Translations under genes and position numbers: made by a program
Shown: positions 1-64,000 of the stretch, one piece after another
How positions within the stretch are numbered: the first letter of the stretch is position 1
Layout: every line of letters begins with the position of its first letter
The notes under the pieces: model-generated
Seen by the model: only the letters and a program-made list of their open reading frames with translations
What the model was told of the DNA's origin: nothing
Database searches by the model: none
NCBI RefSeq assembly: GCF_001421485.1
Contig: NZ_LMKK01000001.1
Span: forward strand, 1,102,361-1,166,360
DNA from: Agreia sp. Leaf210
GTDB taxonomy: Bacteria; Actinomycetota; Actinomycetes; Actinomycetales; Microbacteriaceae
Direction of reading: 5' to 3'
DNA: 64,000 nt

Positions 1-811
1 AGGGGTCGTCGTAGCCCACCGCATTGGCGATCTCGGCGACCGACGCGTTCGTCGTGATCAGCAGCTCACGCGCACGCGCACTCCGAAGACGCTTGCGATA
101 CTCGACCACGCTGGTTCCCGACGCCTGCCGGAACCGTGCCGAGAAGTGCGAGTCGCTGAACCCCGCCATCGTGGCGAGCTCCGCCACACTCGCGGTGCTG
201 TCGAGGTTCTCGCGCAGATAGTCCTGCACGGCGAGAATCGGGTCGCCCGCCTCGGAGGTTCCGCGAGCGCGGTCGGCCGCGAGTTGCGCGAGCACACCCC
301 AAGCGGCACCGGATGCGGAGCGGAGACTGGCGACTGTATCGTCGCGCTCGAGAGACACCAAGACGTGCTCGAGCGCGCCTCGCACGGCGTAGGGATCGTG
401 GGCCGGCATCACCGGCGAGCAATCCGCCGACGAGCCGGCGATCGCCGCGACGAACGCGTCGCTGTCGAGACCGACGACGTGCATCCACCAGATCGTCCAG
501 GGGTCGAGCGGGTCGGCGCGATATCTGTGCGGAATCCCGGCGGGAATCACGACGACGTCACCGGGTGAGACACCGAATCTCTGCCCTTGGAGTTCGACAT
601 GCCCCGTTCCATCGGTGCAGAGGATGACGACGACCTCGTCGGCGCCGCGAGGGCGTGACCGGCCGTGGGCCGCCGCGTGCGGAAAGTGCCCGGCATCCGT
701 CACCAACAGCCGATCCGTGATCGGCTCGGCAAGCGCCTCGACGACCCGCGGCCTCGGGAGCACGCGCAACCTCTGACCGGGGAAGCCATCGCGGATCAGC
801 ACGCGCGCCAT
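1..811 (-). CDS. AraC-family transcriptional regulator (C-terminus outside window)
   Basis: Open from an ATG at 811 down to the window edge, giving 270 codons with the end missing. The N-terminal part (about residues 1-150) looks like a cupin-type sensory domain, including the run GVSPGDVVVIPAGIPH. Residues from about 185 form the AraC DNA-binding domain: DYLRENLDSTASVAELA, then FSDSHFSARFRQASG (first helix-turn-helix) and ASVAEIANAVGYDDP, where the second helix-turn-helix is cut off by the window edge. The product should be a cytoplasmic activator of sugar or stress genes. The target cannot be told from here because no divergent catabolic operon lies inside the window. Confidence 0.9.
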   Translation of the reverse strand, partial: MARVLIRDGFPGQRLRVLPRPRVVEALAEPITDRLLVTDAGHFPHAAAHGRSRPRGADEVVVILCTDGTGHVELQGQRFGVSPGDVVVIPAGIPHRYRADPLDPWTIWWMHVVGLDSDAFVAAIAGSSADCSPVMPAHDPYAVRGALEHVLVSLERDDTVASLRSASGAAWGVLAQLAADRARGTSEAGDPILAVQDYLRENLDSTASVAELATMAGFSDSHFSARFRQASGTSVVEYRKRLRSARARELLITTNASVAEIANAVGYDDP

Positions 812-925
812 ACTAGGCGGTCGCGGGCGTTTCAGCTCGGAACAGCAATCCGCGACACATTGCGGACCAGTTCGGGCGCACGTCGGAGTGGCGCGTTTGC
901 GCCCCTGACCCCCTACTCTGTGGCC

Positions 926-1216
926 ATGACGCAATCTCCCCCTGCCCAGCGACGATCGAAGCCGAACATCACCTCGGCCGTAGTCTCCCTCGCCGCCGGA
1001 GTTGCGTCCATTCCTGTCTTCGTCTTCGGATTCACCATCGCCGCGTGGGTGTGCGCTCTCCTTGGACTCTTTGCTGGGATAGCCGGAGTACGACGCGCCC
1101 GGGGGACGACTCCGGGACTCCCCCTGGCTATCGTCGGCCTCGTCGTCTGCTCCATCATGCTGCTCACCCTGGCGGGCATGCTCGTGCTGTTCCTCACGCG
1201 CCCGTGGCGGTATTGA
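926..1216 (+). CDS. Small DUF4190-like membrane protein
   Basis: A 96-residue protein. After a basic N-terminus (residues 1-14) come two hydrophobic hairpins: about 18-52, with glycine-rich helices containing ARGTTPG-type turns, and about 65-90. This is the usual layout of the short DUF4190/DUF4352-partner membrane proteins of actinobacteria. A TACTCT box at 914-919 lies 6 nt before the ATG, which suggests a leaderless transcript with no Shine-Dalgarno. The function of the family is unknown. Confidence 0.75.
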   Translation: MTQSPPAQRRSKPNITSAVVSLAAGVASIPVFVFGFTIAAWVCALLGLFAGIAGVRRARGTTPGLPLAIVGLVVCSIMLLTLAGMLVLFLTRPWRY

Positions 1217-1230
1217 GCTCGTTGCATTGC

Positions 1231-1337
1231 TCCTCCACACGGTGGCTGCTCACTGAGTTATCCACAGGATAAATCCCTGATGAAGCGGTTAAATCGATCG
1301 GCAAGTCGATGTCGGTGGTCGGTGTTTGACTTCTCTT
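1231..1337 (+). promoter_or_regulatory. Conserved leader of DUF222-HNH gene 1, with a perfect DnaA box
   Basis: Blocks in order: TCCTCCACA (1231-1239), TTATCCACA (1258-1266, identical to the E. coli DnaA-box consensus), CCTGATGAAGCG (1276-1287), GTCGGTGG (1311-1318) and TGTTTGACTTCTC just before the ATG. The same blocks at the same spacing, without a single indel, precede the second DUF222-HNH gene (38509-38615, minus strand). The spacers between the blocks have diverged, so the blocks look selected. There is no recognisable Shine-Dalgarno before the ATG. Confidence 0.8.
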
Positions 1338-2765
1338 ATGGACCTCGAGACCGCGACCATCGACAACATCGTCGACCGTCTTCGCGAGCTCTTCGAAGCC
1401 GACCGGCGCAGCCCCGCCACAGACGAGCTGCTCGAGATGGCGAGTGCGTGGGAGCGGGTGGGTGTCGTTGCCGATGCCGCGCGCATCTGGGTTGCCGCTG
1501 AAGTCGACGCCGAGTCCCGGCGCGAACTCGGAGCCGACGGACTGGCTTATCGAAATTCCTTTCCCACGGCCAAGAAACTCCTGGCCGCCAGCGCGAACGT
1601 CTCTGAACGAACGGCCTCATCACGGGTGCAACTCGGTCGGCAGATTCGATCCCACCTCTCCAACACCGGTCTCTCCTGCCCCAGCCGGTTCCCGGTGGTA
1701 GAACGTGCCTTTTTCGCCGGCCGAATCGGCGCCGACACGGCAGCGGTTATCTGCCGCACACTCTCCGAGGTGGCCGCCGGTACCACATTCAACACGAGGC
1801 TCGACGAGGCCGAGCAATACCTCGTCGACGCCGCGACGGTGTCGCTCCCCCTCGCCGACTCCGCCCTTGAGACGTCGCCCGTGAGGCTCTACACGGTCGA
1901 CGACATCACTCGACTGGCCATACGCATCCGAGAGAATCTCGACCCCGACGGTGCCGAGCCACGCGATGAGGCGAAACAGCAGTTGCGCGGGTTCAGCCAT
2001 CCACGAGTCGGCTCCGATGGCATGGCCCGCGGTCGATATGCACTTCCACCACTGCAACTCGGAGTATTCCTGACGGCGGTCGACTCGATCATGAGCCCTC
2101 GCACGGCCGATCCCGAGGTGCCGGCAAGCGACGGCATCGACCAAGCGGAGGTTTCTGCGGCAACACCGCCCGAAGAACGCAGTTACGAGCAGAAACTCCT
2201 CGACGCCGTGATGACTCTCATCGAGATGGGCGCAGGGTCACCATCGGCATCACTGCTCAACGGCGCGCCGCCCACAGTCAACGTTCATGTCACGGCGCGA
2301 GACCTCGAATTAGGTCGAGGAGTCGGCTGGATCGACGGCAGCTCCGAACCGATCACCTCAAGCACTGTGGCGATGCTGCAGTGCACGGGCAACACGATCG
2401 TGAGCCTCTTCGGTGCCGACGGCGAGATCCTGAACCACGGCAAGACGCGACGCATCGCCACGCGCAAACAGCGCCGAGCACTGGCGGCCCGCGACGGCGG
2501 CTGCGTTTTCCCCGGGTGCCAGCATCCGCCCTCTCGATGCCAGGCCCATCACGTCATTCCCTGGGTCGGCACAGACTTCGCAGCCGGCGCAACCGACGTC
2601 GACAATATGGCTCTGCTCTGCGCGTTTCACCACTCGACGATCCACACGTCGGCATGGCAACTCACGATGATCCGCGGCAAACCGCACATCATCTCGCCCG
2701 CGTGGATCGACCCACACCGAACGCCGAGACCGGCGGCGAAACAGCGCGCCGCAGATCCCTGGTGA
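1338..2765 (+). CDS. DUF222 / HNH endonuclease signature protein (13E12-repeat family), copy 1
   Basis: A 475-residue protein. Most of it is the alpha-helical DUF222 (13E12) domain. The C-terminal HNH module begins near residue 385 with CVFPGCQHPPSRCQAHHVIPW and continues with DNMALLCAFHHSTIH. This keeps both zinc-binding cysteine positions and the HH/N/H catalytic pattern. The ATG at 1338 was chosen over an in-frame TTG at 1326 because the TTG lies in the leader block shared with the second paralogue. Members are multicopy in actinobacteria and their physiological role is unsettled. Mobile nuclease or genome-maintenance functions are only proposals. Confidence 0.9.
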   Translation: MDLETATIDNIVDRLRELFEADRRSPATDELLEMASAWERVGVVADAARIWVAAEVDAESRRELGADGLAYRNSFPTAKKLLAASANVSERTASSRVQLGRQIRSHLSNTGLSCPSRFPVVERAFFAGRIGADTAAVICRTLSEVAAGTTFNTRLDEAEQYLVDAATVSLPLADSALETSPVRLYTVDDITRLAIRIRENLDPDGAEPRDEAKQQLRGFSHPRVGSDGMARGRYALPPLQLGVFLTAVDSIMSPRTADPEVPASDGIDQAEVSAATPPEERSYEQKLLDAVMTLIEMGAGSPSASLLNGAPPTVNVHVTARDLELGRGVGWIDGSSEPITSSTVAMLQCTGNTIVSLFGADGEILNHGKTRRIATRKQRRALAARDGGCVFPGCQHPPSRCQAHHVIPWVGTDFAAGATDVDNMALLCAFHHSTIHTSAWQLTMIRGKPHIISPAWIDPHRTPRPAAKQRAADPW

Positions 2766-2776
2766 GCGGGTTCGAC

Positions 2777-3391
2777 TTACTCCGCTGGCGGAAGCTCGCC
2801 CGCCATCTCGACGGAGTCGGTCGTAGCGTTCCACGTGTAGGTCGCGACCGCGCGGCCGGAGGCCTCGGCGTTCGACTCCATGCCCTGCGTGAAGCGATAG
2901 GTCACACTGATCGCATCGTCGGCCGTGCGCTCGACCGCGGGCGTGAAGCCGTAAGCCTGCTCGGTCGCCGTGCCGAGGTATGCACCATCGTGGAACAGGA
3001 GGATCGCGGTGGGGCTGCTGCCCGTGGCGTTCTCCAGCGTCACGAGCGACCACGACAGCGGAGCGCACGGGTCGTATCCGCTGTAGTCGGCGTTGGCGGC
3101 ATCCCAGCGCGAACTCTCGAGACCGGCCGGAGCAGGGAGCGCTGCGATGCCGGCAGCTGCGGCCTCCTGGCCGGTGGCCGGGCCGCATGCGTCAGGAGAC
3201 GGTGTCGGTGTCGGCGTCTCCGCGGCACTTCCACTCGATGATGGCGAGGGTGCTGCAGCGGTCGAGCCTGCGTCTGCGGTGGTCGCGCAGCCCGCCACCA
3301 ATGCGGCTACGAGTGTCACGAGAGCCAGGCCGGTCGATGCGCGGGCGGCGGTTTTTCGCGACCGCGGCTGGGCTGTTTTCTCATTCATCAT
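2777..3391 (-). CDS. Secreted lipoprotein, LppP/LprE-like
   Basis: A 204-residue protein. It has a basic N-terminus and hydrophobic segment ending in the lipobox LVAGC (Cys near residue 35), then a Ser/Thr/Pro-rich linker, then a globular domain with the features PCAPLSWSLVTLEN and ILLFHDGAYLGTAT. These match the mycobacterial LppP/LprE lipoprotein family. An AGGAGG ribosome-binding site lies 9 nt before the ATG. The protein is expected to be anchored on the outer face of the membrane. Its biochemical role is unknown. Confidence 0.75.
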   Translation of the reverse strand: MMNEKTAQPRSRKTAARASTGLALVTLVAALVAGCATTADAGSTAAAPSPSSSGSAAETPTPTPSPDACGPATGQEAAAAGIAALPAPAGLESSRWDAANADYSGYDPCAPLSWSLVTLENATGSSPTAILLFHDGAYLGTATEQAYGFTPAVERTADDAISVTYRFTQGMESNAEASGRAVATYTWNATTDSVEMAGELPPAE

Positions 3392-3449
3392 GCTTCCAGC
3401 CTCCTACGCGTGGCCACTCGAGTCCACCCGCCTCGGTGGTCACCGGGCG

Positions 3450-3977
3450 CTACTCGCTGACCCCGTACGGAGCGCTGATCACCGCACGACCGATGCCGTG
3501 GAAGAACAGATTGAAGCCCAGCATGGCGGGCGTCGCGTCTTCGGGAATATCGAGCTTCTCGACGTCGACCGCGTGCACAACGAAGTAGTACTGGTGGTCG
3601 CCGTGTCCGGGAGGGGGCGTCGCGCCGACGAAGCCAGCGACTCCGGCGTCGTTGGGCAGGGTCACAGCGCCCTCGGGCAGCATGCTGCTGCCCGGCGTTC
3701 CCGCGCCCGCGGCGAGGCTCGTCACATCGGCCGGAATGTTGAACACGGCCCAGTGCCAGAATCCGGATGCCGTGGGCGCGTCGGGGTCGTAGACCGTCAC
3801 GACATAGCTCTTGGTCGCCTCGGGTGCGCCCGACCAGCTGAGCTGAGGCGACACGTCTGCGCCGCCGGCCGACTCACCCAGCTGTGGGTCGGAGAGCCTC
3901 TCGCCCTGTCGCACATCGCTCGACGTCACCTCGAACGAGGGAAGAACAGGAAGGCTGTCGTAGGGGTTCGCGCTCAT
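3450..3977 (-). CDS. YbhB/YbcL-type PEBP-family (Raf kinase inhibitor-like) protein
   Basis: A 175-residue protein typical in length for the bacterial phosphatidylethanolamine-binding-protein family. Diagnostic parts are [17 protein letters not shown], the anion-pocket motif [14 protein letters not shown], and the later [11 protein letters not shown] strand. A longer reading frame extends upstream to 4283, but AAAGGA before the ATG at 3977 supports the shorter start. No signal peptide is seen, so it is probably cytoplasmic. Ligand binding is inferred from the family; a physiological role is not established. Confidence 0.9.
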
Positions 3978-4065
3978 GAGAGTCCTTTTCTCGAAGATGG
4001 GGATGCCCACGCTAGCCCCGCCGTCTGAATATTCGGTGCGTCTGGACACGGATACACAGCCGTCG

Positions 4066-4098
4066 TAAACTGTGGTCTGACCACACGGCCTGACCACA
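4066..4098 (+). promoter_or_regulatory. Operator of the FCD/GntR regulator upstream of the lactate gene pair
   Basis: TGTGGTCTGACCACA (4071-4085) is a perfect 7-1-7 palindrome containing the FadR/LldR-type core TGGTNNNACCA. A further half-site, TGACCACA, lies at 4091-4098. A TAAACT box at 4066-4071 abuts the palindrome. This is the expected layout for autorepression by the regulator encoded 26 nt downstream. Confidence 0.8.
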
Positions 4099-4123
4099 GG
4101 CATCCGGCGAGCAAAGGAGCGAC

Positions 4124-4903
4124 GTGAGCGACATCGATGCGTCGGCACCCATCGACTCCCGCCGTGCGTGGGAGGTCGTCCTCCAGCACATCGAAGGCGA
4201 TCTGCTCGCGGGGCGCCTCGTTCCAGGCGACCACCTCCCTGCCGAGCGCACTCTCTCGAGCGAACTCGGAGTCGGCCGCTCATCGGTGCGAGAGGCGCTG
4301 CGCGTACTCGAGGTTCTCGGACTCATCCGCACCCAGACGGGATCGGGCCCGCAGTCCGGCGCCATCATCGTCGCCCGCCCATCCGGTGGCATGTCGTCTC
4401 TGATGCGCCTGCAGGTCGCGGCCCAGGGATTCGATGTGCGCGACGTCGTGAAGACCAGACTCGTGCTCGAGTCCGCCGTGGTCACCGAGCTCGCAGAGCT
4501 GGTTGCCCGCGACACCGCCGACTCCGCCCCTCTCGATCTCGGCGTCGCCGCGCAGTTGCTCGATGCGATGGATGCCGATGGCCCGGTGTCCGGGGCAGAG
4601 TTCCTCGCGCTCGACGCGGCTTTCCACCTCGCGCTCGCCGAGCTCTCGGGCAACGCCGTGATCGCCTCGATGATGGCGGGCCTGCGCAGTTCGATCGAGA
4701 GCTATGTTCTCGCCGGCGCGCCGAACCTGCCGTCGTGGGCCGAGACATCCGGCCGCCTACGGGGCGAACATCGGGCGATCGTGTCGGCCATCGAGGCCGG
4801 CGACGCCGAGCTCGCCCGCACGCGGGTGACCGCGCACATCACCGGGTACTACACCGAGACGAACTTCATCGCCGCATCCGAACAGAGGACACTCCATGGT
4901 TGA
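4124..4903 (+). CDS. FCD-domain GntR-family regulator (LldR-like)
   Basis: A 259-residue cytoplasmic regulator. The winged helix-turn-helix occupies about residues 10-80 ([31 protein letters not shown]). The all-helical FCD effector domain covers about 105-240 and includes the metal/ligand histidine region [12 protein letters not shown]. The GTG start follows AAGGAG. Its 3' end overlaps the next gene by 8 nt (ATGGTTGA), so the two are translationally coupled. In Corynebacterium the homologous LldR represses lldD and is released by lactate. By context the same logic is likely here, but the effector is inferred. Confidence 0.88.
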
Positions 4904-6260
4904 ACGCCGTTTTCCGAATCCCAAAGAGTTGCGGCCGCTGATGCAGTTCAAGAAACTCGAGCTCGACGGCAAGAAGCGTCGGCTGCAGGGCGCGCTGACC
5001 ATCGACGACCTGCGCACCATCGCCAAGCGGCGCACTCCGAAGGCAGCGTTCGACTACACCGACGGATCGGCCGAGGGCGAGATCTCGCTGGGTCGCGCCC
5101 GTCAGGCCTTCCGCGACATCGAGTTCCACCCCTCGATCCTGCGCGACGTGTCGAAGCTCGACACGACCACACAGATCCTGGGTGGAACGTCGGCCATGCC
5201 GTTCGGTATCGCTCCCACCGGCTTCACCAGGCTCATGCAGACCGAGGGCGAGATCGCGGGTGCGGGCGCCGCCGGAGCCGCGGGCATCCCGTTCACTCTC
5301 TCGACGCTCGGCACGTCGTCGATCGAATCGGTCAAGGCGGCGAACCCGAACGGGCGCAACTGGTTCCAGCTCTATGTGATGCGTGATCGCGAGATCTCGT
5401 ACGGCCTCGTCGAGCGGGCCAAGGCGGCGGGCTTCGACACCCTGATGTTCACGGTCGACACTCCCGTGGCGGGCGCGCGTCTGCGCGACAAGCGCAACGG
5501 CTTCTCGATTCCCCCGCAGCTCACTGCCGGCACCATCATCAACGCGATCCCCCGGCCATGGTGGTGGTACGACTTCCTCACGACTCCCCCGCTGGAGTTC
5601 GCCTCGCTGTCGTCGACCGGCGGCACGGTCGGGGAGCTGATCGACTCGGCGATGGATCCCTCCATCGACTTCGCCGACCTCGAGACCATCCGCGGCATGT
5701 GGCCGGGCAAGATCGTGGTCAAGGGAGTGCAGAACCTCGCTGACTCGAAGCGCCTCGCCGACCTCGGCGTCGACGGAATCCTGCTGTCGAACCACGGAGG
5801 CCGCCAGCTCGACCGCGCTCCTATTCCCTTCCACCTGCTTCCCGACGTAGCCCGCGAGGTCGGCGGCGACGTCGAGGTCATGGTCGACACGGGCATCATG
5901 GACGGCGCCGACATCGTGGCTTCGATCGCTCTCGGTGCCAAGTTCGCGCTGATCGGCCGCGCCTACCTCTACGGACTCATGGCCGGAGGGCGCGCGGGTG
6001 TCGACCGCACGATCTCGATCCTGTCGGAGCAGATCGTGCGCACGATGAAGCTGCTCGAGGTCGCGTCGATCGACGAGCTGACGCCCGCGCATGTCACGCA
6101 ACTGCAGCGTCTCGTTCCGCGTGCGGTCTCCGCTCAAACGGCCGCCGTGGCCGAGAAGGCCGCCTCGCGCAAGGCTCCGGCACGCAAGCCCGGCGCATCC
6201 CGCCCCGCGATCACGAAGACCGCCGAGGAGAAGGTCGAGGCGACGCCCGCCGACGCGTAG
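4896..6260 (+). CDS. lldD: FMN-dependent alpha-hydroxy-acid dehydrogenase, L-lactate type
   Basis: A 454-residue TIM-barrel flavoprotein. It shows the N-terminal [13 protein letters not shown] segment, the FMN-binding stretch [10 protein letters not shown], substrate residues near [11 protein letters not shown], and the catalytic histidine in [11 protein letters not shown] (His about 300). It should oxidise L-lactate to pyruvate. Whether electrons go to quinone (LldD) or to oxygen is not decidable from sequence alone. The C-terminal 50 residues are an unusual Ala/Lys/Pro-rich tail beyond the normal family length. It is coupled to the FCD regulator upstream and shares its operator. Confidence 0.9.
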
Positions 6261-6286
6261 TCGCCTTCTGATTCGGCGTTCCTTCT

Positions 6287-6607
6287 TCAGGAGGAGCAGC
6301 GCCCACGAAGGGGGATCGTGACGTCGTCAAGGTCACGCGACTCGTACGGGACCTGCGACAGCAAGTGGCTGATGGTGTTGATTCTGGATGCGCGCTCGTC
6401 GTCGCTCCCAATGGTCCACCATGGCGCGTAGGCGGGGTCGGTCGCCTCGAACATCGCATCCTTCGCGCGGGAATAGTCCTCCCACTTCGTGATCGAGACC
6501 GAGAACCAGTACTTGATCAGAATGATGCCGTCTTCGACGAGCATGCGCTCGAAGGTCGGAACCTGGTGCAGGAATCGGCGGTATTGCTCAGGAGTGCAGT
6601 AGGCCGC
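6287..6607 (-). pseudogene. ppk2: Relic of polyphosphate kinase 2 (ppk2)
   Basis: The minus strand reads CTPEQYRRFLHQVPTFERM, then MLVEDGIILIKYWFSVS, then WEDYSRAKDAMFEATDPAYAPW and NTISHLLSQVPYE. All are hallmarks of the C-terminal half of PPK2. The nucleotide-binding N-terminal half is absent, and the roughly 35 residues that normally separate KYWFSVS from WEDYSRAKD are deleted. The C-terminus also ends abruptly after VTIPLRG. It is therefore a decayed remnant. An ATG-initiated 85-codon frame survives (6287-6544) but could not make an active kinase. Confidence 0.8.
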
Positions 6608-6626
6608 CCAGTGACACGGGCGCCGT

Positions 6627-6956
6627 TCAGCCCAGGTTGATCATGCCCAATCCGACGGCCAGCGCGCTCACGGCGACGGCCCCCGTGCCGGCGGCGACAT
6701 ACGCGAGCGTTCGAAGGGCCGACGCGCGTCGCATCGACAATTCGACCACGTCCTGGGCCTGGCTGAGGGTGCCGCAGGATGCGATGGTCGCGCCGCGCGC
6801 ATCCGTCACGCTGTAGTGACCATCGGTGAACTCGACGAACCCCGCGAAGTCGCCGTCGCGCGACGCCACCCAGAGCTTCGCCTCGGGCGAGAGCCACGTG
6901 AGCTGCCCGTTCGAATCGTTGATGGGGCGGCGGGCGAGGATCTGCGTCGAGGTCAT
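6627..6956 (-). CDS. Hypothetical protein with a C-terminal membrane helix
   Basis: A 109-residue protein. The N-terminal 75 residues look like a small beta-rich domain (LTWLSPEAKLWVASRDGDF, DGHYSVTDARGATIA). One strongly hydrophobic helix, about 85-107, ends the protein. Start assigned to ATG 6956 rather than the upstream ATG 6980. I do not recognise the family. It lies between the ppk2 relic and a gene with a frameshift, in a patch showing signs of decay. Confidence 0.6.
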   Translation of the reverse strand: MTSTQILARRPINDSNGQLTWLSPEAKLWVASRDGDFAGFVEFTDGHYSVTDARGATIASCGTLSQAQDVVELSMRRASALRTLAYVAAGTGAVAVSALAVGLGMINLG

Positions 6957-7161
6957 GACTTCAGCTTCACGCGTCGGCACTCAAAGCGAATCCTGCCTAA
7001 GGATGACTTCCCGCGCCGCGCCAATGGTACTGAGGTCTAGGTCTCGGGTGGCATAGGTACCCCAGACTGATGCGCGTTCGGAGCGTCCGGGCAAGAATGA
7101 GAAGGAGGCGCTCCGAACCGGATCGTCGAACGAGCATCACCGTCAGACAGGACGCATCGAC
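6957..7161. other. Intergenic region with an inverted repeat
   Basis: About 200 bp between divergent genes. TCGGAGCG (7078-7085) pairs with CGCTCCGA (7110-7117) and could fold into a stem with a 24-nt loop upstream of the DUF4342 gene. No other recognisable gene or RNA is seen. Confidence 0.4.
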
Positions 7162-7528
7162 ATGAGCGACAAGAAATCCACTTTCGAACAGTTCGAGGTT
7201 GCCGGCGACAAGCTGGTCGAGACGGTCAAGAATCTCATCCACGAGGGCAACGTTCGCCGCATCATCCTAAAGCGCGAAGACGGCAGCGCTCTTCTCGAGA
7301 TCCCGGTCAACGCGGGCCTCGTCGGCCTCGCGCTCACGGTCGCCATCGCGCCGGTTCTGCTCGCGATCGGCGCCATCGCCGCGGTCGTTCGCCGCGGTCG
7401 TCTCGCAGGTCACGCTGGTCGTCGAACGGCGAGCGGATGCGGCGGGTTCGGTCGACGCACCGGCAACGCCCCCGGCCGCCGGCCCCGCAGGCGGATCAGC
7501 CGACCAGGACCCGGCGGCATCCATCTGA
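7162..7528 (+). pseudogene. DUF4342 protein gene with a probable 1-nt frameshift
   Basis: Residues 1-75 are a classic DUF4342 domain: FEQFEVAGDKLVETVKNLIHEGNVRRIILK, then LLEIPVNAGLVGLALTVAIAP and a hydrophobic helix. After GAIAAVV the frame turns into Arg/Gly-rich nonsense and would run on to 7641, into the convergent neighbour. If one T of the pair at 7388-7389 is removed, the reading continues VVAAVVSQVTLVVERR, the normal end of the family, and stops at TGA 7526-7528 (121 residues). The original gene is therefore frameshifted here, or there is a sequencing error. The start ATG follows an AGACAGGA-type site. Confidence 0.75.
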
Positions 7529-7570
7529 CGCTCGGTCCGCGCAAACGCCTGCCGAGCCTGTCGAACGGCG

Positions 7571-8233
7571 TCAGTCCTCGACGCGGATTCCCAGGTGCTC
7601 GGCGAACGACGACGCGAGGTCGGCGACCTGGCCGCTCGTGAGCGTCGCGCCGGCCAAGGCGGTGAAGCCGTCGAGGCGCGAGAGTTCGGCACGGCGCAGG
7701 TCGACGTTCGTCAGGGTGGCGTGATTGAGGCTCAGCACCCCGATCGTGCAGTCGACGAACGCCACACGGTTGAGCTTGGCGCTGCCGAGGTCGAGCTCGT
7801 CGATCGAGCAGCCGGTGAACAGCACGTCGAGCAGTGTCGCCCCCGACAGATTCACGAAGCCCAGCTTCGTCGACGAGATGTGCACCGACGAGAGCGACGA
7901 CTCGTAGAGCTCGGCCGACCCGAGACGGGAGCCGTCGATCGCCACCGAGCGCAGCTCTGCCCTCGGCGCCGAGAAGATGGGCGCGTTGAGGCGGGTGATC
8001 TCGACGTCGGCGAAGGTCGCTCCGCGCAACGCCGCATCGTGCGCCTGCACGTCGTCGAATGAGCATTCTCTGAACTGGATGCCCGCCAGATCGCGACCGG
8101 CGAGGTCGACACCATCGAAGCGCAGACCCTCGTAGACGTCATGCGGTTCGAGCGTCTCGGGATCGCCCGCGGCGAGATCGACGAGCCTGATCGCATCTAA
8201 TCGGGGTGCTTGCGTGCCTGTCTTGCGCGCCAT
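7571..8233 (-). CDS. Pentapeptide-repeat protein
   Basis: A 220-residue protein built largely of A(D/N)LXX-type pentapeptides, for example DGVDLAGRDLAGIQFREC, AALRGATFADVEI, SGATLLDVLF and NHATLTNVDLRRAELSRLDG. It should fold as a right-handed quadrilateral beta-helix. A C-terminal helix (LASSFAEHLGIRVED) is typical of actinobacterial members. The ATG at 8233 has AGAGG upstream; an earlier start at 8263 is less likely. Some relatives (Qnr, MfpA) mimic DNA and bind gyrase, but nothing here shows that this one does. Confidence 0.85.
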   Translation of the reverse strand: MARKTGTQAPRLDAIRLVDLAAGDPETLEPHDVYEGLRFDGVDLAGRDLAGIQFRECSFDDVQAHDAALRGATFADVEITRLNAPIFSAPRAELRSVAIDGSRLGSAELYESSLSSVHISSTKLGFVNLSGATLLDVLFTGCSIDELDLGSAKLNRVAFVDCTIGVLSLNHATLTNVDLRRAELSRLDGFTALAGATLTSGQVADLASSFAEHLGIRVED

Positions 8234-8353
8234 AACGTGCCTCTCGTGAGCGGGGCGAACCACCCGGCCGCCCTGCAGAATTCTAGGTAGCGCCGCCGAC
8301 AGAGCAGAATAGATTCATTCCCATCACACCGCGAGGAAGCGAATGGAGCAGTC

Positions 8354-9547
8354 GTGAGCACCCCTCCCCCCACACCCCTCGGCGTCGCCGTCATCGGTTA
8401 CGCGTTCATGGGAAAGGCTCACTCGGGTGCCTGGCGGAATGTCGGAGCGTACTTCGATGTACCCGAGATCGAGCAGACGGTGCTCGTCGGCCGCGACGCC
8501 ACGAAGGTCGCCGCCGCCGCTCGCAGGTTCGGCTGGAAAGACAGCGCCACCGACTGGCGCGCGGTCTTGGAGCGCGATGACGTGCACATCGTCGATGTCT
8601 GCACCCCCGGCATCCTGCACCGCGAGATCGTGCTCGCCGCACTCGCCGCGGGCAAGCATGTGATCGTCGAGAAGCCGCTCGCCAACACGGTCGACGAGGC
8701 CGCCGAGATGGAGGCCGCGTTCGAGAAGGCTCGCGCGAACGGCCAGCACGCGATCGTCAACTTCAACTACAGGCGCGTACCCGCGATCGCTCTGGCCAAG
8801 AAGCTCATCGACGACGGCCGCGTCGGTCCGATCCGACACGTGCGCATCAGCTACCTGCAGGACTGGCTGAGCGACCCCGACTCGCCCATGAGCTGGCGAC
8901 TGCGTCGTGACGAGGCCGGTTCGGGCGCCCTCGGAGACCTCGGCTCGCACGCCACCGACCTCGTTCTGCACCTCACCCGAGAGAACATCGACAGCCTCAC
9001 GGGCGGTGTGCACACCTTCGTGGCACGGCGCCCCGCGGGCGACAGCGGCGACGGCGCGATCGGCGGCTCCTCGGCGGTCGGCGGCTCGGCCGACGTCGAG
9101 CTCGAAGACGTGACCGTGGATGACGCCGCGTGGGCGACGGGCCGGCTCTCCGGCGGCGGCCTCCTGCAGCTCGAGGTCTCGCGCTTCGCGCTCGGCGCCA
9201 AGAACGGGCTCACCCTCGAGATCTACGGAGAGCGGGGCAGCCTGACGTTCGACCTCGAGAATCTCAACGAGCTGCGCTTCTTCGACGGTTCCGACGCAGC
9301 CGGAGAGCAGGGCTTCCGGCGCATCCTCGTGACCGAGGCCGGGCATCCGTACGTCGAGCACTGGTGGCCCGACGGACACATCATCGGCTGGGAGCACACC
9401 TTCGTGCACCAGTTCGCCGAATTCCTCACCTCCATCCGCGACGACACCGAGTCGCAGCCGTCGTTCGCCGACGGCCTGCGGGTTCAGAAGGTTCTCGCCG
9501 CGGTCGAGGAGTCTGCCGCCGCAGGCGGCGCATCCATCACGATCTAA
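8354..9547 (+). CDS. Gfo/Idh/MocA-family NAD(P)-dependent sugar dehydrogenase
   Basis: A 397-residue protein. The N-terminal Rossmann fold has GVAVIGYAFMGKAHSGAW, followed by DVCTPGILHREI and the catalytic-domain entry VIVEKPLAN. The lysine of EKP is the usual substrate and cofactor residue. The second domain shows GSGALGDLGSHATDL. A GTG start is used. A TIM-barrel isomerase gene follows 43 nt downstream, and the pair resembles inositol/sugar oxidation modules. The substrate is not determined by sequence. No dedicated transporter is adjacent. Confidence 0.88.
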   Translation: MSTPPPTPLGVAVIGYAFMGKAHSGAWRNVGAYFDVPEIEQTVLVGRDATKVAAAARRFGWKDSATDWRAVLERDDVHIVDVCTPGILHREIVLAALAAGKHVIVEKPLANTVDEAAEMEAAFEKARANGQHAIVNFNYRRVPAIALAKKLIDDGRVGPIRHVRISYLQDWLSDPDSPMSWRLRRDEAGSGALGDLGSHATDLVLHLTRENIDSLTGGVHTFVARRPAGDSGDGAIGGSSAVGGSADVELEDVTVDDAAWATGRLSGGGLLQLEVSRFALGAKNGLTLEIYGERGSLTFDLENLNELRFFDGSDAAGEQGFRRILVTEAGHPYVEHWWPDGHIIGWEHTFVHQFAEFLTSIRDDTESQPSFADGLRVQKVLAAVEESAAAGGASITI

Positions 9548-9590
9548 CCGACCCGCACGACCGAAAAAACCGAACACACAAGGAGAAGCA

Positions 9591-10604
9591 ATGACGCACC
9601 CCGTAACCCTGTTCACCGGCCAATGGGCGGACCTGCCCTTCGAGGAGGTGGCCCGACTCGCCGGCGAGTGGGGCTATGACGGCCTCGAGATCGCCTGCTG
9701 GGGAGACCACCTCGACCCGTGGCGTGCCGCCGAAGACGACGCCTACGTGCAGTCCCGCCTCGACATCCTCGAGAAGAACAACCTCAAGGTCTACGCCATC
9801 TCGAACCACCTCAAGGGGCAGGCGGTCTGCGACAACCCCATCGACTTCCGCCACAAAGACATGGTGTCGGCCAAGGTGTGGGGCGATGGAGACGGCGAGG
9901 GCGTGCGACAGCGCGCCGCCGAAGAGATGAAGAAGACGGCGATCACGGCACGCAAGCTCGGCGTCGACACCGTCGTGGGCTTCACCGGCTCGAGCATCTG
10001 GCAGTACGTGGCGATGTTCCCGCCCGTGGGCCAAGACGTCATCGACGCCGGCTACCAGGACTTCGCCGACCGGTGGAACCCGATTCTCGACGTGTTCGAC
10101 GGCGAGGGCGTGCGCTTCGCCCACGAGGTGCACCCGTCGGAGATCGCCTATGACTACTGGTCGACCGTTCGCGCCCTCGAGGCCATCGACCACCGCACGT
10201 CATTCGGTCTCAACTGGGATCCGAGCCACATGGTCTGGCAGGGCATCAACCCGGTCGAGTTCATCACCGAGTTCGCCGAGCTGATCTATCACGTCGACTG
10301 CAAGGACACCCGCATGCGCAACGCCAACTCGGGGCGCGCGGGAATTCTGGGGTCGCACCTGCCGTGGGCCGACCCGCGTCGCGGCTGGGACTTCGTGTCG
10401 ACAGGGCACGGCGATGTGCCGTGGGAGGACGCGTTCCGAGCTCTCGGCTACATCGGCTACACGGGCCCGATCTCGGTCGAGTGGGAGGACGCCGGGATGG
10501 ATCGTCTCCGCGGCGCGCCCGAGGCTCTCGCCTTCGTGCGCTCGCTGCTGTGGGACCGACCCACGGCATCGTTCGACGCGGCCTTCTCGACGAAGGTCGA
10601 CTGA
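9591..10604 (+). CDS. Sugar phosphate isomerase/epimerase (AP-endonuclease-2 TIM barrel)
   Basis: A 337-residue protein of the xylose-isomerase-like TIM-barrel family. It carries WGYDGLEIACWGDH near the start, metal-ligand positions in FAHEVHPSEIAYD, the NWDPSHMVWQGI strand, and YHVDCKDTRMR and PISVEWEDAG later in the barrel. An AGGAGAAGC site precedes the ATG. It is probably co-transcribed with the upstream oxidoreductase and catalyses an isomerisation or epimerisation of a sugar or inosose. The exact reaction is inferred from the pairing only. Confidence 0.88.
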   Translation: MTHPVTLFTGQWADLPFEEVARLAGEWGYDGLEIACWGDHLDPWRAAEDDAYVQSRLDILEKNNLKVYAISNHLKGQAVCDNPIDFRHKDMVSAKVWGDGDGEGVRQRAAEEMKKTAITARKLGVDTVVGFTGSSIWQYVAMFPPVGQDVIDAGYQDFADRWNPILDVFDGEGVRFAHEVHPSEIAYDYWSTVRALEAIDHRTSFGLNWDPSHMVWQGINPVEFITEFAELIYHVDCKDTRMRNANSGRAGILGSHLPWADPRRGWDFVSTGHGDVPWEDAFRALGYIGYTGPISVEWEDAGMDRLRGAPEALAFVRSLLWDRPTASFDAAFSTKVD

Positions 10605-10605
10605 C

Positions 10606-11847
10606 TCACGCGCGCACGGCCACGCCGGAGAGCAGCACACCGCTCTCCGGCATGGCCGGGAACGTGCGCAGACTCACTCTCAGATCTTGCGAGGGAAGCT
10701 CGTAGCTCATGCGCTGCGTCAGAATCTGCACGACGCGCATGATCACCCGTACGGTGAGCGGCTCGCCAGGGCAGCGATGATCGTCGAGGTAGGTGCCGCC
10801 GCCTTGCGCGATCAGATGGTTGGGATCGACGCCCTTCTCGGCGAACCGCTCCGGCCGAAAGACCTCGGGGTCGCCCCAGTAGCTCTTGTCATGGTCGGTG
10901 CCGTAGAGATCGAGCATCACCAGCGAGCCCGCGGCGATCGGATGCCCGTCGAACTCGAGCGCTCGGCTCGAGCGACCGGCGATCACGGGAAAGAACGGAT
11001 AGAACCGGCGCACCTCCTGCGCGAAGTCCTCGAGCAGTGACTCATCGCCCGACCGGAAGGCCTCGGCGAGGTCTGGGCGGCGGCGCAACCCGAGCACGGC
11101 GAAGAGGAGAAAACGGGAGATCGCGACGAAGGGTCGCAGCACGTTGATCAGTTCGACGGCCGCGACAACGACCGGCAGAGGCGCCCCCGTGCGGGAGGTC
11201 TTCGAAGCCACCGCGCCGAGCACGGTGCCCTCGTTCGCCGCAGGGTCTGCGCGGGCAACGACGACGAGGCTGCCCGCCCACTTCTCGGTGCGGCGGCGGC
11301 GCGCTCGAGCCGCCCAGTTCGGCGGACCGATGCGGGCCGCATTCTCGATCATCGACACGAACTCGCTCGCGCGCTTGTCGGCTCCCACGGGCGTGGCTGC
11401 GATGCCCGACCACGACAGGATCGCGCGCGACAGGATCTTCGGAATCTCGGCGCTCAGGGAGACACGATCGCGGTGCGCCCAGTCCGCGGCGGCGGACATC
11501 CATTCGTCTTCGACCGCGTCTGCGAGGCCGTCGAGGGCCTCACGCGACATCAGCGCATCGACGAAGAGGTGCTTTCGGTCACGGTGATCGGCGCCCTCGA
11601 GGGTCTGAACGCTGCCCACGTCTTGCAGCAGGTGAGTGATCGACGGCGGGAGGGCCGCCGACCTCGTGAAGCGGCCCTGCTCGTAGAAGAAGCGGCAGGC
11701 ATCCGAGCCCCGCATCACCACCACGGGCACGCCGAGCAGCCGCGTGCGGAACGCGTCGGTCTGCACGGCGTCGAAGCGACGGGTTCCGAGGAGGTAGCCG
11801 TCGGCGAGAAAAGAGAGGGCACTGTCTACGCTGCGAAGCTTCTGCAT
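10606..11847 (-). CDS. CYP152-type cytochrome P450 (H2O2-dependent fatty-acid peroxygenase)
   Basis: A 413-residue protein, close to P450 BSbeta in length. The heme loop reads QGGGTYLDDHRCPGE, with the ligand Cys near residue 359. The I-helix contains ELINVLRPFVAIS. The Arg-Pro pair (about 238-239) replaces the usual acid-alcohol pair and is the hallmark of CYP152, where the Arg binds the substrate carboxylate. Such enzymes hydroxylate or decarboxylate fatty acids with H2O2 and need no redox partner. An in-frame extension upstream to 12330 runs antisense into the epoxide hydrolase gene and is not part of it. Confidence 0.9.
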   Translation of the reverse strand: MQKLRSVDSALSFLADGYLLGTRRFDAVQTDAFRTRLLGVPVVVMRGSDACRFFYEQGRFTRSAALPPSITHLLQDVGSVQTLEGADHRDRKHLFVDALMSREALDGLADAVEDEWMSAAADWAHRDRVSLSAEIPKILSRAILSWSGIAATPVGADKRASEFVSMIENAARIGPPNWAARARRRRTEKWAGSLVVVARADPAANEGTVLGAVASKTSRTGAPLPVVVAAVELINVLRPFVAISRFLLFAVLGLRRRPDLAEAFRSGDESLLEDFAQEVRRFYPFFPVIAGRSSRALEFDGHPIAAGSLVMLDLYGTDHDKSYWGDPEVFRPERFAEKGVDPNHLIAQGGGTYLDDHRCPGEPLTVRVIMRVVQILTQRMSYELPSQDLRVSLRTFPAMPESGVLLSGVAVRA

Positions 11848-11946
11848 CTGCTCGAATGTAGAACGGGTGCGCGGGCATTTTGAGGACTTGACAGCGCGCT
11901 CGCCGTCGGTCGACGGAGGGAACGACCACGGAGTAGCCTGACGCGC

Positions 11947-13119
11947 ATGCCCCCTTCCCCCACGCCCTTCAGCGCACAGGTGACGGCCGACGAGCTCGCC
12001 GATCTGCGGGCGCGCCTGCGTGCGACCCGATGGCCCGACGCTCCCGAAGACGCGGGATGGTCGCTCGGCACCGACGTCGACTATCTGCGCGAGCTCGTCG
12101 AGTACTGGGCCGAGGAGTTCGACTGGCCGGCGCAGGAGGCGGCCCTCGCGCGCATCCCCCGCTTTCGGGTGGAGCTCGGCGGCCTCGACATCCACTTCGC
12201 TCACGTGCGGGGCGTCGGCGCCGCCGGCTCGACCTCGTCGGTGATGCCGCTGATCCTCAGCCACGGCTGGCCCGACTCGTTCTGGCGCTACTCCAAGGTG
12301 ATCCCGCTGCTCACCGATCCCGGCGCGCACGGGGCCGACCCCGCCGATGCGTTCGACGTCGTGGTGCCCGACATGCCGGGCTTCGGCTACTCACACAGAC
12401 CTGTGGGCGCGCCGCTGAACTCGATCGATGTCGCCGGCCTCTGGGCCCAACTGATGGATGCGCTGGGTTACGACCGCTTCGGCGCCGCCGGTGGCGACAT
12501 CGGCAGCCACGTGAGCCGCTATCTCGCACTCGATTTTCCCGAGAGGGTGCTTGCGGTGCATCGCACCGACGCGGGAATCCCCGTGGCCCTCCCGGGTCTC
12601 GAACTCACGCCGAACGAGCACAGCTTCGTCGACGAGGCCACGGCCTGGAATCTGAGCGAGGGCGCGTACGCGGCGATGCACCGCACGAAGCCGCAGACCG
12701 AGGCCGTCGGGCTCACCGACTCCCCCGCCGGCCTCGCCGCGTGGATCGTGGAGAAGCTGCGCTCCTGGAGCGACTGCCAGGGAGATCTCGAGAGCAGCTA
12801 CACGAAAGACGAGATCCTGACCCTCGTGAGCATGTACTGGTTCACCGGCACCATCGGCTCGTCGATGCGCATGTACAACGCGAACGCCGCGATCCCGCCG
12901 GCGCAGCTCGCCCGCCGCGTCGAGGTGCCGTCGGGCTTCGCCCTGTTCCCCGGCGACCTCCTGCACCCGGCGCGCGAGTGGCTCGATCGCACGGCGAACA
13001 CGGTGCACGTCAGCGAGCCCCCGCGCGGCGGGCACTTCGCAGCGTTCGAGGAGCCCGAGCTCTACGCGCAGGAGCTGCGCGACTTCTTCCGCCCGTTCCG
13101 CCCAGCACCCTTGGTGTGA
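11947..13119 (+). CDS. Epoxide hydrolase (EHN domain plus alpha/beta hydrolase)
   Basis: A 390-residue protein. Residues 1-110 form the EHN lid domain (DLRARLRATRWPDAPEDAGW, YWAEEFDWPAQE). The hydrolase core has the oxyanion-hole motif LSHGWPDSFW, nucleophile Asp about 184 in GGDIGS, and the catalytic His in RGGHFAAFEEPE near the end. It opens epoxides to diols. The gene is divergent from the CYP152 gene. A TAGCCT box (11934-11939) lies 7 nt before the ATG, indicating leaderless expression. A role downstream of P450 products is an inference from position. Confidence 0.9.
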   Translation: MPPSPTPFSAQVTADELADLRARLRATRWPDAPEDAGWSLGTDVDYLRELVEYWAEEFDWPAQEAALARIPRFRVELGGLDIHFAHVRGVGAAGSTSSVMPLILSHGWPDSFWRYSKVIPLLTDPGAHGADPADAFDVVVPDMPGFGYSHRPVGAPLNSIDVAGLWAQLMDALGYDRFGAAGGDIGSHVSRYLALDFPERVLAVHRTDAGIPVALPGLELTPNEHSFVDEATAWNLSEGAYAAMHRTKPQTEAVGLTDSPAGLAAWIVEKLRSWSDCQGDLESSYTKDEILTLVSMYWFTGTIGSSMRMYNANAAIPPAQLARRVEVPSGFALFPGDLLHPAREWLDRTANTVHVSEPPRGGHFAAFEEPELYAQELRDFFRPFRPAPLV

Positions 13120-13797
13120 CTACGCCGTGGCGGTGGTCGCGCCCGTGAACTCCGAGGGCTGAATGATGACCCAGCCCGGTCCGTGGAACGCGTACTGGAA
13201 CGCCTCGCCCGATCCGCGGCCGATGAACGCGCCCGCACTCAGCGACGACTTCACCGTCGGCTGCAGGTTGGCGCTCCACGCGACGGTGGCGTTGATGTCG
13301 GTGAAGGTGGGCTGCTGTGAGCAGTCGAGAATCATCGGGGTGCCCTGCGTGGCGACCGCCAGGTGACCGTGGCCGTGCACGGTGGTGTTCCAGAAACCGC
13401 CGGCCAGCATGCTCGCACCCTTGAGGCGGGTGAGCTCGTAACCCAGATCGGCCTGGAACGCCAACAGCGAGGTTCCGTTGATCGTGACGCCCTCGCCCTC
13501 GAGCTGGATCAGGTGGATGTTCGCGCTGTGGTGCGCGAAGAAGACGTCGCCGTGGCCGTAGACGCGCATCAGGGGCTGGTCGTCTGACGAGACCATCTTG
13601 CGCAACAGGGCGCCGGCATCCCGTGCACCCTCGTGCTTGAACTCGACGTTGCCCTGATAGGCGACCATCGCCCCCTTGCGGGTGATGATGTCGCGACCCG
13701 GGCTCACGCAGGAGCGCAGCATGTAGGGGTTCTGCAACGCCATCAGAGCGTCGGATTCGACCTCGTTGTTCTCCTGGCTGAAAAGAGTCGAGCGCAT
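13120..13797 (-). CDS. AIM24-family protein
   Basis: A 225-residue single-domain protein. It is a beta-rich AIM24/TerD-adjacent fold with MRSTLFSQEN at the start, ITRKGAMVAYQGNVEF, and VYGHGDVFFAHHSANIHL in the middle, and SLSAGAFIGRGSGEAFQY and PGWVIIQPSE at the end. The length and motifs fit actinobacterial AIM24 proteins. It converges with the epoxide hydrolase gene with no spacer. The molecular role in bacteria is not known. Confidence 0.85.
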   Translation of the reverse strand: MRSTLFSQENNEVESDALMALQNPYMLRSCVSPGRDIITRKGAMVAYQGNVEFKHEGARDAGALLRKMVSSDDQPLMRVYGHGDVFFAHHSANIHLIQLEGEGVTINGTSLLAFQADLGYELTRLKGASMLAGGFWNTTVHGHGHLAVATQGTPMILDCSQQPTFTDINATVAWSANLQPTVKSSLSAGAFIGRGSGEAFQYAFHGPGWVIIQPSEFTGATTATA

Positions 13798-13978
13798 GGG
13801 GAGTGTCCTTCTCGTGCGGTGAAGTGTGGTGGCCCCAGCTTAGGGGCCACCCCCAGCGCAGCCGAGTAGTATCCGATTCGTTCCCGGCCTCACCTCACGC
13901 ACCTTCGCTCTGAAAGGCACGCCGACGCCTCCCCTCGACATCCTGCTCGGTTCGTGGTCGCTCGACCCCGTCGCCCTC

Positions 13979-14833
13979 GTGGCGATACTCGCCAGCGCCG
14001 CACTGTACGCGATCGGCGTCTCGCGCATCCATCGCGGCGGCGGCCGCTGGCCGGTCTCGCGAACCGTCTTCTTCGTGGTCGCCGGTCTCGGCTCGTGGGC
14101 CGTGGTCTCGTTCGGGTTTCTCGGCACCTACAGCGAAGAGCTCAGACTCGCCTTCACCACCCGCATCGCGCTTCTCCTGTTCGTCGTACCCGCGCTGATG
14201 GTGCTGGGCCGCCCCGTCGAACTGGCGCGACGCTCGCTCGGGCCGCAAGGCTCCGCCCGGCTCGAACGCGTGCTGTCGTCGTGGATCGTGCGCGTCACCG
14301 GCAACGCCGCATTCGCCACCCTGTTCGCCGCCCTCGCCTTCTGCGTGTTCCTCACCCCGCTGGCCGGCGTGCTCAGGCTGAGCCCGATCGCCGAGCCGGC
14401 CATCGGCATCCTCGTGCCCGCCATCGGCCTGCTCTTCGCGCTGCCCCTCGTCGAGAATTCTGCGGCGCGCAGCACTCTGTTCATCACGGCCGAGTTTCTG
14501 CTGGCCTTCGTCGAGCTGGTTCTCGACGCGATCCCGGGCGTGCTGATGCGTCTGAACGACGGCATTCTGGATGGCGTCGGCCCCGGGATTGCCAGCGGGG
14601 TAGGCGCCGTCGCGTCTCAGGTGCTGCCCGGCTGGTGGCCGAATCCGCTGCACGATCAGCACCTCGCGGGCGACCTGCTCTGGTTCATCGCCGAGATCGC
14701 CGACGTGCCGATTCTGATTCTGCTGTTCGTGCGCTGGTCGCGGCTCGACCGCCGCGATGCCACGAAGATGGACGCGCTGAGCGACGACGAGATGGACGCC
14801 CTGACCCGCGAGCACCTCGACCGCCGCGGCTGA
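13979..14833 (+). CDS. Cytochrome c oxidase assembly factor, caa3-type CtaG family
   Basis: At least 284 residues with about seven membrane helices. Family motifs include TRIALLLFVVPALMVLGRPVE, ENSAARSTLFITAEFLLAFVELV and WWPNPLHDQHLAGDLLWFIAE, with the conserved His and Trp residues. It helps insert copper or heme into the terminal oxidase. The start is uncertain. GTG 13979 has no ribosome-binding site, while AAAGG (13913-13917) sits 7 nt before an in-frame ACG at 13925. The residues encoded from there (PPLDILLGSWSLDPVALV) look like a genuine N-terminus. A mutated or non-canonical start is possible. Confidence 0.85.
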   Translation: MAILASAALYAIGVSRIHRGGGRWPVSRTVFFVVAGLGSWAVVSFGFLGTYSEELRLAFTTRIALLLFVVPALMVLGRPVELARRSLGPQGSARLERVLSSWIVRVTGNAAFATLFAALAFCVFLTPLAGVLRLSPIAEPAIGILVPAIGLLFALPLVENSAARSTLFITAEFLLAFVELVLDAIPGVLMRLNDGILDGVGPGIASGVGAVASQVLPGWWPNPLHDQHLAGDLLWFIAEIADVPILILLFVRWSRLDRRDATKMDALSDDEMDALTREHLDRRG

Positions 14834-14881
14834 GCCGTGCGCTGCGGGCATCCGCTGAGCACCTGCGCGTAGGCTCGAATC

Positions 14882-15838
14882 GTGGATGACATCGAGATCG
14901 AAAGCAGCATCGCCTCACGCCTGGGACTCGGACTCGCCGCGATCGGGCGCCCCGCGTACATCACCGCAGGCCGCGAGAAGGATCTCGGCGCGGGTGCCGA
15001 TCGAAGCGTGGATGCGATGCGAGCCCGGGCCCACAAGCTGCTCGACGCCGCGTGGTGGCTGGGCATCCGGTACATCGACGCCGCCCGCTCGTACGGACTC
15101 GCCGAGCAGTTCCTCGGATCGTGGCTCGCCGAGCATCCGGGGCATCGCGACGAGCTGACCATCGGCTCGAAGTGGGGCTACGAGTACATCGGCGACTGGC
15201 GGCTCGACGCGCCACAGCAGGAGCGCAAGGAGCACTCGCTCGCGATGTTCGACAAGCAGTGGGCCGAAACCCTCGAGGCGCTCGGCTCCGAACCCGATGT
15301 CTACCTCGTGCACTCACTGACCTCAGACAGCCCCGCCCTCGACGACTCTGCACTGCTCGATCGCCTGCGCGCGCTTCGCGACAGCGGCGTGCGCGTGGGC
15401 TTCTCGACTAGCGGAGCCGATCAGGCCGCCGTGATCGAGCGCGCGCTCGGGCTGGCCGACTCCCCCTTCTCAGCCGTGCAGTCGACGTGGAATCTGCTCG
15501 AGCCCTCTGTCGGCGACGCCCTCGCGGCGGCGAACGACGCGAAGTGGCTCGTGGTCGTCAAAGAGGTGCTGGCCAACGGTCGACTGACGTCGAGGGGAGA
15601 CGAGACGGCCGCCGCGGCCCTCGCCACCGAAGACGGGCAGCGCCTCGACGCACTCGCCATCGGCGCGGCCGTGGCGCATCCGTGGGCCGACATCGTGCTG
15701 ACCGGCGCCGTGACGCGCAAGCAGCTCAAGCAGAATCTGGATGCGCGTCCGCCGTCGCTCGACGAGGAGCGCCTCGCCGAGCTGGCACAGCCCGCCGAGC
15801 AGTACTGGGCGGCCCGCGCCGCGCGCGCCTGGAGCTGA
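14882..15838 (+). CDS. Aldo/keto reductase
   Basis: A 318-residue (beta/alpha)8 oxidoreductase. The catalytic tetrad is readable: Asp and Tyr in YIDAARSYGLAEQF, Lys in IGSKWGYEY and His in YLVHSLTSD. The C-terminal NADP-binding segment includes VVVKEVLANGR. The GTG start is preceded by TAGGCT (14870-14875) at 6 nt, so it is probably leaderless. The substrate is unknown. It lies 48 nt after the CtaG gene but with its own promoter box. Confidence 0.85.
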   Translation: MDDIEIESSIASRLGLGLAAIGRPAYITAGREKDLGAGADRSVDAMRARAHKLLDAAWWLGIRYIDAARSYGLAEQFLGSWLAEHPGHRDELTIGSKWGYEYIGDWRLDAPQQERKEHSLAMFDKQWAETLEALGSEPDVYLVHSLTSDSPALDDSALLDRLRALRDSGVRVGFSTSGADQAAVIERALGLADSPFSAVQSTWNLLEPSVGDALAAANDAKWLVVVKEVLANGRLTSRGDETAAAALATEDGQRLDALAIGAAVAHPWADIVLTGAVTRKQLKQNLDARPPSLDEERLAELAQPAEQYWAARAARAWS

Positions 15839-15844
15839 TCGGCG

Positions 15845-18337
15845 TCAGAAAACTCCCTCGCTCACCTCGATCGTCGTGCTGAGGTGCAGGTCTGAGACGC
15901 TGGTTCCGGCGTGCAGTTCGAACGCGCCCTGCTCGTAGTGCCACCCCGGCTCACCCTGCGCATTCACACCCCAGTCGGCGAAGGCGCGAGCAGACACCGG
16001 GATGGTGACGGAGGCTCTCTCGCCGGGCTCGACGCGAACGGCGGCGAAACCGACGAGCCAGCGCACCGGACGGTCGATCGACGAGTCCGCGCGCGACGCG
16101 TAGACCTGCACGACCTGCTTGCCCCGGCGCGAGCCCGTGTTCGTGACCTGGACGGCTGCAGAGACGGTGCTGCCCTCTGAGATCGTCGAGCTGTCGAGCG
16201 CGAGGTCGTCGACGCTCCACGTCGTGTAGCCGAGCCCGTGGCCGAACGCATAGGCGGGCTCGGTTCCGGCCTTCAGCCAGGCCCGATACCCGATGTGGAT
16301 GCCCTCGTCGTACGACACCACTCCGTTCTGGGGGGTCACGTCGATCACGGGTACGTCGGCCTGCTCGATCGGCCAGGTGGTGGGCAAGCGGCCGCCCGGC
16401 TCGGCCAGCCCGAGCAGGATGTCGGCGACCGCGTCGCCGTACTCCTGGCCGCCGAACCAGCTCAGCAGCACCGCCGAGACCTCGTTGCGCCACGGGAGAA
16501 GCACGGGCGATCCGGAGTTGACCACCACGACGGTGCGCGGGTTCACCGCCGCGACCGCGCGCACGAGTTCGTCTTGCCGGCCGGGGAGCGCGAGCGACTC
16601 GCGGTCGTAGCCCTCCGACTCGACGCGGGAGTTCGTTCCGACGACGACCACGGCCACGTCGGCCGCCCGTGCCGCCTCGACGGCGTCGGCGATGAGCTGC
16701 TGGGGGTTCGAGCGATCCGGTTCGATGCCGATCGTGATACTCAGAGCCCCGGCAAGGGCCCCGCCCTGCGCGATGTCGTACTCGACGGTCACGTCGATCG
16801 GCTCGCCCTCGACGACGGGGACAGCCACAGAACTCGAGGGCGGAGACAGGAAGGCCGCGCCGAGGTCGGTGCCCTCGGTGAGGACGTTCTCCTCGTGCAA
16901 CAGCTCGCCGTTCACGATCACCCGGCCGTTGCCGGCGCCCGCGAAACCGAGCAGAATCTCGCCCGTCGCATCCGGCGTGTAGCGCGTGGTGAACTCGAGC
17001 ATCGACGCCTGCGCGATCGGAGCGTCGCCGCCGAACCAGACGAGCGCGGTGGCGCGTCGGTCTTCGTCGAAGATCGAGGCGCCGGATGCGTCGAGAAAGC
17101 GCACGTGCGCGCCGGATTCGCCGGTGGTCGGGTTGGTGATGCGGTCGAGGGGAAGCTCGGCGATGCCCTCCTGCACGACCGCTCCGACGGAATAGCTCAC
17201 TGTTGCATCGGGCAGCGCCGAGCGGAGCCCGTCGAGCGGGGTGACGACCTTCTCGGGGAGTACGGTGGCACTTCCTCCGCCCTGGGTGCGGGCAAAACGC
17301 GCGTTGTGCCCGATCACGGCGACGGAGGTCAGCGACGACGCGTTCCAGGGCAGCTCGGCGTTCTCGTTGCGCACGAGCACCGCGCCCTCGACCTCGGCTG
17401 TGCGGGCGAAGGCGGCTCCGTTTTCGACGACCACGGGCTCGGGCACGACGGCATCGAAGCCGTCGAGCGCGCCGACCCGGGCGGCGAGCGCGAGCAGTCG
17501 CAGCACCTTGCGGTCGACCACAGACTCCTCGACCTCGCCCGCGCGTACGGCGGCAACGAGAGCGTCGCCCCACGGACCGACGGGGCCGGGCATCACGAGG
17601 TCTTGCGAGAAGCGGGCGCTGTTCACGTCGCGCACCGCGGTCCAGTCGCTGATGACCACCCCGTCGAATCCCCACTCGGAGTTGAGGGGGGTCTCGAGCA
17701 GCTCGTTCTCGGTGACGGTGGCCCCGTTGACCGAGTTGTACGATGACATGACCAACCAGGCATGTGCCTCGGTGATCGCCTTCTCGAAGGCGAGCAGATA
17801 CAGCTCGCGCAGGGGTCGATCGGCCACCTTCACGTCGACGGTGAAACGGTCGGTCTCGAAGTCATTCGCGATGTAGTGCTTGGGCGTCGCGCCGACGCCG
17901 TTCTCCTGCAGACCCTCCACATAGGCCGCGGCGAGGTCGGCCGTGAGCACGGGGTCTTCGCTGAACGCCTCGAAGTGGCGGCCTCCGAGCGGCGAGCGGT
18001 GCAGGTTGATCGTTGGGCCGAGAACCACGTCGACGCCCTTGCGGCGAGCCTCGACGGCGGCGACGTTGCCGTAGCGGCGGGCGATGGCCGCATCCCATGA
18101 GGAGCCGAGCGCCGTGGCCGACGGCAGGTTCAGCGACGGGCTGCGCTCGTCCCACACCTCGCCGCGAACACCGGAGGGGCCGTCGGAGACGAGGATGCGC
18201 CGCAGGCCGATCTTATCGAGCGGCCAGGTGGCCCAGAAGTCGTGCCCGGTGAGGAGCAGCACCTTCTCTTCGAGGCTGAGCTTCGCGAGCAGCTCGAGCA
18301 GTCGCGGATCGGTGGAGGCCTGGATGCGGTCGGTCAT
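15845..18337 (-). CDS. Glycoside hydrolase family 3 beta-glucosidase with PA14 insertion
   Basis: An 830-residue protein without a signal peptide, so probably intracellular. The GH3 N-terminal barrel has PKHYIANDFETDR and the nucleophile Asp (about 231) in VVISDWTAVRDV. A PA14 carbohydrate-binding insertion follows at roughly residues 395-520 (FTTRYTPDATGEILLGFAG). The second GH3 domain has VVVVGTNSRVESEGYDR, and a fibronectin-III-like domain ends the protein. It should release glucose or another sugar from beta-glycosides. It is divergent from a TetR regulator gene, which is a plausible controller. Confidence 0.92.
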   Translation of the reverse strand: MTDRIQASTDPRLLELLAKLSLEEKVLLLTGHDFWATWPLDKIGLRRILVSDGPSGVRGEVWDERSPSLNLPSATALGSSWDAAIARRYGNVAAVEARRKGVDVVLGPTINLHRSPLGGRHFEAFSEDPVLTADLAAAYVEGLQENGVGATPKHYIANDFETDRFTVDVKVADRPLRELYLLAFEKAITEAHAWLVMSSYNSVNGATVTENELLETPLNSEWGFDGVVISDWTAVRDVNSARFSQDLVMPGPVGPWGDALVAAVRAGEVEESVVDRKVLRLLALAARVGALDGFDAVVPEPVVVENGAAFARTAEVEGAVLVRNENAELPWNASSLTSVAVIGHNARFARTQGGGSATVLPEKVVTPLDGLRSALPDATVSYSVGAVVQEGIAELPLDRITNPTTGESGAHVRFLDASGASIFDEDRRATALVWFGGDAPIAQASMLEFTTRYTPDATGEILLGFAGAGNGRVIVNGELLHEENVLTEGTDLGAAFLSPPSSSVAVPVVEGEPIDVTVEYDIAQGGALAGALSITIGIEPDRSNPQQLIADAVEAARAADVAVVVVGTNSRVESEGYDRESLALPGRQDELVRAVAAVNPRTVVVVNSGSPVLLPWRNEVSAVLLSWFGGQEYGDAVADILLGLAEPGGRLPTTWPIEQADVPVIDVTPQNGVVSYDEGIHIGYRAWLKAGTEPAYAFGHGLGYTTWSVDDLALDSSTISEGSTVSAAVQVTNTGSRRGKQVVQVYASRADSSIDRPVRWLVGFAAVRVEPGERASVTIPVSARAFADWGVNAQGEPGWHYEQGAFELHAGTSVSDLHLSTTIEVSEGVF

Positions 18338-18429
18338 GTCTCAAGTTGCTTTCTGTCGAACGACGAGGACTGCCCACGAAGAAACTCATCATTGGGCTAC
18401 GTCTGAGCGACGCTAACACGAAAAGCGAA

Positions 18430-18450
18430 TGGTTACTAGGTTTTTAACTG
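18430..18450. promoter_or_regulatory. Possible operator between GH3 and TetR genes
   Basis: GTTA (18432-18435) and TAAC (18445-18448) frame an AT-rich core in an otherwise GC-rich divergent promoter region. TAGAGT (18469-18474) sits 7 nt before the TetR start. The inverted repeat is short and the call is weak. Confidence 0.3.
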
Positions 18451-18481
18451 CGCGACTGTCGCCACCGGTAGAGTCGCCCCC

Positions 18482-19087
18482 ATGACGGTTAGCGGAAAGC
18501 CACGGGGCTCCTACGCCAAGACCGCTGCCCGACGGCGCGAGATCCTCGAGGCTGGCATCGAGGTCTTCTCGGCGAACGGCTTCCGCAGCGGCTCGATCCG
18601 CGAGATCGCCGAACGGGTGGGCATCAGCCAGGCCGGTCTACTGCACCATTTCTCGAACAAGAACGAGCTGCTCGCGGGTGTGCTCGAGCTGCGCGACGAC
18701 AAGTCTCGCGACATCTCGAATCTCGACAGCGCAGACGGGGTGGGACACCTCCGCGGCCTCGTGAAGGTCGTCGAGTACAACGCGGGAGTGCCGGGGCTCG
18801 TCGAACTGCACTGCATGCTCTCGGCCGAGGCCACCTCGCCCGGCCACCCCGCGCACAGCTACTTCGTCACTCGCTACCGGTCGGTGGTCGCACTCACGAC
18901 GGAGTCATTCGAGAGCGCCCGCGCCGCCGGCCAGCTGGCCCCCGGAGTCGACCCGGCCAGCGCGGCGCGCTCACTGGTGGCGCTGATGGACGGCCTTCAG
19001 GTGCAGTGGCTGCTCGACAGGGCCTCCGTCGACATGGCCGAGGAGACCCGCCGCTATCTGCGCCCTCTCCTCACCGTTCCGCTCTGA
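18482..19087 (+). CDS. TetR-family transcriptional regulator
   Basis: A 201-residue regulator. The TetR helix-turn-helix covers about residues 15-62 (RREILEAGIEVFSANGFR, IAERVGISQAGLLHHFSNK). The C-terminal ligand domain has ELHCMLSAEATSPGHPAH and ARSLVALMDGLQVQWLLD, a pattern common in TetR proteins next to glycosidase genes. It is divergent from the GH3 beta-glucosidase and probably represses it and itself. A TANNNT box close to the ATG suggests a leaderless mRNA. Confidence 0.88.
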   Translation: MTVSGKPRGSYAKTAARRREILEAGIEVFSANGFRSGSIREIAERVGISQAGLLHHFSNKNELLAGVLELRDDKSRDISNLDSADGVGHLRGLVKVVEYNAGVPGLVELHCMLSAEATSPGHPAHSYFVTRYRSVVALTTESFESARAAGQLAPGVDPASAARSLVALMDGLQVQWLLDRASVDMAEETRRYLRPLLTVPL

Positions 19088-19110
19088 TCGCGGGGGCGGA
19101 GCCGTCGCTA

Positions 19111-19827
19111 CTAGATGTGCCTCAGGAACCGGCCAGGGGCATCCAGAAAGAGCGAGAGATTGCGCACCAGGTCGAGCTCTGACCACTCGGAGCGGCGGAG
19201 GCCCCACTCGCCGACCTCATGGATGGCGGCGCCCGGGAACGCGGCCAGCACCGGCGAGTGAGTCGAGAGGATCACCTGAGACTTGCCCGTAGCCACGAGG
19301 TCTTTGAGCACGCCGATCAAGGCCAGGCAGCCCGAGAACGAGAGCGCGGATTCCGGCTCGTCGAGCACCCAGAGGCCCGGGCCGCGGAACCGATCGACGA
19401 CGAGCTCGAGAAAAGACTCGCCATGCGACATCTCATGGAAGTTGGGTTCGCTGCCGCCGGGATTCTGCTCGAGGTACGTGTAGAAGCCGTGCATGGTCTC
19501 GGCCCGCAGAAAATATCCGCGTTTGCTAGCCCCCGCGTTGCGCACGAGTTGCAGGTGCTGCCAGAGCGTCGACTCGCTCGTTCTCGTGGAGTGCATGGCA
19601 TTCACCGACCCGCCCTCGGGTGACAGCCCGTAGGCCTGGGCGATCGCCTCGACGAGAGTCGACTTGCCCGACCCGTTCTCGCCCACGAACACGGTGACCG
19701 GGGCGAAGTCGATGCCGTCGTCGAGTAGCTGCGTCACGGGGGCGAGGGTCGCGGGCCACGCCCCGCGAGGCATCGGCTCGAGTGGATGCTCGTGGGCGCG
19801 GCGCAGAGGAAAGCTCTCGAAGGCCAT
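19111..19827 (-). CDS. AAA/ABC-type ATPase (stand-alone, SMC/OLD-like fold)
   Basis: A 238-residue ATPase. Walker A is FVGENGSGKSTLVEAIA (about residues 48-60). The ABC signature region is EMSHGESFLELV, Walker B is GLWVLDEPESALS, and the H-loop is ILSTHSPVLAAFPGA. The fold class is that of AAA_15/AAA_21 stand-alone ATPases, for example YbjD-like and toxin/antiphage ATPases. No partner nuclease or membrane subunit is adjacent, so the role is open; conserved single-gene housekeeping versions are common in actinobacteria. Confidence 0.85.
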   Translation of the reverse strand: MAFESFPLRRAHEHPLEPMPRGAWPATLAPVTQLLDDGIDFAPVTVFVGENGSGKSTLVEAIAQAYGLSPEGGSVNAMHSTRTSESTLWQHLQLVRNAGASKRGYFLRAETMHGFYTYLEQNPGGSEPNFHEMSHGESFLELVVDRFRGPGLWVLDEPESALSFSGCLALIGVLKDLVATGKSQVILSTHSPVLAAFPGAAIHEVGEWGLRRSEWSELDLVRNLSLFLDAPGRFLRHI

Positions 19828-19945
19828 GGCCCCATTCTGCCGCGCTCGGCTGATCTTCAGTCTTTTCTGGGCAACATCGAAGAGCCAGCGAAGCTGCGCT
19901 CACTAGTGTCGGTGCGTTCGTTCTGCACCCCGAGGAGACCAGCTG

Positions 19946-20857
19946 ATGAGAGCCGACAAGACGCACTTCAGCGGACTCGGCAAGAAGGATCGCCGCGCCC
20001 TCGTGCGTGAACTCGCCCGACTCGAACGCGAAGAGGTAGCGCGACGACGACGGCGTCGACGCATCGCGTGGCGAGCCGGCCTCGGAGTCGCGGGTGTCGC
20101 CGTGCTGTCGGTCGGCACCGTCACCATCGTCTCGGCGCTGCAGCCGGTACCCGCCCTCGGACCGTTGAACATGGCCAGCGACGGCATCCTGTTCTCGGGC
20201 AACGGCAAGACGGTCACCGCAGCCACGACAGTGGCTCTCGAGTCGAAAGAGGCTCCCGAGACGAACCCGCTCGACGCGAGCGACGGCAGGCTGCACCTGG
20301 TCGCGTACGTCGACTACGGCAGCGCAGATTCAGCCACGTTCGAGACCACGAACGGCAGCACGCTGTTGTCGTGGGTGACCTCGGGCAATGCGACGCTCGA
20401 GCTGCACCCCGTGGCACTCGACGACTCGGTGAACCAGAACTACTCCACGCGCGCGGCGAACGCCGTGGCGTGCGTGGCCGATGCCTCACCCGACAGCGTT
20501 CCCGCCATCAACAGTGCGCTCGCTGCTGCCCAGCCGACCGCCGGAGCGTCGGGACTGACCGATGCGCAGCTCGTCGCACTCGTGCAGAAGGCGGGCGAGA
20601 ACGACACCTCGGTCGCAGACTGCATCACCTCGGGCGGCTTCGGCGACTGGGTCGCGGATGCCACGGGCCGGGCCCGCGCGTCGGTTCCGAATTCCGACGT
20701 GCCGACCCTCACGACCGCGCCGCTCGTGCTCGTGAACGGCAAGGCCTACACCGGACCCCTCGACGACGCGAGCGCCTTCGAATCGTTCGCGAAGAGCGTC
20801 TACGCGCCGGGGGCGGAGGCGCCGGCACCCACCGAGAGCACAGCGCCCGTCGGATAG
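19946..20857 (+). CDS. Membrane-anchored DsbA-like thioredoxin-fold protein lacking the CxxC motif
   Basis: A 303-residue protein. It has a long Arg-rich cytoplasmic N-terminus, a membrane helix (about residues 48-68) and an extracytoplasmic DsbA-like domain beginning LHLVAYVDYGSADSATFE. Where relatives carry a CPxC active site, this protein reads G-S-A-D-S. The cis-Pro loop is present (DVPTLTTAPLVLVNGK). Two other cysteines (VACVAD and ADCITS) remain. It may therefore be a non-redox chaperone or binding protein. The family is certain; the function is not. Confidence 0.8.
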   Translation: MRADKTHFSGLGKKDRRALVRELARLEREEVARRRRRRRIAWRAGLGVAGVAVLSVGTVTIVSALQPVPALGPLNMASDGILFSGNGKTVTAATTVALESKEAPETNPLDASDGRLHLVAYVDYGSADSATFETTNGSTLLSWVTSGNATLELHPVALDDSVNQNYSTRAANAVACVADASPDSVPAINSALAAAQPTAGASGLTDAQLVALVQKAGENDTSVADCITSGGFGDWVADATGRARASVPNSDVPTLTTAPLVLVNGKAYTGPLDDASAFESFAKSVYAPGAEAPAPTESTAPVG

Positions 20858-20880
20858 CGACGCGTCTGGCTGCGGCGTTC

Positions 20881-20939
20881 GTGCCCGAATACCTCCATTC
20901 CGTCGCCGCGATGACAGGGGAATGGCGGGATTCGGGCAC
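20881..20939. repeat. 59-bp palindromic element, copy 1 (intergenic)
   Basis: The left arm GTGCCCGAATACCTCCATTC (20881-20900) and right arm GAATGGCGGGATTCGGGCAC (20920-20939) pair at 18 of 20 positions around a 19-nt loop. It lies between convergent genes, so it could also act as a terminator. Same length and arms as the copies at 44464-44522 and 52466-52524. Confidence 0.88.
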
Positions 20940-20972
20940 AGAAGCTTCGCTGCGCGGCTCGGAGAGCGAGGG

Positions 20973-22208
20973 CTACGCGGCGAACGACTCCAGCGTGAGG
21001 GCGAGCTCGTCGACCAGCCAGTCGAGATCTTCTTTCGAGATCACGATCGGCGGGGCGAGGCGAATGGTCGATCCGTGCGTGTCTTTCGCCAGGATGCCGC
21101 GGGCGAGGAGTGCCTCACAGACCTCGCGACCCGATGCCAGCGCGGGGTCGATGTCGATACCCGCCCACAGGCCGGCGCCGCGCACCTCGACGACGCCGCG
21201 ACCCACGAGCGACAGCAGCCGCGAGTGCAGATGCGCGCCGAGTTCGGCCGCGCGGGCCTGGTACTCGCCGGTGGCGAGCAGGTCGACGACGGCGTGTCCG
21301 ACGGCGGCGGCCAGCGGGTTGCCGCCGAAGGTCGACCCGTGCTCGCCGGGGTTCAGCACGCCCAGGATGTCGGCGTTGCCCACGACAGCAGACACGGGAA
21401 CGATTCCGCCGCCCAGCGCCTTGCCCAGCAGGTAGAGGTCGGGCACGACGCCCACGAGGTCGCACGCGAACGTGGCTCCCGTGCGTCCGAGCCCGGACTG
21501 GATCTCATCCGCGATCATCAGCACGTTCTGCGCCGTGCACAGTTCACGCAGAGCGGGCAGATACGACGCGGGCGGAGCGACGATTCCCGCCTCGCCCTGG
21601 ATCGGCTCGACCAGCACGGCGACCGTGTTCTCGTCGATGGCGTTCGCCACGGCATCCACATCGCCGTAGGCGACACTGCGGAAGCCGGGCGTGAACGGGC
21701 CGAAGCCCTCGCGAGCCGTCTGGTCATCGGAGAAGCTGATGATCGAGATCGTGCGGCCGTGGAAGTTGCCGTCCATGACCACGATGTTGGCCTGCTCGGG
21801 CGCGACGCCCTTGACCCGATAACCCCAGGCTCGGGCCACCTTGATGCCCGACTCCACCGCCTCGGCGCCGGTGTTCATCGGCAGCACCATGTCTTTGCCC
21901 GCGAGCTCGGCGAGCGCGGTGACGAACGGGCCGAGTCGGTCGGAGTGGAACGCGCGCGACGTGAGCGTGATGCGGTCGAGCTGCGCCTTCGCCGCATCGA
22001 TGAGCACCGGGTTCGAGTGCCCGAAGTTGACGGCCGAATACGCGGCGAGACAGTCGAGGTAGCGTCGCCCGTCGATGTCGGTGACCCAGGCTCCGTCACC
22101 CGACTCGACGACGACCTGAAGCGGGTGGTAGTTGTGCGCGGCGTGCTCCTCGACGAGCCGGATGGCCGCCGCCTGGCTGGCCGAGAGCTCGAGGGCCACG
22201 GTGCTCAT
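20973..22208 (-). CDS. rocD: Ornithine aminotransferase
   Basis: A 411-residue PLP-dependent class-III aminotransferase. The cofactor region reads MNTGAEAVESGIKVARAW, the PLP Asp is in LMIADEIQSGLGRTG, and the Schiff-base Lys is in LLGKALGGGIVPVSA; GNPLAAAVGHAVVD follows. It converts ornithine and 2-oxoglutarate to glutamate semialdehyde and glutamate. The ATG overlaps the stop of the upstream gene (ATGA), so the two are coupled. PutA, which takes the semialdehyde on to glutamate, is encoded at 45180-48647. Confidence 0.93.
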   Translation of the reverse strand: MSTVALELSASQAAAIRLVEEHAAHNYHPLQVVVESGDGAWVTDIDGRRYLDCLAAYSAVNFGHSNPVLIDAAKAQLDRITLTSRAFHSDRLGPFVTALAELAGKDMVLPMNTGAEAVESGIKVARAWGYRVKGVAPEQANIVVMDGNFHGRTISIISFSDDQTAREGFGPFTPGFRSVAYGDVDAVANAIDENTVAVLVEPIQGEAGIVAPPASYLPALRELCTAQNVLMIADEIQSGLGRTGATFACDLVGVVPDLYLLGKALGGGIVPVSAVVGNADILGVLNPGEHGSTFGGNPLAAAVGHAVVDLLATGEYQARAAELGAHLHSRLLSLVGRGVVEVRGAGLWAGIDIDPALASGREVCEALLARGILAKDTHGSTIRLAPPIVISKEDLDWLVDELALTLESFAA

Positions 22209-23065
22209 CGGAGTTCCAGCGTGCAGCACTTGACCCCGCCGCCGCCGAGCAGCAACTCGGACAGGTCGACCTTGATGGGGTTGTAGCCGCGCTCGCGCAG
22301 CTGCTTCTCGAAGCCCAGGGCACGGTTCGCGATGACCACGTTGTAGCCGTCGGAGATCGAGTTGAGGCCCAGAATCGCACCGTCTTCTTCGCTGACCAGG
22401 ATCGCGTCGGGGAACCGCTTCTCGAGCTCGAGACGGCTGGCCGTGTCGAAGGCGCTGGGCAGGTAGGCGATGTTCGCCGAGGTGTCGCCCGTGAGCGGGT
22501 CGAGCACCGAGATCGCGGTGTCGAGGTGGTAGAAACGCGGGTCGACGAGGTTCAGCGTCACGACCTCGCGGCCGTAGATCTCTCCGAGTTCCTCGTGGCT
22601 GTTCGAGGCGCTGCGGAATCCGGTGCCCGCGAGGATCACGTCGCCGACGAGCAGGAAGTCGCCCTCGCCCTCGTTGGTGTTCTGCGGCTCGGCGACCTCG
22701 TAGCCGTGGTCGCGGAACCACTCCATGAACGCAGGGCCCTCGGGCTGGCGCTCGGGGTGTGTGAAGAGCGCACCGTAGGCGACGTTGTCGATGATGAACC
22801 CGCCGTTGGCGGTGTAGACCATGTCGGGCAACCCGGGGATCTGGTCGATCAGCTCGACGGTGTGGCCGAGCGACAGGTAGGTCTCGTAGAGCGTGTTCCA
22901 CTGCGTGACGGCCAGCGACGTGTCGGTGGGGATCGCCGGATCCATCCACGGATTGATGCGGTAGGCCACCGTGAAGTGGTCGGGGCGGCACATGAGGTAG
23001 TGCCGCTTGGTGGCGACGCGAGCGGGAGCCTGAGCCTGGTCTGAGGTTTCGAGAGTGGACGTCAT
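22205..23065 (-). CDS. Guanidino-group-modifying enzyme (DDAH / arginine-dihydrolase-like)
   Basis: A 286-residue pentein-fold enzyme of the arginine deiminase superfamily. Visible active-site elements are MVYTANGGFI (residues about 82-92), NEGEGDF, the catalytic His in RFYHLDTAISVL, and the nucleophile Cys in GGGGVKCCTLELR at the extreme C-terminus. Usual annotation is dimethylargininase. The TANGG motif resembles the ArgZ/AgrE arginine dihydrolases, which give ornithine directly (from memory). That would make it the obvious feeder of the coupled RocD. A divergent Lrp/AsnC gene probably regulates the pair. Confidence 0.8.
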   Translation of the reverse strand: MTSTLETSDQAQAPARVATKRHYLMCRPDHFTVAYRINPWMDPAIPTDTSLAVTQWNTLYETYLSLGHTVELIDQIPGLPDMVYTANGGFIIDNVAYGALFTHPERQPEGPAFMEWFRDHGYEVAEPQNTNEGEGDFLLVGDVILAGTGFRSASNSHEELGEIYGREVVTLNLVDPRFYHLDTAISVLDPLTGDTSANIAYLPSAFDTASRLELEKRFPDAILVSEEDGAILGLNSISDGYNVVIANRALGFEKQLRERGYNPIKVDLSELLLGGGGVKCCTLELR

Positions 23066-23245
23066 GGGGAGTTCCTCCGAGGATTGTCACGGGAGGCGGA
23101 CTGAGTCCAGTGGCCCAGGCCTGTTGCACAGCCGGGCACGCCTTCGACCAGTCTTGCATGCGGCAATCCGCGCGTGACGATCTTTCGACGCCGAACTCAT
23201 GCGCCAAGTGCCAGCCGCTGCAACAATTCCGCGTATCCTCGCTGT

Positions 23246-23674
23246 ATGGACGCGCTGGACTACAAGATTCTCGACCTGCTCAAGCTCAATTCCCGCTCGG
23301 GCTACGGCGACATCGGCCAGGTCATCGGGCTGTCGGCCTCGGCGGTCAAGCGGCGCATCGACAGGCTCGTGGGCAGCGGCATCATCCGCGGCTTCACGAT
23401 TCAACTCGATCCCACCCTCGACGGCACGGTGACCGAGGCGTACGTCGAGCTGTTCTGCCGCGGAACCGTCGCGCCCGCCGAGCTCAAGCGCATCCTGTCG
23501 TCTGTGCCCGAGGTGGTCGATGCGGGAACCGTCACGGGCAGCGCCGACGCCATCGTGCACATGCGCTCGCGCGACATCCCGAGCCTCGAGCTCGCCCTCG
23601 AGAAGGTGCGCATCGCGCCCAACGTCGACCACACGCGCAGCGCCATCGTGCTCTCGAACCTGATCCGCAGGTAG
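23246..23674 (+). CDS. Lrp/AsnC-family regulator
   Basis: A 142-residue protein. The N-terminal helix-turn-helix is LDYKILDLLKLNSRSGYGD followed by GLSASAVKRRIDRLV. The C-terminal RAM/ACT-like ligand domain holds VDAGTVTGSADAIVHMR. ATG 23246 was chosen because TATCCT (23234-23239) lies 6 nt upstream; an in-frame extension to 23174 has no support. It is divergent from the ddaH-like/rocD pair and is its likely amino-acid-responsive controller. Confidence 0.9.
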   Translation: MDALDYKILDLLKLNSRSGYGDIGQVIGLSASAVKRRIDRLVGSGIIRGFTIQLDPTLDGTVTEAYVELFCRGTVAPAELKRILSSVPEVVDAGTVTGSADAIVHMRSRDIPSLELALEKVRIAPNVDHTRSAIVLSNLIRR

Positions 23675-23693
23675 CACTGGCAGACTTCGACTC

Positions 23694-24470
23694 GTGCACG
23701 CCCCCAATAATCCGCCCGAGATCGATCTCCGGGCCGAGTTCACGCGCTTCATGATGTCGTACAAATTCGCCATCGACGAGGTCATGACGAAGATCAACAT
23801 CCTGCGCGAAGAGTTCAACCACGTGCACGACTACAACCCGATCGAGCACGTCAATTCGAGGCTGAAGTCGCCCGAGTCCATCCTCGAGAAGGCCCAGCGC
23901 AAGAGTCTCGAGATCGACACCGCCGTGATCCGCGAGAACATCCACGACATCGCCGGGATCCGCATCACCTGCAGTTTTCTGAGCGACATCTATAAGATCC
24001 GCGACATGCTCGCGCGCCAGGTCGACCTCACGGTGATCACCGAGCGCGACTACGTGGCCGCCCCCAAGGCCAACGGCTACACGAGCCTGCATCTCATCGT
24101 CTCGATTCCCGTCTTCATGTCGGACAGGGTCGAGCAGGTACCCGTCGAGATCCAGATCCGCACCATCGCCATGGACTTCTGGGCGAGCCTCGAGCACAAG
24201 ATCTATTACAAGTACAACCGCGAGGTTCCGGTGACGCTGCTCGACGAACTCAAAGACGCCGCGGCCACCGCGAACCGTCTCGACCTCAAGATGCAGAATC
24301 TGCACACGCAGGTTCGTCAGCTGAATGCGAGCGCCGATGCAGGGCCCGCTGGCAACGAGGGCACCGTTCCCTTCGGCGACCTCGAACGCCTCATCGTGCC
24401 CAAGGCGCTGCTCGACTCGCTGGCAGAGCAGTCACCCCGACCTGCACCGACCGAGGCGTCCGATGCCTGA
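23694..24470 (+). CDS. Small alarmone synthetase (RelA/SpoT nucleotidyltransferase domain, RelQ/YjbM-like)
   Basis: A 258-residue GTP pyrophosphokinase-type protein without the hydrolase, TGS or ACT domains. Core motifs are DIAGIRITCSFLSDIYKI, NGYTSLHLIVSIPV, VEIQIRTIAMDFWASLEH and IYYKYNR. It should make (p)ppGpp from ATP and GDP/GTP and work as a homotetramer, as RelQ does. The start is GTG 23694. Its stop overlaps the following GntR gene by 8 nt, implying co-expression. Confidence 0.9.
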   Translation: MHAPNNPPEIDLRAEFTRFMMSYKFAIDEVMTKINILREEFNHVHDYNPIEHVNSRLKSPESILEKAQRKSLEIDTAVIRENIHDIAGIRITCSFLSDIYKIRDMLARQVDLTVITERDYVAAPKANGYTSLHLIVSIPVFMSDRVEQVPVEIQIRTIAMDFWASLEHKIYYKYNREVPVTLLDELKDAAATANRLDLKMQNLHTQVRQLNASADAGPAGNEGTVPFGDLERLIVPKALLDSLAEQSPRPAPTEASDA

Positions 24471-24843
24471 CACGAGTTTTCCCGGCGCCTGGTCGGTGGA
24501 TGCCGAGGGCTCGGCGCCCCCGTTCGAGCAGCTGCGGGCGCGCGTTCTCGACCTGGTCACCTCGGGTGACTTGCCCGCGGGCTTCCGGCTGCCGCCGGTG
24601 CGCACGCTCGCCGAGCAGCTCGGGCTCGCAGCGAACACGGTCGCCCGGGCCTACAAAGAACTCGAGGCCGACGGGATCGTCGAGACCCACGGAAGGGGAG
24701 GCACTCTCGTCTCGGCGCAGGGTGACGCGGCCCGTCGCGCGGCCCAGCAGGCGGCCGCGGAATACGCGGCGAAGACCCGCTCACTGGGCATCACGGAAGC
24801 CGACGCCCTTGAACTGGCGAGGACAGCCCTGAGCCTTCGCTGA
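24463..24843 (+). CDS. Short GntR-family regulator, YtrA type
   Basis: A 126-residue protein. The GntR winged helix occupies about residues 15-82: PFEQLRARVLDLVTSGDL, LPPVRTLAEQLGLAANTVARAY, LEADGIVETHGRGGT. A short helical dimerisation tail replaces an effector domain, as in YtrA. Relatives usually control ABC transporters, but here the gene overlaps the alarmone synthetase gene and no such transporter is beside it. The target is unknown. Confidence 0.87.
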   Translation: MPDTSFPGAWSVDAEGSAPPFEQLRARVLDLVTSGDLPAGFRLPPVRTLAEQLGLAANTVARAYKELEADGIVETHGRGGTLVSAQGDAARRAAQQAAAEYAAKTRSLGITEADALELARTALSLR

Positions 24844-24863
24844 CCGAACGGCGGCGCAGAACG

Positions 24864-25217
24864 CTACTTCTCGAAGCCCTCGAGATCCATGTCGATGTCG
24901 ACCGCGTCGTCTGCTGCGCTCCCCCTGGGCATGGCGAAGCGGGCGGAGTTCAACGCGAGCATCTTTTCGCGGATGTAGGCGATCGCCTCCGAATTGTCTG
25001 GGGCCTCCAGGCTGTTGTGCGATGTGGCGGCGATGATGTTGGTTCCCGAGTTCAGCAGCAGCGTGGCTACGACGGTGTCTCCGTCGGCATCGAACGCGTT
25101 CAGCTTGACCGTGTCGGCCTTGCTGTGATTTGCGAGCACCGCCGCGTATTCGATGGCCAGGTCGGCCGCTTCGTCGCCGATCATCAGTGTCTTCTCCGCG
25201 TACATGATGTGCTTCAT
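24864..25217 (-). CDS. Conserved hypothetical protein
   Basis: A 117-residue acidic protein without membrane segments or a signal peptide. It starts MKHIMYAEKTLMIGDEAAD, has an alpha/beta middle (VKLNAFDADGDTVVATLLLN) and ends with an acidic tail (DDAVDIDMDLEG). I do not recognise a domain. The layout resembles small Microbacteriaceae-specific proteins with a surface-exposed acidic tail. It converges with the YtrA-type regulator and follows the ABC transporter operon by 81 nt. Confidence 0.65.
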   Translation of the reverse strand: MKHIMYAEKTLMIGDEAADLAIEYAAVLANHSKADTVKLNAFDADGDTVVATLLLNSGTNIIAATSHNSLEAPDNSEAIAYIREKMLALNSARFAMPRGSAADDAVDIDMDLEGFEK

Positions 25218-25298
25218 GCTTCGAGGGTACGAAGCCAGCCGCCGACGAGGCCCCGCCTTGACATCGTCGGGCGACCGTGAGCGGTGCCCGCCGACAAC

Positions 25299-26648
25299 TC
25301 AGCCCGCGGCCGTGTTGTACGCCGCGATCTGATCCGCGGCCTTCGACTCCGCGCCCTTCATCGACGACGTGACGTCGGCGCCCTCGACGATCTGATTGAA
25401 CGCGCCGATGACCGTGGCGCGCACCGTGGGAAAGGCGCCCGTGCGGCATCCGGCTGCGGCCTGACTGGCGGGCGTGTTCGCCAGCTGATCGGCCATGGCG
25501 GCCACGTTCGGATCGGACAGGGACTGCTTGCCGACCGTGGTGTCGGCGACCGCCGTGTTGGATGCGAGATAGCCCGTCGCGCTGGCCCACTCGGCCTGCA
25601 CATCGGCGGAGTGCAGATAGGTGAGGAACTCGTAGGCGGCCTTCTGCTGAGCCTCGGAGTGACCGTCTCCGGAGATCCATAGGGCGTTGCCGCCGATCAC
25701 GACGCCGGCATCCTTCGAGTCGGAGGTCTTGGGGAAGGCGGCGACCTTCGAGGCCGTCTTGCTCGGGTCGGCGGTCGTGTACGCGCCCGAGGAGGTGATC
25801 ATCATGCCCACCTTGTCGCTGGCGAACGCCGACGTCATGGCACTGTTATCGGTTCCGGGGTTGAGCGCGGTTCCGTCGACGAACAGCTTCTGCAGCTGAC
25901 GCATGAAGGTCACCTGGGTGGGCGAGGTCAGGTCGAGCCCCGTCACCTTGTCGGAGCCTCGGCCGTTCTCGGGGGTGCAGAAGTTCTCACCGCCGGATGC
26001 CGACATCTCCTCGATCATCCACGAGTCGCTCATGTTCATGGTCATGCCGTACGCGCCCGTCGACGCGTGGATCTTCTCTGCCCAGTCTGCAACCTCGGCC
26101 ACGGTCGTCGGCGGAGTGTCGGGATCGAGCCCGGCCTGCGTCACCAGGGATCGGTTCAGGTACAGCACCGGCTGCGATACAGAGAACGGCATGGCCGCCA
26201 GGCCGCCGGATGCCGACGCGTAGTACGAGCTGACGATCGGGGGAAAGCTGTCGGCGTCGAACGACGAGTCCTTGTCGGTGAACGTCGACAGGGGCGTGGT
26301 CTTCTTCGAGTCGACCATGAATCCCGTTGAGATGTCGTTCATCATGAGCACGTCGGGCGTCGATCCCGACTGCACCGCGGCGGTGTACTTGGTCTGCACG
26401 TCGGCGTAGGTGCCCTGGAACGAGGCGTCGACCGTGATCTTGCCGGCCTCCTTCTCGTTGAACTGCGACACGAGAGTGTCGAGCTCCGTGGCAGCGGGGC
26501 CCGTCATCGCGTGCCAGAACGTGACGGTCACGGGGCCGGATGCGGTGGCCGAGTCGGCGTCGGATCCGGCTGCCGCGCATCCGGACAGGGCGAGAAGCAG
26601 CGCGCTGCCGGTGACTGCGGCGATGAGCGCGCGTGTACGAAAGGACAT
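25299..26648 (-). CDS. Extracellular solute-binding lipoprotein of a sugar-type ABC importer
   Basis: A 449-residue family-1 solute-binding protein. The signal peptide ends in the lipobox LLALSGCAAAG (Cys about 24). The mature part has VTFWHAMTGPAATELDTLV, VPDVLMMNDIS-like (TPDVLMMNDISTGFMV) and GGNALWISGDGHSEAQQ, which is the UgpB/MalE cluster pattern. It is the last gene of the permease-permease-binding protein operon. A glycerophosphodiester or sugar-phosphate ligand would fit the regulon partners, but the ligand is not known. Confidence 0.9.
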   Translation of the reverse strand: MSFRTRALIAAVTGSALLLALSGCAAAGSDADSATASGPVTVTFWHAMTGPAATELDTLVSQFNEKEAGKITVDASFQGTYADVQTKYTAAVQSGSTPDVLMMNDISTGFMVDSKKTTPLSTFTDKDSSFDADSFPPIVSSYYASASGGLAAMPFSVSQPVLYLNRSLVTQAGLDPDTPPTTVAEVADWAEKIHASTGAYGMTMNMSDSWMIEEMSASGGENFCTPENGRGSDKVTGLDLTSPTQVTFMRQLQKLFVDGTALNPGTDNSAMTSAFASDKVGMMITSSGAYTTADPSKTASKVAAFPKTSDSKDAGVVIGGNALWISGDGHSEAQQKAAYEFLTYLHSADVQAEWASATGYLASNTAVADTTVGKQSLSDPNVAAMADQLANTPASQAAAGCRTGAFPTVRATVIGAFNQIVEGADVTSSMKGAESKAADQIAAYNTAAG

Positions 26649-26690
26649 AGTCGGGTTCTTTCTGTTCGGGTTCGATTCGGTGATCGGGTT

Positions 26691-27536
26691 CTATTTGAGG
26701 GCGCCGGCGGTGATGCCGCCGGCGAGGAATCGCTGTGCGAGGAGCACGACGATGAGCACGGGGAGGGTGACCATGGCGGCGCCGGCCAGCACGACGCCGA
26801 CGTCGGTGGCCTCGGCGTTCGACAGCTGAGCGATGCCTACCTGCACGGTTCTGTTATCGGGAGAGTTGGTCACGAGAAGGGGCCAGAAGAAACCGTTCCA
26901 GGCGGCCGTCGCGCTGACCAGCGTCACCGAGATGAGGGTCGGCCGAACAACCGGCAACAGCATCGACCGGATGAAGCGGAAATGTCCGGCTCCGTCGAGC
27001 AGCGCGGCGTCACGCAGCTCGCCCGGAAAGCTGAGGAACGCCTGCCGGAACAGGAAGATGCTGAGAGCAGAGGCCACGAAGGGAAGGAACACGGCGGGCA
27101 CGGTGTCGATGAGGTGCCATGACGAGATCGTGAGGTAGTTGGCGATAAGGGTCGTCTCGGCGGGGATCATCATGCTCGACAGGAGCACCAGAAACAGCGC
27201 CCGCGTGCCGCGCAGCCGACAGAAGACGAGAGCGTACGCCGTGGCGATGCCGATGGCGACCTGCAGGACGGTCTGGCAGATCGTCACCACCAGGCTGTTG
27301 CCGAACTGCCTCCCGAGCGGAATGACCTGGGTGGCGCGAATCACGTTGTCGAGGGTGAGGTGGACGGGCAGGAGCCCCTCCAGCCCCTGATCGAGCCAGG
27401 CCGTGGGGGTCAGCGCGCCCTCGAAGATGTAGTAGAGCGGGAAGCACACCACGATGACCGCAGCGACCAGCCAGCCGTAGAGCAGGGCGCCGCGTATCCG
27501 GGCGCGCGTCGAGGATCGTCTTGTGGGCTGACGCAT
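26691..27536 (-). CDS. ABC importer permease, MalG/UgpE type
   Basis: A 281-residue inner-membrane permease with about six helices. The EAA loop, which docks the ATPase, is FPGELRDAALLDGAGHFRFIRSMLLPVVRP. The start ATG shares its A with the TGA of the upstream permease gene (TGATG), so translation is coupled. A dedicated ATPase gene is absent, as is usual in actinobacteria, where a shared MsiK/UgpC-type ATPase serves many such importers. Confidence 0.9.
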   Translation of the reverse strand: MRQPTRRSSTRARIRGALLYGWLVAAVIVVCFPLYYIFEGALTPTAWLDQGLEGLLPVHLTLDNVIRATQVIPLGRQFGNSLVVTICQTVLQVAIGIATAYALVFCRLRGTRALFLVLLSSMMIPAETTLIANYLTISSWHLIDTVPAVFLPFVASALSIFLFRQAFLSFPGELRDAALLDGAGHFRFIRSMLLPVVRPTLISVTLVSATAAWNGFFWPLLVTNSPDNRTVQVGIAQLSNAEATDVGVVLAGAAMVTLPVLIVVLLAQRFLAGGITAGALK

Positions 27537-28480
27537 CAGTAGTTCACTCGCTTCTCGAGAACGCCGAACTGCACGAGCGACAAAGCGAGTACCAGCAGAA
27601 AGAGCACGACTCCGAGTGCCGCGGCCAGGCCGAAGTTGGCGCTGCCCGCCCCGAACGCCGACTGATAGATGTTGTAGACGAGCGTCGTAGTGGAATTCGC
27701 GGGTCCTCCTCCGGTGAGGATCTGGATCTGACCGAAGGTCGTGAGCGCCTCGACGGCTCCGGTCACCACGATGAAGAACAGCGTGGGGGTCACGAGCGGC
27801 AGCGAGATCGACCAGAGGGTTCGAAGAGGCCCTGCCCCGTCGAGGTGCGCCGCCTCGATGACGTCGTGGTCGATGGCACCGAAAGCGCCGAGCAGGAGCA
27901 GCACGGTGAACCCGATCGAGCCCCACACGGTGACGACGATCACGCTGGCGAAGGCCCACTGCGTGCTGGTGAGGAAGGGGATGTCGGAGCCGCCGAAACG
28001 CGTGATCACGGAGTTCACGAGGCCGTTGCCCGGCGCAAGCATGGCCGCGAAGGCGACGGATGCCGCCGAGACGCTGACGACCATGGGCGACGTGAGCAGC
28101 GCCCGGAACACCGGGATTCCGCGCAGCTTCGTGGTGAGCGGGATGGTGATGAGCAACCCGAGCACGATCCGTCCGGCCACCACGGCCAGGCAGAATGCCC
28201 CCGTGCGCAGCATCGTCGCGCCGAACTGCGGGTCGGTGAAGATCGTGACGAAGTTCTTCGCGCCCACGAAGCCCGCCGCCTGACCGAAGATGTCTGTTCC
28301 CTGCGTGCTGAGCCAGATGACCTTGCCGAGCGGGTAGAACACGAAGACCGCGAAAACGGCGAAGGCGGGTACGAGGAGCGCGACTCCGACGCGTCGGTCG
28401 GAGCGGAGCCAGGACTGCGCCGACGGCACGCGGCGGTTGCCCACGGCGACGCGCCGTTCTGCGGTGATCGAGGCCGACAT
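27536..28480 (-). CDS. ABC importer permease, MalF/UgpA type
   Basis: A 314-residue permease, first gene of the operon. About six helices follow a basic N-terminus. VAGRIVLGLLITIPLTT leads to the membrane core, and the EAA loop is DVIEAAHLDGAGPLRTLWSISLPLV. GAGAGGA-like GAGAGGA precedes the ATG. The promoter and the LacI-type operator lie directly upstream (28496-28513). It is divergent from the IMPase-family gene. Confidence 0.9.
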   Translation of the reverse strand: MSASITAERRVAVGNRRVPSAQSWLRSDRRVGVALLVPAFAVFAVFVFYPLGKVIWLSTQGTDIFGQAAGFVGAKNFVTIFTDPQFGATMLRTGAFCLAVVAGRIVLGLLITIPLTTKLRGIPVFRALLTSPMVVSVSAASVAFAAMLAPGNGLVNSVITRFGGSDIPFLTSTQWAFASVIVVTVWGSIGFTVLLLLGAFGAIDHDVIEAAHLDGAGPLRTLWSISLPLVTPTLFFIVVTGAVEALTTFGQIQILTGGGPANSTTTLVYNIYQSAFGAGSANFGLAAALGVVLFLLVLALSLVQFGVLEKRVNY

Positions 28481-28495
28481 TCAGCATCCTCTCGG

Positions 28496-28513
28496 ATAAT
28501 AGGGAACGTTCCC
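28496..28513 (-). promoter_or_regulatory. Promoter and LacI-type operator of the ABC operon
   Basis: GGGAACGTTCCC (28502-28513) is a perfect palindrome with the central CG step typical of LacI-family operators. On the minus strand it is followed at once by TATTAT (28501-28496), a good -10 box. Bound repressor would block RNA polymerase. The site also lies 130 nt upstream of the divergent phosphatase gene at 28644. Confidence 0.82.
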
Positions 28514-28643
28514 TTTTTGGGACGGGTCAACTCTCCGACACCTCCGGATGCACGGTCAAGCGGCGCGAGTATCCGGTCGCCGAGCGTTCACTCGGCGTTA
28601 AGGAAGGCCTGAATCAATCCCTATCAACCCGAATAGGAGCACT

Positions 28644-29477
28644 GTGACCCCCGACATGATCGACAACCCGAATGAGCTTGCCGCCCTCGCCGAAACCGCT
28701 GCCCGCACGGCCGCACCGGCCCTCCGCGCGGCCTTCCGCTCCGACATGGACATCTCGTTCAAGCGCGACGCGCACGATGTAGTGACCGAACACGACCGCG
28801 AGGCGGAGCGCGTCATCAGCGAGGTGCTGCAGAGCGGCGCCCCGGGGTCGCAGATCCTCGGCGAAGAGACCGGCAGCTCTGGCGAGGCGAGGCTGCGCTG
28901 GATCATCGATCCCATCGACGGCACCGCCAACTTCGCCCGCGGCCTGGCGTACTGGTGCATCTCGATCGCCGCAGAAGTCGACGGCGAGGTGGTCGCAGGA
29001 GTCGTGCTCGACCCGATGGCCGACCATCTCTTCTCCGCCGGCGCCGACGAGGCCACCCTCGACGGCACCCCCTTGCGTTCAGCCTCGGCCCCCGACGACC
29101 GCTCGACGCTGCTCACCAGCTTTCCGAACCAGCACGATGTCGATCTGCTCGGCGACGCGGCCTTCGAGCTGCTCGCGCAGATCACCGCCGGCTATCAGCA
29201 CCACCACAGCACCGGCAGCGGGGCACTGAACCTGGTGCACGTCGCCGCGGGCTGGTCGGACGCGACGATGGGCTTCGACACGAGCCCGTGGGATGTCGCG
29301 GCCGGGGCGTATATCCTGCGTCGCGCGGGCGGCAGCTACGCCGGCTTCCGCGAGGGCGTCGCGGTCGACAGACCGCAGAACAGCCTGGACTACGTGGCGA
29401 TGGGAGCCGGTGGAGACCACACCGCCCTCATCACGCGGGTACGCGAGCTGTCGGCGCACTGGTTCCCGGCGGCCTAG
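28644..29477 (+). CDS. Inositol-monophosphatase-family phosphatase
   Basis: A 277-residue Mg2+/Li+-sensitive-type phosphatase. Metal-site motifs are ILGEETGSSGE (Glu), WIIDPIDGTANFARG (Asp-Ile-Asp-Gly-Thr, about residues 88-95) and FDTSPWDVAAGAYILRRAGG. The GTG start follows AGGAG. The family dephosphorylates inositol phosphate, histidinol phosphate and other phosphomonoesters. Its place opposite a LacI-controlled importer suggests a catabolic role rather than histidine synthesis. That is an inference. Confidence 0.88.
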   Translation: MTPDMIDNPNELAALAETAARTAAPALRAAFRSDMDISFKRDAHDVVTEHDREAERVISEVLQSGAPGSQILGEETGSSGEARLRWIIDPIDGTANFARGLAYWCISIAAEVDGEVVAGVVLDPMADHLFSAGADEATLDGTPLRSASAPDDRSTLLTSFPNQHDVDLLGDAAFELLAQITAGYQHHHSTGSGALNLVHVAAGWSDATMGFDTSPWDVAAGAYILRRAGGSYAGFREGVAVDRPQNSLDYVAMGAGGDHTALITRVRELSAHWFPAA

Positions 29478-29482
29478 CGAGA

Positions 29483-29530
29483 CCGGATGCCGCCGGCCGC
29501 CGCGAGGGCGGCCGGGCTCACGGCATCCGG
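29483..29530. terminator. Strong two-tier hairpin between convergent genes
   Basis: The outer stem CCGGATGCCG (29483-29492) pairs with CGGCATCCGG (29521-29530). The inner stem CCGGCCGCC (29493-29501) pairs with GGCGGCCGG (29507-29515) around the loop GCGAG. It begins 6 nt after the phosphatase stop and can serve transcription from both sides. There is no T-run. Confidence 0.75.
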
Positions 29531-29554
29531 CCCCTGGGTCAGGCGATCACACGG

Positions 29555-30211
29555 TCACGCGCTGGTCAGCTGCCAGCTGTGCACGTGCTCCCACGTCATC
29601 GTCTTCCACCAACGGCCCGACCAGTCAGGGCTCGCCGTGCGGTACATCACAACCGAGCGCCCCGCGAATCCGCTCGGCACCGGCACCTCGAGTTCTCTAA
29701 TGAACTCGCCGACCTCGTCGCGCAGGTCGGGCCTCTCGTAGAGGTCGTGCGAGGCCAGCGAGAGGTGCCCACGAAACAGCTCGGGCACGAAGTCATTGGG
29801 CAACGGGTTGTTCATGGGGCGCCGGAACGGCTCCACCGCGGCCTCGATGTCACGAGCGAGGCTCACCAGCGCCTCGTTCTCGGTGCCGTCGGCGTTCTGG
29901 CTCACGTCGTATACATAACCGATTCCAGGGGCTCGGATGCCCGCATTGTGCACCTCGAACGCCTCGCGATTCGCGAGCAGCGCGGTCACGGCCGCGACCA
30001 CCTCGTTCTCGTTGAAGCCGAAGGGCTGGCTACCGACGAGGGTCGCGTGCGGGGGAAACGCGCCCGCCGAGAGAAGACCGTACTGCGCGCGCAATTGATC
30101 GGTGATGACGGTCACCGCACGGCACGTCTTGGGGTCGGGTCGCAGATAGATGCCGTAACGGAACGGGTCGCTGTCGTCACGGGGCAGCTTGTGGGCGATG
30201 TGGTCGTTCAC
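29555..30211 (-). CDS. 2H phosphoesterase superfamily protein (2'-5' RNA ligase-like, DUF1868-like)
   Basis: A 218-residue protein. The two diagnostic His-x-Thr/Ser motifs are present: FPPHATLVGSQPF (about residues 52-58) and FRGHLSLASHDLYERPDL (about 150-160). Enzymes of this fold open 2',3'-cyclic or 1'',2''-cyclic phosphates. YGIYLRPDPKTC opens the fold. The GTG start lies 33 nt downstream of a second copy of the LacI-type palindrome, so it should be co-regulated with the ABC importer. A substrate has not been assigned. Confidence 0.8.
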   Translation of the reverse strand: MNDHIAHKLPRDDSDPFRYGIYLRPDPKTCRAVTVITDQLRAQYGLLSAGAFPPHATLVGSQPFGFNENEVVAAVTALLANREAFEVHNAGIRAPGIGYVYDVSQNADGTENEALVSLARDIEAAVEPFRRPMNNPLPNDFVPELFRGHLSLASHDLYERPDLRDEVGEFIRELEVPVPSGFAGRSVVMYRTASPDWSGRWWKTMTWEHVHSWQLTSA

Positions 30212-30243
30212 ACGATCTCGCTTTCTGGTGGGTATCGTTCGGG

Positions 30244-30261
30244 ATAGGGAACGTTCCCTAT
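30244..30261 (-). promoter_or_regulatory. LacI-type operator upstream of the 2H phosphoesterase gene
   Basis: ATAGGGAACGTTCCCTAT is a perfect 18-bp palindrome. Its core, GGGAACGTTCCC (30247-30258), is identical to the operator at 28502-28513, and the minus-strand context GTTCCCTAT is shared too. It is the best evidence that the importer, the phosphoesterase and probably the phosphatase form one regulon of the LacI protein encoded next door. Confidence 0.82.
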
Positions 30262-30330
30262 TCTGCGCACAGCCATCACTGATGAGAGGAACGCGCAGAC
30301 GTCCACTGGGTGAACGAACGATGACGAGGG

Positions 30331-31401
30331 CTAGACCGCCGCCGCCGTCCGGCCTTCGATCAGCTCGCCCGCGATCGAGCGATGACGCGCACCCTCGGCA
30401 ACGCCCTCGATCTGATCGACGACATCATCGACGGAGAGTCGCCCTATGAGACTCAGCGGCTGTCGCCACGAGGTGATGCCGAGGAGGCTGGTCGTGAAGG
30501 GGCGCACGCCGTCGTACCCCGTCACCGAGATGTCAGCGGGAGCACTGAGGCCCATGCGGCGCAGGGATTCGAGAACCGAGATCGCCCACGAATCGCTCGG
30601 AGCCATCACCGCGGTCACGCCACCGGCAGCCACTATCGCCTGCACGATCGAATCAGCACGCTCGACGTCTCCGCCGAAGTCCTCGCAACGAAAGGCGAGA
30701 ACCTCGACATCCGCTTCACGCAGGCGCTCCACCATCGCCATCGTGCGCGCCGACTGAGTGATCGACGATTCGGCTGTGTGCGTCATCACGGCCACGCGGC
30801 GGTGACCGAGGATCGCCACTCGCTCCGCCAGCCCTCGACCGCCGCCGACCTCGTCGCAGTAGACGCTGCTCACCGAGGGGTCGGCCTCCGGTCGACCCGC
30901 GATCACGGTCGGGATCCGGCGAGCGAAAGGAATGATGTCCTCGACGGGCAGAGCGCCGCTGCAGACGATGAGCCCCTCGACACGCAGCGAGACGAGCGTC
31001 TCGAGGGCCCGCCGCTCCTCCTCGATCGGAAAAGTGCCGGAACCGGTTGCGGTGACCGCGCGGTACCCCCTGGCCGACGCCTGTTCCTGGAACGCCGTCA
31101 GGAGGTGGCCATAGAACGGCGTCGCGGCATCCCGCACGAAGACGCCCAGCGTATGGGTGCGATGAGCCGACATGCCGCGGGCGTTCGCGTTGGCCACATA
31201 GCCGAGCGCGTCGGCCGCCGTCTTCACCTTCGCCACCGTGCGCGCTGCCACCCCCGGAGCGCCCGACAGGGCCCTCGAGACGACAGACTTCGAGACACCC
31301 GCGGCCGCCGCCACATCGTGGATGGTGGGTGCGGGGCCGAGCTGGCGCCCGCCGGGCGTGCGACCCACGGGCTCGTCGTCTTCGGGGGTCAGCTCGCGCA
31401 C
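30331..31401 (-). CDS. LacI-family transcriptional repressor
   Basis: A 356-residue protein. The helix-turn-helix and hinge are at about residues 26-80 (TIHDVAAAAGVSKSVVSRALSG, GYVANANARGMSA). The periplasmic-binding-like effector core runs from LGVFVRDAATPFYGHLL to DISVTGYDGVRPFTTSLLG. The GTG start lies 4 nt after the stop of the TetR gene upstream, so the two are coupled. It is the natural candidate to bind the two GGGAACGTTCCC sites. The inducer should be a sugar-like ligand of the importer. Confidence 0.9.
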   Translation of the reverse strand: MRELTPEDDEPVGRTPGGRQLGPAPTIHDVAAAAGVSKSVVSRALSGAPGVAARTVAKVKTAADALGYVANANARGMSAHRTHTLGVFVRDAATPFYGHLLTAFQEQASARGYRAVTATGSGTFPIEEERRALETLVSLRVEGLIVCSGALPVEDIIPFARRIPTVIAGRPEADPSVSSVYCDEVGGGRGLAERVAILGHRRVAVMTHTAESSITQSARTMAMVERLREADVEVLAFRCEDFGGDVERADSIVQAIVAAGGVTAVMAPSDSWAISVLESLRRMGLSAPADISVTGYDGVRPFTTSLLGITSWRQPLSLIGRLSVDDVVDQIEGVAEGARHRSIAGELIEGRTAAAV

Positions 31402-31405
31402 GCTC

Positions 31406-32002
31406 CTACGCTAGCGGGCGTGGGGTCGCGGTGGCGGCCAGCACCAGTTCGAGTGCGCGACGCTGACGACTCGCGGGCCAGCGCTCGGGGTCTCCTGCCG
31501 CGAGGGTCGACACGCCTTCGACGGCGGCCGCCAATGTCGACGCCTCCTCACGAGCAGTCGCCTCATCTGCGACGCCTGACGCCTCGAGCAGCCGAACCAG
31601 ACGCGTCGCAAATGCCCGGCTGTGCAGCGCGTGACGCTCGGCCAGAACCGGGTCGCTCAGCGCCGCCGCGAGGAAGCCGATCCACACCCTGGCTTCGGCG
31701 AGCTTCTCGGAGTCACTCGGGAGCGCCTGGAAGACAACTTCGCGCAATGCGGTCGCCACATCGGGAGCTTCGCTCTCGAGCGCATCGGAGCGCACCCGTG
31801 TGCGCTCGTGCAGAACGTCGCGCGCGTGCAAGAGGAGCTCACGCTTATCGCGGAAGGTGTGCAGAACAAGACCGGTCGAGCATCCCGCTCGCTCTGCCAC
31901 AGCCCTGAGCGTCAACCCGGTCGGTCCGCGGTCGGCGAGCGTGAGGAAGACAGCTTCAGACAGGCGCCGACGGATCGCTTCATCATCTCGAACACGGGGC
32001 AT
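31406..32002 (-). CDS. TetR-family transcriptional regulator
   Basis: A 198-residue protein. The helix-turn-helix segment (about 10-58) reads DEAIRRRLSEAVFLTLADRG and LRAVAERAGCSTGLVLHTFRDK. The C-terminal TetR_C_6-like domain carries EARVWIGFLAAALSDPVLAERH. It is divergent from a GNAT acetyltransferase gene, and two palindromes lie between the two start codons, suggesting autorepression and control of the acetyltransferase. The LacI gene follows in the same transcript. Confidence 0.87.
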   Translation of the reverse strand: MPRVRDDEAIRRRLSEAVFLTLADRGPTGLTLRAVAERAGCSTGLVLHTFRDKRELLLHARDVLHERTRVRSDALESEAPDVATALREVVFQALPSDSEKLAEARVWIGFLAAALSDPVLAERHALHSRAFATRLVRLLEASGVADEATAREEASTLAAAVEGVSTLAAGDPERWPASRQRRALELVLAATATPRPLA

Positions 32003-32011
32003 CTTTCAAGC

Positions 32012-32040
32012 GTAACATCTGTTACCGTAACGGTTGTCAC
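32012..32040. promoter_or_regulatory. Operator region of the TetR / GNAT divergent pair
   Basis: GTAACATCTGTTAC (32012-32025) is a 6-2-6 perfect inverted repeat. It overlaps GTTACCGTAAC, itself a palindrome, and a weaker repeat GTAACGGTTGTCAC follows to 32040. The stacked GTAAC/GTTAC half-sites are typical of a TetR dimer-of-dimers site. They end 13 nt before the GNAT start. Confidence 0.7.
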
Positions 32041-32053
32041 CGAAAGGATCTTC

Positions 32054-32548
32054 GTGAACTGGAATATTTCCCCCGTCGCCTATGACCACCCCGATGCCGA
32101 TCGGCTGAGGCGCGAACAACGCCGAGAGCTCGACGCGCGATACGGAAGCAGCGACCACGAGCCAGGAACCCCTCCGTCCGCCGACGATGTTCCAGTGTTC
32201 CTCCTCGCCACAGATCCCTCCGGCCGCGCCATCGCCTGCGGCGGTTTGCGCCCACTCGACGAGACGATCGTCGGAGCGCACTCCGTTGAGATAAAACGGA
32301 TGTACGTAGCACCGCATGCGCGAGGCACGGGAGTGGCAACCGCTCTGTTGAGAGCTTTGGAGACCGCGGCCGCCGAATTGGGAGCACGTCGGGTCGTCTT
32401 GGAGACGGGAACTCAGCAACCCGACGCCATCCGTTTCTACGAGCGCGAGGGGTACGAGACCATTCCCCTTTTCGGCTCGTATATCGGAGGTCCCCAGTCG
32501 CGCTGCTTCGGGCGGTCCGTGTCTGCCGTCAGGCCAACCGGGCTATAA
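32054..32548 (+). CDS. GNAT-family N-acetyltransferase
   Basis: A 164-residue protein. The acetyl-CoA site is EIKRMYVAPHARGTGVATALL (pyrophosphate loop R-G-T-G-V-A) and the C-terminal part LETGTQQPDAIRFYEREGYETI is classic GNAT. GTG 32054 was chosen because AAAGGATC precedes it; a longer frame upstream is antisense to the TetR gene. It is probably controlled by the divergent TetR repressor. The substrate is unknown. The 3' end overlaps the convergent HAD gene by 20 nt. Confidence 0.85.
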   Translation: MNWNISPVAYDHPDADRLRREQRRELDARYGSSDHEPGTPPSADDVPVFLLATDPSGRAIACGGLRPLDETIVGAHSVEIKRMYVAPHARGTGVATALLRALETAAAELGARRVVLETGTQQPDAIRFYEREGYETIPLFGSYIGGPQSRCFGRSVSAVRPTGL

Positions 32549-33203
32549 CGGCTCCGGCAATGCCTTCACTGTGTGCGCCGTAACGGTCGACCAGCAGGGC
32601 GGTCATGCCCACGGCGCGCGCGCCGTCGATGTCGTGCAGCGGGTTGTCTCCGACGAATAGACATTCGCCAGGGTCGACACCCAGCCCTGCCGCTAGCAGA
32701 CGAAAGGCCTGCGGATCGGGTTTCTGCATGCCGATGCGCTCGGAGATGCAGATGTGGTCGAAGACCTCGAGCAGTCCCGTGACGCGCAGCTTGTCGAGCT
32801 GCTGTTCCTCTGCCCCGTTCGTCAACAACCCCATCCGGCGCCCGGTGGCCTTCACGCGCCGCACGAGTTCGACACTGTCTGGAAAGGCGCGCCAGGCGGC
32901 CCTGTAGCCGGCCATATAGCGCTCGAAGAGCGCGTCGAGTTCCGCCACCTCGGAGGGAGCCGGTACTCCCAGTGCCGGCAGCACCGTTCGCAGTCTCTCG
33001 CGACGCTGCTCCTTAAAGTTGATCCGACGCAATCGCCATCGTTCGATCTGTTCGTCTTCGGCGGCGAACCACAGCGCGCGGGCATGCTCCGTCGGCTCGA
33101 CTCCGAGCGACTCGAGAAAACGATCGACGCCGACGATCGCCGAACCTCGATGGTCGAACAGCGTGCCGTCCAGATCGAATCCAACGGCACGAATCTCGAC
33201 CAC
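32529..33203 (-). CDS. HAD-superfamily hydrolase
   Basis: A 224-residue phosphatase-like protein. Motif I is GFDLDGTLFDH (nucleophile Asp about 10), motif II is GLLTNGAEEQQ, motif III is the Lys in IGMQKPDPQAF, and motif IV is FVGDNPLHDIDGA. The cap between motifs I and II is helical (type C1). It resembles YjjG/phosphoglycolate-phosphatase-like enzymes. The substrate cannot be named. Confidence 0.88.
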   Translation of the reverse strand: MVEIRAVGFDLDGTLFDHRGSAIVGVDRFLESLGVEPTEHARALWFAAEDEQIERWRLRRINFKEQRRERLRTVLPALGVPAPSEVAELDALFERYMAGYRAAWRAFPDSVELVRRVKATGRRMGLLTNGAEEQQLDKLRVTGLLEVFDHICISERIGMQKPDPQAFRLLAAGLGVDPGECLFVGDNPLHDIDGARAVGMTALLVDRYGAHSEGIAGAVIARLA

Positions 33204-33205
33204 GA

Positions 33206-33523
33206 CTACACCTGTTCGTCGCGCACGCCAGGGTCCGCGCTCGGCCCCACGCCCGCAGCGCTCGTCACCCGCCGACGCTCACGAAACCCGGATACCGCTC
33301 GGCCGACGCCGAGTACGACGCCGAAAGCCCACAGGGGCAACCCGATCATGATGATCCACAGGGGCCCATGGCGGACTGTGCCGATGTCTTCGAGCGGGTT
33401 CCAGCCGTGCTCATTGCAGATCCAGATCGAGGCCACCAGGAACAATGCCGACCAGAACGCCAACAGAAGAGGTCGTCTGCGAAGGGACTGCAGGAATCTT
33501 GATCTGAGTCGTGTCGAGGCCAC
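33206..33523 (-). CDS. Small two-helix membrane protein, start uncertain
   Basis: From GTG 33523 the protein has 105 residues: a basic N-terminus, a hydrophobic helix (LLLAFWSALFLVASIWI), a short outside loop with CNEHGWNPLEDIGTVRHG, and a second helix (PLWIIMIGLPLWAFGVVLGV). The frame stays open to 33667, but there it would overlap the start of the divergent esterase gene and is less plausible. There is no clear ribosome-binding site. The family is not recognised. It lies 2 nt after the HAD gene start and may be its upstream operon partner. Confidence 0.5.
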   Translation of the reverse strand: MASTRLRSRFLQSLRRRPLLLAFWSALFLVASIWICNEHGWNPLEDIGTVRHGPLWIIMIGLPLWAFGVVLGVGRAVSGFRERRRVTSAAGVGPSADPGVRDEQV

Positions 33524-33658
33524 AGGACGATTCAAGCGCCGAAGGCACGACGCTCGGCTGAGATCAGCCTGCCAACTCGCTCGGTCTTTCGCGAGACTGC
33601 CCGACCCACACCCCAAACGGCATCGGCAGACATGAGATGGTGTCCCAGGAGGCGCACC

Positions 33659-35011
33659 GTGCTGCATTGGTTCTACGACATCGACATCGTCGATGGCCCG
33701 CTTCCCTTTGCGATCTGGACAGTCTCCGCTGTGGGCGCCGTTCTCCTCGTCCTCCGACGACCCGCCCGGCGACCCACCCGTCGCCCCACCCGTCGATGGC
33801 TGGTCGTAGCCTCCGTCAGCATGCTGGTCGGCGCCGTGCTGGGGCTGACCCTCGTCGCCATCGTCGACGCCTCCGGGGTCGTCGGCGTGCCGTTGCCCAC
33901 CCCGACCGCACCCTGGATCGCCGCGCTGTTCGCGGCCATCGGGCTCGCCATCGCGAGCATGGTGAGGTCGTCGCGCAAGCGAAAAGTCGCCGCCGTGGCC
34001 CTGATCGTTCTCGGACTACTTTCGGCCGCCCTCGGCGTGAATGCCGGATTCGGGATCAACCGCACGATCGGATCTGCCCTCGGTGTCTCTACCGGGAACG
34101 CGATCGACGGGCTCAGCCGCCCCCAGCCCGCCCCCACGGGCACGGCTCCCGTCACCTCAACACCGCTGTACGCGGGTTGGGATCCTCCGTCCGACATGCC
34201 TGCCACGGGAAAGACCGGCCTGCTGACCGGCGCCGATGCGATCTCGTCGAGCAGCGCGTTCGTGCCCCGCGAGGCCTCGATCTACCTCCCACCGGCAGCT
34301 CAGGTCGCGAACCCGCCCGCGCTTCCCCTGGTGGTCATGATGATGGGCCAGCCCGGCAACCCTCAGCCGGACTTCATCGCCGCGGCACTCGACGAGGTGG
34401 CGGCGAAGAACAAGGGTCTCGCTCCTATCGTGATCATCGCCGATCAACTCGGAAACCCCGACACCGACCCGGTGTGCGCCGACTCGGCCAGATATGGCGG
34501 CGTCGACACCTATTTCAACAAAGACATCGTCGCCTACGCGAAGAGCAGGCTGAACATCCTGCAAGACCCTCAGTACTGGACGATCGCGGGGTACTCGAAC
34601 GGCGGCTCCTGCGCGTTCACCTGGGCGAGCAAGTATCCGGAGATCTGGGGGAACCTCGTGGACATCTCGGGCAACGAGTGGCCCGGAGACGAGAACGAGG
34701 CGGCAGCCATCGCCGACGGATACGGCGGAGACGCGGGCGCCTTCGCAGCCGCCAAGCCCGCGGCCTGGCTCCAGAAGAACGCAGGAAAATTTACGTCGCA
34801 CGTGGCGATCTTCACCGCGGGCGAGAACGACCCGGAGTACACGCAGTTCGCTGCCAACAACGCCGCCCTGGCCGAAGCGGCCGGTTTCACGACCAAGAAC
34901 TACGTGGTGCCGGGCGCCGACCATGTGGTGACAGCCCTGCGAGGCGGGCTCCCCTATGCCTTCACCGAGCTCTACCCCCGACTGGGACTCGCGGCACCCC
35001 CTTCGTCGTGA
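33659..35011 (+). CDS. Membrane-anchored esterase (putative esterase / mycolyltransferase-like alpha/beta hydrolase)
   Basis: A 450-residue protein. Four hydrophobic helices span about residues 12-128. The rest is an external esterase-D-type domain: the nucleophile elbow GYSNGGSCAFTWA (Ser about 313), an acidic residue in FTAGENDPEY and His about 423 in VVPGADHVVTALRGG. GTG 33659 has AGGAGG at 33647-33652. Related domains occur in acyltransferases such as antigen 85 and in polysaccharide esterases. The ester substrate outside the cell is unknown. Confidence 0.85.
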   Translation: MLHWFYDIDIVDGPLPFAIWTVSAVGAVLLVLRRPARRPTRRPTRRWLVVASVSMLVGAVLGLTLVAIVDASGVVGVPLPTPTAPWIAALFAAIGLAIASMVRSSRKRKVAAVALIVLGLLSAALGVNAGFGINRTIGSALGVSTGNAIDGLSRPQPAPTGTAPVTSTPLYAGWDPPSDMPATGKTGLLTGADAISSSSAFVPREASIYLPPAAQVANPPALPLVVMMMGQPGNPQPDFIAAALDEVAAKNKGLAPIVIIADQLGNPDTDPVCADSARYGGVDTYFNKDIVAYAKSRLNILQDPQYWTIAGYSNGGSCAFTWASKYPEIWGNLVDISGNEWPGDENEAAAIADGYGGDAGAFAAAKPAAWLQKNAGKFTSHVAIFTAGENDPEYTQFAANNAALAEAAGFTTKNYVVPGADHVVTALRGGLPYAFTELYPRLGLAAPPSS

Positions 35012-35017
35012 CCCACA

Positions 35018-35032
35018 GGCTGGGAACCAGCC
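35018..35032 (+). terminator. Short hairpin after the esterase gene
   Basis: GGCTGG-GAA-CCAGCC starts 7 nt after the esterase stop codon. It is a perfect 6-bp stem without a T-run, so it is a weak terminator at best. Confidence 0.4.
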
Positions 35033-35141
35033 CTGGACTTACTCGGCATCTCCTTTCTTTTCGGCCATCGCCATCTGCTGTTCAGCGCTCATTCACCGTG
35101 CCGTCGATCGCCGAGGTGAGAAGCAGAGAAAACTCGACGCC

Positions 35142-37067
35142 GTGCCCGAACACATCGAAGATCACGACCGTCCCGGCCTCTCCCGCCGCGGATTCCTCGC
35201 CGCCGGCGGAGCCGTGGGAGCCCTCGCCGCAGCCGGTATGGGGTCTGCGGGGCCCGCCGCGGCATCACCTTTGGTAGCCGACTCGCTCCTGGCCGGGGCA
35301 TCGTCGGCTCCGTCGCTCGCCTCGCCCCCGACCTCTGCGAAGAAGTGGTCGCCCGACCTCCCCTCGCCGCGTTTCACCGTCGCTGTGATGCCCGATACCC
35401 AGTACATGTTCGACGGCGCGTCGATCGATCCGAAGCCTCTGCGGGCATCGCTGCACTACGTCCTCTCCGAGCAGAAACGCCAGAACATCGTCTTCCTCGC
35501 GCATCTCGGCGACCTCACCCAGAACGGGGCAGCTGCGGAGATGGCCGCCGCCGGCGCTGAATTCGCTCTCTTCGACAACGCGGGTGCGGCCTACAGCGTT
35601 CTGGCAGGCAATCACGACATCGACGCGTCGACCGACGATCAGCGAGGACAGACGGCCTACCTCGACGTGTTCGGACCGTCTCGGTTCAGCGGCTCTGACA
35701 GCTTCGTCGACGCGTCGCCCGATGGCTACAACACGGCCCATGTCTTCACGGCGGCGGGCCGCGATTGGCTCGTGCTCGCGCTCGACTGGCGAACCAGCGC
35801 CGGCGGGCTCGCCTGGGCGCATTCCGTGCTGGCGGCGCACCCCGGATCCCCCGTCATCCTCACCTCGCACACCCTCGTCGACTCGGCCGCCGACGGCTCT
35901 GCGACGTTCGACGCGTATGGGCAGGGGCTCTGGGACTCGTTCGTCTCGAGCCACGACCAGATCTTCTTGACCCTCAACGGCCACTACTGGGGACCGGGTC
36001 GCACGACGGCGGTCAACTCGGCCGGTCACGCCGTCGACCTGCACCTCACGAACTACCAGAACCGCTACTACGGCGGCGCGGCGATGATCAGGCTCTACCA
36101 CTTCGACACGGAGCGCAATGTGATCGACGTCGAGACACTCTCGCCCTTCCTGATCGACGGTGGACTGAAGACACCGAACGAGCTCGCCGAGCAGGAGACG
36201 CGTCTGAGCGGCGACATCGACCGATTCACCATGCAGATCGATTTCGCCGAACGGTTCTCGGGGTTCGCACCGGTGCCCGTGCGCCCAGCACGCTCCGCGC
36301 AGAGCATGCTCGTCTCCGGCACCACCGCGTACTGGCGGTTCGACGGGCAGCCGAATGGTGCGAACGTCAGCGGCTCTACGCGCATCGCCGATCTGAGCGG
36401 AAACGGCAACGATCTCGTCGTCGCCAATCGGCCCGGCGCGGTGGCTGGCGCCCTTCTCTGGTCGGATGCTCATCATCCCGACCAGCCGGGAGCCGGCAGC
36501 CTATCGCTCACCGGCGGTCGCCCCGGAGGCGACTATCTGAAGACCGTCGACCAGGCACCGCTGAACAGCAACCAGTTCCTCAGCGGCTATACGGTCGAGG
36601 CGTTTCTGTTTCTGCCCACCACATTCGACGGCAGCGCGAACGGGTTCTGCGCCCTTCTGTCTCAGTCGTCGTCTGCCGGGGAGGCGGGCAAGGCGCACTC
36701 CAGCAGCGGCGATCCGCAGGAGCCCTCGGTCACCTTGAGTCTCTCCAGCGATAGAGAACTGCAATGGTGCGTCTACCCCGCCAGCCAGGACGGGTCGCTC
36801 ACGAACTGGGGTCACGAGCTGCCCCTCGCGTCGTGGTGGCACGTCGCGGTCGTCAACAACGGCAAGCACACGACGATGTTCGTCGACGGATGCCCCGTAG
36901 CGCGAAACCCGTCGACGAAGAACAGCGGTCTCGCGGTGGTCGGCCAGCCCTGGCTGCTCGGCGGCTACAACTACGGGGGCAAGCTCGATCAGGTCTTCGT
37001 CGGCAACATCGGCGACGTCAGGGTGACCGAGCGAGCCCTCGACCCGAGTGAGTTCATGATCGCCTGA
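35142..37067 (+). CDS. Tat-exported metallophosphoesterase with C-terminal LamG domain
   Basis: A 641-residue protein. The Tat signal SRRGFLAAGGAVGALAAAG starts near residue 13. The phosphoesterase metal-site motifs are MPDTQY (Asp about 85), HLGDLTQN (Asp about 124), AGNHDID (about 157) and LTLNGHYWGPG. From about residue 393 a concanavalin/LamG-like fold follows (TTAYWRFDGQPNG to DVRVTERALDPSEF), probably binding carbohydrate or surface polymer. GTG 35142 keeps the Tat motif near the N-terminus; an upstream in-frame start at 34956 would bury it. It is likely secreted and acts on extracellular phosphoesters. Confidence 0.88.
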   Translation: MPEHIEDHDRPGLSRRGFLAAGGAVGALAAAGMGSAGPAAASPLVADSLLAGASSAPSLASPPTSAKKWSPDLPSPRFTVAVMPDTQYMFDGASIDPKPLRASLHYVLSEQKRQNIVFLAHLGDLTQNGAAAEMAAAGAEFALFDNAGAAYSVLAGNHDIDASTDDQRGQTAYLDVFGPSRFSGSDSFVDASPDGYNTAHVFTAAGRDWLVLALDWRTSAGGLAWAHSVLAAHPGSPVILTSHTLVDSAADGSATFDAYGQGLWDSFVSSHDQIFLTLNGHYWGPGRTTAVNSAGHAVDLHLTNYQNRYYGGAAMIRLYHFDTERNVIDVETLSPFLIDGGLKTPNELAEQETRLSGDIDRFTMQIDFAERFSGFAPVPVRPARSAQSMLVSGTTAYWRFDGQPNGANVSGSTRIADLSGNGNDLVVANRPGAVAGALLWSDAHHPDQPGAGSLSLTGGRPGGDYLKTVDQAPLNSNQFLSGYTVEAFLFLPTTFDGSANGFCALLSQSSSAGEAGKAHSSSGDPQEPSVTLSLSSDRELQWCVYPASQDGSLTNWGHELPLASWWHVAVVNNGKHTTMFVDGCPVARNPSTKNSGLAVVGQPWLLGGYNYGGKLDQVFVGNIGDVRVTERALDPSEFMIA

Positions 37068-37107
37068 CCAACGCCGGCTCTAGATCGCCTGACCAAAGCC
37101 CGCTCTA
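37058..37107. repeat. 25-bp tandem duplication across the phosphoesterase stop codon
   Basis: GATCGCCTGACCAACGCCGG at 37058-37077 recurs at 37083-37102 with two differences. Counting the following CTCTA, each unit is 25 nt and the two lie head to tail. The first unit holds the last codons and TGA of the phosphoesterase. The second reaches the stop codon of the convergent HNH gene. Confidence 0.8.
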
Positions 37108-37150
37108 GAAGGGGCAGTTGTCGAAGGACGCAGTTGCTAGAAGGGGCAGT
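37105..37150. repeat. 14-bp direct repeat at the 3' end of DUF222-HNH gene 2
   Basis: CTAGAAGGGGCAGT occurs at 37105-37118 and 37137-37150. On the minus strand it encodes LPLLA in one copy and the final NCPF plus stop in the other. The end of the HNH gene therefore seems to have been rebuilt by a local duplication. Confidence 0.7.
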
Positions 37151-38508
37151 CCGTTAGGTCCTCCCCCCATCACTGTCGTCGGGCTCGCTGCAGCGATCTC
37201 GACCAGTGCGGCGATGGGGGTGGCGACTTCGGTATTGGCGGTCGTGGCCGTCGTGGCCGCGGTGCGATCGAGGAGTTCTTGCGGCGCAGGTCGCATCTTG
37301 CCTTCGGGACTGACCGTGTATCGGTAGCCCGCTGGTGATGTGGCGGTGAGGGTGTCGTCTCCGTTTTGTGTGATCTGCCACCTCGTGTGGTGCTTCACCT
37401 TGTGATGCTCCTGACTTAGCGGGGCCAGGTTCTCGGGAGTCGTGTGACCACCCAAAGCATGATCTTCGGTGTGATCGATGTCGGCTCGCTCCGACGGAAC
37501 CGTGCACCCCGGGAACACACACGTCGGGTGCACCAGCCTTGCGTGGTCGATCATGCGTGCGGTCGGCCGGTAGTCCCTGGGGTCGTTTGTCAGGATGCGT
37601 CCCGTGACGGGGTCGGTGAGGATGCGCCTCCAGGAGGTCGCCTCCGCCGTCAACTGCGCCGCGGTCGCTGGGTCGATCGGACCGTAGCCGCGGAGGATCG
37701 CAGCCTCCTGCCCAACACCGAGCAGGGTCATCGCCGGAACCATCACGTGAACCCGTCCCCGAATGCCGCGGGTGGCTCCGGGGATCGAGGTCTCACCGTT
37801 GAGCATCAGATCGCACAGGACATCGAGTTTCAGGTGTCCCATGCTGCGCGGGTCGCCACCCGCCCTAAGCCCAGCAGCCAACCGTGCCGCCCGATCTGCG
37901 ATCGCGTGGATCTCGGGCGCTGGTGCGAACAGGGTCAAATACGCCATGCCATCCGCCCCCGGATCGACATAGATACGCCGGGTGGCCGCAGCCTTCTCGG
38001 CCCGTTCCACCGCGGTGGACGGTTGGGAGAGCTCAACCTGCGCTCTCGCCTTGCGGTCGAGCTGCTTCGGGTTCACCTCCGCCGCCAGCGCTGCGAGCCG
38101 GGCGTCGTACGACACCAATGCGTCGCCCTCGAGGCCGTCGGCGTTTTTTGCGATGACCTCGGCGTGCTCCCACGACACGACACCGGCAGCCACTGCCGAG
38201 AGCGTGGCAGGGAGGCGATCCACGAGAGCGGTACTGGTGTCGATCAGGGTCGCGGCCCGGTACTCGGTGCGGCGAGTGAACTGGGCGAGTTCGGTGAACA
38301 ACTCGACCCTCTCGACACGGGCCGTCGACCAGACCGGCCCACCCGTTGATGTGTCGGACGGTGCCTGCCGGTGCAGGTGGTTTCTCGCGTCGGTGACGCG
38401 TCTGGCCCTGGCCGCAGACAGCCGGGCTATCTGCGCGTCGAGGGCGGCGACCTCCTCGAGTGCGACCACATACGAGTCTGGCTCGAGAAGCGGGATCGTT
38501 GATGTCAT
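37105..38508 (-). CDS. DUF222 / HNH endonuclease signature protein, copy 2 (divergent subtype)
   Basis: A 467-residue protein. The DUF222 part includes RVELFTELAQFTRRTEYRAA and VVSWEHAEVIAKNADGLEGD. The C-terminal HNH segment reads CVFPGCTVPSERADIDHTED and ENLAPLSQEHHKVKHH. It keeps the first Cys pair but replaces the second (LLCAFHH in copy 1) by LSQEHH. The two proteins are only distantly similar, yet their leaders align without gaps. ATG 38508 mirrors the start of copy 1. The role of the family is unsettled. Confidence 0.9.
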   Translation of the reverse strand: MTSTIPLLEPDSYVVALEEVAALDAQIARLSAARARRVTDARNHLHRQAPSDTSTGGPVWSTARVERVELFTELAQFTRRTEYRAATLIDTSTALVDRLPATLSAVAAGVVSWEHAEVIAKNADGLEGDALVSYDARLAALAAEVNPKQLDRKARAQVELSQPSTAVERAEKAAATRRIYVDPGADGMAYLTLFAPAPEIHAIADRAARLAAGLRAGGDPRSMGHLKLDVLCDLMLNGETSIPGATRGIRGRVHVMVPAMTLLGVGQEAAILRGYGPIDPATAAQLTAEATSWRRILTDPVTGRILTNDPRDYRPTARMIDHARLVHPTCVFPGCTVPSERADIDHTEDHALGGHTTPENLAPLSQEHHKVKHHTRWQITQNGDDTLTATSPAGYRYTVSPEGKMRPAPQELLDRTAATTATTANTEVATPIAALVEIAAASPTTVMGGGPNGLPLLATASFDNCPF

Positions 38509-38615
38509 ACGAGAAGTCAAACAGCAGCCACCGACACCGGGTCGAAACCCATAAACAACGCTTGATCAGGAGATATGGCTGTGGATAAGTGCCAAAACAG
38601 GCAACCTGTGGAGGA
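38509..38615 (-). promoter_or_regulatory. Conserved leader of DUF222-HNH gene 2, with a perfect DnaA box
   Basis: Read on the minus strand: TCCTCCACA (38615-38607), 18 nt, TTATCCACA (38588-38580), 9 nt, CCTGATCAAGCG, then GTCGGTGG and TGTTTGACTTCTC before TATG. Every block and every spacing equals that of the leader at 1231-1337. The remaining region up to the helicase gene (38616-38741) shows nothing recognisable except a GGGGAG ribosome-binding site. Confidence 0.8.
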
Positions 38616-38741
38616 GTAGTCGACGCGCGTAGATGAGTCCGGGATCGTTCGATTCGGCCGCCCGATTTCTCCGAGCACGGCTCGGCACATACGCCCCACG
38701 CACACCAGCGGCGACACTGGATGCAAGGGGAGATACGCACC

Positions 38742-41700
38742 ATGGAGAACAACACCGGCGAGCCAGTCAGGCGCGCACCGAGACACGCAGCACCGATGAT
38801 CGACGGTGACGAACCGACGGGCGACGCTCCCCTCAAAGACGCTCCTCTCGAAGAAGCCCCGGTCGAAGACGCTCCCCTTACCGACGCGTCCCCAGGCGCA
38901 TCCCCCGTCGACGCCCCCATCGATCCCGAAGACGCCGTCGTGCTCAGCCGCCTCGAGCGCAACGACGACTCCCCCGCGCGGGTACGCAACTGGAAGCGCG
39001 ACCTGCTCGACCTCACCCTGCGCAATCCGCTGCTCAACATGCCGCGCACCCAGAAGGTGCTCGACCTCGTCGTGCCGCCGGGCCTGCTCCCCTCGATCGA
39101 CGACGCCGTGCACGCGGGCCGCAAGCTGCGCCTCTCGAGCGGCCTCGACGCATCCGGCCGCAAGCGGGTCGACGGCATCGACTCGCACACGCCGCTCGCG
39201 CACGACGAGCTGAGCGCCGTCTTCCGCACCTCGCGCACGCTCTTCTCCCAGGTCGACGATGAGAAGCACCGCAAGCAGCTGCGGGCCATGAAGCGCGAGG
39301 CCGAATCCCTCGAGCAGGAGACGGGCAGCAATTACCTGTACCTCACGCTCGGCACGCTGATTCACACACGACCGGATGGGCGCGAGGCGCGCGCTCCCCT
39401 GTTCCTCATGCCGGTCCGGCTCACCGGCGGCCTGTCGTTCACCCCCTACTTCCTCGCCGCCGAGGGCGACGATCTGGCCACTCCCAACCTGTGTCTGCTG
39501 CAGTGGTTCGAGACCACGCAGGGGCTCGACCTCTCCGAGCTGCGCGAACCTGCCATCGACGACTCGGGAATCGCGATCGAGGCGGTCTTCGACGGAATCC
39601 GCCGCCAGCTCGCGGAAGCCGAGCTGCCCTACCGACTCGAGGAGTCGGTGAGCCTCGCCATCCTGCGGTTCTCGACCTTTCAGATCTGGAAGGATCTCGA
39701 GCGCAATTGGCGCTCTCTGCTCTCGAACCCCGTGGTCAGGCACCTGGTCGAACGACCCGGCGAGACCTTCGTCGAGCCGGCCGGCAACGCCCGGCCCGAG
39801 ATCGATGAGGCCGCTCTGAGACTGCCGATCGCGGCCGACGGCTCGCAGATGGCCGCCGTCGTGCGCGCCACGAGCGGCCAGTCGTTCGTTCTCGAAGGCC
39901 CTCCGGGCACCGGCAAGTCGCAGACCATCACGAACCTCATCGCGCACGCGCTCACCGAGGGCAAGACGGTGCTGTTCGTCGCCGAGAAGCAGGCCGCCCT
40001 CGAGGTCGTGAAGAGGCGCCTCGACGCGATCGGCCTCGGTACGTTCAGCCTCGAACTGCACGGTGCGAAGCAGTCGATGAACACGATCCGCGAGCAGCTG
40101 CGCGAGTCGTTGCGCCTGCGGGTGCCGACCGATCCGCACGCGTGGGCGCTGGCCGACACACGGTTGCGTTCGGCGATCGCCGAGCTCGACCGGCATCCGG
40201 CGCGCGTGCATTCGCCCAACGCCCTCGGCTACACGGTCTGGTCGGCATACGACGCACTGGCGACGCTCGGCGAAGGGCCCACGGCGGCCGTGCCCGCGAA
40301 CTGGCTCACGACGACCCCCGACGAGAGCCCCACGATTCTCACCCGCGACTTCCGCGACGCCGCGCAGCGCTTCGGGCTGCGCCCGGGCCACCCATGGCTC
40401 ATCGCCGGGGCGACCGATCCGGCCCAGCTGCAGGTTGCTCCGGTCACCGACTCTCTGCGTGATCTCGCAGCCGTTCGCCCCCGTCTCGATGAACTCTCGT
40501 CCGAGGCTCGCCTCGCCCTCGGAGACCTTCGCCCGGCGACCGAGCTGCCCGTCGCATCCCGCCTGCTCGAGGCCCGGTCGCGCGGCCTGCTGCCGGCCAC
40601 CGACGCGCTCGCGACCATCGACCGATCGAGCTGGCGCGAGGCATCCGATGCCCTGCGCGCCGGGCTCGTCGACTACCTCGAGCGTCACGCCACGGTGCTC
40701 GCGAATGCGTCTGCCGCGGCGATCGAGGCGCCCAAGCTCGACGAGTGGGCCGAGCGGTCTGGCACTCTCGACGCCGCCTGGTTCGTGCCCGAGCTGCGTC
40801 GCCGCTCGATCCGCGCGGGTCTGCGGCCACTGCTGCGCGCCGGGTTCGAGCCGAGCGGCAAGGCGGTCACGCCGCTGCTCGTCGGGCTTCAGGCCGCACG
40901 ATCGGATGCGCAGGAGCTCCAGCGCCAGGCGGCCGCTCTGGCGGGACTCGTCCTCCCGACCGGCTGGCAGCCCTACGCGCCCGACGCGAAGAACGTGCTC
41001 GACACGGCTGTGCGCACCTCACTCGGATCGGTCTGGCTGGCGAAGCGCACTCCGCGCGCCTGGGGCTGGATCTCGAACGCGCGCGACGCCGGCGAGGCCG
41101 ACGCCGCGGTGCGCGACGGCGCGATCGTTCGCGACATCGACGCCAGCTGGAACCGCTGGCTCGCCGCCGTCGGGGCCACCGGTCTGACGGTTCGGCAGTG
41201 GGCTCACGGCCGCGACTGGGTCTCTGCCTGGGCCACCGACGAGGTCGCCTGGCTCATCGACGTGCGCGCCACCGGACTGCTGCAGCTTCAGCGCTTCGCT
41301 GAGACGCGGCGCCAGCTCGAGCACCTGCGCGAACTGGGTCTCGCAGGCTTCAGCACACAGTTGGCGACGGGCCAGATCGAGGCGGCCGACGCATCCGAGG
41401 CCCTTCTGCGGGGGCTCGCCACGGCGTCGCTCGACGAGCGACTGGCGGCGACCCAGCTCGACAGCTTCGATGGCGACGCCCAGGACCGAAGCGTCTCGGC
41501 GTACCGAGACCAGGGTGCCCTGGTGCGAGAGCAGCTGCGCAGCGAGCTCGCCTCCGAGCTGCTCGCCGCCCGACCCTTCGACGCCGATGAGTTGCGCGGC
41601 GAGGTGGCAGAGCTCGCTCGCCAGATCGAGCGCAAGCGCGGTGGCCTCGCTTTCCGCGAGGTGGCTCGCCGCTACCCGCGAGCGCTCACTTCGATCGTGC

Positions 41701-43709
41701 CGGTGTTCCTCATGAGCCCCGGCTCGGTGGCGCACTTCCTCGATCCCGACAGCATCGAGTTCGACCTGGTGATCTTCGATGAGGCCTCGCAGATCAGGGT
41801 TCCGCAGGCCATCGGCGCGATGGGCCGCGGCAAGGCCGTGATCGTGGTCGGCGACTCGAAGCAGATGCCGCCCACGCGCATCATGCAGGTGGATGCGACG
41901 GGTCCCGGCACACCCGCCCCCGACCGCGATCAGCCGTTGGTCGTCGAAGACCTCGAGTCGATCCTCACCGAGTCGGTGGAGTCGGGGCTGCCGCAGCTCT
42001 GGCTGAACTGGCACTACCGCAGTCAAGACGAGAGCCTCATCGCGTTCTCGAACGCCGCGTACTACGGCAACAAGCTCGTGAGCCTCCCGTCGCCCAGCAG
42101 TGCGGGTGCGAAGGCGACCCCGGCCGGCTCGACCGCCACCGGTCTCAGCTGGCGCCGCGTCGACGGCGTCTTCGACCGCGGACGCACGCGCACGAACGAG
42201 GTCGAGGCGCAGGCCATCGTCGACGAGATCGTCTCGCGCCTGCGCGCCCCCGCCACGATGCGCGAATCGATCGGGGTGGTCTGCTTCAACGTGCAGCAGC
42301 GCGACCTGATTCTCGACAAGCTCGAAGACAGCACCGACCCGGTCATCCAGAAGGCGCTGCTCGCGGCCCCGGGATCGGAGCTCTTCGTGAAGAACCTCGA
42401 GAACGTGCAGGGCGACGAGCGCGACACGATCCTGTTCTCGTTGGACTTCTCGAAAGACCCCGACACGGGCACGCTGCCTCTGAACTTCGGGCCGCTCAAT
42501 CTGCCCGGAGGCGAGCGCCGGCTCAACGTGGCCGTGACGCGCGCCAAGCGGCAGGTCGTGCTGTTCAGCTCGTTCGACGCGGCCGACATCCAACTCACCC
42601 GCTCGCGCGCTCAGGGCATCGCCGACCTCAAGGCGTATCTGACCTTCGCCGCGACCCGCAGTGTCGGCGCGCTTCCCGGCGGAGGTCGGGGCGGAGCACA
42701 GGATGCGGTGACCGGCAACCACGGGCGATTCGTCGACGAGATCGCCACCGCCCTCCGCGATCGCGGCCTCGAGGTCGAGACCGGCCTCGGGCTGTCGTCG
42801 TTCACCGTCGATCTCGCCGTGCGCCGACCAGGCAACACGTCGTGGGCTGTCGCCGTGATGGTCGACGGGCCCGGTTGGGCCTCGCGGGCAACGGTCAGCG
42901 ACCGCGACGGCGCGCCGAACCTGCTCGTCGACGTGATGTCGTGGCCGGCCGTGATCCGGGCCTGGTTGCCCGCGTGGATCCGTGACCGGAGCGCCCTCAT
43001 CGCTCGCATCGTCGTCGCTGTCGACCACCCCGCCAGTGCGCGACTGCCCGACGCGGATGCGGCCCAGGCCGTGCGCGACGCCGGCAAGGCGGCCGATCGG
43101 GCTGCTGCAGACGCTGCGGCCGAGAAGGCGTTCCCGACCGCCGTGTCGACGTCGACGCTCGCGCGCGAGCTGCCCGTGTTCGAGGCCGCAGACGACAGCG
43201 CGATCCATCCGCAGTCCGCGCTCGACAACATCGACTCCGAGCCTGTCATCCGGTCGATGGCGGCAGACATCCTCGAGGCCGAGGGGCCGATCCCGCTCGA
43301 CCGCCTGATCGGCACGATCGCCCACCGCTTCGACTACACCCGGGTCGGCGATGCGAAGCGCGCCCTGTTGCAGCAGATCGTGCGCAAGGAGTTCGCGGTC
43401 GCCCCCGATGACTTCGTGTGGCCGGAGAGCCTCGACTCGTCGAGTTGGCGGGGTGCACGTCGCACCTCGTCGAGCGCTGTTCGACCCGTCACCGACGTGA
43501 GCCCGCAGGAGATCGCGAACGCGATCGAACTTCTGCTCGCCGAATCGCTGTCCATCGACTCCGACGAGCTGCTGCGCGAGACCGCCTCGGTGCTGGGCTA
43601 CTCGAGACTCACGGAGCAGACGCGCACGTGGATCGAACGCGGGCTCGCGCTGGCTCTCTCCGAGAACCGAGTGCGGCGCGAGGGCACGAGGCTCGTTCGG
43701 GCGCAGTAG
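38742..43709 (+). CDS. DUF4011-helicase-Vsr-like nuclease-DUF3320 protein (Hhe-type antiphage candidate)
   Basis: A 1655-residue multidomain protein. A low-complexity Asp/Ala/Pro N-terminus (about 20-70) is followed by the DUF4011 domain (WKRDLLDLTLRNPLLNM). The superfamily-1 helicase has Walker A GPPGTGKSQT at 386-395, Walker B FDEASQI with Asp 1013, VVGDSKQMPPT, and motif VI NVAVTRAKRQV near 1262. A Vsr/MTES_1575-type nuclease follows (Asp 1357 in FTVDLAV, Asp 1375 in MVDGPGW). DUF3320 is at about 1496-1570. This architecture is that of the Hhe defence protein described by Gao and co-workers. ATG 38742 has GGGGAG upstream. Confidence 0.9.
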   Translation: MENNTGEPVRRAPRHAAPMIDGDEPTGDAPLKDAPLEEAPVEDAPLTDASPGASPVDAPIDPEDAVVLSRLERNDDSPARVRNWKRDLLDLTLRNPLLNMPRTQKVLDLVVPPGLLPSIDDAVHAGRKLRLSSGLDASGRKRVDGIDSHTPLAHDELSAVFRTSRTLFSQVDDEKHRKQLRAMKREAESLEQETGSNYLYLTLGTLIHTRPDGREARAPLFLMPVRLTGGLSFTPYFLAAEGDDLATPNLCLLQWFETTQGLDLSELREPAIDDSGIAIEAVFDGIRRQLAEAELPYRLEESVSLAILRFSTFQIWKDLERNWRSLLSNPVVRHLVERPGETFVEPAGNARPEIDEAALRLPIAADGSQMAAVVRATSGQSFVLEGPPGTGKSQTITNLIAHALTEGKTVLFVAEKQAALEVVKRRLDAIGLGTFSLELHGAKQSMNTIREQLRESLRLRVPTDPHAWALADTRLRSAIAELDRHPARVHSPNALGYTVWSAYDALATLGEGPTAAVPANWLTTTPDESPTILTRDFRDAAQRFGLRPGHPWLIAGATDPAQLQVAPVTDSLRDLAAVRPRLDELSSEARLALGDLRPATELPVASRLLEARSRGLLPATDALATIDRSSWREASDALRAGLVDYLERHATVLANASAAAIEAPKLDEWAERSGTLDAAWFVPELRRRSIRAGLRPLLRAGFEPSGKAVTPLLVGLQAARSDAQELQRQAAALAGLVLPTGWQPYAPDAKNVLDTAVRTSLGSVWLAKRTPRAWGWISNARDAGEADAAVRDGAIVRDIDASWNRWLAAVGATGLTVRQWAHGRDWVSAWATDEVAWLIDVRATGLLQLQRFAETRRQLEHLRELGLAGFSTQLATGQIEAADASEALLRGLATASLDERLAATQLDSFDGDAQDRSVSAYRDQGALVREQLRSELASELLAARPFDADELRGEVAELARQIERKRGGLAFREVARRYPRALTSIVPVFLMSPGSVAHFLDPDSIEFDLVIFDEASQIRVPQAIGAMGRGKAVIVVGDSKQMPPTRIMQVDATGPGTPAPDRDQPLVVEDLESILTESVESGLPQLWLNWHYRSQDESLIAFSNAAYYGNKLVSLPSPSSAGAKATPAGSTATGLSWRRVDGVFDRGRTRTNEVEAQAIVDEIVSRLRAPATMRESIGVVCFNVQQRDLILDKLEDSTDPVIQKALLAAPGSELFVKNLENVQGDERDTILFSLDFSKDPDTGTLPLNFGPLNLPGGERRLNVAVTRAKRQVVLFSSFDAADIQLTRSRAQGIADLKAYLTFAATRSVGALPGGGRGGAQDAVTGNHGRFVDEIATALRDRGLEVETGLGLSSFTVDLAVRRPGNTSWAVAVMVDGPGWASRATVSDRDGAPNLLVDVMSWPAVIRAWLPAWIRDRSALIARIVVAVDHPASARLPDADAAQAVRDAGKAADRAAADAAAEKAFPTAVSTSTLARELPVFEAADDSAIHPQSALDNIDSEPVIRSMAADILEAEGPIPLDRLIGTIAHRFDYTRVGDAKRALLQQIVRKEFAVAPDDFVWPESLDSSSWRGARRTSSSAVRPVTDVSPQEIANAIELLLAESLSIDSDELLRETASVLGYSRLTEQTRTWIERGLALALSENRVRREGTRLVRAQ

Positions 43710-43715
43710 CCGTCG

Positions 43716-45035
43716 CTAGTTCAGTCGCGGCGTGCGCGTGCGCACTTCGCGCAACACGAAGCCCGCGATGACGACGAGTGCTCCCGTCACGACCGCGGGC
43801 AGCGGCAGCGTGATCACGAGCACCGCGCAGCCGAGCGCCCCCAGCACGCTCACCGCACGCGGATATCGCCGAAACGCCCGGGCCTGCCGAAACGCGGCCA
43901 GGTTCGCGACGAAGTAGTACAGCAGCACACCGAACGACGAGAACCCGATCACTCCGCGCAGATCCGCGACGAGCACCAGCACCACGACCACGGCACCCAC
44001 CACGAGCTCCGCGCGATAGGGCGTCTTGTAACGCGCATGCACCGCGCTGAACCAACGCGGCAGATCTCCCTCGCGCGCCATCGCGAAGGCCGTGCGGCCG
44101 AGCCCGGCGATGAGCGCCAGCAGCGCGCCGAGCGAGGCGAGAGCGGCCCCGATTCGCACCAACGGCGCGGCCCACGCCCATCCATTGGTCGTCACGACGT
44201 CGACGAGCGGGTTGTCGGTGGCCGCAAGACCGGATGCGCCGAGCGCCCCGAGCGCGGTCACGCCGACCGCGGCGTAGACCACCACCACGACCGCGAAGGC
44301 GATGCCGATAGCCCGAGGAATGTTCTTGGCCGGGTCGCGCACCTCTTCTCCGAGGGTGGCGATGCGCGCGTACCCCGCGAAGGCGAAGAACAGCAGCCCA
44401 GCCGACTGCAGAACGGCGAGTGGACCGCCGATCGCGCTTTCCACCTCGGCGTGCGCAGGAACTGTGCCCGAAAGCCTCCATTCCCCGCCCCCGCCGAACC
44501 ACGATTGGAGGGATTCGGGCACAATCGCCCAGCTTCCGCCGATCACTCCGGATGCGATGACCACCGCGAGCAGGGCCAGCACCGGAATCACGATCACCTT
44601 CGTGAGCAGCGCGGTGCGGGTGATGCCGAAGAGGTTCACCGTGACGAGCACGACGACCACGGCGACCGCGACCGGTCGAGCCCACTCGGAGGGGACGGCG
44701 TAGGCCGCGAACACCATGGCCATGGCGGCCGAGCTGGCGGTCTTGCCGATGAGAAAGCTCCAGCCGGCGGCGAAGCCCCAACGCGGTCCGAGCTCCTCGC
44801 GGCCGTAGACGTAGCTTCCCCCGGCCGACGGATACTGCGCCGCCAACTGCGCTGACGACGACGCGTTGCAGAACGCGACGATCGCCGCCACGACCAGACC
44901 CACGAGCATCCCGGCCCCGGCGATCTGCGCTGCAGGCTGGAATGCGGCGAAGACTCCCGCGCCGATCATCGACCCGAGACCGATGAAGACGGCGTCGCCC
45001 AGACCGAGGCGCCGTTCGAGGCGGGATGACATCAC
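43716..45035 (-). CDS. APC-family amino acid permease carrying an in-frame palindromic insert
   Basis: A 439-residue transporter with about 12 helices. It begins RLGLGDAVFIGLGSMIGAGVF, shows SAGGSYVYGREELGPRWGF and LLFFAFAGYARIATLGEEVR, and has AFAMAREGDLPRWFSAVH near the eighth helix. The peptide VPESLQSWFGGGGEWRLSGT in the loop before LLFFAFAGY is encoded exactly by the palindromic repeat at 44464-44522 and looks extra to the family. It should import amino acids by proton or other ion coupling. The specificity is unknown. Confidence 0.88.
   Translation of the reverse strand: MMSSRLERRLGLGDAVFIGLGSMIGAGVFAAFQPAAQIAGAGMLVGLVVAAIVAFCNASSSAQLAAQYPSAGGSYVYGREELGPRWGFAAGWSFLIGKTASSAAMAMVFAAYAVPSEWARPVAVAVVVVLVTVNLFGITRTALLTKVIVIPVLALLAVVIASGVIGGSWAIVPESLQSWFGGGGEWRLSGTVPAHAEVESAIGGPLAVLQSAGLLFFAFAGYARIATLGEEVRDPAKNIPRAIGIAFAVVVVVYAAVGVTALGALGASGLAATDNPLVDVVTTNGWAWAAPLVRIGAALASLGALLALIAGLGRTAFAMAREGDLPRWFSAVHARYKTPYRAELVVGAVVVVLVLVADLRGVIGFSSFGVLLYYFVANLAAFRQARAFRRYPRAVSVLGALGCAVLVITLPLPAVVTGALVVIAGFVLREVRTRTPRLN
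44464..44522. repeat. 59-bp palindromic element, copy 2 (inside the APC permease gene)
   Basis: Arms GTGCCCGAAAGCCTCCATTC (44464-44483) and GATTGGAGGGATTCGGGCAC (44503-44522) pair at 17 of 20 positions. Its minus strand is read through by the permease frame as V-P-E-S-L...E-W-R-L-S-G-T without a stop. Identical in length to the two intergenic copies. Confidence 0.87.
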
Positions 45036-45104
45036 GCGCGAACGCTAGGGCACCGAGGTGAACACCAGGTGTCGCAGCGACGAGATGACACTTCGGGCGA
45101 GTGC

Positions 45105-45150
45105 AATCGTCACCTCAGCGGTGCCGGCGCACCCGAATCGTCACCTCAGC
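45105..45150. repeat. 15-bp direct repeat between permease and putA genes
   Basis: AATCGTCACCTCAGC occurs at 45105-45119 and 45136-45150. The intergenic region (45036-45179) holds nothing else recognisable. It could be a pair of protein-binding sites upstream of the permease or the trace of a small duplication. Confidence 0.5.
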
Positions 45151-45179
45151 CCCGCGCAGCCGCAGCAGGCCGGCGGCAG

Positions 45180-48100
45180 CTACAGCAGTCCGTCGGTGAG
45201 CGCGCTCGGGTTGCCGAAGCGGTGGTTCGTGATGCTCACCGCCTGCTCGCGCACGAAGGGAAGCAGCTCGATGCGGCCGGCGCGGGTGACCTCACCGGCG
45301 TACACCGCGACATCCGGTTCGTCGCCCAGCGCGTCGGCGAGCTGCGTGGCCGAGCCCCCGATGAGCCGGATGCGCGGGGTCGAGACCCCTTCCGCGGCGA
45401 CTCGCGCGAGCCACGCCTCGTCGGTCTCGATGGTGACGCGCACGGCCCACTCCTTGAGCAGGGCGCGCATCGGCCGTGGAAGCTTGTGCGCCGACGAGAG
45501 GGTGACCTTCGAGCGCGCGAGCGTGGCCGCCGAGAGCACGCGGAGCAGCTCGTGCCGCTCGCCGTCTTCCGACAAGCGCACCGTGACCGGAACCGGGCGG
45601 TAGCGCAGCACATTGCGCTCCACTCCGAGACCCGAGCGGTCGACGGGAGCGAACGAGTCCGACCAGGCGACCGCGTCGCTCTTTGCTCCACGGCGGGCGA
45701 TGTCGAAGTGGTTCCAGTCGAGGCCCGCCTGTGCGGAGTCGAGCAGCGCGCCGACGCGTCCGTCGAGCCCCGCGTTGCTGAGGCCCTGACTCGGCGTGCC
45801 CTCTTCGGTCATCCATGAGCCCAGGTGCACCAGATAGTTCGGCCCCCCGGCCTTGGCGCCAGCACCCACCGCCGAACGCTTCCATCCGCCGAAGGGCTGC
45901 CGCTGCACGATCGCGCCGGTGATGCCTCGGTTCACATAGAGGTTGCCGGCCTCGACGGTGGCCAGCCACTGCTCGATCTCGGCCGCGTCGAGGGAGTGCA
46001 GCCCCGCTGTCAGCCCGTAGTCCGTGCCGTTCTGGAACTCGACGGCCTGCTCCAGCGTCGACGCATGCATGATGCCGAGAACGGGGCCGAAGTACTCCGT
46101 GGTGTGGAACGCGGAGCCCGGCAGCACGCCCTCGCGCACGCCCGGGGTCCAGAGTCGCCCGTCGGAACTGCGCCGCACGGGTTCGACCAGCCACTTCTCA
46201 CCGCCGCCGAGAGCGCTCAAGGCCTCGAGCAGCTTTCCGTCGGCGGGCTCGATCAGCGGACCCATCTCGGTGAGCGGGTCGGATGCGTAGCCGACCCGCA
46301 GCGACGACACCGCATCCACGAGCTGTCGGTGAAAGCGCTCGGACCGAGCCACGGAACCGACGAGGATCACGAGCGACGCGGCCGAGCACTTCTGGCCCGC
46401 GTGACCGAAGGCGCTCTTCACGATGTCGGCAACCGCGAGGTCGAGGTCGGCGGCCGGGGTGACGACGATGGCGTTCTTGCCGCTCGTCTCCGCGAGGAGG
46501 GAGAGATCGCGGCGCCACGAGCGGAAGAGCTTCGCGGTCTCGTAGGCACCGGTGAGGATGACCCGGTCGACGCTCTCGTGGGCGATCAGCTGTCGAGACA
46601 GGTCGCCCTCGTCGATGTCGACAAGCGCGAGGAGCTCGCGTGGGATGCCGGACTCCCACAGGGACTCGACGAGCACTGCGGCCGAGCGTCGCGCCTGCGG
46701 CGCGGGCTTGATGATCACGCCGCTCCCGGCCGCCAGCGCAGAGAGCACCGAGCCGGCGGGGATCGCGACGGGGAAGTTCCAGGGCGGCGTCACGACCGTG
46801 AGCGCCGACGGCACGAACACGGCACCGTCGACGCGGTCGAGCTCCTCGGCGCGGGCCGCGTAGTAGTTGGCGAAGTCGATCGCCTCGCTCACCTCGGGGT
46901 CGCCCTCGGCGATGGTCTTGCCGGTCTCCGTGGCCATGACCTCGATGAGTCGGTCGCGGTTGCCCTCCAGCGCCAGCGCTGCACGCCGCAGAACGGCCGC
47001 TCGCTCGACTCCGGTCTGCATGCCCCAGCGGGCTCCCGCATCGCGCACCGACTGGATGATGTCATCCAGAACGGCGGAGTCGGTGACCCTGGCCACCTCG
47101 ATCGTCTCGATACCGATGCGGTTGCTCGGCCCGACGAGGCTCAGGATGCGCCGACCCCAGCTGCGATTCGCAGCCAGCGACGGGTCGGTGTCTGCCGTGT
47201 TCTCGAACCCGGTGGCGCGCACCAGTTCAGAGAGATCACCGCGATCCTGGGTGCGGCGGCGGCTCGGCACGTCGTCGCCCAGGGAATCGACCGAGGTCAA
47301 GAACCGGTTCTTCTCGTGTTCGAAGGCCGTGTCGCTCGCTGCGAGGTCGAAGACGCTCGACATGAAGTTCTCGTCGCTCGCATTCTCTTCGAGGCGGCGC
47401 ACGAGGTAGCTGATCGCGACATCGAACTCTTTGGGATGCACGACGGGCGTGTACAGCAGCAGCTGGCCGACCTCGCGGCGAACCGCATCAGCCTGGGCCG
47501 TCGCCATGCCGAGCAGCATCTCGAAGTCGATGCTCTCGGTCACACCACGGTTCTTGGCCAGCAGCCAGGCGAGCGCGATGTCGAACAGGTTGTGACCGGC
47601 GACCCCGATGCGCACGGCATCGGTGCGCTCGGGCGTCAACGCCCACTCGAGCACGCGCTTGTAGTTCGTGTCTGTCTCGCGCTTGGTGTCGTAGGTTGCG
47701 AGCGGCCACCCGTGGATGGCCGCATCGACGTGTTCCATGGCGAGATTGGCGCCCTTGACGACGCGCACCTTGATGGGGGCCCCGCCACGCGAACGACGCG
47801 CGGCCGCCCAGCTCTGCAGGCGCTGCATCGCGCCCAGCGCATCCGGCAGATAGGCCTGCAGCACAATGCCGCCCGTGTAGCCGAGCAGTTCTTCGCGGTC
47901 GAGAATTCGCATGAACACCGCGAGGGTCAGGTCGAGGTCGCGGTACTCCTCCATGTCGAGGTTGATGAACTTGTTCTGAGGCAACGCGATCCGGTACAGC
48001 GGCAGCAGGGTCTCGGCCACGCGCTCGACGGTCTCGTCGAACGCCCACATAGAGAGGTCGCTCGCGACAGCCGACACCTTGACCGAGACGTAGTCGACGT

Positions 48101-48647
48101 CGGGTCGGGCCAGCAGCTTCTCGGTTCCCTCGAGGCGACGCCGTGCCTCGGCCGAGCCGAGGACGGCCTCTCCGAGCAGATTGAGGTTGAGCCGCGATCC
48201 GTCGGAGCGCAGTTTCGCGATGGCCGGCCCGAGCTTTGCCGGAGTCGCGTCGACCACGAGGTGTCCGACCATCTGCCGCAGGACCTTGCGAGCGGCCGGC
48301 ACGACGACGCCGGGAACGACCTCGCCGAAGACTCCGCCGGCGACGACGGCGCTGCGCAGGTACCACGGCAGAAAGGCGGGCACCCGACTCCCCAGAGCCT
48401 GCAGGTTCTTGGCGGCGACCGCAGTGTCTTCGGGCCGGGCGACGCCGTCGACGAAGCCCACGGTGAATGCGAGGCCGTCGGGGTCTTCGAGCACCCCGGC
48501 GAGACGCTCGGCCGACGGGTCGGGAGCCACGTCTTTCGACTCGTCGAGCCAGCGACGCACGAGCGCCACGGCCTGCGCCGCAAGATCGGCGGGCGTAAGG
48601 CTCGGATCGGCCTCGAAGTCGGGCGAGTTCGGGTTCGCAGAGGTCAC
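45180..48647 (-). CDS. putA: Bifunctional proline dehydrogenase / glutamate-gamma-semialdehyde dehydrogenase
   Basis: A 1155-residue PutA. The FAD proline dehydrogenase barrel occupies about residues 60-450 (YVSVKVSAVASDLSMWAF, NLDMEEYRDLDLT, YLPDALGAMQRLQSW, RVVKGANLAMEHVD). The aldehyde dehydrogenase part starts near 500: TPPWNFPVAIPAGSVLSAL, ETSGKNAIVV and the catalytic Cys in GHAGQKCSAASLVIL. It oxidises proline to glutamate. GTG 48647 is preferred over an upstream start at 48704. It can also finish the pathway begun by RocD. Confidence 0.95.
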   Translation of the reverse strand: MTSANPNSPDFEADPSLTPADLAAQAVALVRRWLDESKDVAPDPSAERLAGVLEDPDGLAFTVGFVDGVARPEDTAVAAKNLQALGSRVPAFLPWYLRSAVVAGGVFGEVVPGVVVPAARKVLRQMVGHLVVDATPAKLGPAIAKLRSDGSRLNLNLLGEAVLGSAEARRRLEGTEKLLARPDVDYVSVKVSAVASDLSMWAFDETVERVAETLLPLYRIALPQNKFINLDMEEYRDLDLTLAVFMRILDREELLGYTGGIVLQAYLPDALGAMQRLQSWAAARRSRGGAPIKVRVVKGANLAMEHVDAAIHGWPLATYDTKRETDTNYKRVLEWALTPERTDAVRIGVAGHNLFDIALAWLLAKNRGVTESIDFEMLLGMATAQADAVRREVGQLLLYTPVVHPKEFDVAISYLVRRLEENASDENFMSSVFDLAASDTAFEHEKNRFLTSVDSLGDDVPSRRRTQDRGDLSELVRATGFENTADTDPSLAANRSWGRRILSLVGPSNRIGIETIEVARVTDSAVLDDIIQSVRDAGARWGMQTGVERAAVLRRAALALEGNRDRLIEVMATETGKTIAEGDPEVSEAIDFANYYAARAEELDRVDGAVFVPSALTVVTPPWNFPVAIPAGSVLSALAAGSGVIIKPAPQARRSAAVLVESLWESGIPRELLALVDIDEGDLSRQLIAHESVDRVILTGAYETAKLFRSWRRDLSLLAETSGKNAIVVTPAADLDLAVADIVKSAFGHAGQKCSAASLVILVGSVARSERFHRQLVDAVSSLRVGYASDPLTEMGPLIEPADGKLLEALSALGGGEKWLVEPVRRSSDGRLWTPGVREGVLPGSAFHTTEYFGPVLGIMHASTLEQAVEFQNGTDYGLTAGLHSLDAAEIEQWLATVEAGNLYVNRGITGAIVQRQPFGGWKRSAVGAGAKAGGPNYLVHLGSWMTEEGTPSQGLSNAGLDGRVGALLDSAQAGLDWNHFDIARRGAKSDAVAWSDSFAPVDRSGLGVERNVLRYRPVPVTVRLSEDGERHELLRVLSAATLARSKVTLSSAHKLPRPMRALLKEWAVRVTIETDEAWLARVAAEGVSTPRIRLIGGSATQLADALGDEPDVAVYAGEVTRAGRIELLPFVREQAVSITNHRFGNPSALTDGLL

Positions 48648-48758
48648 TCTTCGAGGATATGACGTGCGTGCCCACAACGGCCGGAGGCGGAGCGCAGCCC
48701 GCAACTATGCTCACCGCCCGAGCGCCGCAGCTCCGACCTGGCAAACCGACTCACCGGG

Positions 48759-49709
48759 TCAGTGCGACCGGTGATCCTGGATCGTCATTCGCGCGCCATG
48801 CCGGGGCTTGGCGAAGCCGCTGGCCAGAATGAGGCGCACGATGCGTTGTCGGTGTCCGCGCCACGGTTCGAGCAACTCGAGCATGCCGTCGTCGTCGACG
48901 GGTGAGCCGGTCAGCGCATAGCCGACGTGAGCGGCGAGGTGATAGTCGCCCACGCTGACCGCGTCGGCATCACCGTGGGTGCGCTGCGTCGTCTCCGCGG
49001 CCGTCCACCGGCCGATACCCGGCAGTGTCTGCAGCCGTTTCGCGGCCGTCTCCGCATCCACCGTCGCCGCCCGCTCGAGGGCGGTGGCGATCTGGCACGC
49101 CGACACCACCGTGCGGCTGCGACGAGGGTCGACACCGGCACGATGCCACTGCCACGACGGAACCCCGCGCCAGATGTCGGCGTGCGGTGCGACGTGCATG
49201 CCAGCGGGGGCCGGACCCGGCGCGACGTCTCCGTGGATTCGGATGAGCTTGTACCAGGCCCGGTGCGCCTCGAGCGTGGTGACCTTCTGCTCAATGATCG
49301 CGGGTACGAGGGCCTCCATCATGAGTCCCGAGCGGCTGAGCCGCATGCCCGGGTTGCGCCGCCGCACCTCCGCGAGCGCCGGATGGGTGTGCAGTGACAG
49401 CTCGGACCAGTCGTCGTCTGCGCCGAGAAGGGCGGGAACCCGTTCGATCACCCAGTGCGCGCCGCCGCCCCAGGCGAATGCCTCGATGCCGTGCCTGCGT
49501 TGACGCAGAAGCAGAGTCGCAGGGCCGATGGGCGTTCGCACGGTGCGCCAGAACCCCTCGCCAGTCGCCCGACAGGTCGGGTCACCCGTGCCCCTACTGT
49601 GCACGCCCATGGTGCGCGCTACGTCGACCTCGTGCGTCGGCGCGTAGACCGTCTGCACAGGCGCGGTGGCGACGACATCGGATGCCGTGGGGGCCGCTTC
49701 GAGAGTCAT
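48759..49709 (-). CDS. AlkA-like DNA-3-methyladenine glycosylase (HhH-GPD)
   Basis: A 316-residue DNA glycosylase. The helix-hairpin-helix is LQTLPGIGRWTAAETTQRTHG, and the catalytic Asp lies in DADAVSVGDYHLAAHVG. An EQKVTTLEAHRAWYKL helix precedes the HhH, as in AlkA-type enzymes. It removes alkylated bases from DNA. There is no Ada or methyltransferase partner nearby. Confidence 0.88.
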   Translation of the reverse strand: MTLEAAPTASDVVATAPVQTVYAPTHEVDVARTMGVHSRGTGDPTCRATGEGFWRTVRTPIGPATLLLRQRRHGIEAFAWGGGAHWVIERVPALLGADDDWSELSLHTHPALAEVRRRNPGMRLSRSGLMMEALVPAIIEQKVTTLEAHRAWYKLIRIHGDVAPGPAPAGMHVAPHADIWRGVPSWQWHRAGVDPRRSRTVVSACQIATALERAATVDAETAAKRLQTLPGIGRWTAAETTQRTHGDADAVSVGDYHLAAHVGYALTGSPVDDDGMLELLEPWRGHRQRIVRLILASGFAKPRHGARMTIQDHRSH

Positions 49710-49818
49710 GGTGACGGCAGGCTAACCCGAGGCTCAGACAATCGCCGCATCGACGCGTGAAGGCGTTTCGTCACAAGCCGTTCACTGCGGCGTCACCGGC
49801 GCCTGTCACTGTGACCCC

Positions 49819-50142
49819 ATGCAGACGTCAACGGCGACCCTCACCGCGCTCGATTCCCCGTACGCCCTGTCGATCTTCACCGACCGATTGGCTCGGTACC
49901 GGCGCATGCCCGTGGATGCGCACGGCTTCATCGTGTCGATTCCGGATGCGGGACGCGTGCTGGTTCGGCAGGAGGGTCGGTCGCTCACACTGAACGTCGT
50001 CGCGCCCGATGAGGCCGGGCTGGCCGCATCGATGGCTGCCGTGGTCGCTGAACTCGAGCAGGGGTTCGGCCGCGCCGACTTCAGGCGCAGCATCTCCATC
50101 CGCTGGCAGCGTCGCGACCTGGTGCCGGCAGCGCTGCGCTGA
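49819..50142 (+). CDS. Small protein, DUF2218-like
   Basis: A 107-residue protein. An alpha/beta layout (TDRLARYRRMPVDAHGF, RVLVRQEGRSLTLNVVAPDE, ISIRWQRRDLVP) resembles the DUF2218 fold. The His-rich motif of canonical members is missing, so the family call is tentative. It is transcribed away from the glycosylase gene. Confidence 0.55.
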   Translation: MQTSTATLTALDSPYALSIFTDRLARYRRMPVDAHGFIVSIPDAGRVLVRQEGRSLTLNVVAPDEAGLAASMAAVVAELEQGFGRADFRRSISIRWQRRDLVPAALR

Positions 50143-50158
50143 TCGGCTCTACGCCGAG

Positions 50159-50395
50159 TCAGTCGTCGAGTTCGTCTTCGAGCTGCTCAACGGTGAGGTG
50201 TTCGCCCGGCGTCGGACGACGGAACGGAATGTCCTCTGCGGACTCGTGTTCCTGGAGCGTGCCTTCGTCGTCGACGGCGCCGTTTCCCGGCAACGTGTCC
50301 GGGCCGTCCACCGGACCGTCGTGCAGGTCGAGATCCTCGTCTCGGGCTGCGGGGTGGCGTTCGATCTGCGGTTCGAGTGGCTCTGACATCGACAT
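50159..50395 (-). CDS. Small acidic hypothetical protein
   Basis: A 78-residue protein very rich in Asp, Glu and Pro (HPAARDEDLDLHDGPVDGPD, TPGEHLTVEQLEDELDD), without hydrophobic segments. It is probably intrinsically disordered. The C-terminal EHLTVEQLEDELDD could be a short helix. The family is not recognised. It is convergent with the DUF2218-like gene and divergent from the Pit transporter gene. Confidence 0.6.
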   Translation of the reverse strand: MSMSEPLEPQIERHPAARDEDLDLHDGPVDGPDTLPGNGAVDDEGTLQEHESAEDIPFRRPTPGEHLTVEQLEDELDD

Positions 50396-50548
50396 GCCTG
50401 CAAGCGTGCTCCGCAGAGGTTAACTGCGGGGGTCGCATCCGCCCTGAGCCGTTCATTCCGATTTAACCGATGCGGCGTACCGTCGCCCGCGATCGCCGAT
50501 CGAACCGCCTCTCATCACCGCAGTGCCCGATCTGAAGGGACGACACAC

Positions 50549-51712
50549 GTGGATGTGCTCATCACCGTTCTGCTCGTCGTGAACATCGCCCTCGTGTTCG
50601 ATTTCACGAACGGGTTCCACGACACGGCCAACGCCATGGCGACCTCCGTGGCCACGGGCGCCCTCAAGCCGAAGGTCGCGGTCACCATCTCGGCCGTGCT
50701 CAACCTGGTCGGCGCCTTCCTCTCGACCGAGGTCGCGAAGACGATCTCGCAGGGCATCATCAAGGAGGGTGACGGCGGCGTGCAGATCACGCCCACGATG
50801 ATCTTCGCCGGGCTCGTCGGCGCCGTGCTCTGGAACCTCGGCACCTGGTACCTCGGCCTCCCTTCCAGCTCCACGCACGCCCTCTTCGGCGGGCTCATCG
50901 GCGCCGCGATCATCGGTGCTGGCTTCGGCTCCGTCGACTTCGCCGTGGTTCTGTCGAAGGTCGTGCTGCCCGCTCTCTTCTCGCCCCTCGTCGCGGGTCT
51001 CGTGGCGCTGGTCGCCACCTACGCCGCCTACATGATCACGAAGCAGGCCCGATCCCGCGGCGCAGACGCCGGATTCCGCCACGGTCAGACGATCTCCGCC
51101 TCGCTCGTCTCGCTCGCCCACGGCACGAACGACGCGCAGAAGACGATGGGGGTCATCACCCTCACGCTCATCGCCGCCGGTTACCAGGGAGCCGGAACGG
51201 GCCCGCAATTCTGGGTCGTGGCATCCTGCGGTCTGGCCATCGCATTGGGCACCTACCTCGGTGGATGGCGCATCATGCGCACGGTCGGCAAGCGCATCAC
51301 CGACGTGCAGCCCGCTCAGGGTTTCGCAGCGGAGACCAGCTCGGCCGCCACCATCCTGATCTCGTCGCACCTCGGCTTCGCCCTCTCGACCACGCAGGTC
51401 ACGTCGGGCGCCGTCGTCGGTTCCGGGCTCGGAAAGAGGCTCGCGACGGTGCACTGGGGCGTCGTCGGCCGCATTGCCATGGCCTGGCTCTTCACCCTTC
51501 CGGCGGCGGCGCTCGTGGGCGGCCTCGCCGCGTGGATCGCCAGCACGAGCACGGTCGGACTCATCATCGTCGCTGTCCTCGCACTGGCCGGGGGCCTGGG
51601 GTTCGTGTTCCTCGCCCGCCGCCACCCCGTGACCCATGACAACGTGAACGACATCGACGAAGAAGATCCCGCCTCGCGTGAAGCCACACCTGCCACCACC
51701 GGAAAGGCCTGA
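50549..51712 (+). CDS. Low-affinity inorganic phosphate transporter, Pit family
   Basis: A 387-residue membrane protein. The two inverted PHO4 signatures are clear: DFTNGFHDTANAMATSVATG near the N-terminus and SLAHGTNDAQKTMGVITL in the middle. GLPSSSTHALFGGLIGAA and STTQVTSGAVVGSG are the matching second halves. It imports phosphate (metal-phosphate complex) driven by protons. The GTG start has AAGGGA upstream. A small membrane protein gene follows 3 nt downstream. Confidence 0.93.
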   Translation: MDVLITVLLVVNIALVFDFTNGFHDTANAMATSVATGALKPKVAVTISAVLNLVGAFLSTEVAKTISQGIIKEGDGGVQITPTMIFAGLVGAVLWNLGTWYLGLPSSSTHALFGGLIGAAIIGAGFGSVDFAVVLSKVVLPALFSPLVAGLVALVATYAAYMITKQARSRGADAGFRHGQTISASLVSLAHGTNDAQKTMGVITLTLIAAGYQGAGTGPQFWVVASCGLAIALGTYLGGWRIMRTVGKRITDVQPAQGFAAETSSAATILISSHLGFALSTTQVTSGAVVGSGLGKRLATVHWGVVGRIAMAWLFTLPAAALVGGLAAWIASTSTVGLIIVAVLALAGGLGFVFLARRHPVTHDNVNDIDEEDPASREATPATTGKA

Positions 51713-51715
51713 CCC

Positions 51716-51994
51716 ATGACATCGGACAAGTTCCTCGGAGTCGACTGGGCCGCCTTCGGCATCGTGTTCGCCGTGGCTTTCGCCGCAGCCGTCGTCATCG
51801 TCTCGTTCTACGCTCTCGGGCTGCGCCTGCTCGCCGTCGGATCGACAGACGATACCGGAGCCGACGGCTCGATCGTGTCGACGGCCCGAGGTTCCCGCCC
51901 CCTCGGCGCGACGGTCGGGGCATTCGCCTGCCTGGCCGTGTGCGTGGCTGCTGTGCTCTACGGGCTGTACCTGATCATTCCGCAGTTCCACTGA
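51716..51994 (+). CDS. Small membrane protein linked to the Pit transporter
   Basis: A 92-residue protein with two membrane helices (about residues 13-35 and 66-86) joined by a polar loop with SVGSTDDTGADG-like sequence. It starts 3 nt after the pit stop codon. Such two-helix partners are often found beside pit genes in actinobacteria. A role as an accessory subunit is only inferred from the linkage. Confidence 0.75.
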   Translation: MTSDKFLGVDWAAFGIVFAVAFAAAVVIVSFYALGLRLLAVGSTDDTGADGSIVSTARGSRPLGATVGAFACLAVCVAAVLYGLYLIIPQFH

Positions 51995-52022
51995 CGCGTT
52001 CGGTCTCACCCATAATGAATGC

Positions 52023-52418
52023 GTGGATCCCGACGCGCGTTGCCCCTGCGGCTCCGGCCTGAGCTACGGCGAGTGCTGCGGACCGCTGCACAGCGGGGCC
52101 GCGAGCGCACCGACGGCCGAGAGACTGATGCGGTCACGCTTCTCGGCCTTCGCGGTGGGCGACCCTGCCTACCTGCTGCGGTCGTGGCATCCGGATACCC
52201 GACCCGCGTCGATCGAGATCGACTCCGACACCCGCTGGCTGTGGCTCGAGATCGTGCGCACGGAGCGCGGCTCGGAGCGCGACCGCGACGGAGTCGTGGA
52301 ATTCCGCGCGAAGTACCGGGTGGATGCGCCGGAGGGCCGGACCTCGGGCGTGCAGCACGAGGTCAGCACGTTCACCCGTGTGGCGGGCGAGTGGGTCTAC
52401 GTCGACGGCGAGGCTTGA
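52023..52418 (+). CDS. YchJ-like protein with SEC-C zinc motif (UPF0225)
   Basis: A 131-residue protein. The N-terminal CPCGSGLSYGECCGPLHSG is the SEC-C zinc-binding motif. The rest (RLMRSRFSAFAVGDPAYLLRSWHP and later FTRVAGEWVYVDGEA) is the YchJ/NTF2-like fold. The GTG start has CATAAT (52011-52016) 6 nt upstream, so it is probably leaderless. The function of the family is unknown. Confidence 0.9.
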   Translation: MDPDARCPCGSGLSYGECCGPLHSGAASAPTAERLMRSRFSAFAVGDPAYLLRSWHPDTRPASIEIDSDTRWLWLEIVRTERGSERDRDGVVEFRAKYRVDAPEGRTSGVQHEVSTFTRVAGEWVYVDGEA

Positions 52419-52465
52419 CACTCGACTGCTCGCTCGGCGCTGCGCTGCGCTGCGCACACATGACT

Positions 52466-52524
52466 GTGCCCGAATACCTCCAATTGTTCGCGTACGGGTA
52501 TCGCGAATGGAGGTATTCGGGCAC
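52466..52524. repeat. 59-bp palindromic element, copy 3 (intergenic)
   Basis: Arms GTGCCCGAATACCTCCAATT (52466-52485) and GAATGGAGGTATTCGGGCAC (52505-52524) pair at 18 of 20 positions. It lies between the convergent YchJ-like gene and the Asp23 cluster. Read on either strand it gives VPEYL and WRYSGT. Confidence 0.88.
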
Positions 52525-52547
52525 GAAAGCTCGCTCGGCGCTTTGAC

Positions 52548-52757
52548 CTACTTGGTGATCTTCTTCACGGCCTTCTTGGCCGCCTTCTGCGTCTTCTTCT
52601 GCGCGCGTGCGCGGGCCTTCTTCACGGCGGGATCGTTCCAGAAGGCCTTCGCCGTCTCGCTGATCTCGGCGTAGCGGCCGTGTCCGGCCTTGGCTCCGAC
52701 GACGTACGCGGTCGTTCCGACGGCGATGACGACGAGCCACACAATGGGTTTCGGCAT
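52548..52757 (-). CDS. Small YtxH-like membrane-anchored basic protein
   Basis: A 69-residue protein. One N-terminal helix (PIVWLVVIAVGTTAYVVGAK) is followed by a Lys/Ala/Arg-rich amphipathic tail (VKKARARAQKKTQKAAKKAV). The layout matches YtxH/actinobacterial small stress proteins, and it lies at the end of the Asp23 cluster. The Lys-rich tail could bind nucleic acid or acidic lipids. Confidence 0.7.
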   Translation of the reverse strand: MPKPIVWLVVIAVGTTAYVVGAKAGHGRYAEISETAKAFWNDPAVKKARARAQKKTQKAAKKAVKKITK

Positions 52758-52782
52758 GTGCTTCTTCTCTCTCTAGACGTTT

Positions 52783-53388
52783 CTACTGAAGGCGGGTCGT
52801 CTTGCCGACCCGGGCTCGGAATCCGCCGCTGACCTGGATCAGCGCGGGCAGTTCGCGCCCCAGCAGCCCATCGAGTGCGAGCAGTTTCGACTCGACGATG
52901 GCTGCGGCGTCTTTCGGCGACACTCCACGGCGGCAGGTGATCGACACCTTGAGCACGGGCGTGCGACGCACCGCGTAGGTCGAGACGTGCGACGCGACGA
53001 ACTCGGAGTGGCCGTCGAGCGCATCCTGCAGGGCCTGCTCGGCCACAGAGGACTCGACGATCGTGGTTCCGTGTTCTCCGCTGGAGTCGGTGACGGCCCG
53101 TGACGTGTGTCCGTGCCCGTGACGGGCGATGAACACGATGAGAACGACGATCGCGATGACGAGCAGCGCGACGACGGCGATGAGGATCCAGCTGACCTCG
53201 AGGCCAGCGAGTCGCGTCTGCTCCAGCAGCGACCCGGTCTGGTCGGTGACCTGCGCGCCGGTGTCCTTCCAGACATCCCGGATGCCGGGCACGAGTACAG
53301 CGGCGGCAGCCGCGCTACCCACGGCGAACAGTACGAGGCCGCAGACGAAGATCAGAAGCCTGTTTGCGAAACGATTGGTGCTGGTCAT
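52783..53388 (-). CDS. AmaP-like membrane anchor for Asp23
   Basis: A 201-residue protein. Two membrane helices (about residues 10-32 and 62-86) enclose an outside loop, and a cytoplasmic C-terminal domain has LKVSITCRRGVSPKDAAAIVES. This fits the alkaline-shock membrane anchor protein AmaP, which tethers Asp23 in firmicutes. The ATG overlaps the upstream stop by ATGA. Last gene of the coupled run. Confidence 0.78.
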   Translation of the reverse strand: MTSTNRFANRLLIFVCGLVLFAVGSAAAAAVLVPGIRDVWKDTGAQVTDQTGSLLEQTRLAGLEVSWILIAVVALLVIAIVVLIVFIARHGHGHTSRAVTDSSGEHGTTIVESSVAEQALQDALDGHSEFVASHVSTYAVRRTPVLKVSITCRRGVSPKDAAAIVESKLLALDGLLGRELPALIQVSGGFRARVGKTTRLQ

Positions 53389-53969
53389 GCTCCGACCTTG
53401 CCTTTCTCAGCGATGCGCACTCGAGCGCGAACCGTGGGTCGCAGCCCGTAGGAGTCGAGCTGCTCGGACACGGCGCGGGTCACGGCCTCGCGATCCGCGG
53501 GGATGCCCGATGCCGGCGTGAGGTCGACGACGCCATTGCGGTGAGACACCGACACGGTCGCGTTGTCGGGGTCGACGTTGCCTGCGTACGACGCGTGGCG
53601 GGCGAGGGCGGATGCGATCACCTCGTTGTCGACGACGGTCACCGACCGCTCGGTGTCGAGCAGGTGCCGAGCGCGGCGACCCGGAGAGAGCGACATGACG
53701 ATCAGGACGAGCCCGACCACCGCCGCGACGATTCCGGCGATCGCCACGAGCGCCGCGGGTTGCTCCGCGAGGCCGACGGCCGACGCGAACATGTCGGATG
53801 GCGCGACGAGCAGCGCGGGCAGCCCGAGCAACGCGATCACGACCTCGGTTCCCACCCAGGCGAAGACCACGATCAGGATGATCGCGAGGACGATGGCGAG
53901 CATCGACCGCGAGGAGTGGGTCTCGCGCCGCCCGATGCGGGCGTAGAGAGCCTTCGTGCTGGAGCTCAT
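53385..53969 (-). CDS. Asp23-cluster membrane protein (DUF6286-like)
   Basis: A 194-residue protein. Two hydrophobic segments (about residues 22-50 and 72-95) are followed by a cytoplasmic alpha/beta domain (VSVSHRNGVVDLTPASGIPA, EQLDSYGLRPTVRARVRI). It occupies the place of DUF6286 proteins in actinobacterial Asp23 loci. It overlaps both neighbours by 4 nt. The function is unknown beyond the envelope-stress context. Confidence 0.7.
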   Translation of the reverse strand: MSSSTKALYARIGRRETHSSRSMLAIVLAIILIVVFAWVGTEVVIALLGLPALLVAPSDMFASAVGLAEQPAALVAIAGIVAAVVGLVLIVMSLSPGRRARHLLDTERSVTVVDNEVIASALARHASYAGNVDPDNATVSVSHRNGVVDLTPASGIPADREAVTRAVSEQLDSYGLRPTVRARVRIAEKGKVGA

Positions 53970-54346
53970 TTCACTCTCTCTTCTGGCTGGATGGAGACGC
54001 CGGAGACCTTCACGATCACCTGCGCGATCTGCGAGCCGGTGAGGGTCGTCACCCGCTCCCGGATGTCGCCCTGGGCGCGCGCGGCGCGGTCGAGAATCGT
54101 TCCACCGGAGCGGTTCACGACCGAGCTGTCGGACTGGATCCGGTCGAGCGATACGACTCGGATGGGGGTCGTCACCGTCAGGGCGAGGAGTCCGTCGCGG
54201 TCGGCGAGGTCGACCCCCACGTGGTTCGAGTCGACTCCGAGCGCGTCTGCCGTGACGGCCGACACGACGCGGTTCAGAGCTTTCGACGTGATGCGGGTGC
54301 GACCGCGCTGTGCCGCGCCGGCCGGAGTCGTCGCGGCGGCACTCAT
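53966..54346 (-). CDS. Asp23-like small protein
   Basis: A 126-residue soluble protein with an Asp23-type alpha/beta core: ISSKAL-like ITSKALNRVVSAVTADALG, VGVDLADRDGLLALTVTTP and IRERVTTLTGSQIAQVIVKV. It looks like a second, diverged Asp23-type subunit encoded between the DUF2273 and DUF6286-like genes. It overlaps both by 4 nt. Confidence 0.72.
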   Translation of the reverse strand: MSAAATTPAGAAQRGRTRITSKALNRVVSAVTADALGVDSNHVGVDLADRDGLLALTVTTPIRVVSLDRIQSDSSVVNRSGGTILDRAARAQGDIRERVTTLTGSQIAQVIVKVSGVSIQPEERVK

Positions 54347-54540
54347 GAGGAGGATCGCTTTCCGCGGAACGCGTCTACGAGGCCCGACACGTCGAGCTTG
54401 CCGTCGACGATGCGGCCGATGAGGGCTCCGATGGACATGGCCACGGCCACGAAGAAGAACGCCCAGAAGCCGAAGGCGACACCGGTGAGCGCCAGGACCG
54501 CGCCGATCAGGATGCCCGTGCGGGTTGCCGAGGCGGTCAC
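54343..54540 (-). CDS. DUF2273-type small membrane protein
   Basis: A 65-residue protein. Two tight helices (GILIGAVLALTGVAFGFWAF and FVAVAMSIGALIGRIV) are followed by a short tail DVSGLVDAFRGKRSSS. This is the common DUF2273 gene of Asp23 loci. GTG overlaps the Asp23 stop (GTGA) and the 3' end overlaps the next ATG. Confidence 0.8.
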   Translation of the reverse strand: MTASATRTGILIGAVLALTGVAFGFWAFFFVAVAMSIGALIGRIVDGKLDVSGLVDAFRGKRSSS

Positions 54541-54980
54541 TGGACTCGCGCCTCAGCCTCGTCGGAGTTGTCGTCCGAAGGAAGGTGCACGTCGTTCACG
54601 GTCACGTTGACCTCGGTGACCTCCATGCCCACGATCGATTCGACCGCCTTGATGACGTTGGCGCGAACACCGTCCGAGACATCCTGCAGCGGCGCCGGGT
54701 ACTCGGCGACGATGGTCACGTCGACGGCGACCTGCGTCTCGCCGACCTCGACGCTGATGCCCTGGCTCTGGTCCGCACCGGCAACGGCCTCGCGGATGGC
54801 ACCGAAGGCGCGGGCGGCTCCGCCACCGAGGGCGAACACGCCACGCGATTCGCGAGCTGCTATGCCGGCGACCTTCGCGACGACGGAGTCGTTGATGGTG
54901 GTCTTGCCGAGGCTGGTCGATGAGGTCGAGACGCCTGCGGGAGCGACAGAGGCGGGGGTGGCGGGAGTGGTGCTGGCCAT
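54537..54980 (-). CDS. Asp23/Gls24-family envelope stress protein
   Basis: A 147-residue protein. The Asp23 core is INDSVVAKVAGIAARESRGVF, VEVGETQVAVDVTIVAEY and VIKAVESIVGMEVTEVNVTV. An Ala/Thr/Ser-rich N-terminus precedes it. ATG 54980 has GAAGGAGATC upstream. Asp23 proteins form a meshwork under the membrane via AmaP and DUF2273 partners, all present just downstream. Amino-terminal length fits actinobacterial members. Confidence 0.9.
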   Translation of the reverse strand: MASTTPATPASVAPAGVSTSSTSLGKTTINDSVVAKVAGIAARESRGVFALGGGAARAFGAIREAVAGADQSQGISVEVGETQVAVDVTIVAEYPAPLQDVSDGVRANVIKAVESIVGMEVTEVNVTVNDVHLPSDDNSDEAEARVQ

Positions 54981-55059
54981 GATGATCTCCTTCGGGTTGT
55001 GATGCCCGGATCCTTCCGGGGCTTCGTTGTGCTTCATGGATAGGTCGTCGGTAGCGACG

Positions 55060-55079
55060 GATTCGTCACGCGAATCGTG
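55060..55079 (-). promoter_or_regulatory. Candidate shared stress site upstream of the Asp23 gene
   Basis: GATTCGTCACGC-GA-ATCGTG (55060-55079) includes the inverted repeat GATTCG-TCACG-CGAATC. It lies 80 nt upstream of the Asp23 start. The same GATTCGTCACGC plus ATCGTG occurs at 56226-56246 before the 109-residue gene. A run of seven T just beside it (55085-55091 region) could end upstream transcription. Confidence 0.5.
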
Positions 55080-55104
55080 AAAACTTTTTTTCGGGCCGCT
55101 TTTC

Positions 55105-55488
55105 TCAGGGCAGCAACTGCTGCAGGCGGCCGACCCATTCGACGACGGTCGGGATCGTCTCGCCCGCCTGGTTCGCCACGGCGATGGCGCTGGCGGCCAA
55201 GGGGTAGATGGATACGATGACGGCCGCGATGACAGCGGCGACGGAGCAGATCCAGGCGAGCGCACCCCGACGGATCCGCAGAATCAGCGCCAGGAATCCG
55301 GCTGCCAGCGCGTAGCCGCCGACGACGGTCGCGATCATGCCGCCGACCGGGAAGTCGACGAGGGGAGCTGCGGCCGCCGCGGAGGTGACGAGCCCGATGA
55401 CGGGGACGAGCACGACCGCCGCGACGATGACAGTGACGATCACGCCCGTGCCGAGGGCGAACCAAACGCTGCGCGGGCGGTGTCTCAT
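55105..55488 (-). CDS. Membrane protein of the stress cluster
   Basis: A 127-residue protein with four hydrophobic segments: ALGTGVIVTVIVAAVVLVPV, GMIATVVGGYALAAGFLALI, ALAWICSVAAVIAAVIVSIY and a short final one. It overlaps the DUF7882-like gene upstream by 4 nt. I do not recognise the family. Confidence 0.7.
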   Translation of the reverse strand: MRHRPRSVWFALGTGVIVTVIVAAVVLVPVIGLVTSAAAAAPLVDFPVGGMIATVVGGYALAAGFLALILRIRRGALAWICSVAAVIAAVIVSIYPLAASAIAVANQAGETIPTVVEWVGRLQQLLP

Positions 55489-55784
55489 CGCTCGAGCTCG
55501 GCTGGTTCTGCCACGACCTCGAGCCCGTTGGGCGAGTTCGCCGTGCGCATCAGCGCATCGATCCAGGCCCGGTTGAGCGAAGGATGCCGCTTACCGGAGA
55601 AGCTGAAGAAGAGAGGGATCGCGGGGTGCAGCCACATCATGTGGTGGCCGCGATCGTTCTCCCATGAGAGGGCGAAGCTCTCGCCTCGTCGGAGTTTCGC
55701 GAGGATGACCACGCGAATGTGGTTGAGCGGCCGATCGTCGAGGACCATCTCAGCGCCCGAGTTGCCGTAGATGAGCTTGCCCAT
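55485..55784 (-). CDS. DUF7882-like small protein
   Basis: A 99-residue protein. MGKLIYGNSGAEMVLDDRPL at the start and HIRVVILAKLRRGESFALSW are typical of a short Microbacteriaceae family once labelled ATP-dependent DNA ligase and now DUF7882 (from memory). No ligase motif is present. It is first in a two-gene overlap with the membrane protein. Confidence 0.75.
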   Translation of the reverse strand: MGKLIYGNSGAEMVLDDRPLNHIRVVILAKLRRGESFALSWENDRGHHMMWLHPAIPLFFSFSGKRHPSLNRAWIDALMRTANSPNGLEVVAEPAELER

Positions 55785-55879
55785 CAGCGGTGGGCCTGGG
55801 AGTGGATGAGTGTATTCACGTTCTGTGTCTGTGGCCTTTCACGTGTGGAATCGAAGTGCGAGGGGATGCCGCGGGGCGG

Positions 55880-55910
55880 GCCGACCCCGGCCTCGTGGGC
55901 CGGGGTCGGC
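55880..55910 (-). terminator. GC-rich hairpin after the CsbD-like gene
   Basis: GCCGACCCCGGCC (55880-55892) pairs perfectly over 13 bp with GGCCGGGGTCGGC (55898-55910) around TCGTG. It lies 9 nt after the stop of the CsbD-like gene. There is no T-run, as is common in actinobacterial terminators. Confidence 0.75.
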
Positions 55911-55919
55911 GGGGAGTGC

Positions 55920-56093
55920 TTAGTGCTTGAACGCGTCTTTCACGTTCTCGCCGGCCTTCTTCGCGTCGGCCTTGGCCTGATCGGCCTTGCCCTCGGCGAC
56001 CTTGCTGTCGTCGTTGGTGAGGTTTCCGAGCGCCTCTTTGGCCTTGCCCTTGAGGTCTTCGGCGGCGTTCTGGATCTTGTCTGCTGCGCTCAT
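55920..56093 (-). CDS. CsbD-like stress protein
   Basis: A 57-residue, highly charged helical protein: SAADKIQNAAEDLKGKAKEA, ADQAKADAKKAGENVKDAF. This is the CsbD/YjbJ layout of general stress proteins. ATG 56093 has AGGAACG upstream. It is divergent from the 109-residue gene and probably under the same stress control. Confidence 0.85.
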   Translation of the reverse strand: MSAADKIQNAAEDLKGKAKEALGNLTNDDSKVAEGKADQAKADAKKAGENVKDAFKH

Positions 56094-56319
56094 GATTCGT
56101 TCCTGTCTTTCTGTGTTCGCTCGAGCATCGTCCGGAGCATCGAAATGATGCTGACGACCGATGTCAAGACTTCGGCGAAGAAATCCGCGTGTGGGACTCT
56201 TACCGGTAAGACGCATGCCGACGGCGATTCGTCACGCCAGATCGTGCCGAAATGCTGAGAAAAAGCTGCATGCCGAACTGCCGAGGGCTTCCGCCCCGTG
56301 CCTGAAGCAGAGGACCCGC
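56094..56319. promoter_or_regulatory. Divergent promoter region with two palindromes and the shared stress motif
   Basis: AGCATC-GAAAT-GATGCT (56136-56152) is a hairpin near the CsbD side. TCTTACCGGTAAGA (56198-56211) is a perfect 14-bp palindrome. GATTCGTCACGC (56226-56237) plus ATCGTG (56241-56246) repeats the motif found before the Asp23 gene. No gene is seen in the region. Confidence 0.5.
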
Positions 56320-56649
56320 ATGACCGATTCCCCCGCGAGTCTTCTCGCAGACGAGATCGAGACGGTTCTCCGGGCCATCGACGGCATCACCGAGATCTAT
56401 GCGAGCGCGCCTCTCGTCGAGACCGTCGCAAGCGAGGTCGGCGCGGCCGCCCTCTCTGTGGAGAAGGCTCCCCTCGTCACCGTCGAGACGGACGAGGAAG
56501 GCATCAGCGTCACGGCCGTGATCGGCGTCAATGAACGGTGTCCGGCGCACGAGACAGGGCGTGCCGCGCACGAGCAGATCGTCGGTCTGCTCGAGGGGGC
56601 ACCGTCGCCTGCGCGGGTCACAGTGCGCATCGCGATGATCTCGAACTGA
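56320..56649 (+). CDS. Hypothetical Asp23-locus protein
   Basis: A 109-residue protein. The core IETVLRAIDGITEIYASAPL, VTVETDEEGISVTAVIGVNE and ARVTVRIAMIS shows the beta-alpha pattern of small Asp23-associated proteins. ATG 56320 has AGAGGA upstream. It sits divergent to the CsbD-like gene within the stress cluster, and its upstream region shares GATTCGTCACGC with the Asp23 gene. Confidence 0.7.
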   Translation: MTDSPASLLADEIETVLRAIDGITEIYASAPLVETVASEVGAAALSVEKAPLVTVETDEEGISVTAVIGVNERCPAHETGRAAHEQIVGLLEGAPSPARVTVRIAMISN

Positions 56650-56713
56650 GAGCGTCGAGGGTTCCCAGGCCCTTGGGAGGAATGTCTTTGCGAGGCATGC
56701 CACCCTTGAAGGG

Positions 56714-57355
56714 ATGATTCGGACAGCAGGCAACCCCACCGAGCTCGGCGGGCTCGCCGGCTTCGCACTCACCCTGATGGAAGGCATCGGCGAGTGGGGC
56801 GTGGGACTGTTCACCCTGCTCGAGACGGTCTTCCCTCCGATTCCGAGCGAGGTCATCCTGCCGCTGGCCGGCTTCCTGTCTCAGCGGGGCGAACTCAACA
56901 TCGTGCTCGTGGTCATCACCAGCACCCTCGGCGCTTACGCGGGCTCGCTGATCCTCTACTGGCTCGGCGCGAAACTCGGAATGGACCGCGCGATCGGGTG
57001 GCTCTCGAAGCTGCCCCTGGTCGACAAGCAGGACTTCGAGAAGGCCGCGTCGTGGTTCTCGCGGCACGGCAAGTCCGCGGTCTTCTTCGGCCGGTTCATT
57101 CCCGGGGTGCGCAGCCTCATCTCGCTGCCGGCGGGAGCCGAGCGCATGCACCTGTTGACGTTCACTCTCTTCACCGTTGCGGGGAGCGCGATCTGGAACG
57201 GGCTGCTCATCGGCCTCGGGGCAGCACTCGGAACCCAATACGAGATCATCGAGAAGTACAGCGACTACCTCAACTACGCGGTGTATGCGGCGATCGTGGG
57301 AGTCGTCGTGTGGCTTGTCATCCGGCGCATTCGACGCCGTCGCGCCGCCGCCTGA
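56714..57355 (+). CDS. DedA/SNARE-associated-family membrane protein
   Basis: A 213-residue protein. ETVFPPIPSEVILPLAGFLS is the re-entrant loop motif of DedA. GRFIPGVRSLISLPAGAERM is the conserved FGRFIPGvR motif with the essential Arg. About five hydrophobic segments. The family acts as lipid scramblases/flippases, for example on undecaprenyl phosphate or phospholipids. The individual substrate is not known here. Confidence 0.92.
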   Translation: MIRTAGNPTELGGLAGFALTLMEGIGEWGVGLFTLLETVFPPIPSEVILPLAGFLSQRGELNIVLVVITSTLGAYAGSLILYWLGAKLGMDRAIGWLSKLPLVDKQDFEKAASWFSRHGKSAVFFGRFIPGVRSLISLPAGAERMHLLTFTLFTVAGSAIWNGLLIGLGAALGTQYEIIEKYSDYLNYAVYAAIVGVVVWLVIRRIRRRRAAA

Positions 57356-57380
57356 CGGCATCCGGGTACTCTGAGGCACC

Positions 57381-58031
57381 ATGTTGACTCTCGATGACGT
57401 GTGGCCCCTCTTCGCTCTTCGCCTGCGCTCGCCACGGCTCGAGCTGCGTCTGATGCGCGACGACGATCTCCCGGCCGTCGTCGAGGCGGTGCTTGCGGGC
57501 ATTCATCCGCCCGAGCGCATGCCGTTCGACGCGCCCTGGACCGATGCAGAGCCCGAGCAGCTCGCCCGTGACTTCGCGAAGTACCACTGGCACCTGCGCA
57601 CGACGGTGCAGCCCGGCACCTGGACCCTCGACTTCGTCGTTCTGCACGAGGGCCGCGTCATCGGAATGCAGGATCTGCGCGCCGAGAACCTGGCCCGCAC
57701 GAAGGCCGTCTCGTCTGGGTCGTGGCTCACCCGGTCTGCGCAGGGACAGGGGTTCGGCAAGGAGATGCGGGCCGCCATCCTGCTCTTCGCCTTCGACCAT
57801 CTCGATGTCGAGCGCGCCGAATCGAGCGCGGCCACCTGGAACGAGGCATCGCTCGGGGTCTCGCGTCGACTGGGCTATGTCGAAGATGGGCAGACCGTCG
57901 TCGAGCCCCGGCCCGGTGAGCCCAACACGATGCAGAAACTTCGCCTCGATCGCGAGCACTTCCCTCGCCCCGACTGGCAGCTCGAGGTGCACGGCGCTGC
58001 GGCCGCCCGCTCCGAACTGTTGCGCCGCTGA
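57381..58031 (+). CDS. GNAT-family acetyltransferase (RimJ/RimL type)
   Basis: A 216-residue protein. LRSPRLELRLMRDDDLPAVV opens the fold. WLTRSAQGQGFGKEMRAAIL is the acetyl-CoA loop and AATWNEASLGVSRRLGYVED closes it. TACTCT (57367-57372) lies 8 nt before the ATG. Related enzymes acetylate protein N-termini or antibiotics. The target is unknown. Confidence 0.87.
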   Translation: MLTLDDVWPLFALRLRSPRLELRLMRDDDLPAVVEAVLAGIHPPERMPFDAPWTDAEPEQLARDFAKYHWHLRTTVQPGTWTLDFVVLHEGRVIGMQDLRAENLARTKAVSSGSWLTRSAQGQGFGKEMRAAILLFAFDHLDVERAESSAATWNEASLGVSRRLGYVEDGQTVVEPRPGEPNTMQKLRLDREHFPRPDWQLEVHGAAAARSELLRR

Positions 58032-58041
58032 GCCAGCGGAC

Positions 58042-58109
58042 ATCCGCGCCGGTTCGGCGCATCCGCTGCCGGTCGACCTGGCGCGGATAGACCGAACAGG
58101 CGCGGATGC
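58042..58109. terminator. Long imperfect hairpin between convergent genes
   Basis: CATCCGCGCCGGTTCGG (58042-58058) pairs with CCGAACAGGCGCGGATG (58093-58109) at 16 of 17 positions. The 34-nt loop itself contains GCATCCGC and GCGCGGAT, which can pair. It probably ends transcription from both sides. Confidence 0.65.
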
Positions 58110-58123
58110 GGCGGCGCAGGCGA

Positions 58124-59716
58124 CTAGGTGAGGTTCTCGCCCGGCTTCGGCGGCTTGTGCATGTCGAGCGCGGACTCCTCTGCGTCGATGAACGCGAGGG
58201 TCGTCTTGACCGCGCGCTCCTGGTAGCGACCCTCGGATCGGGCGTCGAGCACAGCCTGCCGTTCGGCCTGCACCATCATGCGACGCAGCCTGTTGTACGA
58301 CGCGGGGCGGGTCTCGCGATCGGCCTCAGGTGGGTTCTCGAGCGCCTCCGCGAGGAATCGCGCGTTCGTGCGCAGCCGCTCCACGACGCCGGGCTCCACT
58401 CCGTCGAGCTCCTGCTGCTCGAGGAGGTCGAGTCCCGCGGTCTGCGCCTCCGCCATGAGCCGCTGCGTCTCACCGCGCTCCTGTTCGACATCGGGCGGGG
58501 GCAGCCGGAGTTTGCGGATGATCCACGGCAGCGCCAGCCCCTCGACCAGGGTTCCGGCCACGACGACGAACGCCAAGAACTGCAAAAACTCCCGATTCGG
58601 CGTCTCTTCGGGCAGAAGGAAGGCGGCCGCGAGCGTCACCACTCCCCGGATGCCCGCGAACGACACCGCGATACCGGTGCGCCAACTCCAGCCCCGGCCG
58701 CGCAACCACTGGGGGCCGAACCGGTACACCGAGGTGGTGATGAGCATCCACACCACGCGAGACACCACGAGCGCGAGCAGGATGATCGCGGAGATGCCGA
58801 CCGTCGTCCAGAAGCCCGGGCCCGAGTCGACGACGCCGTCGAAGATCTCGGCCAGGGCGAGGCCCATGAGCAGGAAGACGGCGTTCTCGAGCAGGAACTG
58901 GATCGTGCGCCAGTTGATCGACTCGGCGATGCGCGCCTCGGCCGTCTGGATGACCGGTGACCGGTATCCGAGGAAGAGGCCGGCGACGACGACGGCCAGA
59001 ACGCCGGAGCCGTGGAACAGCTGCGCCGGAATGAACGCGAGATAGGGCGTGACCAGCGACAGGCTCGTGTCGAGCACGGGCGCACGCAGCTGCTGCCGGA
59101 TCTTCGAGAGCACCCACCCGACGCCGAGTCCGACCGCGACCCCCACGACCACGGCGATCACGAAGTCGGCTGCGACCATCCACGGATTGATGATGCTGAC
59201 CATCGCGAGGATGGCCGCGTTGAGGGCGACCAGGGCGGTGGCGTCGTTCAGCAGGCTCTCGCCCTCGAGCACGGTCACGAGTCGCCGGGGCAGGCCCAGG
59301 CGACCGGCCACGGCCGTCACGGCCACGGCATCCGTCGGCGCGACCACCGCGCCGAATGCGAACGCGGCGGCCAGCGAGATCGCCGGAATGACGAGCCACG
59401 CGGCGAAGCCCACGACCACCACGGTGAACGCGACGAGGCCCACCGACAGAAGCAGGATGCCGTCGCGCCGGGCGCGAACGTCGACGAACGACGTGCGGAT
59501 GGCCGCCGCGAAGAGCAGCGGGGGCAGCAGTCCGTAGAGGATCAGATCGGGTTCGATCTCGAGATGCGGAACGCCGGGGATGAACGAGGCCACAGCCCCG
59601 ACCAGCACGAGCGACACGGGAGCAGACCAGCCGATGCGCTTCGTCAGCCCGCTGACCGCGACGGTCACGACCACGAAGGACACGATCCAGATGATCGCGA
59701 CAACCGAGTCCTGCAT
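58124..59716 (-). CDS. CPA1-family Na+/H+ antiporter
   Basis: A 530-residue protein. About 12 helices span residues 1-410, including the ion site APTDAVAVTAVAGRLGLPRR and ESLLNDATALVALN (Asn-Asp pair) and FAGIRGVVTLAAAFLLP. A soluble, charged C-terminal tail (about 420-530) follows. It exports Na+ (or other cations) against protons for pH and salt homeostasis. Confidence 0.92.
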   Translation of the reverse strand: MQDSVVAIIWIVSFVVVTVAVSGLTKRIGWSAPVSLVLVGAVASFIPGVPHLEIEPDLILYGLLPPLLFAAAIRTSFVDVRARRDGILLLSVGLVAFTVVVVGFAAWLVIPAISLAAAFAFGAVVAPTDAVAVTAVAGRLGLPRRLVTVLEGESLLNDATALVALNAAILAMVSIINPWMVAADFVIAVVVGVAVGLGVGWVLSKIRQQLRAPVLDTSLSLVTPYLAFIPAQLFHGSGVLAVVVAGLFLGYRSPVIQTAEARIAESINWRTIQFLLENAVFLLMGLALAEIFDGVVDSGPGFWTTVGISAIILLALVVSRVVWMLITTSVYRFGPQWLRGRGWSWRTGIAVSFAGIRGVVTLAAAFLLPEETPNREFLQFLAFVVVAGTLVEGLALPWIIRKLRLPPPDVEQERGETQRLMAEAQTAGLDLLEQQELDGVEPGVVERLRTNARFLAEALENPPEADRETRPASYNRLRRMMVQAERQAVLDARSEGRYQERAVKTTLAFIDAEESALDMHKPPKPGENLT

Positions 59717-59779
59717 GTGGCCCTCCCTACGCGTCGATCGAGTAGGCCGCCCGCGGCCGTATCGAGATCATGAACCGTT

Positions 59780-60136
59780 CTACTGGTTCAACAATTCCTG
59801 CCAGTCGGCGGGTACACGCCCCGCCGGCCCGGGAACGGGCTGATCGAGCGGGTGGCTGTCGGGAGCGGCGAGCTTCGGAGCCCCGTCGTAGTACTCGTTG
59901 GTCTCGAAGCTCCACACCCAGTCCTCGCCGGGCTCGAAGCTCTGAATGATCGGGTGGCCCGTCGCGGCTCCGTGCTTCGACGCGTGCTGGTTCGGCGAGC
60001 TGTCGCAGCAGCCGACGTGCCCGCATTGCACGCAGCGGCGCAGGTGGAACCACCACTGATCGTCGGTGTCGAGACACTCCACACAGCCGGTGCCACTCGG
60101 CGGCACAGTCGGATCGACTCCTGGAATCGCGCTCAT
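59780..60136 (-). CDS. UBP-type zinc finger protein
   Basis: A 118-residue protein. The zinc ligands are laid out as GCVECLDTDDQWWFHLRRC, VQCGHVGCCDSSPNQHASKH and TGHPIIQSFEPGEDWVW, the bacterial ZnF-UBP pattern. ATG 60136 is followed by a short Pro-rich N-terminus. In eukaryotes the domain binds ubiquitin C-termini; the bacterial role is unknown. The 115 bp upstream (60137-60251) contain a small hairpin, GCACAT-GCA-ATGTGC, and nothing else recognisable. Confidence 0.88.
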   Translation of the reverse strand: MSAIPGVDPTVPPSGTGCVECLDTDDQWWFHLRRCVQCGHVGCCDSSPNQHASKHGAATGHPIIQSFEPGEDWVWSFETNEYYDGAPKLAAPDSHPLDQPVPGPAGRVPADWQELLNQ

Positions 60137-60251
60137 AGTTCTCCCCGTTCTCCCCTGGCGAAGCACATGCAATGTGCCACCCAGGATAGTGGCGAGACCC
60201 TTCTCCGTGACTGTCCCCCTTGCGGACAGCCGGCACCTGTTGATCCGAGCG

Positions 60252-60797
60252 TCACCACTCGCTGGGTGCGGGCGCCTTCGTCGCGGGCAGCGCCGTGGTC
60301 TGGCCCCACTCGTGCAGCCATTCCGGAACCGTGACGGTCTCGGGAATCGGGCCCACGGCATCCAGAAGCTCGGGCATCGGAACGATGCCGCCGGCGCGCT
60401 TGAGGAAGCGCCCGCGGATGAAAGCGTGCGCGTAGATCTCGCCGTCGACCGTGAAGCGCTGTTCGACGTAGACCGCCTTCTCGTCGAACCCGAGCACGCG
60501 AGACTCCACGTCGAAACGTTGCCAGAGGGTCAGCGACTTGCGAAAGCTGATCGTCTCGGCGACGACGACGGGGTACCAGCCGCGCCGATTGACGATCGAC
60601 CAGATTCCGCTGCGCACGAGCATGTCGAGCCGCCCCAAATCGAGGATCGAGAGGTAGACCCCGTTGTTCATGTGCTTGAAGACGTCGAGGTCGGTGGGCA
60701 GCACGCGAAAGGGCGTGGAGGCGACGTCGAACGTTCCCACGCGACGCCTCGACCGGGCGCGCCACTGGTACCAGACCGTGCGGAAGAAGAGGTGCAT
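60252..60797 (-). CDS. Acyl-CoA thioesterase-like protein (hot-dog fold)
   Basis: A 181-residue protein. The hot-dog thioesterase core is FRVLPTDLDVFKHMNNGVYL, with the MNN-type active-site turn, followed by VAETISFRKSLTLWQRF and YVEQRFTVDGEIYAHAFIRG. It belongs to the 4HBT/Them-like group. TAGATT on the minus strand (60809-60804) lies 6 nt before the ATG, so it is probably leaderless. It is divergent from an SDR gene. Confidence 0.83.
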   Translation of the reverse strand: MHLFFRTVWYQWRARSRRRVGTFDVASTPFRVLPTDLDVFKHMNNGVYLSILDLGRLDMLVRSGIWSIVNRRGWYPVVVAETISFRKSLTLWQRFDVESRVLGFDEKAVYVEQRFTVDGEIYAHAFIRGRFLKRAGGIVPMPELLDAVGPIPETVTVPEWLHEWGQTTALPATKAPAPSEW

Positions 60798-60838
60798 CCC
60801 CCGAATCTAGCCTCCCAGAACAGACGTACGCTTGATCA

Positions 60839-61813
60839 ATGACAACGACACCCCAGCACGCGCTTCCCTCCGGATTCACCGACCGTTCCACGGCGAGCGA
60901 CGTGCTGGCCGGCATCGATCTCGTGGGCAAGACGGCCATCGTCACGGGCGGGTACTCCGGGCTCGGCATCGAGACGGTCGCCGCGCTGTCGGATGCCGGT
61001 GCGCGCGTCGTCGTGCCGGCTCGCCGCCCCGATGTGGCGCGGCAGACCCTGGATGCGCGAGGCCTCTCCGAGGTCGAGGTCGACACGCTCGATCTCTCGG
61101 ATCTTGCGAGCGTTCGAGCCTTCGCGGAGCGCTTCGTGGCATCGGGGCGGAGCCTCGACATCCTCATCAACAACGCGGCGATCATGGCGTCGCCCGAGGC
61201 GCGCGTCGGCGACGACTGGGAGTCGCAGTTCGCCACCAACCACCTGGGCCACTATGTGCTCACGAATCTTCTGTGGCCCGCGCTCGTCGCTGACGGAGGC
61301 GCCCGCGTGGTTGCTCTCTCGTCGAGCGGTCACAAGCTCAGCCCGATGCGCTTCGACGACCCGCAGTTCACCTCGGGCTACGACAAGTGGCAGGCCTATG
61401 GCCAGGCGAAGACGGCCGACAGCCTGTTCGCCGTGCAGCTGGATGCGCTGGGTCAATCGCAGGGCGTCAGGGCATTCGCGGCGCACCCGGGCGGCATCAT
61501 GACCGAGCTGCAGCGCCACCTGCCCCGCGAGGAGATGATCGCCTCGGGCTGGATCACCGAAGACGGCACCGTGAACGAGCGCTTCAAGACACCGGCGCAG
61601 GGTGCGGCCACCTCGACATGGGCGGCCACGTCACCGCAGCTCGAGGGAATGGGCGGCGTGTACTGCGAGGACTGCGACATCGCCGAGCCGACCGTCGCCG
61701 GCAGCCCGACCGCGCGCTTCGCCGGGGTGGATGCGCACGCGATCGATCGTGACGCGGCCGCCAAGCTGTGGGCGTTGTCGGCCGAGCTCACGGGTGTGAA
61801 CGCGTTCGCGTAG
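60839..61813 (+). CDS. Short-chain dehydrogenase/reductase
   Basis: A 324-residue SDR. The cofactor motif is TAIVTGGYSGLGIETV, then ILINNAAIMA, the catalytic Ser in VVALSSSGHKLS and Tyr-Lys in YGQAKTADSLFAVQL. The long form resembles retinol-dehydrogenase/WW-oxidoreductase-like SDRs. TACGCT (60827-60832) lies 6 nt before the ATG. The substrate is unknown. Confidence 0.88.
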   Translation: MTTTPQHALPSGFTDRSTASDVLAGIDLVGKTAIVTGGYSGLGIETVAALSDAGARVVVPARRPDVARQTLDARGLSEVEVDTLDLSDLASVRAFAERFVASGRSLDILINNAAIMASPEARVGDDWESQFATNHLGHYVLTNLLWPALVADGGARVVALSSSGHKLSPMRFDDPQFTSGYDKWQAYGQAKTADSLFAVQLDALGQSQGVRAFAAHPGGIMTELQRHLPREEMIASGWITEDGTVNERFKTPAQGAATSTWAATSPQLEGMGGVYCEDCDIAEPTVAGSPTARFAGVDAHAIDRDAAAKLWALSAELTGVNAFA

Positions 61814-61849
61814 CGAACTCCTGCCGAGGCTCCTCGCGCCAACGCTCGC

Positions 61850-62569
61850 TCAGATGACGATTCCGCCCGAGACGGGCACTGTCGCGCCCGTCATGAACGT
61901 CGACTGAGAGACCCAGTACACGACGTCGGCGATCTCCTGAGGCTCAGCCACGCGTCGCATCGGGGTGGCCTGCTGCATGGTCTCTTGGGCTTCGGCGCTG
62001 GCGTCGGTGAACATGTCCGTGCGGGTGGGCCCCGGGGAGACGATATTGATTCGGAACCGTGACGCGTACTCCTGCGAGACGGTACGCACGAAGCCCTCGA
62101 GTCCCGCCTTGGCGGCGGTGTAGTTGGCTTGACCGACGTGTCCGAGTCGCGCGCTGACTGACGAGAGCAGCACGATGGAGCCCCCTCGGGCGATCTTGGA
62201 TGCTGCCGCCCGGACCACGTGCATCGGGCCGACGAGGTTCGTGGCGAGAACCGCGTCGATGTCGTCGTCCGACATGCGCACGAGGGGGCCGTCGCGGGTG
62301 ATCCCCGAGGCGACCACGACGACATCCGGCTTGCCGCCCTTGGCGACGAAGGCGAAGAGTTCCGCGATCTGAGCGGGCTCCGTGATGTCGAGCTCGAATC
62401 CTTCGACCCCGCTCGGCGTGCCTCCGCCCCGGTGGGTGCCGACGACATGGTGACCATGGGCCGCGAAGATCGACGCGATCGCGGCTCCGATACCTCGGGA
62501 TGCGCCGATCACCACGACGGTCTTCGGCGCGTCCGCCGCCTGGGATTCCGGGATGCCTCGTTCGTTCAC
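61850..62569 (-). CDS. FabG-like short-chain dehydrogenase/reductase
   Basis: A 239-residue SDR. TVVVIGASRGIGAAIASIFA binds the cofactor. VVVASGITRDGPLVRMSDDD replaces the usual NNAG by ASGI and matches FabG-type proteins. Ser in IVLLSSVSARLG and Tyr-Lys in YTAAKAGLEGFVR form the active site. GGAAGGAG lies 9 nt before GTG 62569; an earlier TTG (62578) is less likely. It may be a 3-oxoacyl-ACP reductase of a minor or secondary lipid pathway. Confidence 0.88.
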   Translation of the reverse strand: MNERGIPESQAADAPKTVVVIGASRGIGAAIASIFAAHGHHVVGTHRGGGTPSGVEGFELDITEPAQIAELFAFVAKGGKPDVVVVASGITRDGPLVRMSDDDIDAVLATNLVGPMHVVRAAASKIARGGSIVLLSSVSARLGHVGQANYTAAKAGLEGFVRTVSQEYASRFRINIVSPGPTRTDMFTDASAEAQETMQQATPMRRVAEPQEIADVVYWVSQSTFMTGATVPVSGGIVI

Positions 62570-62600
62570 TGAAACCAACTCCTTCCGCGAATCCGTGTCG

Positions 62601-63068
62601 CTACTGCTCGCCTCGCGTCAGCGACCGGACGCCGTCGATGCGGCCGATCACCGTGAAGCTGCCCGGGTCGACGAGGCGGGCGTGGTAGCGAAGCACATCG
62701 GCGTCGCGCGGGAGGTCGGGGAACGTCGCCGTGAACGAGTAACTGCCGCTGGCGCTCACCGTGCCATCGCCATCGGCGATGTGGTAGTTCGAGAGGATTC
62801 CACTCGACTTGCCGGGCGCGTCGTAGTACACCAACACGAGCGAGCCCGGGGTTCCGGTTCCGGCGAAGCGGATTCCATCGAAGGACGTCTTGTCACTTCC
62901 GCCATAGGTCTTGACGGTGAACGGCGTTGCGGCGACGGCGCTCGGAGCGTGAACGGCGGCGTGTTCCGGAGCGACCGGAGCGGCCTGCGCCTGCGTCGGA
63001 ACGACGATGGCCGCAGCCGTGAGGCCGCAGACGATGGCCGCGCGGGTGAGGGTGAGGATGCGGGACAT
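62601..63068 (-). CDS. Secreted hypothetical protein
   Basis: A 155-residue protein. The signal peptide (MSRILTLTRAAIVCGLTAAA to VPTQAQAAP, cleavage near residue 28) is followed by a small beta-rich domain: FTVKTYGGSDKTSFDGIRFA, SLVLVYYDAPGKSSGIL, SGSYSFTATFPDLPRDADVL. It looks like an Ig-like/beta-sandwich extracellular module. AAGGAG precedes ATG 63068. The family is not recognised. It is divergent from the glycosyltransferase gene, with palindromes between. Confidence 0.7.
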   Translation of the reverse strand: MSRILTLTRAAIVCGLTAAAIVVPTQAQAAPVAPEHAAVHAPSAVAATPFTVKTYGGSDKTSFDGIRFAGTGTPGSLVLVYYDAPGKSSGILSNYHIADGDGTVSASGSYSFTATFPDLPRDADVLRYHARLVDPGSFTVIGRIDGVRSLTRGEQ

Positions 63069-63090
63069 GAGGCTCCTTGTGGGGTGCGGT

Positions 63091-63158
63091 CTGTCGAATC
63101 GACAGATCCTGCGGGACACGACATGATGATGGTAGACGATTCGACAGACGATCGTCTA
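63091..63158. promoter_or_regulatory. Palindromes in the secreted-protein / glycosyltransferase promoter region
   Basis: CTGTCGA-A-TCGACAG (63091-63105) is a perfect 7-1-7 palindrome. TAGACGAT (63133-63140) and ATCGTCTA (63151-63158) form an 8-10-8 inverted repeat, inside which AGACGATCGTCT (63146-63157) is a perfect 12-bp palindrome. TCGACAGA recurs at both sites. They suggest two binding sites for one dimeric regulator. Confidence 0.65.
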
Positions 63159-63214
63159 GTGAAAAATCGGATGCGCAGGCTTTCGACATCCGCGGCCAGA
63201 TTGGAGCGCAGGCG

Positions 63215-64000
63215 ATGGTGACAACCCCGAGTCGACCCCTGCACATCGTTTTCTCGTTTCCTCGAGGCAGGGGGCACCTCGCTCCTCTGCTGCCGATCGC
63301 CCGGCAGGCCGAAGCCTCCGGTCATCAGACCGCTCTGATCGGCGCTCGAGAACCCGTGCTCGAGCAGACGGGATTCACTCGACTCTGCCCCCGGGACATC
63401 CGGCTGCCATCGAGCACGATCGGCACTGGCTCGATGAGGTCGTTCGACCCGAAGCGGGTGCTGCAGAGGGTGGAAGAGGTCTTTCTCGGCACGGCCGCGT
63501 ATGGCGCCTTGATCGACGTGCACCAGCTTCTGACCGAGTGGCCCGCCGACATCCTCGTGTGCAGCGAGTTCGACTTCGGTGCGATGACCGCGGCCGAGGA
63601 GGCGGGGGTCCCGTGCGTCGTCGTGACCGCGTTCGCCACCGCGAGCAACTCGTGGAAGGACTCCATCCGCGTACCGATCCAGCAGCTTCGCTTCGCGGCG
63701 GGGCTTGCGGCGGACCCGCATCTGAGCATGTTGGACGGCGCGCTGACGGTGGTGCCCGCCACAGCTTCGATGCGCCCCGACACGGATTTCGGCGGCCCCG
63801 TGATGCGCCTCCGACCCACGCCCCTCGAGATCGACGCCCCGCACCCCGCGGCGGCGTGGTTTCGAGCTGGTGACGAGGCCATTCGCATCTACGTCACCCT
63901 CGGCACCGAGTTCAATACGAGCTCCGGCGACCTGTTCACCCGCATTCTCGAGGGAGTCGGCGATCTACCCGCTCGAATCCTGGTCACCACCGGCCCGTGG
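63215..64000 (+). CDS. GT1-family glycosyltransferase (3' end outside window)
   Basis: Open from ATG 63215 through the window edge (262 codons). LHIVFSFPRGRGHLAPLLPI with the N-terminal His-containing loop, ILVCSEFDFGAMTAAEEAGV and IRIYVTLGTEFNTSSGDL are typical of UDP-glycosyltransferases of the macrolide/MGT type. The donor-binding C-terminal half is missing from the window. GGAG precedes the ATG. It probably glycosylates a small molecule or lipid; the acceptor is unknown. Confidence 0.87.
   Translation, partial: MVTTPSRPLHIVFSFPRGRGHLAPLLPIARQAEASGHQTALIGAREPVLEQTGFTRLCPRDIRLPSSTIGTGSMRSFDPKRVLQRVEEVFLGTAAYGALIDVHQLLTEWPADILVCSEFDFGAMTAAEEAGVPCVVVTAFATASNSWKDSIRVPIQQLRFAAGLAADPHLSMLDGALTVVPATASMRPDTDFGGPVMRLRPTPLEIDAPHPAAAWFRAGDEAIRIYVTLGTEFNTSSGDLFTRILEGVGDLPARILVTTGPW

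Follow-up and report, generated by a model that had tools for sequence, protein, structure and literature searches.

How did a near-perfect palindrome come to lie within the reading frame of a membrane transporter gene? The question is raised by a stretch of 64,000 nucleotides of the Agreia sp. Leaf210 genome (the window), in which positions 43716 to 45035 on the minus strand encode an APC-family amino acid permease of 439 amino acids (PF00324, E 1.7e-38). A preliminary description had reported a palindromic element inserted in frame into this gene, and the analysis confirmed this: the sequence at positions 44464 to 44522 (no strand assigned), GTGCCCGAAAGCCTCCATTCCCCGCCCCCGCCGAACCACGATTGGAGGGATTCGGGCAC, is a near-perfect 59-bp palindrome with arms of about 17-19 bp and a variable centre, which we call type A. 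Its in-frame translation is VPESLQSWFGGGGEWRLSGT, with neither stop nor frameshift. The about 20 extra residues and the undisturbed frame described for it also proved correct: the usual gain in permease length is 21 amino acids, that is, 63 nucleotides (59 + 4). The inserted unit would accordingly comprise 59 bp plus about 4 and is probably 63 bp long. No clean target-site duplication was found, the flanks of the empty sites under comparison having diverged too far; the single hint of 4 additional base pairs is the 63-nucleotide gain in the permease.

For comparison with orthologues, 81 permease relatives were aligned and roughly 40 outgroup permeases displayed. In the latter the stretch between two conserved anchors mostly measures 61-66 amino acids; a few have 70-72, and their extra sequence is unrelated to the insert peptide. 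An equivalent loop in distant genera, which the preliminary description had named as counter-evidence, was looked for in the outgroup permeases and not found. Between the same anchors A. bicolorata and Agreia sp. Leaf283, both without the element, have 63 amino acids, and four element-bearing Agreia have 84, 88, 84 and 84. The expectation that orthologues lack the peptide and match on both sides of it held for the other genera and for two Agreia, but not for the four Agreia that carry it. The insert peptide is also present in A. pratensis (L009), Agreia sp. VKM Ac-1783 (L032) and genome G004 (L161), and its occurrence in several Agreia argues that the insertion is old. The genomes G002 and G004 are sisters, the first without and the second with the permease element, and the carriers form no clade; the centres of their permease copies are similar. 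The simplest reading is therefore a single old insertion followed by at least two losses, which suggests that the cell can do without the peptide. A search for the permease in the G006 segment retrieved for this comparison did not find it.

The palindrome belongs to a small dispersed family. The pattern GTGCCCGAA-N-TTCGGGCAC occurs three times in the window (0.00 expected from 100 shuffles). The other two copies, at positions 20881 to 20939 and 52466 to 52524 (no strand assigned to either), are intergenic and lie between convergent gene 3′ ends. The whole Leaf210 assembly (G000; 3.54 Mb in 5 contigs) contains 12 copies, all of 59 bp except a single one of 60 bp, and the other seven Agreia genomes have 6, 4, 3, 9, 8, 2 and 0, a match on both strands being taken as one. 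The nearest named relatives of G000 are A. pratensis, A. bicolorata, Agreia sp. VKM Ac-1783 and Leaf283, and convincing type-A copies are confined to Agreia. Placement relative to genes was assessed with a simple home-made gene caller, according to which the typical copy is some tens of bases away from a stop codon, in many cases where two genes converge. The permease copy alone is clearly coding (1 of 12 in G000); another, own900, was placed by the caller in an ORF with an uncertain start. On average 5.3 of the 6 frames are open per copy, compared with 4.6 for random 59-mers of the window. All G000 copies fall within the 310-1215 kb interval of contig C1; this contig holds 35% of the sequence (12/12 copies, binomial P 3e-6), and our best model, set out below, leaves this confinement unexplained. 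In G006, seven of the eight copies lie on C1 within 103-1013 kb, the exception being at 2687 kb. The palindromes were also considered as intrinsic terminators, which was rejected because, judged from the flanks, the hairpin has no T-tract on either side. A known structured RNA was ruled out by the lack of any match in an Rfam gathering search of the window.

Type-A copies occupy orthologous places in different Agreia species. At the 20881-20939 locus, G006 has an element at the same place with diverged arms, and no copy is present in A. pratensis, G003 or G007. The 52466-52524 copy has positional counterparts in A. bicolorata and G004; it is absent in G003 and was not found in A. pratensis. 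Identity across orthologous loci is 87-98% for the arms and 49-88% for the centres. Both arms of one copy change in concert, for example from AA to TT on each side, and the arms in G006 have a lineage-specific form (CCCTCG-like versus CCTCCA), although several of its loci are orthologous to G000 copies. That the arms evolve together across loci points either to a shared partner acting in trans or to conversion among the copies.

A candidate for such a partner is encoded by the only gene of G000 with a type-A palindrome on both sides. This gene of about 950 bp (G000:C1:310207-311145) lies between palindromes at 310140-310198 and 311256-311314. One of the flanking palindromes is situated just beyond its stop codon, the other about 100-150 bp upstream of its start. 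Two copies 1.1 kb apart flank the gene in G000, G001, G002, G004 and G006. In G003 (L264, 5195-7801), from our reading of the sequence, citrate-synthase-type genes and a small HTH gene replace the unit. We considered a type IV toxin-antitoxin pair as well; this was rejected, as the gene fills the space between the palindromes and no partner gene lies within the unit.

The encoded protein P0001 has 315 amino acids and was modelled with high scores (AlphaFold pLDDT 94.3, pTM 0.90). Its N-terminal part matches the PADLOC AbiEi profile over residues 10-155 (E 4.5e-16), and Foldseek finds the AbiEi structure 6y8q (E 6.2e-6). For the C-terminal part, Foldseek gives a match to Vsr (1vsr) with a probability of 0.91 though an E value of 0.26; the homing endonuclease I-Bth0305I is among the lower-ranked, weak matches. 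Paralogues of P0001 match DUF559/MTES_1575, some of them under the curated cut-off. Three acidic residues are conserved across 62 homologues (E204 and D236 in 62/62, E247 in 60/62). The 1vsr match, the DUF559/MTES_1575 matches of the paralogues and the conserved E204, D236 and E247 together speak for a PD-(D/E)XK fold. P0001 is thus predicted to combine an AbiEi-type DNA-binding domain with a Vsr/PD-(D/E)XK nuclease fold in one chain, and we infer that it is an active nuclease. A search of PDB sequences gave no match, and a search of plasmids with the type-A protein gave five matches, all remote. In the window, positions 38721 to 43709 encode a 1662-amino-acid SF1 helicase-type protein with DUF4011, DUF3320 and REase_MTES_1575, which adjoins the permease and is possibly a defence gene. 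Its REase_MTES_1575 domain belongs to the Vsr-like domain family that also matches the paralogues of the palindrome-flanked protein.

We favour with moderate confidence the reading that the insert in the permease gene is a non-autonomous member of a REPIN-like palindrome family, cognate to this AbiEi-Vsr protein and spread by it. AbiEi-type monomers would bind the two inverted arms (about 17-20 bp each, at fixed spacing, 59 bp in all), and the Vsr-like nuclease domain would cut at the palindrome or adjacent to it. New copies would then arise when the cut element is repaired or re-inserted, and would land mostly in permissive DNA near stop codons and rarely in frame, as in a permease loop tolerating 21 extra residues. 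AbiEi and Rv2827c of M. tuberculosis bind paired 23-bp inverted repeats that are 3 or 13 bp apart (PMC7319586). With the wider spacing the span is 23+13+23 = 59 bp, equal to the type-A length, an agreement that may be a coincidence. Binding, cutting and mobilisation of the palindromes by the cognate protein are inferred, and mobility through it is plausible. The spread model has against it the low type-A copy numbers (2-12 where present), the missing clean target-site duplication and, from the data given below, the homologues without matched palindromes, the type-C half-sites of G003 and the lack of dispersed type-D copies.

The same protein could instead act as a regulator. The palindromes would then be operator or regulon sites through which the AbiEi-type protein autoregulates and controls nearby genes, its nuclease fold being incidental or defensive. 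Such a role would suit the palindrome upstream of the gene start and the conserved arms at orthologous loci, and AbiEi antitoxins do autoregulate via paired inverted repeats in their own promoter (PMC7319586). The second copy, however, lies just beyond the stop codon, most dispersed copies are flanked by convergent 3′ ends, a setting in which one would not expect a promoter, and one copy is within a coding sequence; these three placements disfavour the regulatory role, which is the main rival. Sites are also gained and lost between close species, and the catalytic-type residues are conserved. We regard this explanation as unlikely.

Two further palindrome families allow the link between gene and copies to be followed beyond type A. 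The type-C palindrome has a fixed length of 64 bp, is dispersed over several contigs and is represented in the window at positions 58043 to 58106 (beginning TCCGCGCCNGTTCGG; no strand assigned), just downstream of a stop codon. At the type-C locus the unit of palindrome, gene and palindrome is whole in G000, G002, G004 and G007. In G001 and G003 the unit is missing in its entirety from between the same pair of stop codons, and a different palindromic repeat stands in its place. Copy numbers follow the gene in both families, although dispersal was tested in Agreia only. Genomes with the type-A gene have 12, 6, 4, 9 and 8 type-A copies, those without it 3, 0 and 2; type-C half-sites number 27 (G000), 20, 17 and 23 with the type-C gene and 1, 0, 0 and 15 without. 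The exception is G003, with 15 half-sites and no type-C gene found. One-sided rank tests gave P 0.018 for type A and 0.015 for type C, resting on eight Agreia genomes that share ancestry and are not independent. No type-D copies were found beyond the two at its own gene, and G003 has a lone palindrome without a gene at the type-D locus. This state is as expected from deletion between the palindromes; excision fits equally. A further palindromic repeat (GGTCTCGATACGCTCG..TCGACCAGCG) fills several sites that hold a type-A or type-C element or unit in G000; it was seen at L272 (G001), L273 (G003), L154, L265, L274, L381 and L384.

The association of gene and palindromes extends well beyond these families. 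Most Agreia paralogues of the partner gene each have their own, different pair of matched palindromes. Homologues are present in 111 of 148 sampled actinobacterial genomes, and matched pairs were scored where palindromes with matching arms lie on each side within 450 bp of the gene. By this measure 28 of 60 Microbacteriaceae homologues have matched palindromes on both sides, compared with 0/119 displaced windows and 0/175 cross-pairings of loci. A shift-tolerant score gave 30/60 versus 0/119 and 4/351 in the controls, and the flanks of other long ORFs contain matched palindromes in 0/119 and 0/336 cases. In a class-level sample, mostly from other families and orders, 9 of 24 homologues are matched (0/134 cross-pairings), although among these nine L347 is doubtful and L331 comes from Microbacteriaceae itself. 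The left and right palindromes at one locus are usually equal in length. Over all families, proteins and arms covary weakly but significantly (Spearman 0.21, 0/2000 permutations), a signal driven by close pairs. Support for linking the gene with the palindromes is strong. Roughly half of the homologues lack a matched pair over this distance of 450 bp, perhaps through loss, perhaps because the gene can also occur alone. A search of open-access papers turned up no description of the arrangement, preprints and most subscription papers being outside the scope of the search.

These data also bear on the idea that the palindromes are MITE- or REP-like elements moved by an unrelated transposase, with the AbiEi-Vsr gene as a passenger or encoding a host factor that binds them. 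The architecture is that of terminal inverted repeats, and the mobilising role of the AbiEi-Vsr protein is a proposed one. Yet the dispersed arms match the flanks of the partner gene, paralogues have arms of their own and other long ORFs lack such flanks. Seven Agreia genomes were searched for Y1_Tnp (PF01797) without any match, the control genomes being positive, which rules out a RAYT/Y1 transposase as the partner. We consider an unrelated transposase quite improbable. Chromosome-organising, matS-like sites, long palindromes of a single chromosomal region to which a dedicated protein binds, would account for the 12 type-A copies within 310-1215 kb of C1 in a 3.54-Mb genome (P 3e-6) and for the 7/8 G006 copies within 103-1013 kb; the terminus of G006 was not located by sparse GC-skew sampling. 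Against this, type-C copies are found on several contigs, copy number is low and variable, one copy is in a coding sequence and orthologous copies are not independent observations, so that we hold this role to be very improbable. Finally, a Rickettsia-type palindromic element, defined by its spread inside protein-coding genes, could explain a stop-free in-frame insertion in a loop and the excess of open frames (5.3 versus 4.6 of 6), but with one clear coding insertion among 12 copies and an AbiEi-Vsr gene family tied to the palindromes its probability is close to negligible.

Whether solitary AbiEi-Vsr genes between family-specific palindromes, as autonomous units that seed non-autonomous copies, form a new class of mobile element, Actinomycetes-wide and convergent with REPIN/RAYT through an unrelated enzyme, is in our judgement evenly balanced. 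If true, there would be a role for a large protein family whose current annotation is AbiEi antitoxin or DUF559 protein. To our knowledge, no role has been established for AbiEi-family antitoxin or DUF559/endonuclease-domain proteins of this kind. The link to flanking family-specific palindromes makes a role testable, namely that of a REPIN/RAYT counterpart based on a nuclease. Small palindromic repeats served by a dedicated partner gene would then have originated on at least two occasions, with unrelated enzymes, and the translation of such a repeat within a membrane transporter would be accounted for.

Several known systems share parts of this arrangement. The homing endonuclease I-Bth0305I, which belongs to a selfish element, likewise has a Vsr-type nuclease fold (a weak Foldseek match); the Agreia gene is not in an intron, however, and its flanking palindromes also occur elsewhere without the gene. 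With the AbiEi type IV antitoxin and Rv2827c, P0001 shares the fold of its N-terminal part (6y8q) and the PADLOC profile, and known members of that family bind pairs of inverted repeats. It differs from them in its C-terminal Vsr-like nuclease fold, and the Agreia repeats lie on both sides of the gene and are dispersed. No AbiEii toxin gene was noticed beside the partner gene, and there is none within the palindrome-bounded unit.

Rickettsia palindromic elements are palindromes inserted in frame and translatable, as the Agreia palindrome is. The preliminary description had drawn this parallel, which stands in so far as a dispersed palindromic repeat lies in frame in a gene; kinship does not follow, only one of 12 copies being clearly coding. 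The Agreia copies are mostly extragenic and tied to a cognate protein gene, and we know of no counterpart among the Rickettsia elements to an AbiEi-Vsr gene flanked by two copies. With one of 12 copies coding and most near stop codons, the habit is REP/REPIN-like, and this habit sets the type-A element apart: it is not a Rickettsia palindromic element.

The closest parallel is REPIN/RAYT, in which the cognate gene encodes a Y1 (HUH) transposase and REPs reach more than 100 copies (PMC3116915, PMC2817692). Both systems have two inverted conserved arms at fixed spacing around a variable spacer (59-60 bp in type A, 64 bp in type C) and a cognate nuclease-type gene between two copies, one of them very near the stop codon. 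In both, the arms match the cognate gene, copies are biased to extragenic DNA and several independent families occur per genome. The Agreia system, found in Actinobacteria, differs in its cognate protein, which is AbiEi- plus Vsr-like instead of a Y1 HUH transposase, and in its few copies (2-12 of type A where present and 27 type-C half-sites in G000, versus more than 100). With an unrelated enzyme, no PF01797 in the seven genomes searched and few copies, it falls outside the REPIN/RAYT family, yet it works like a member.
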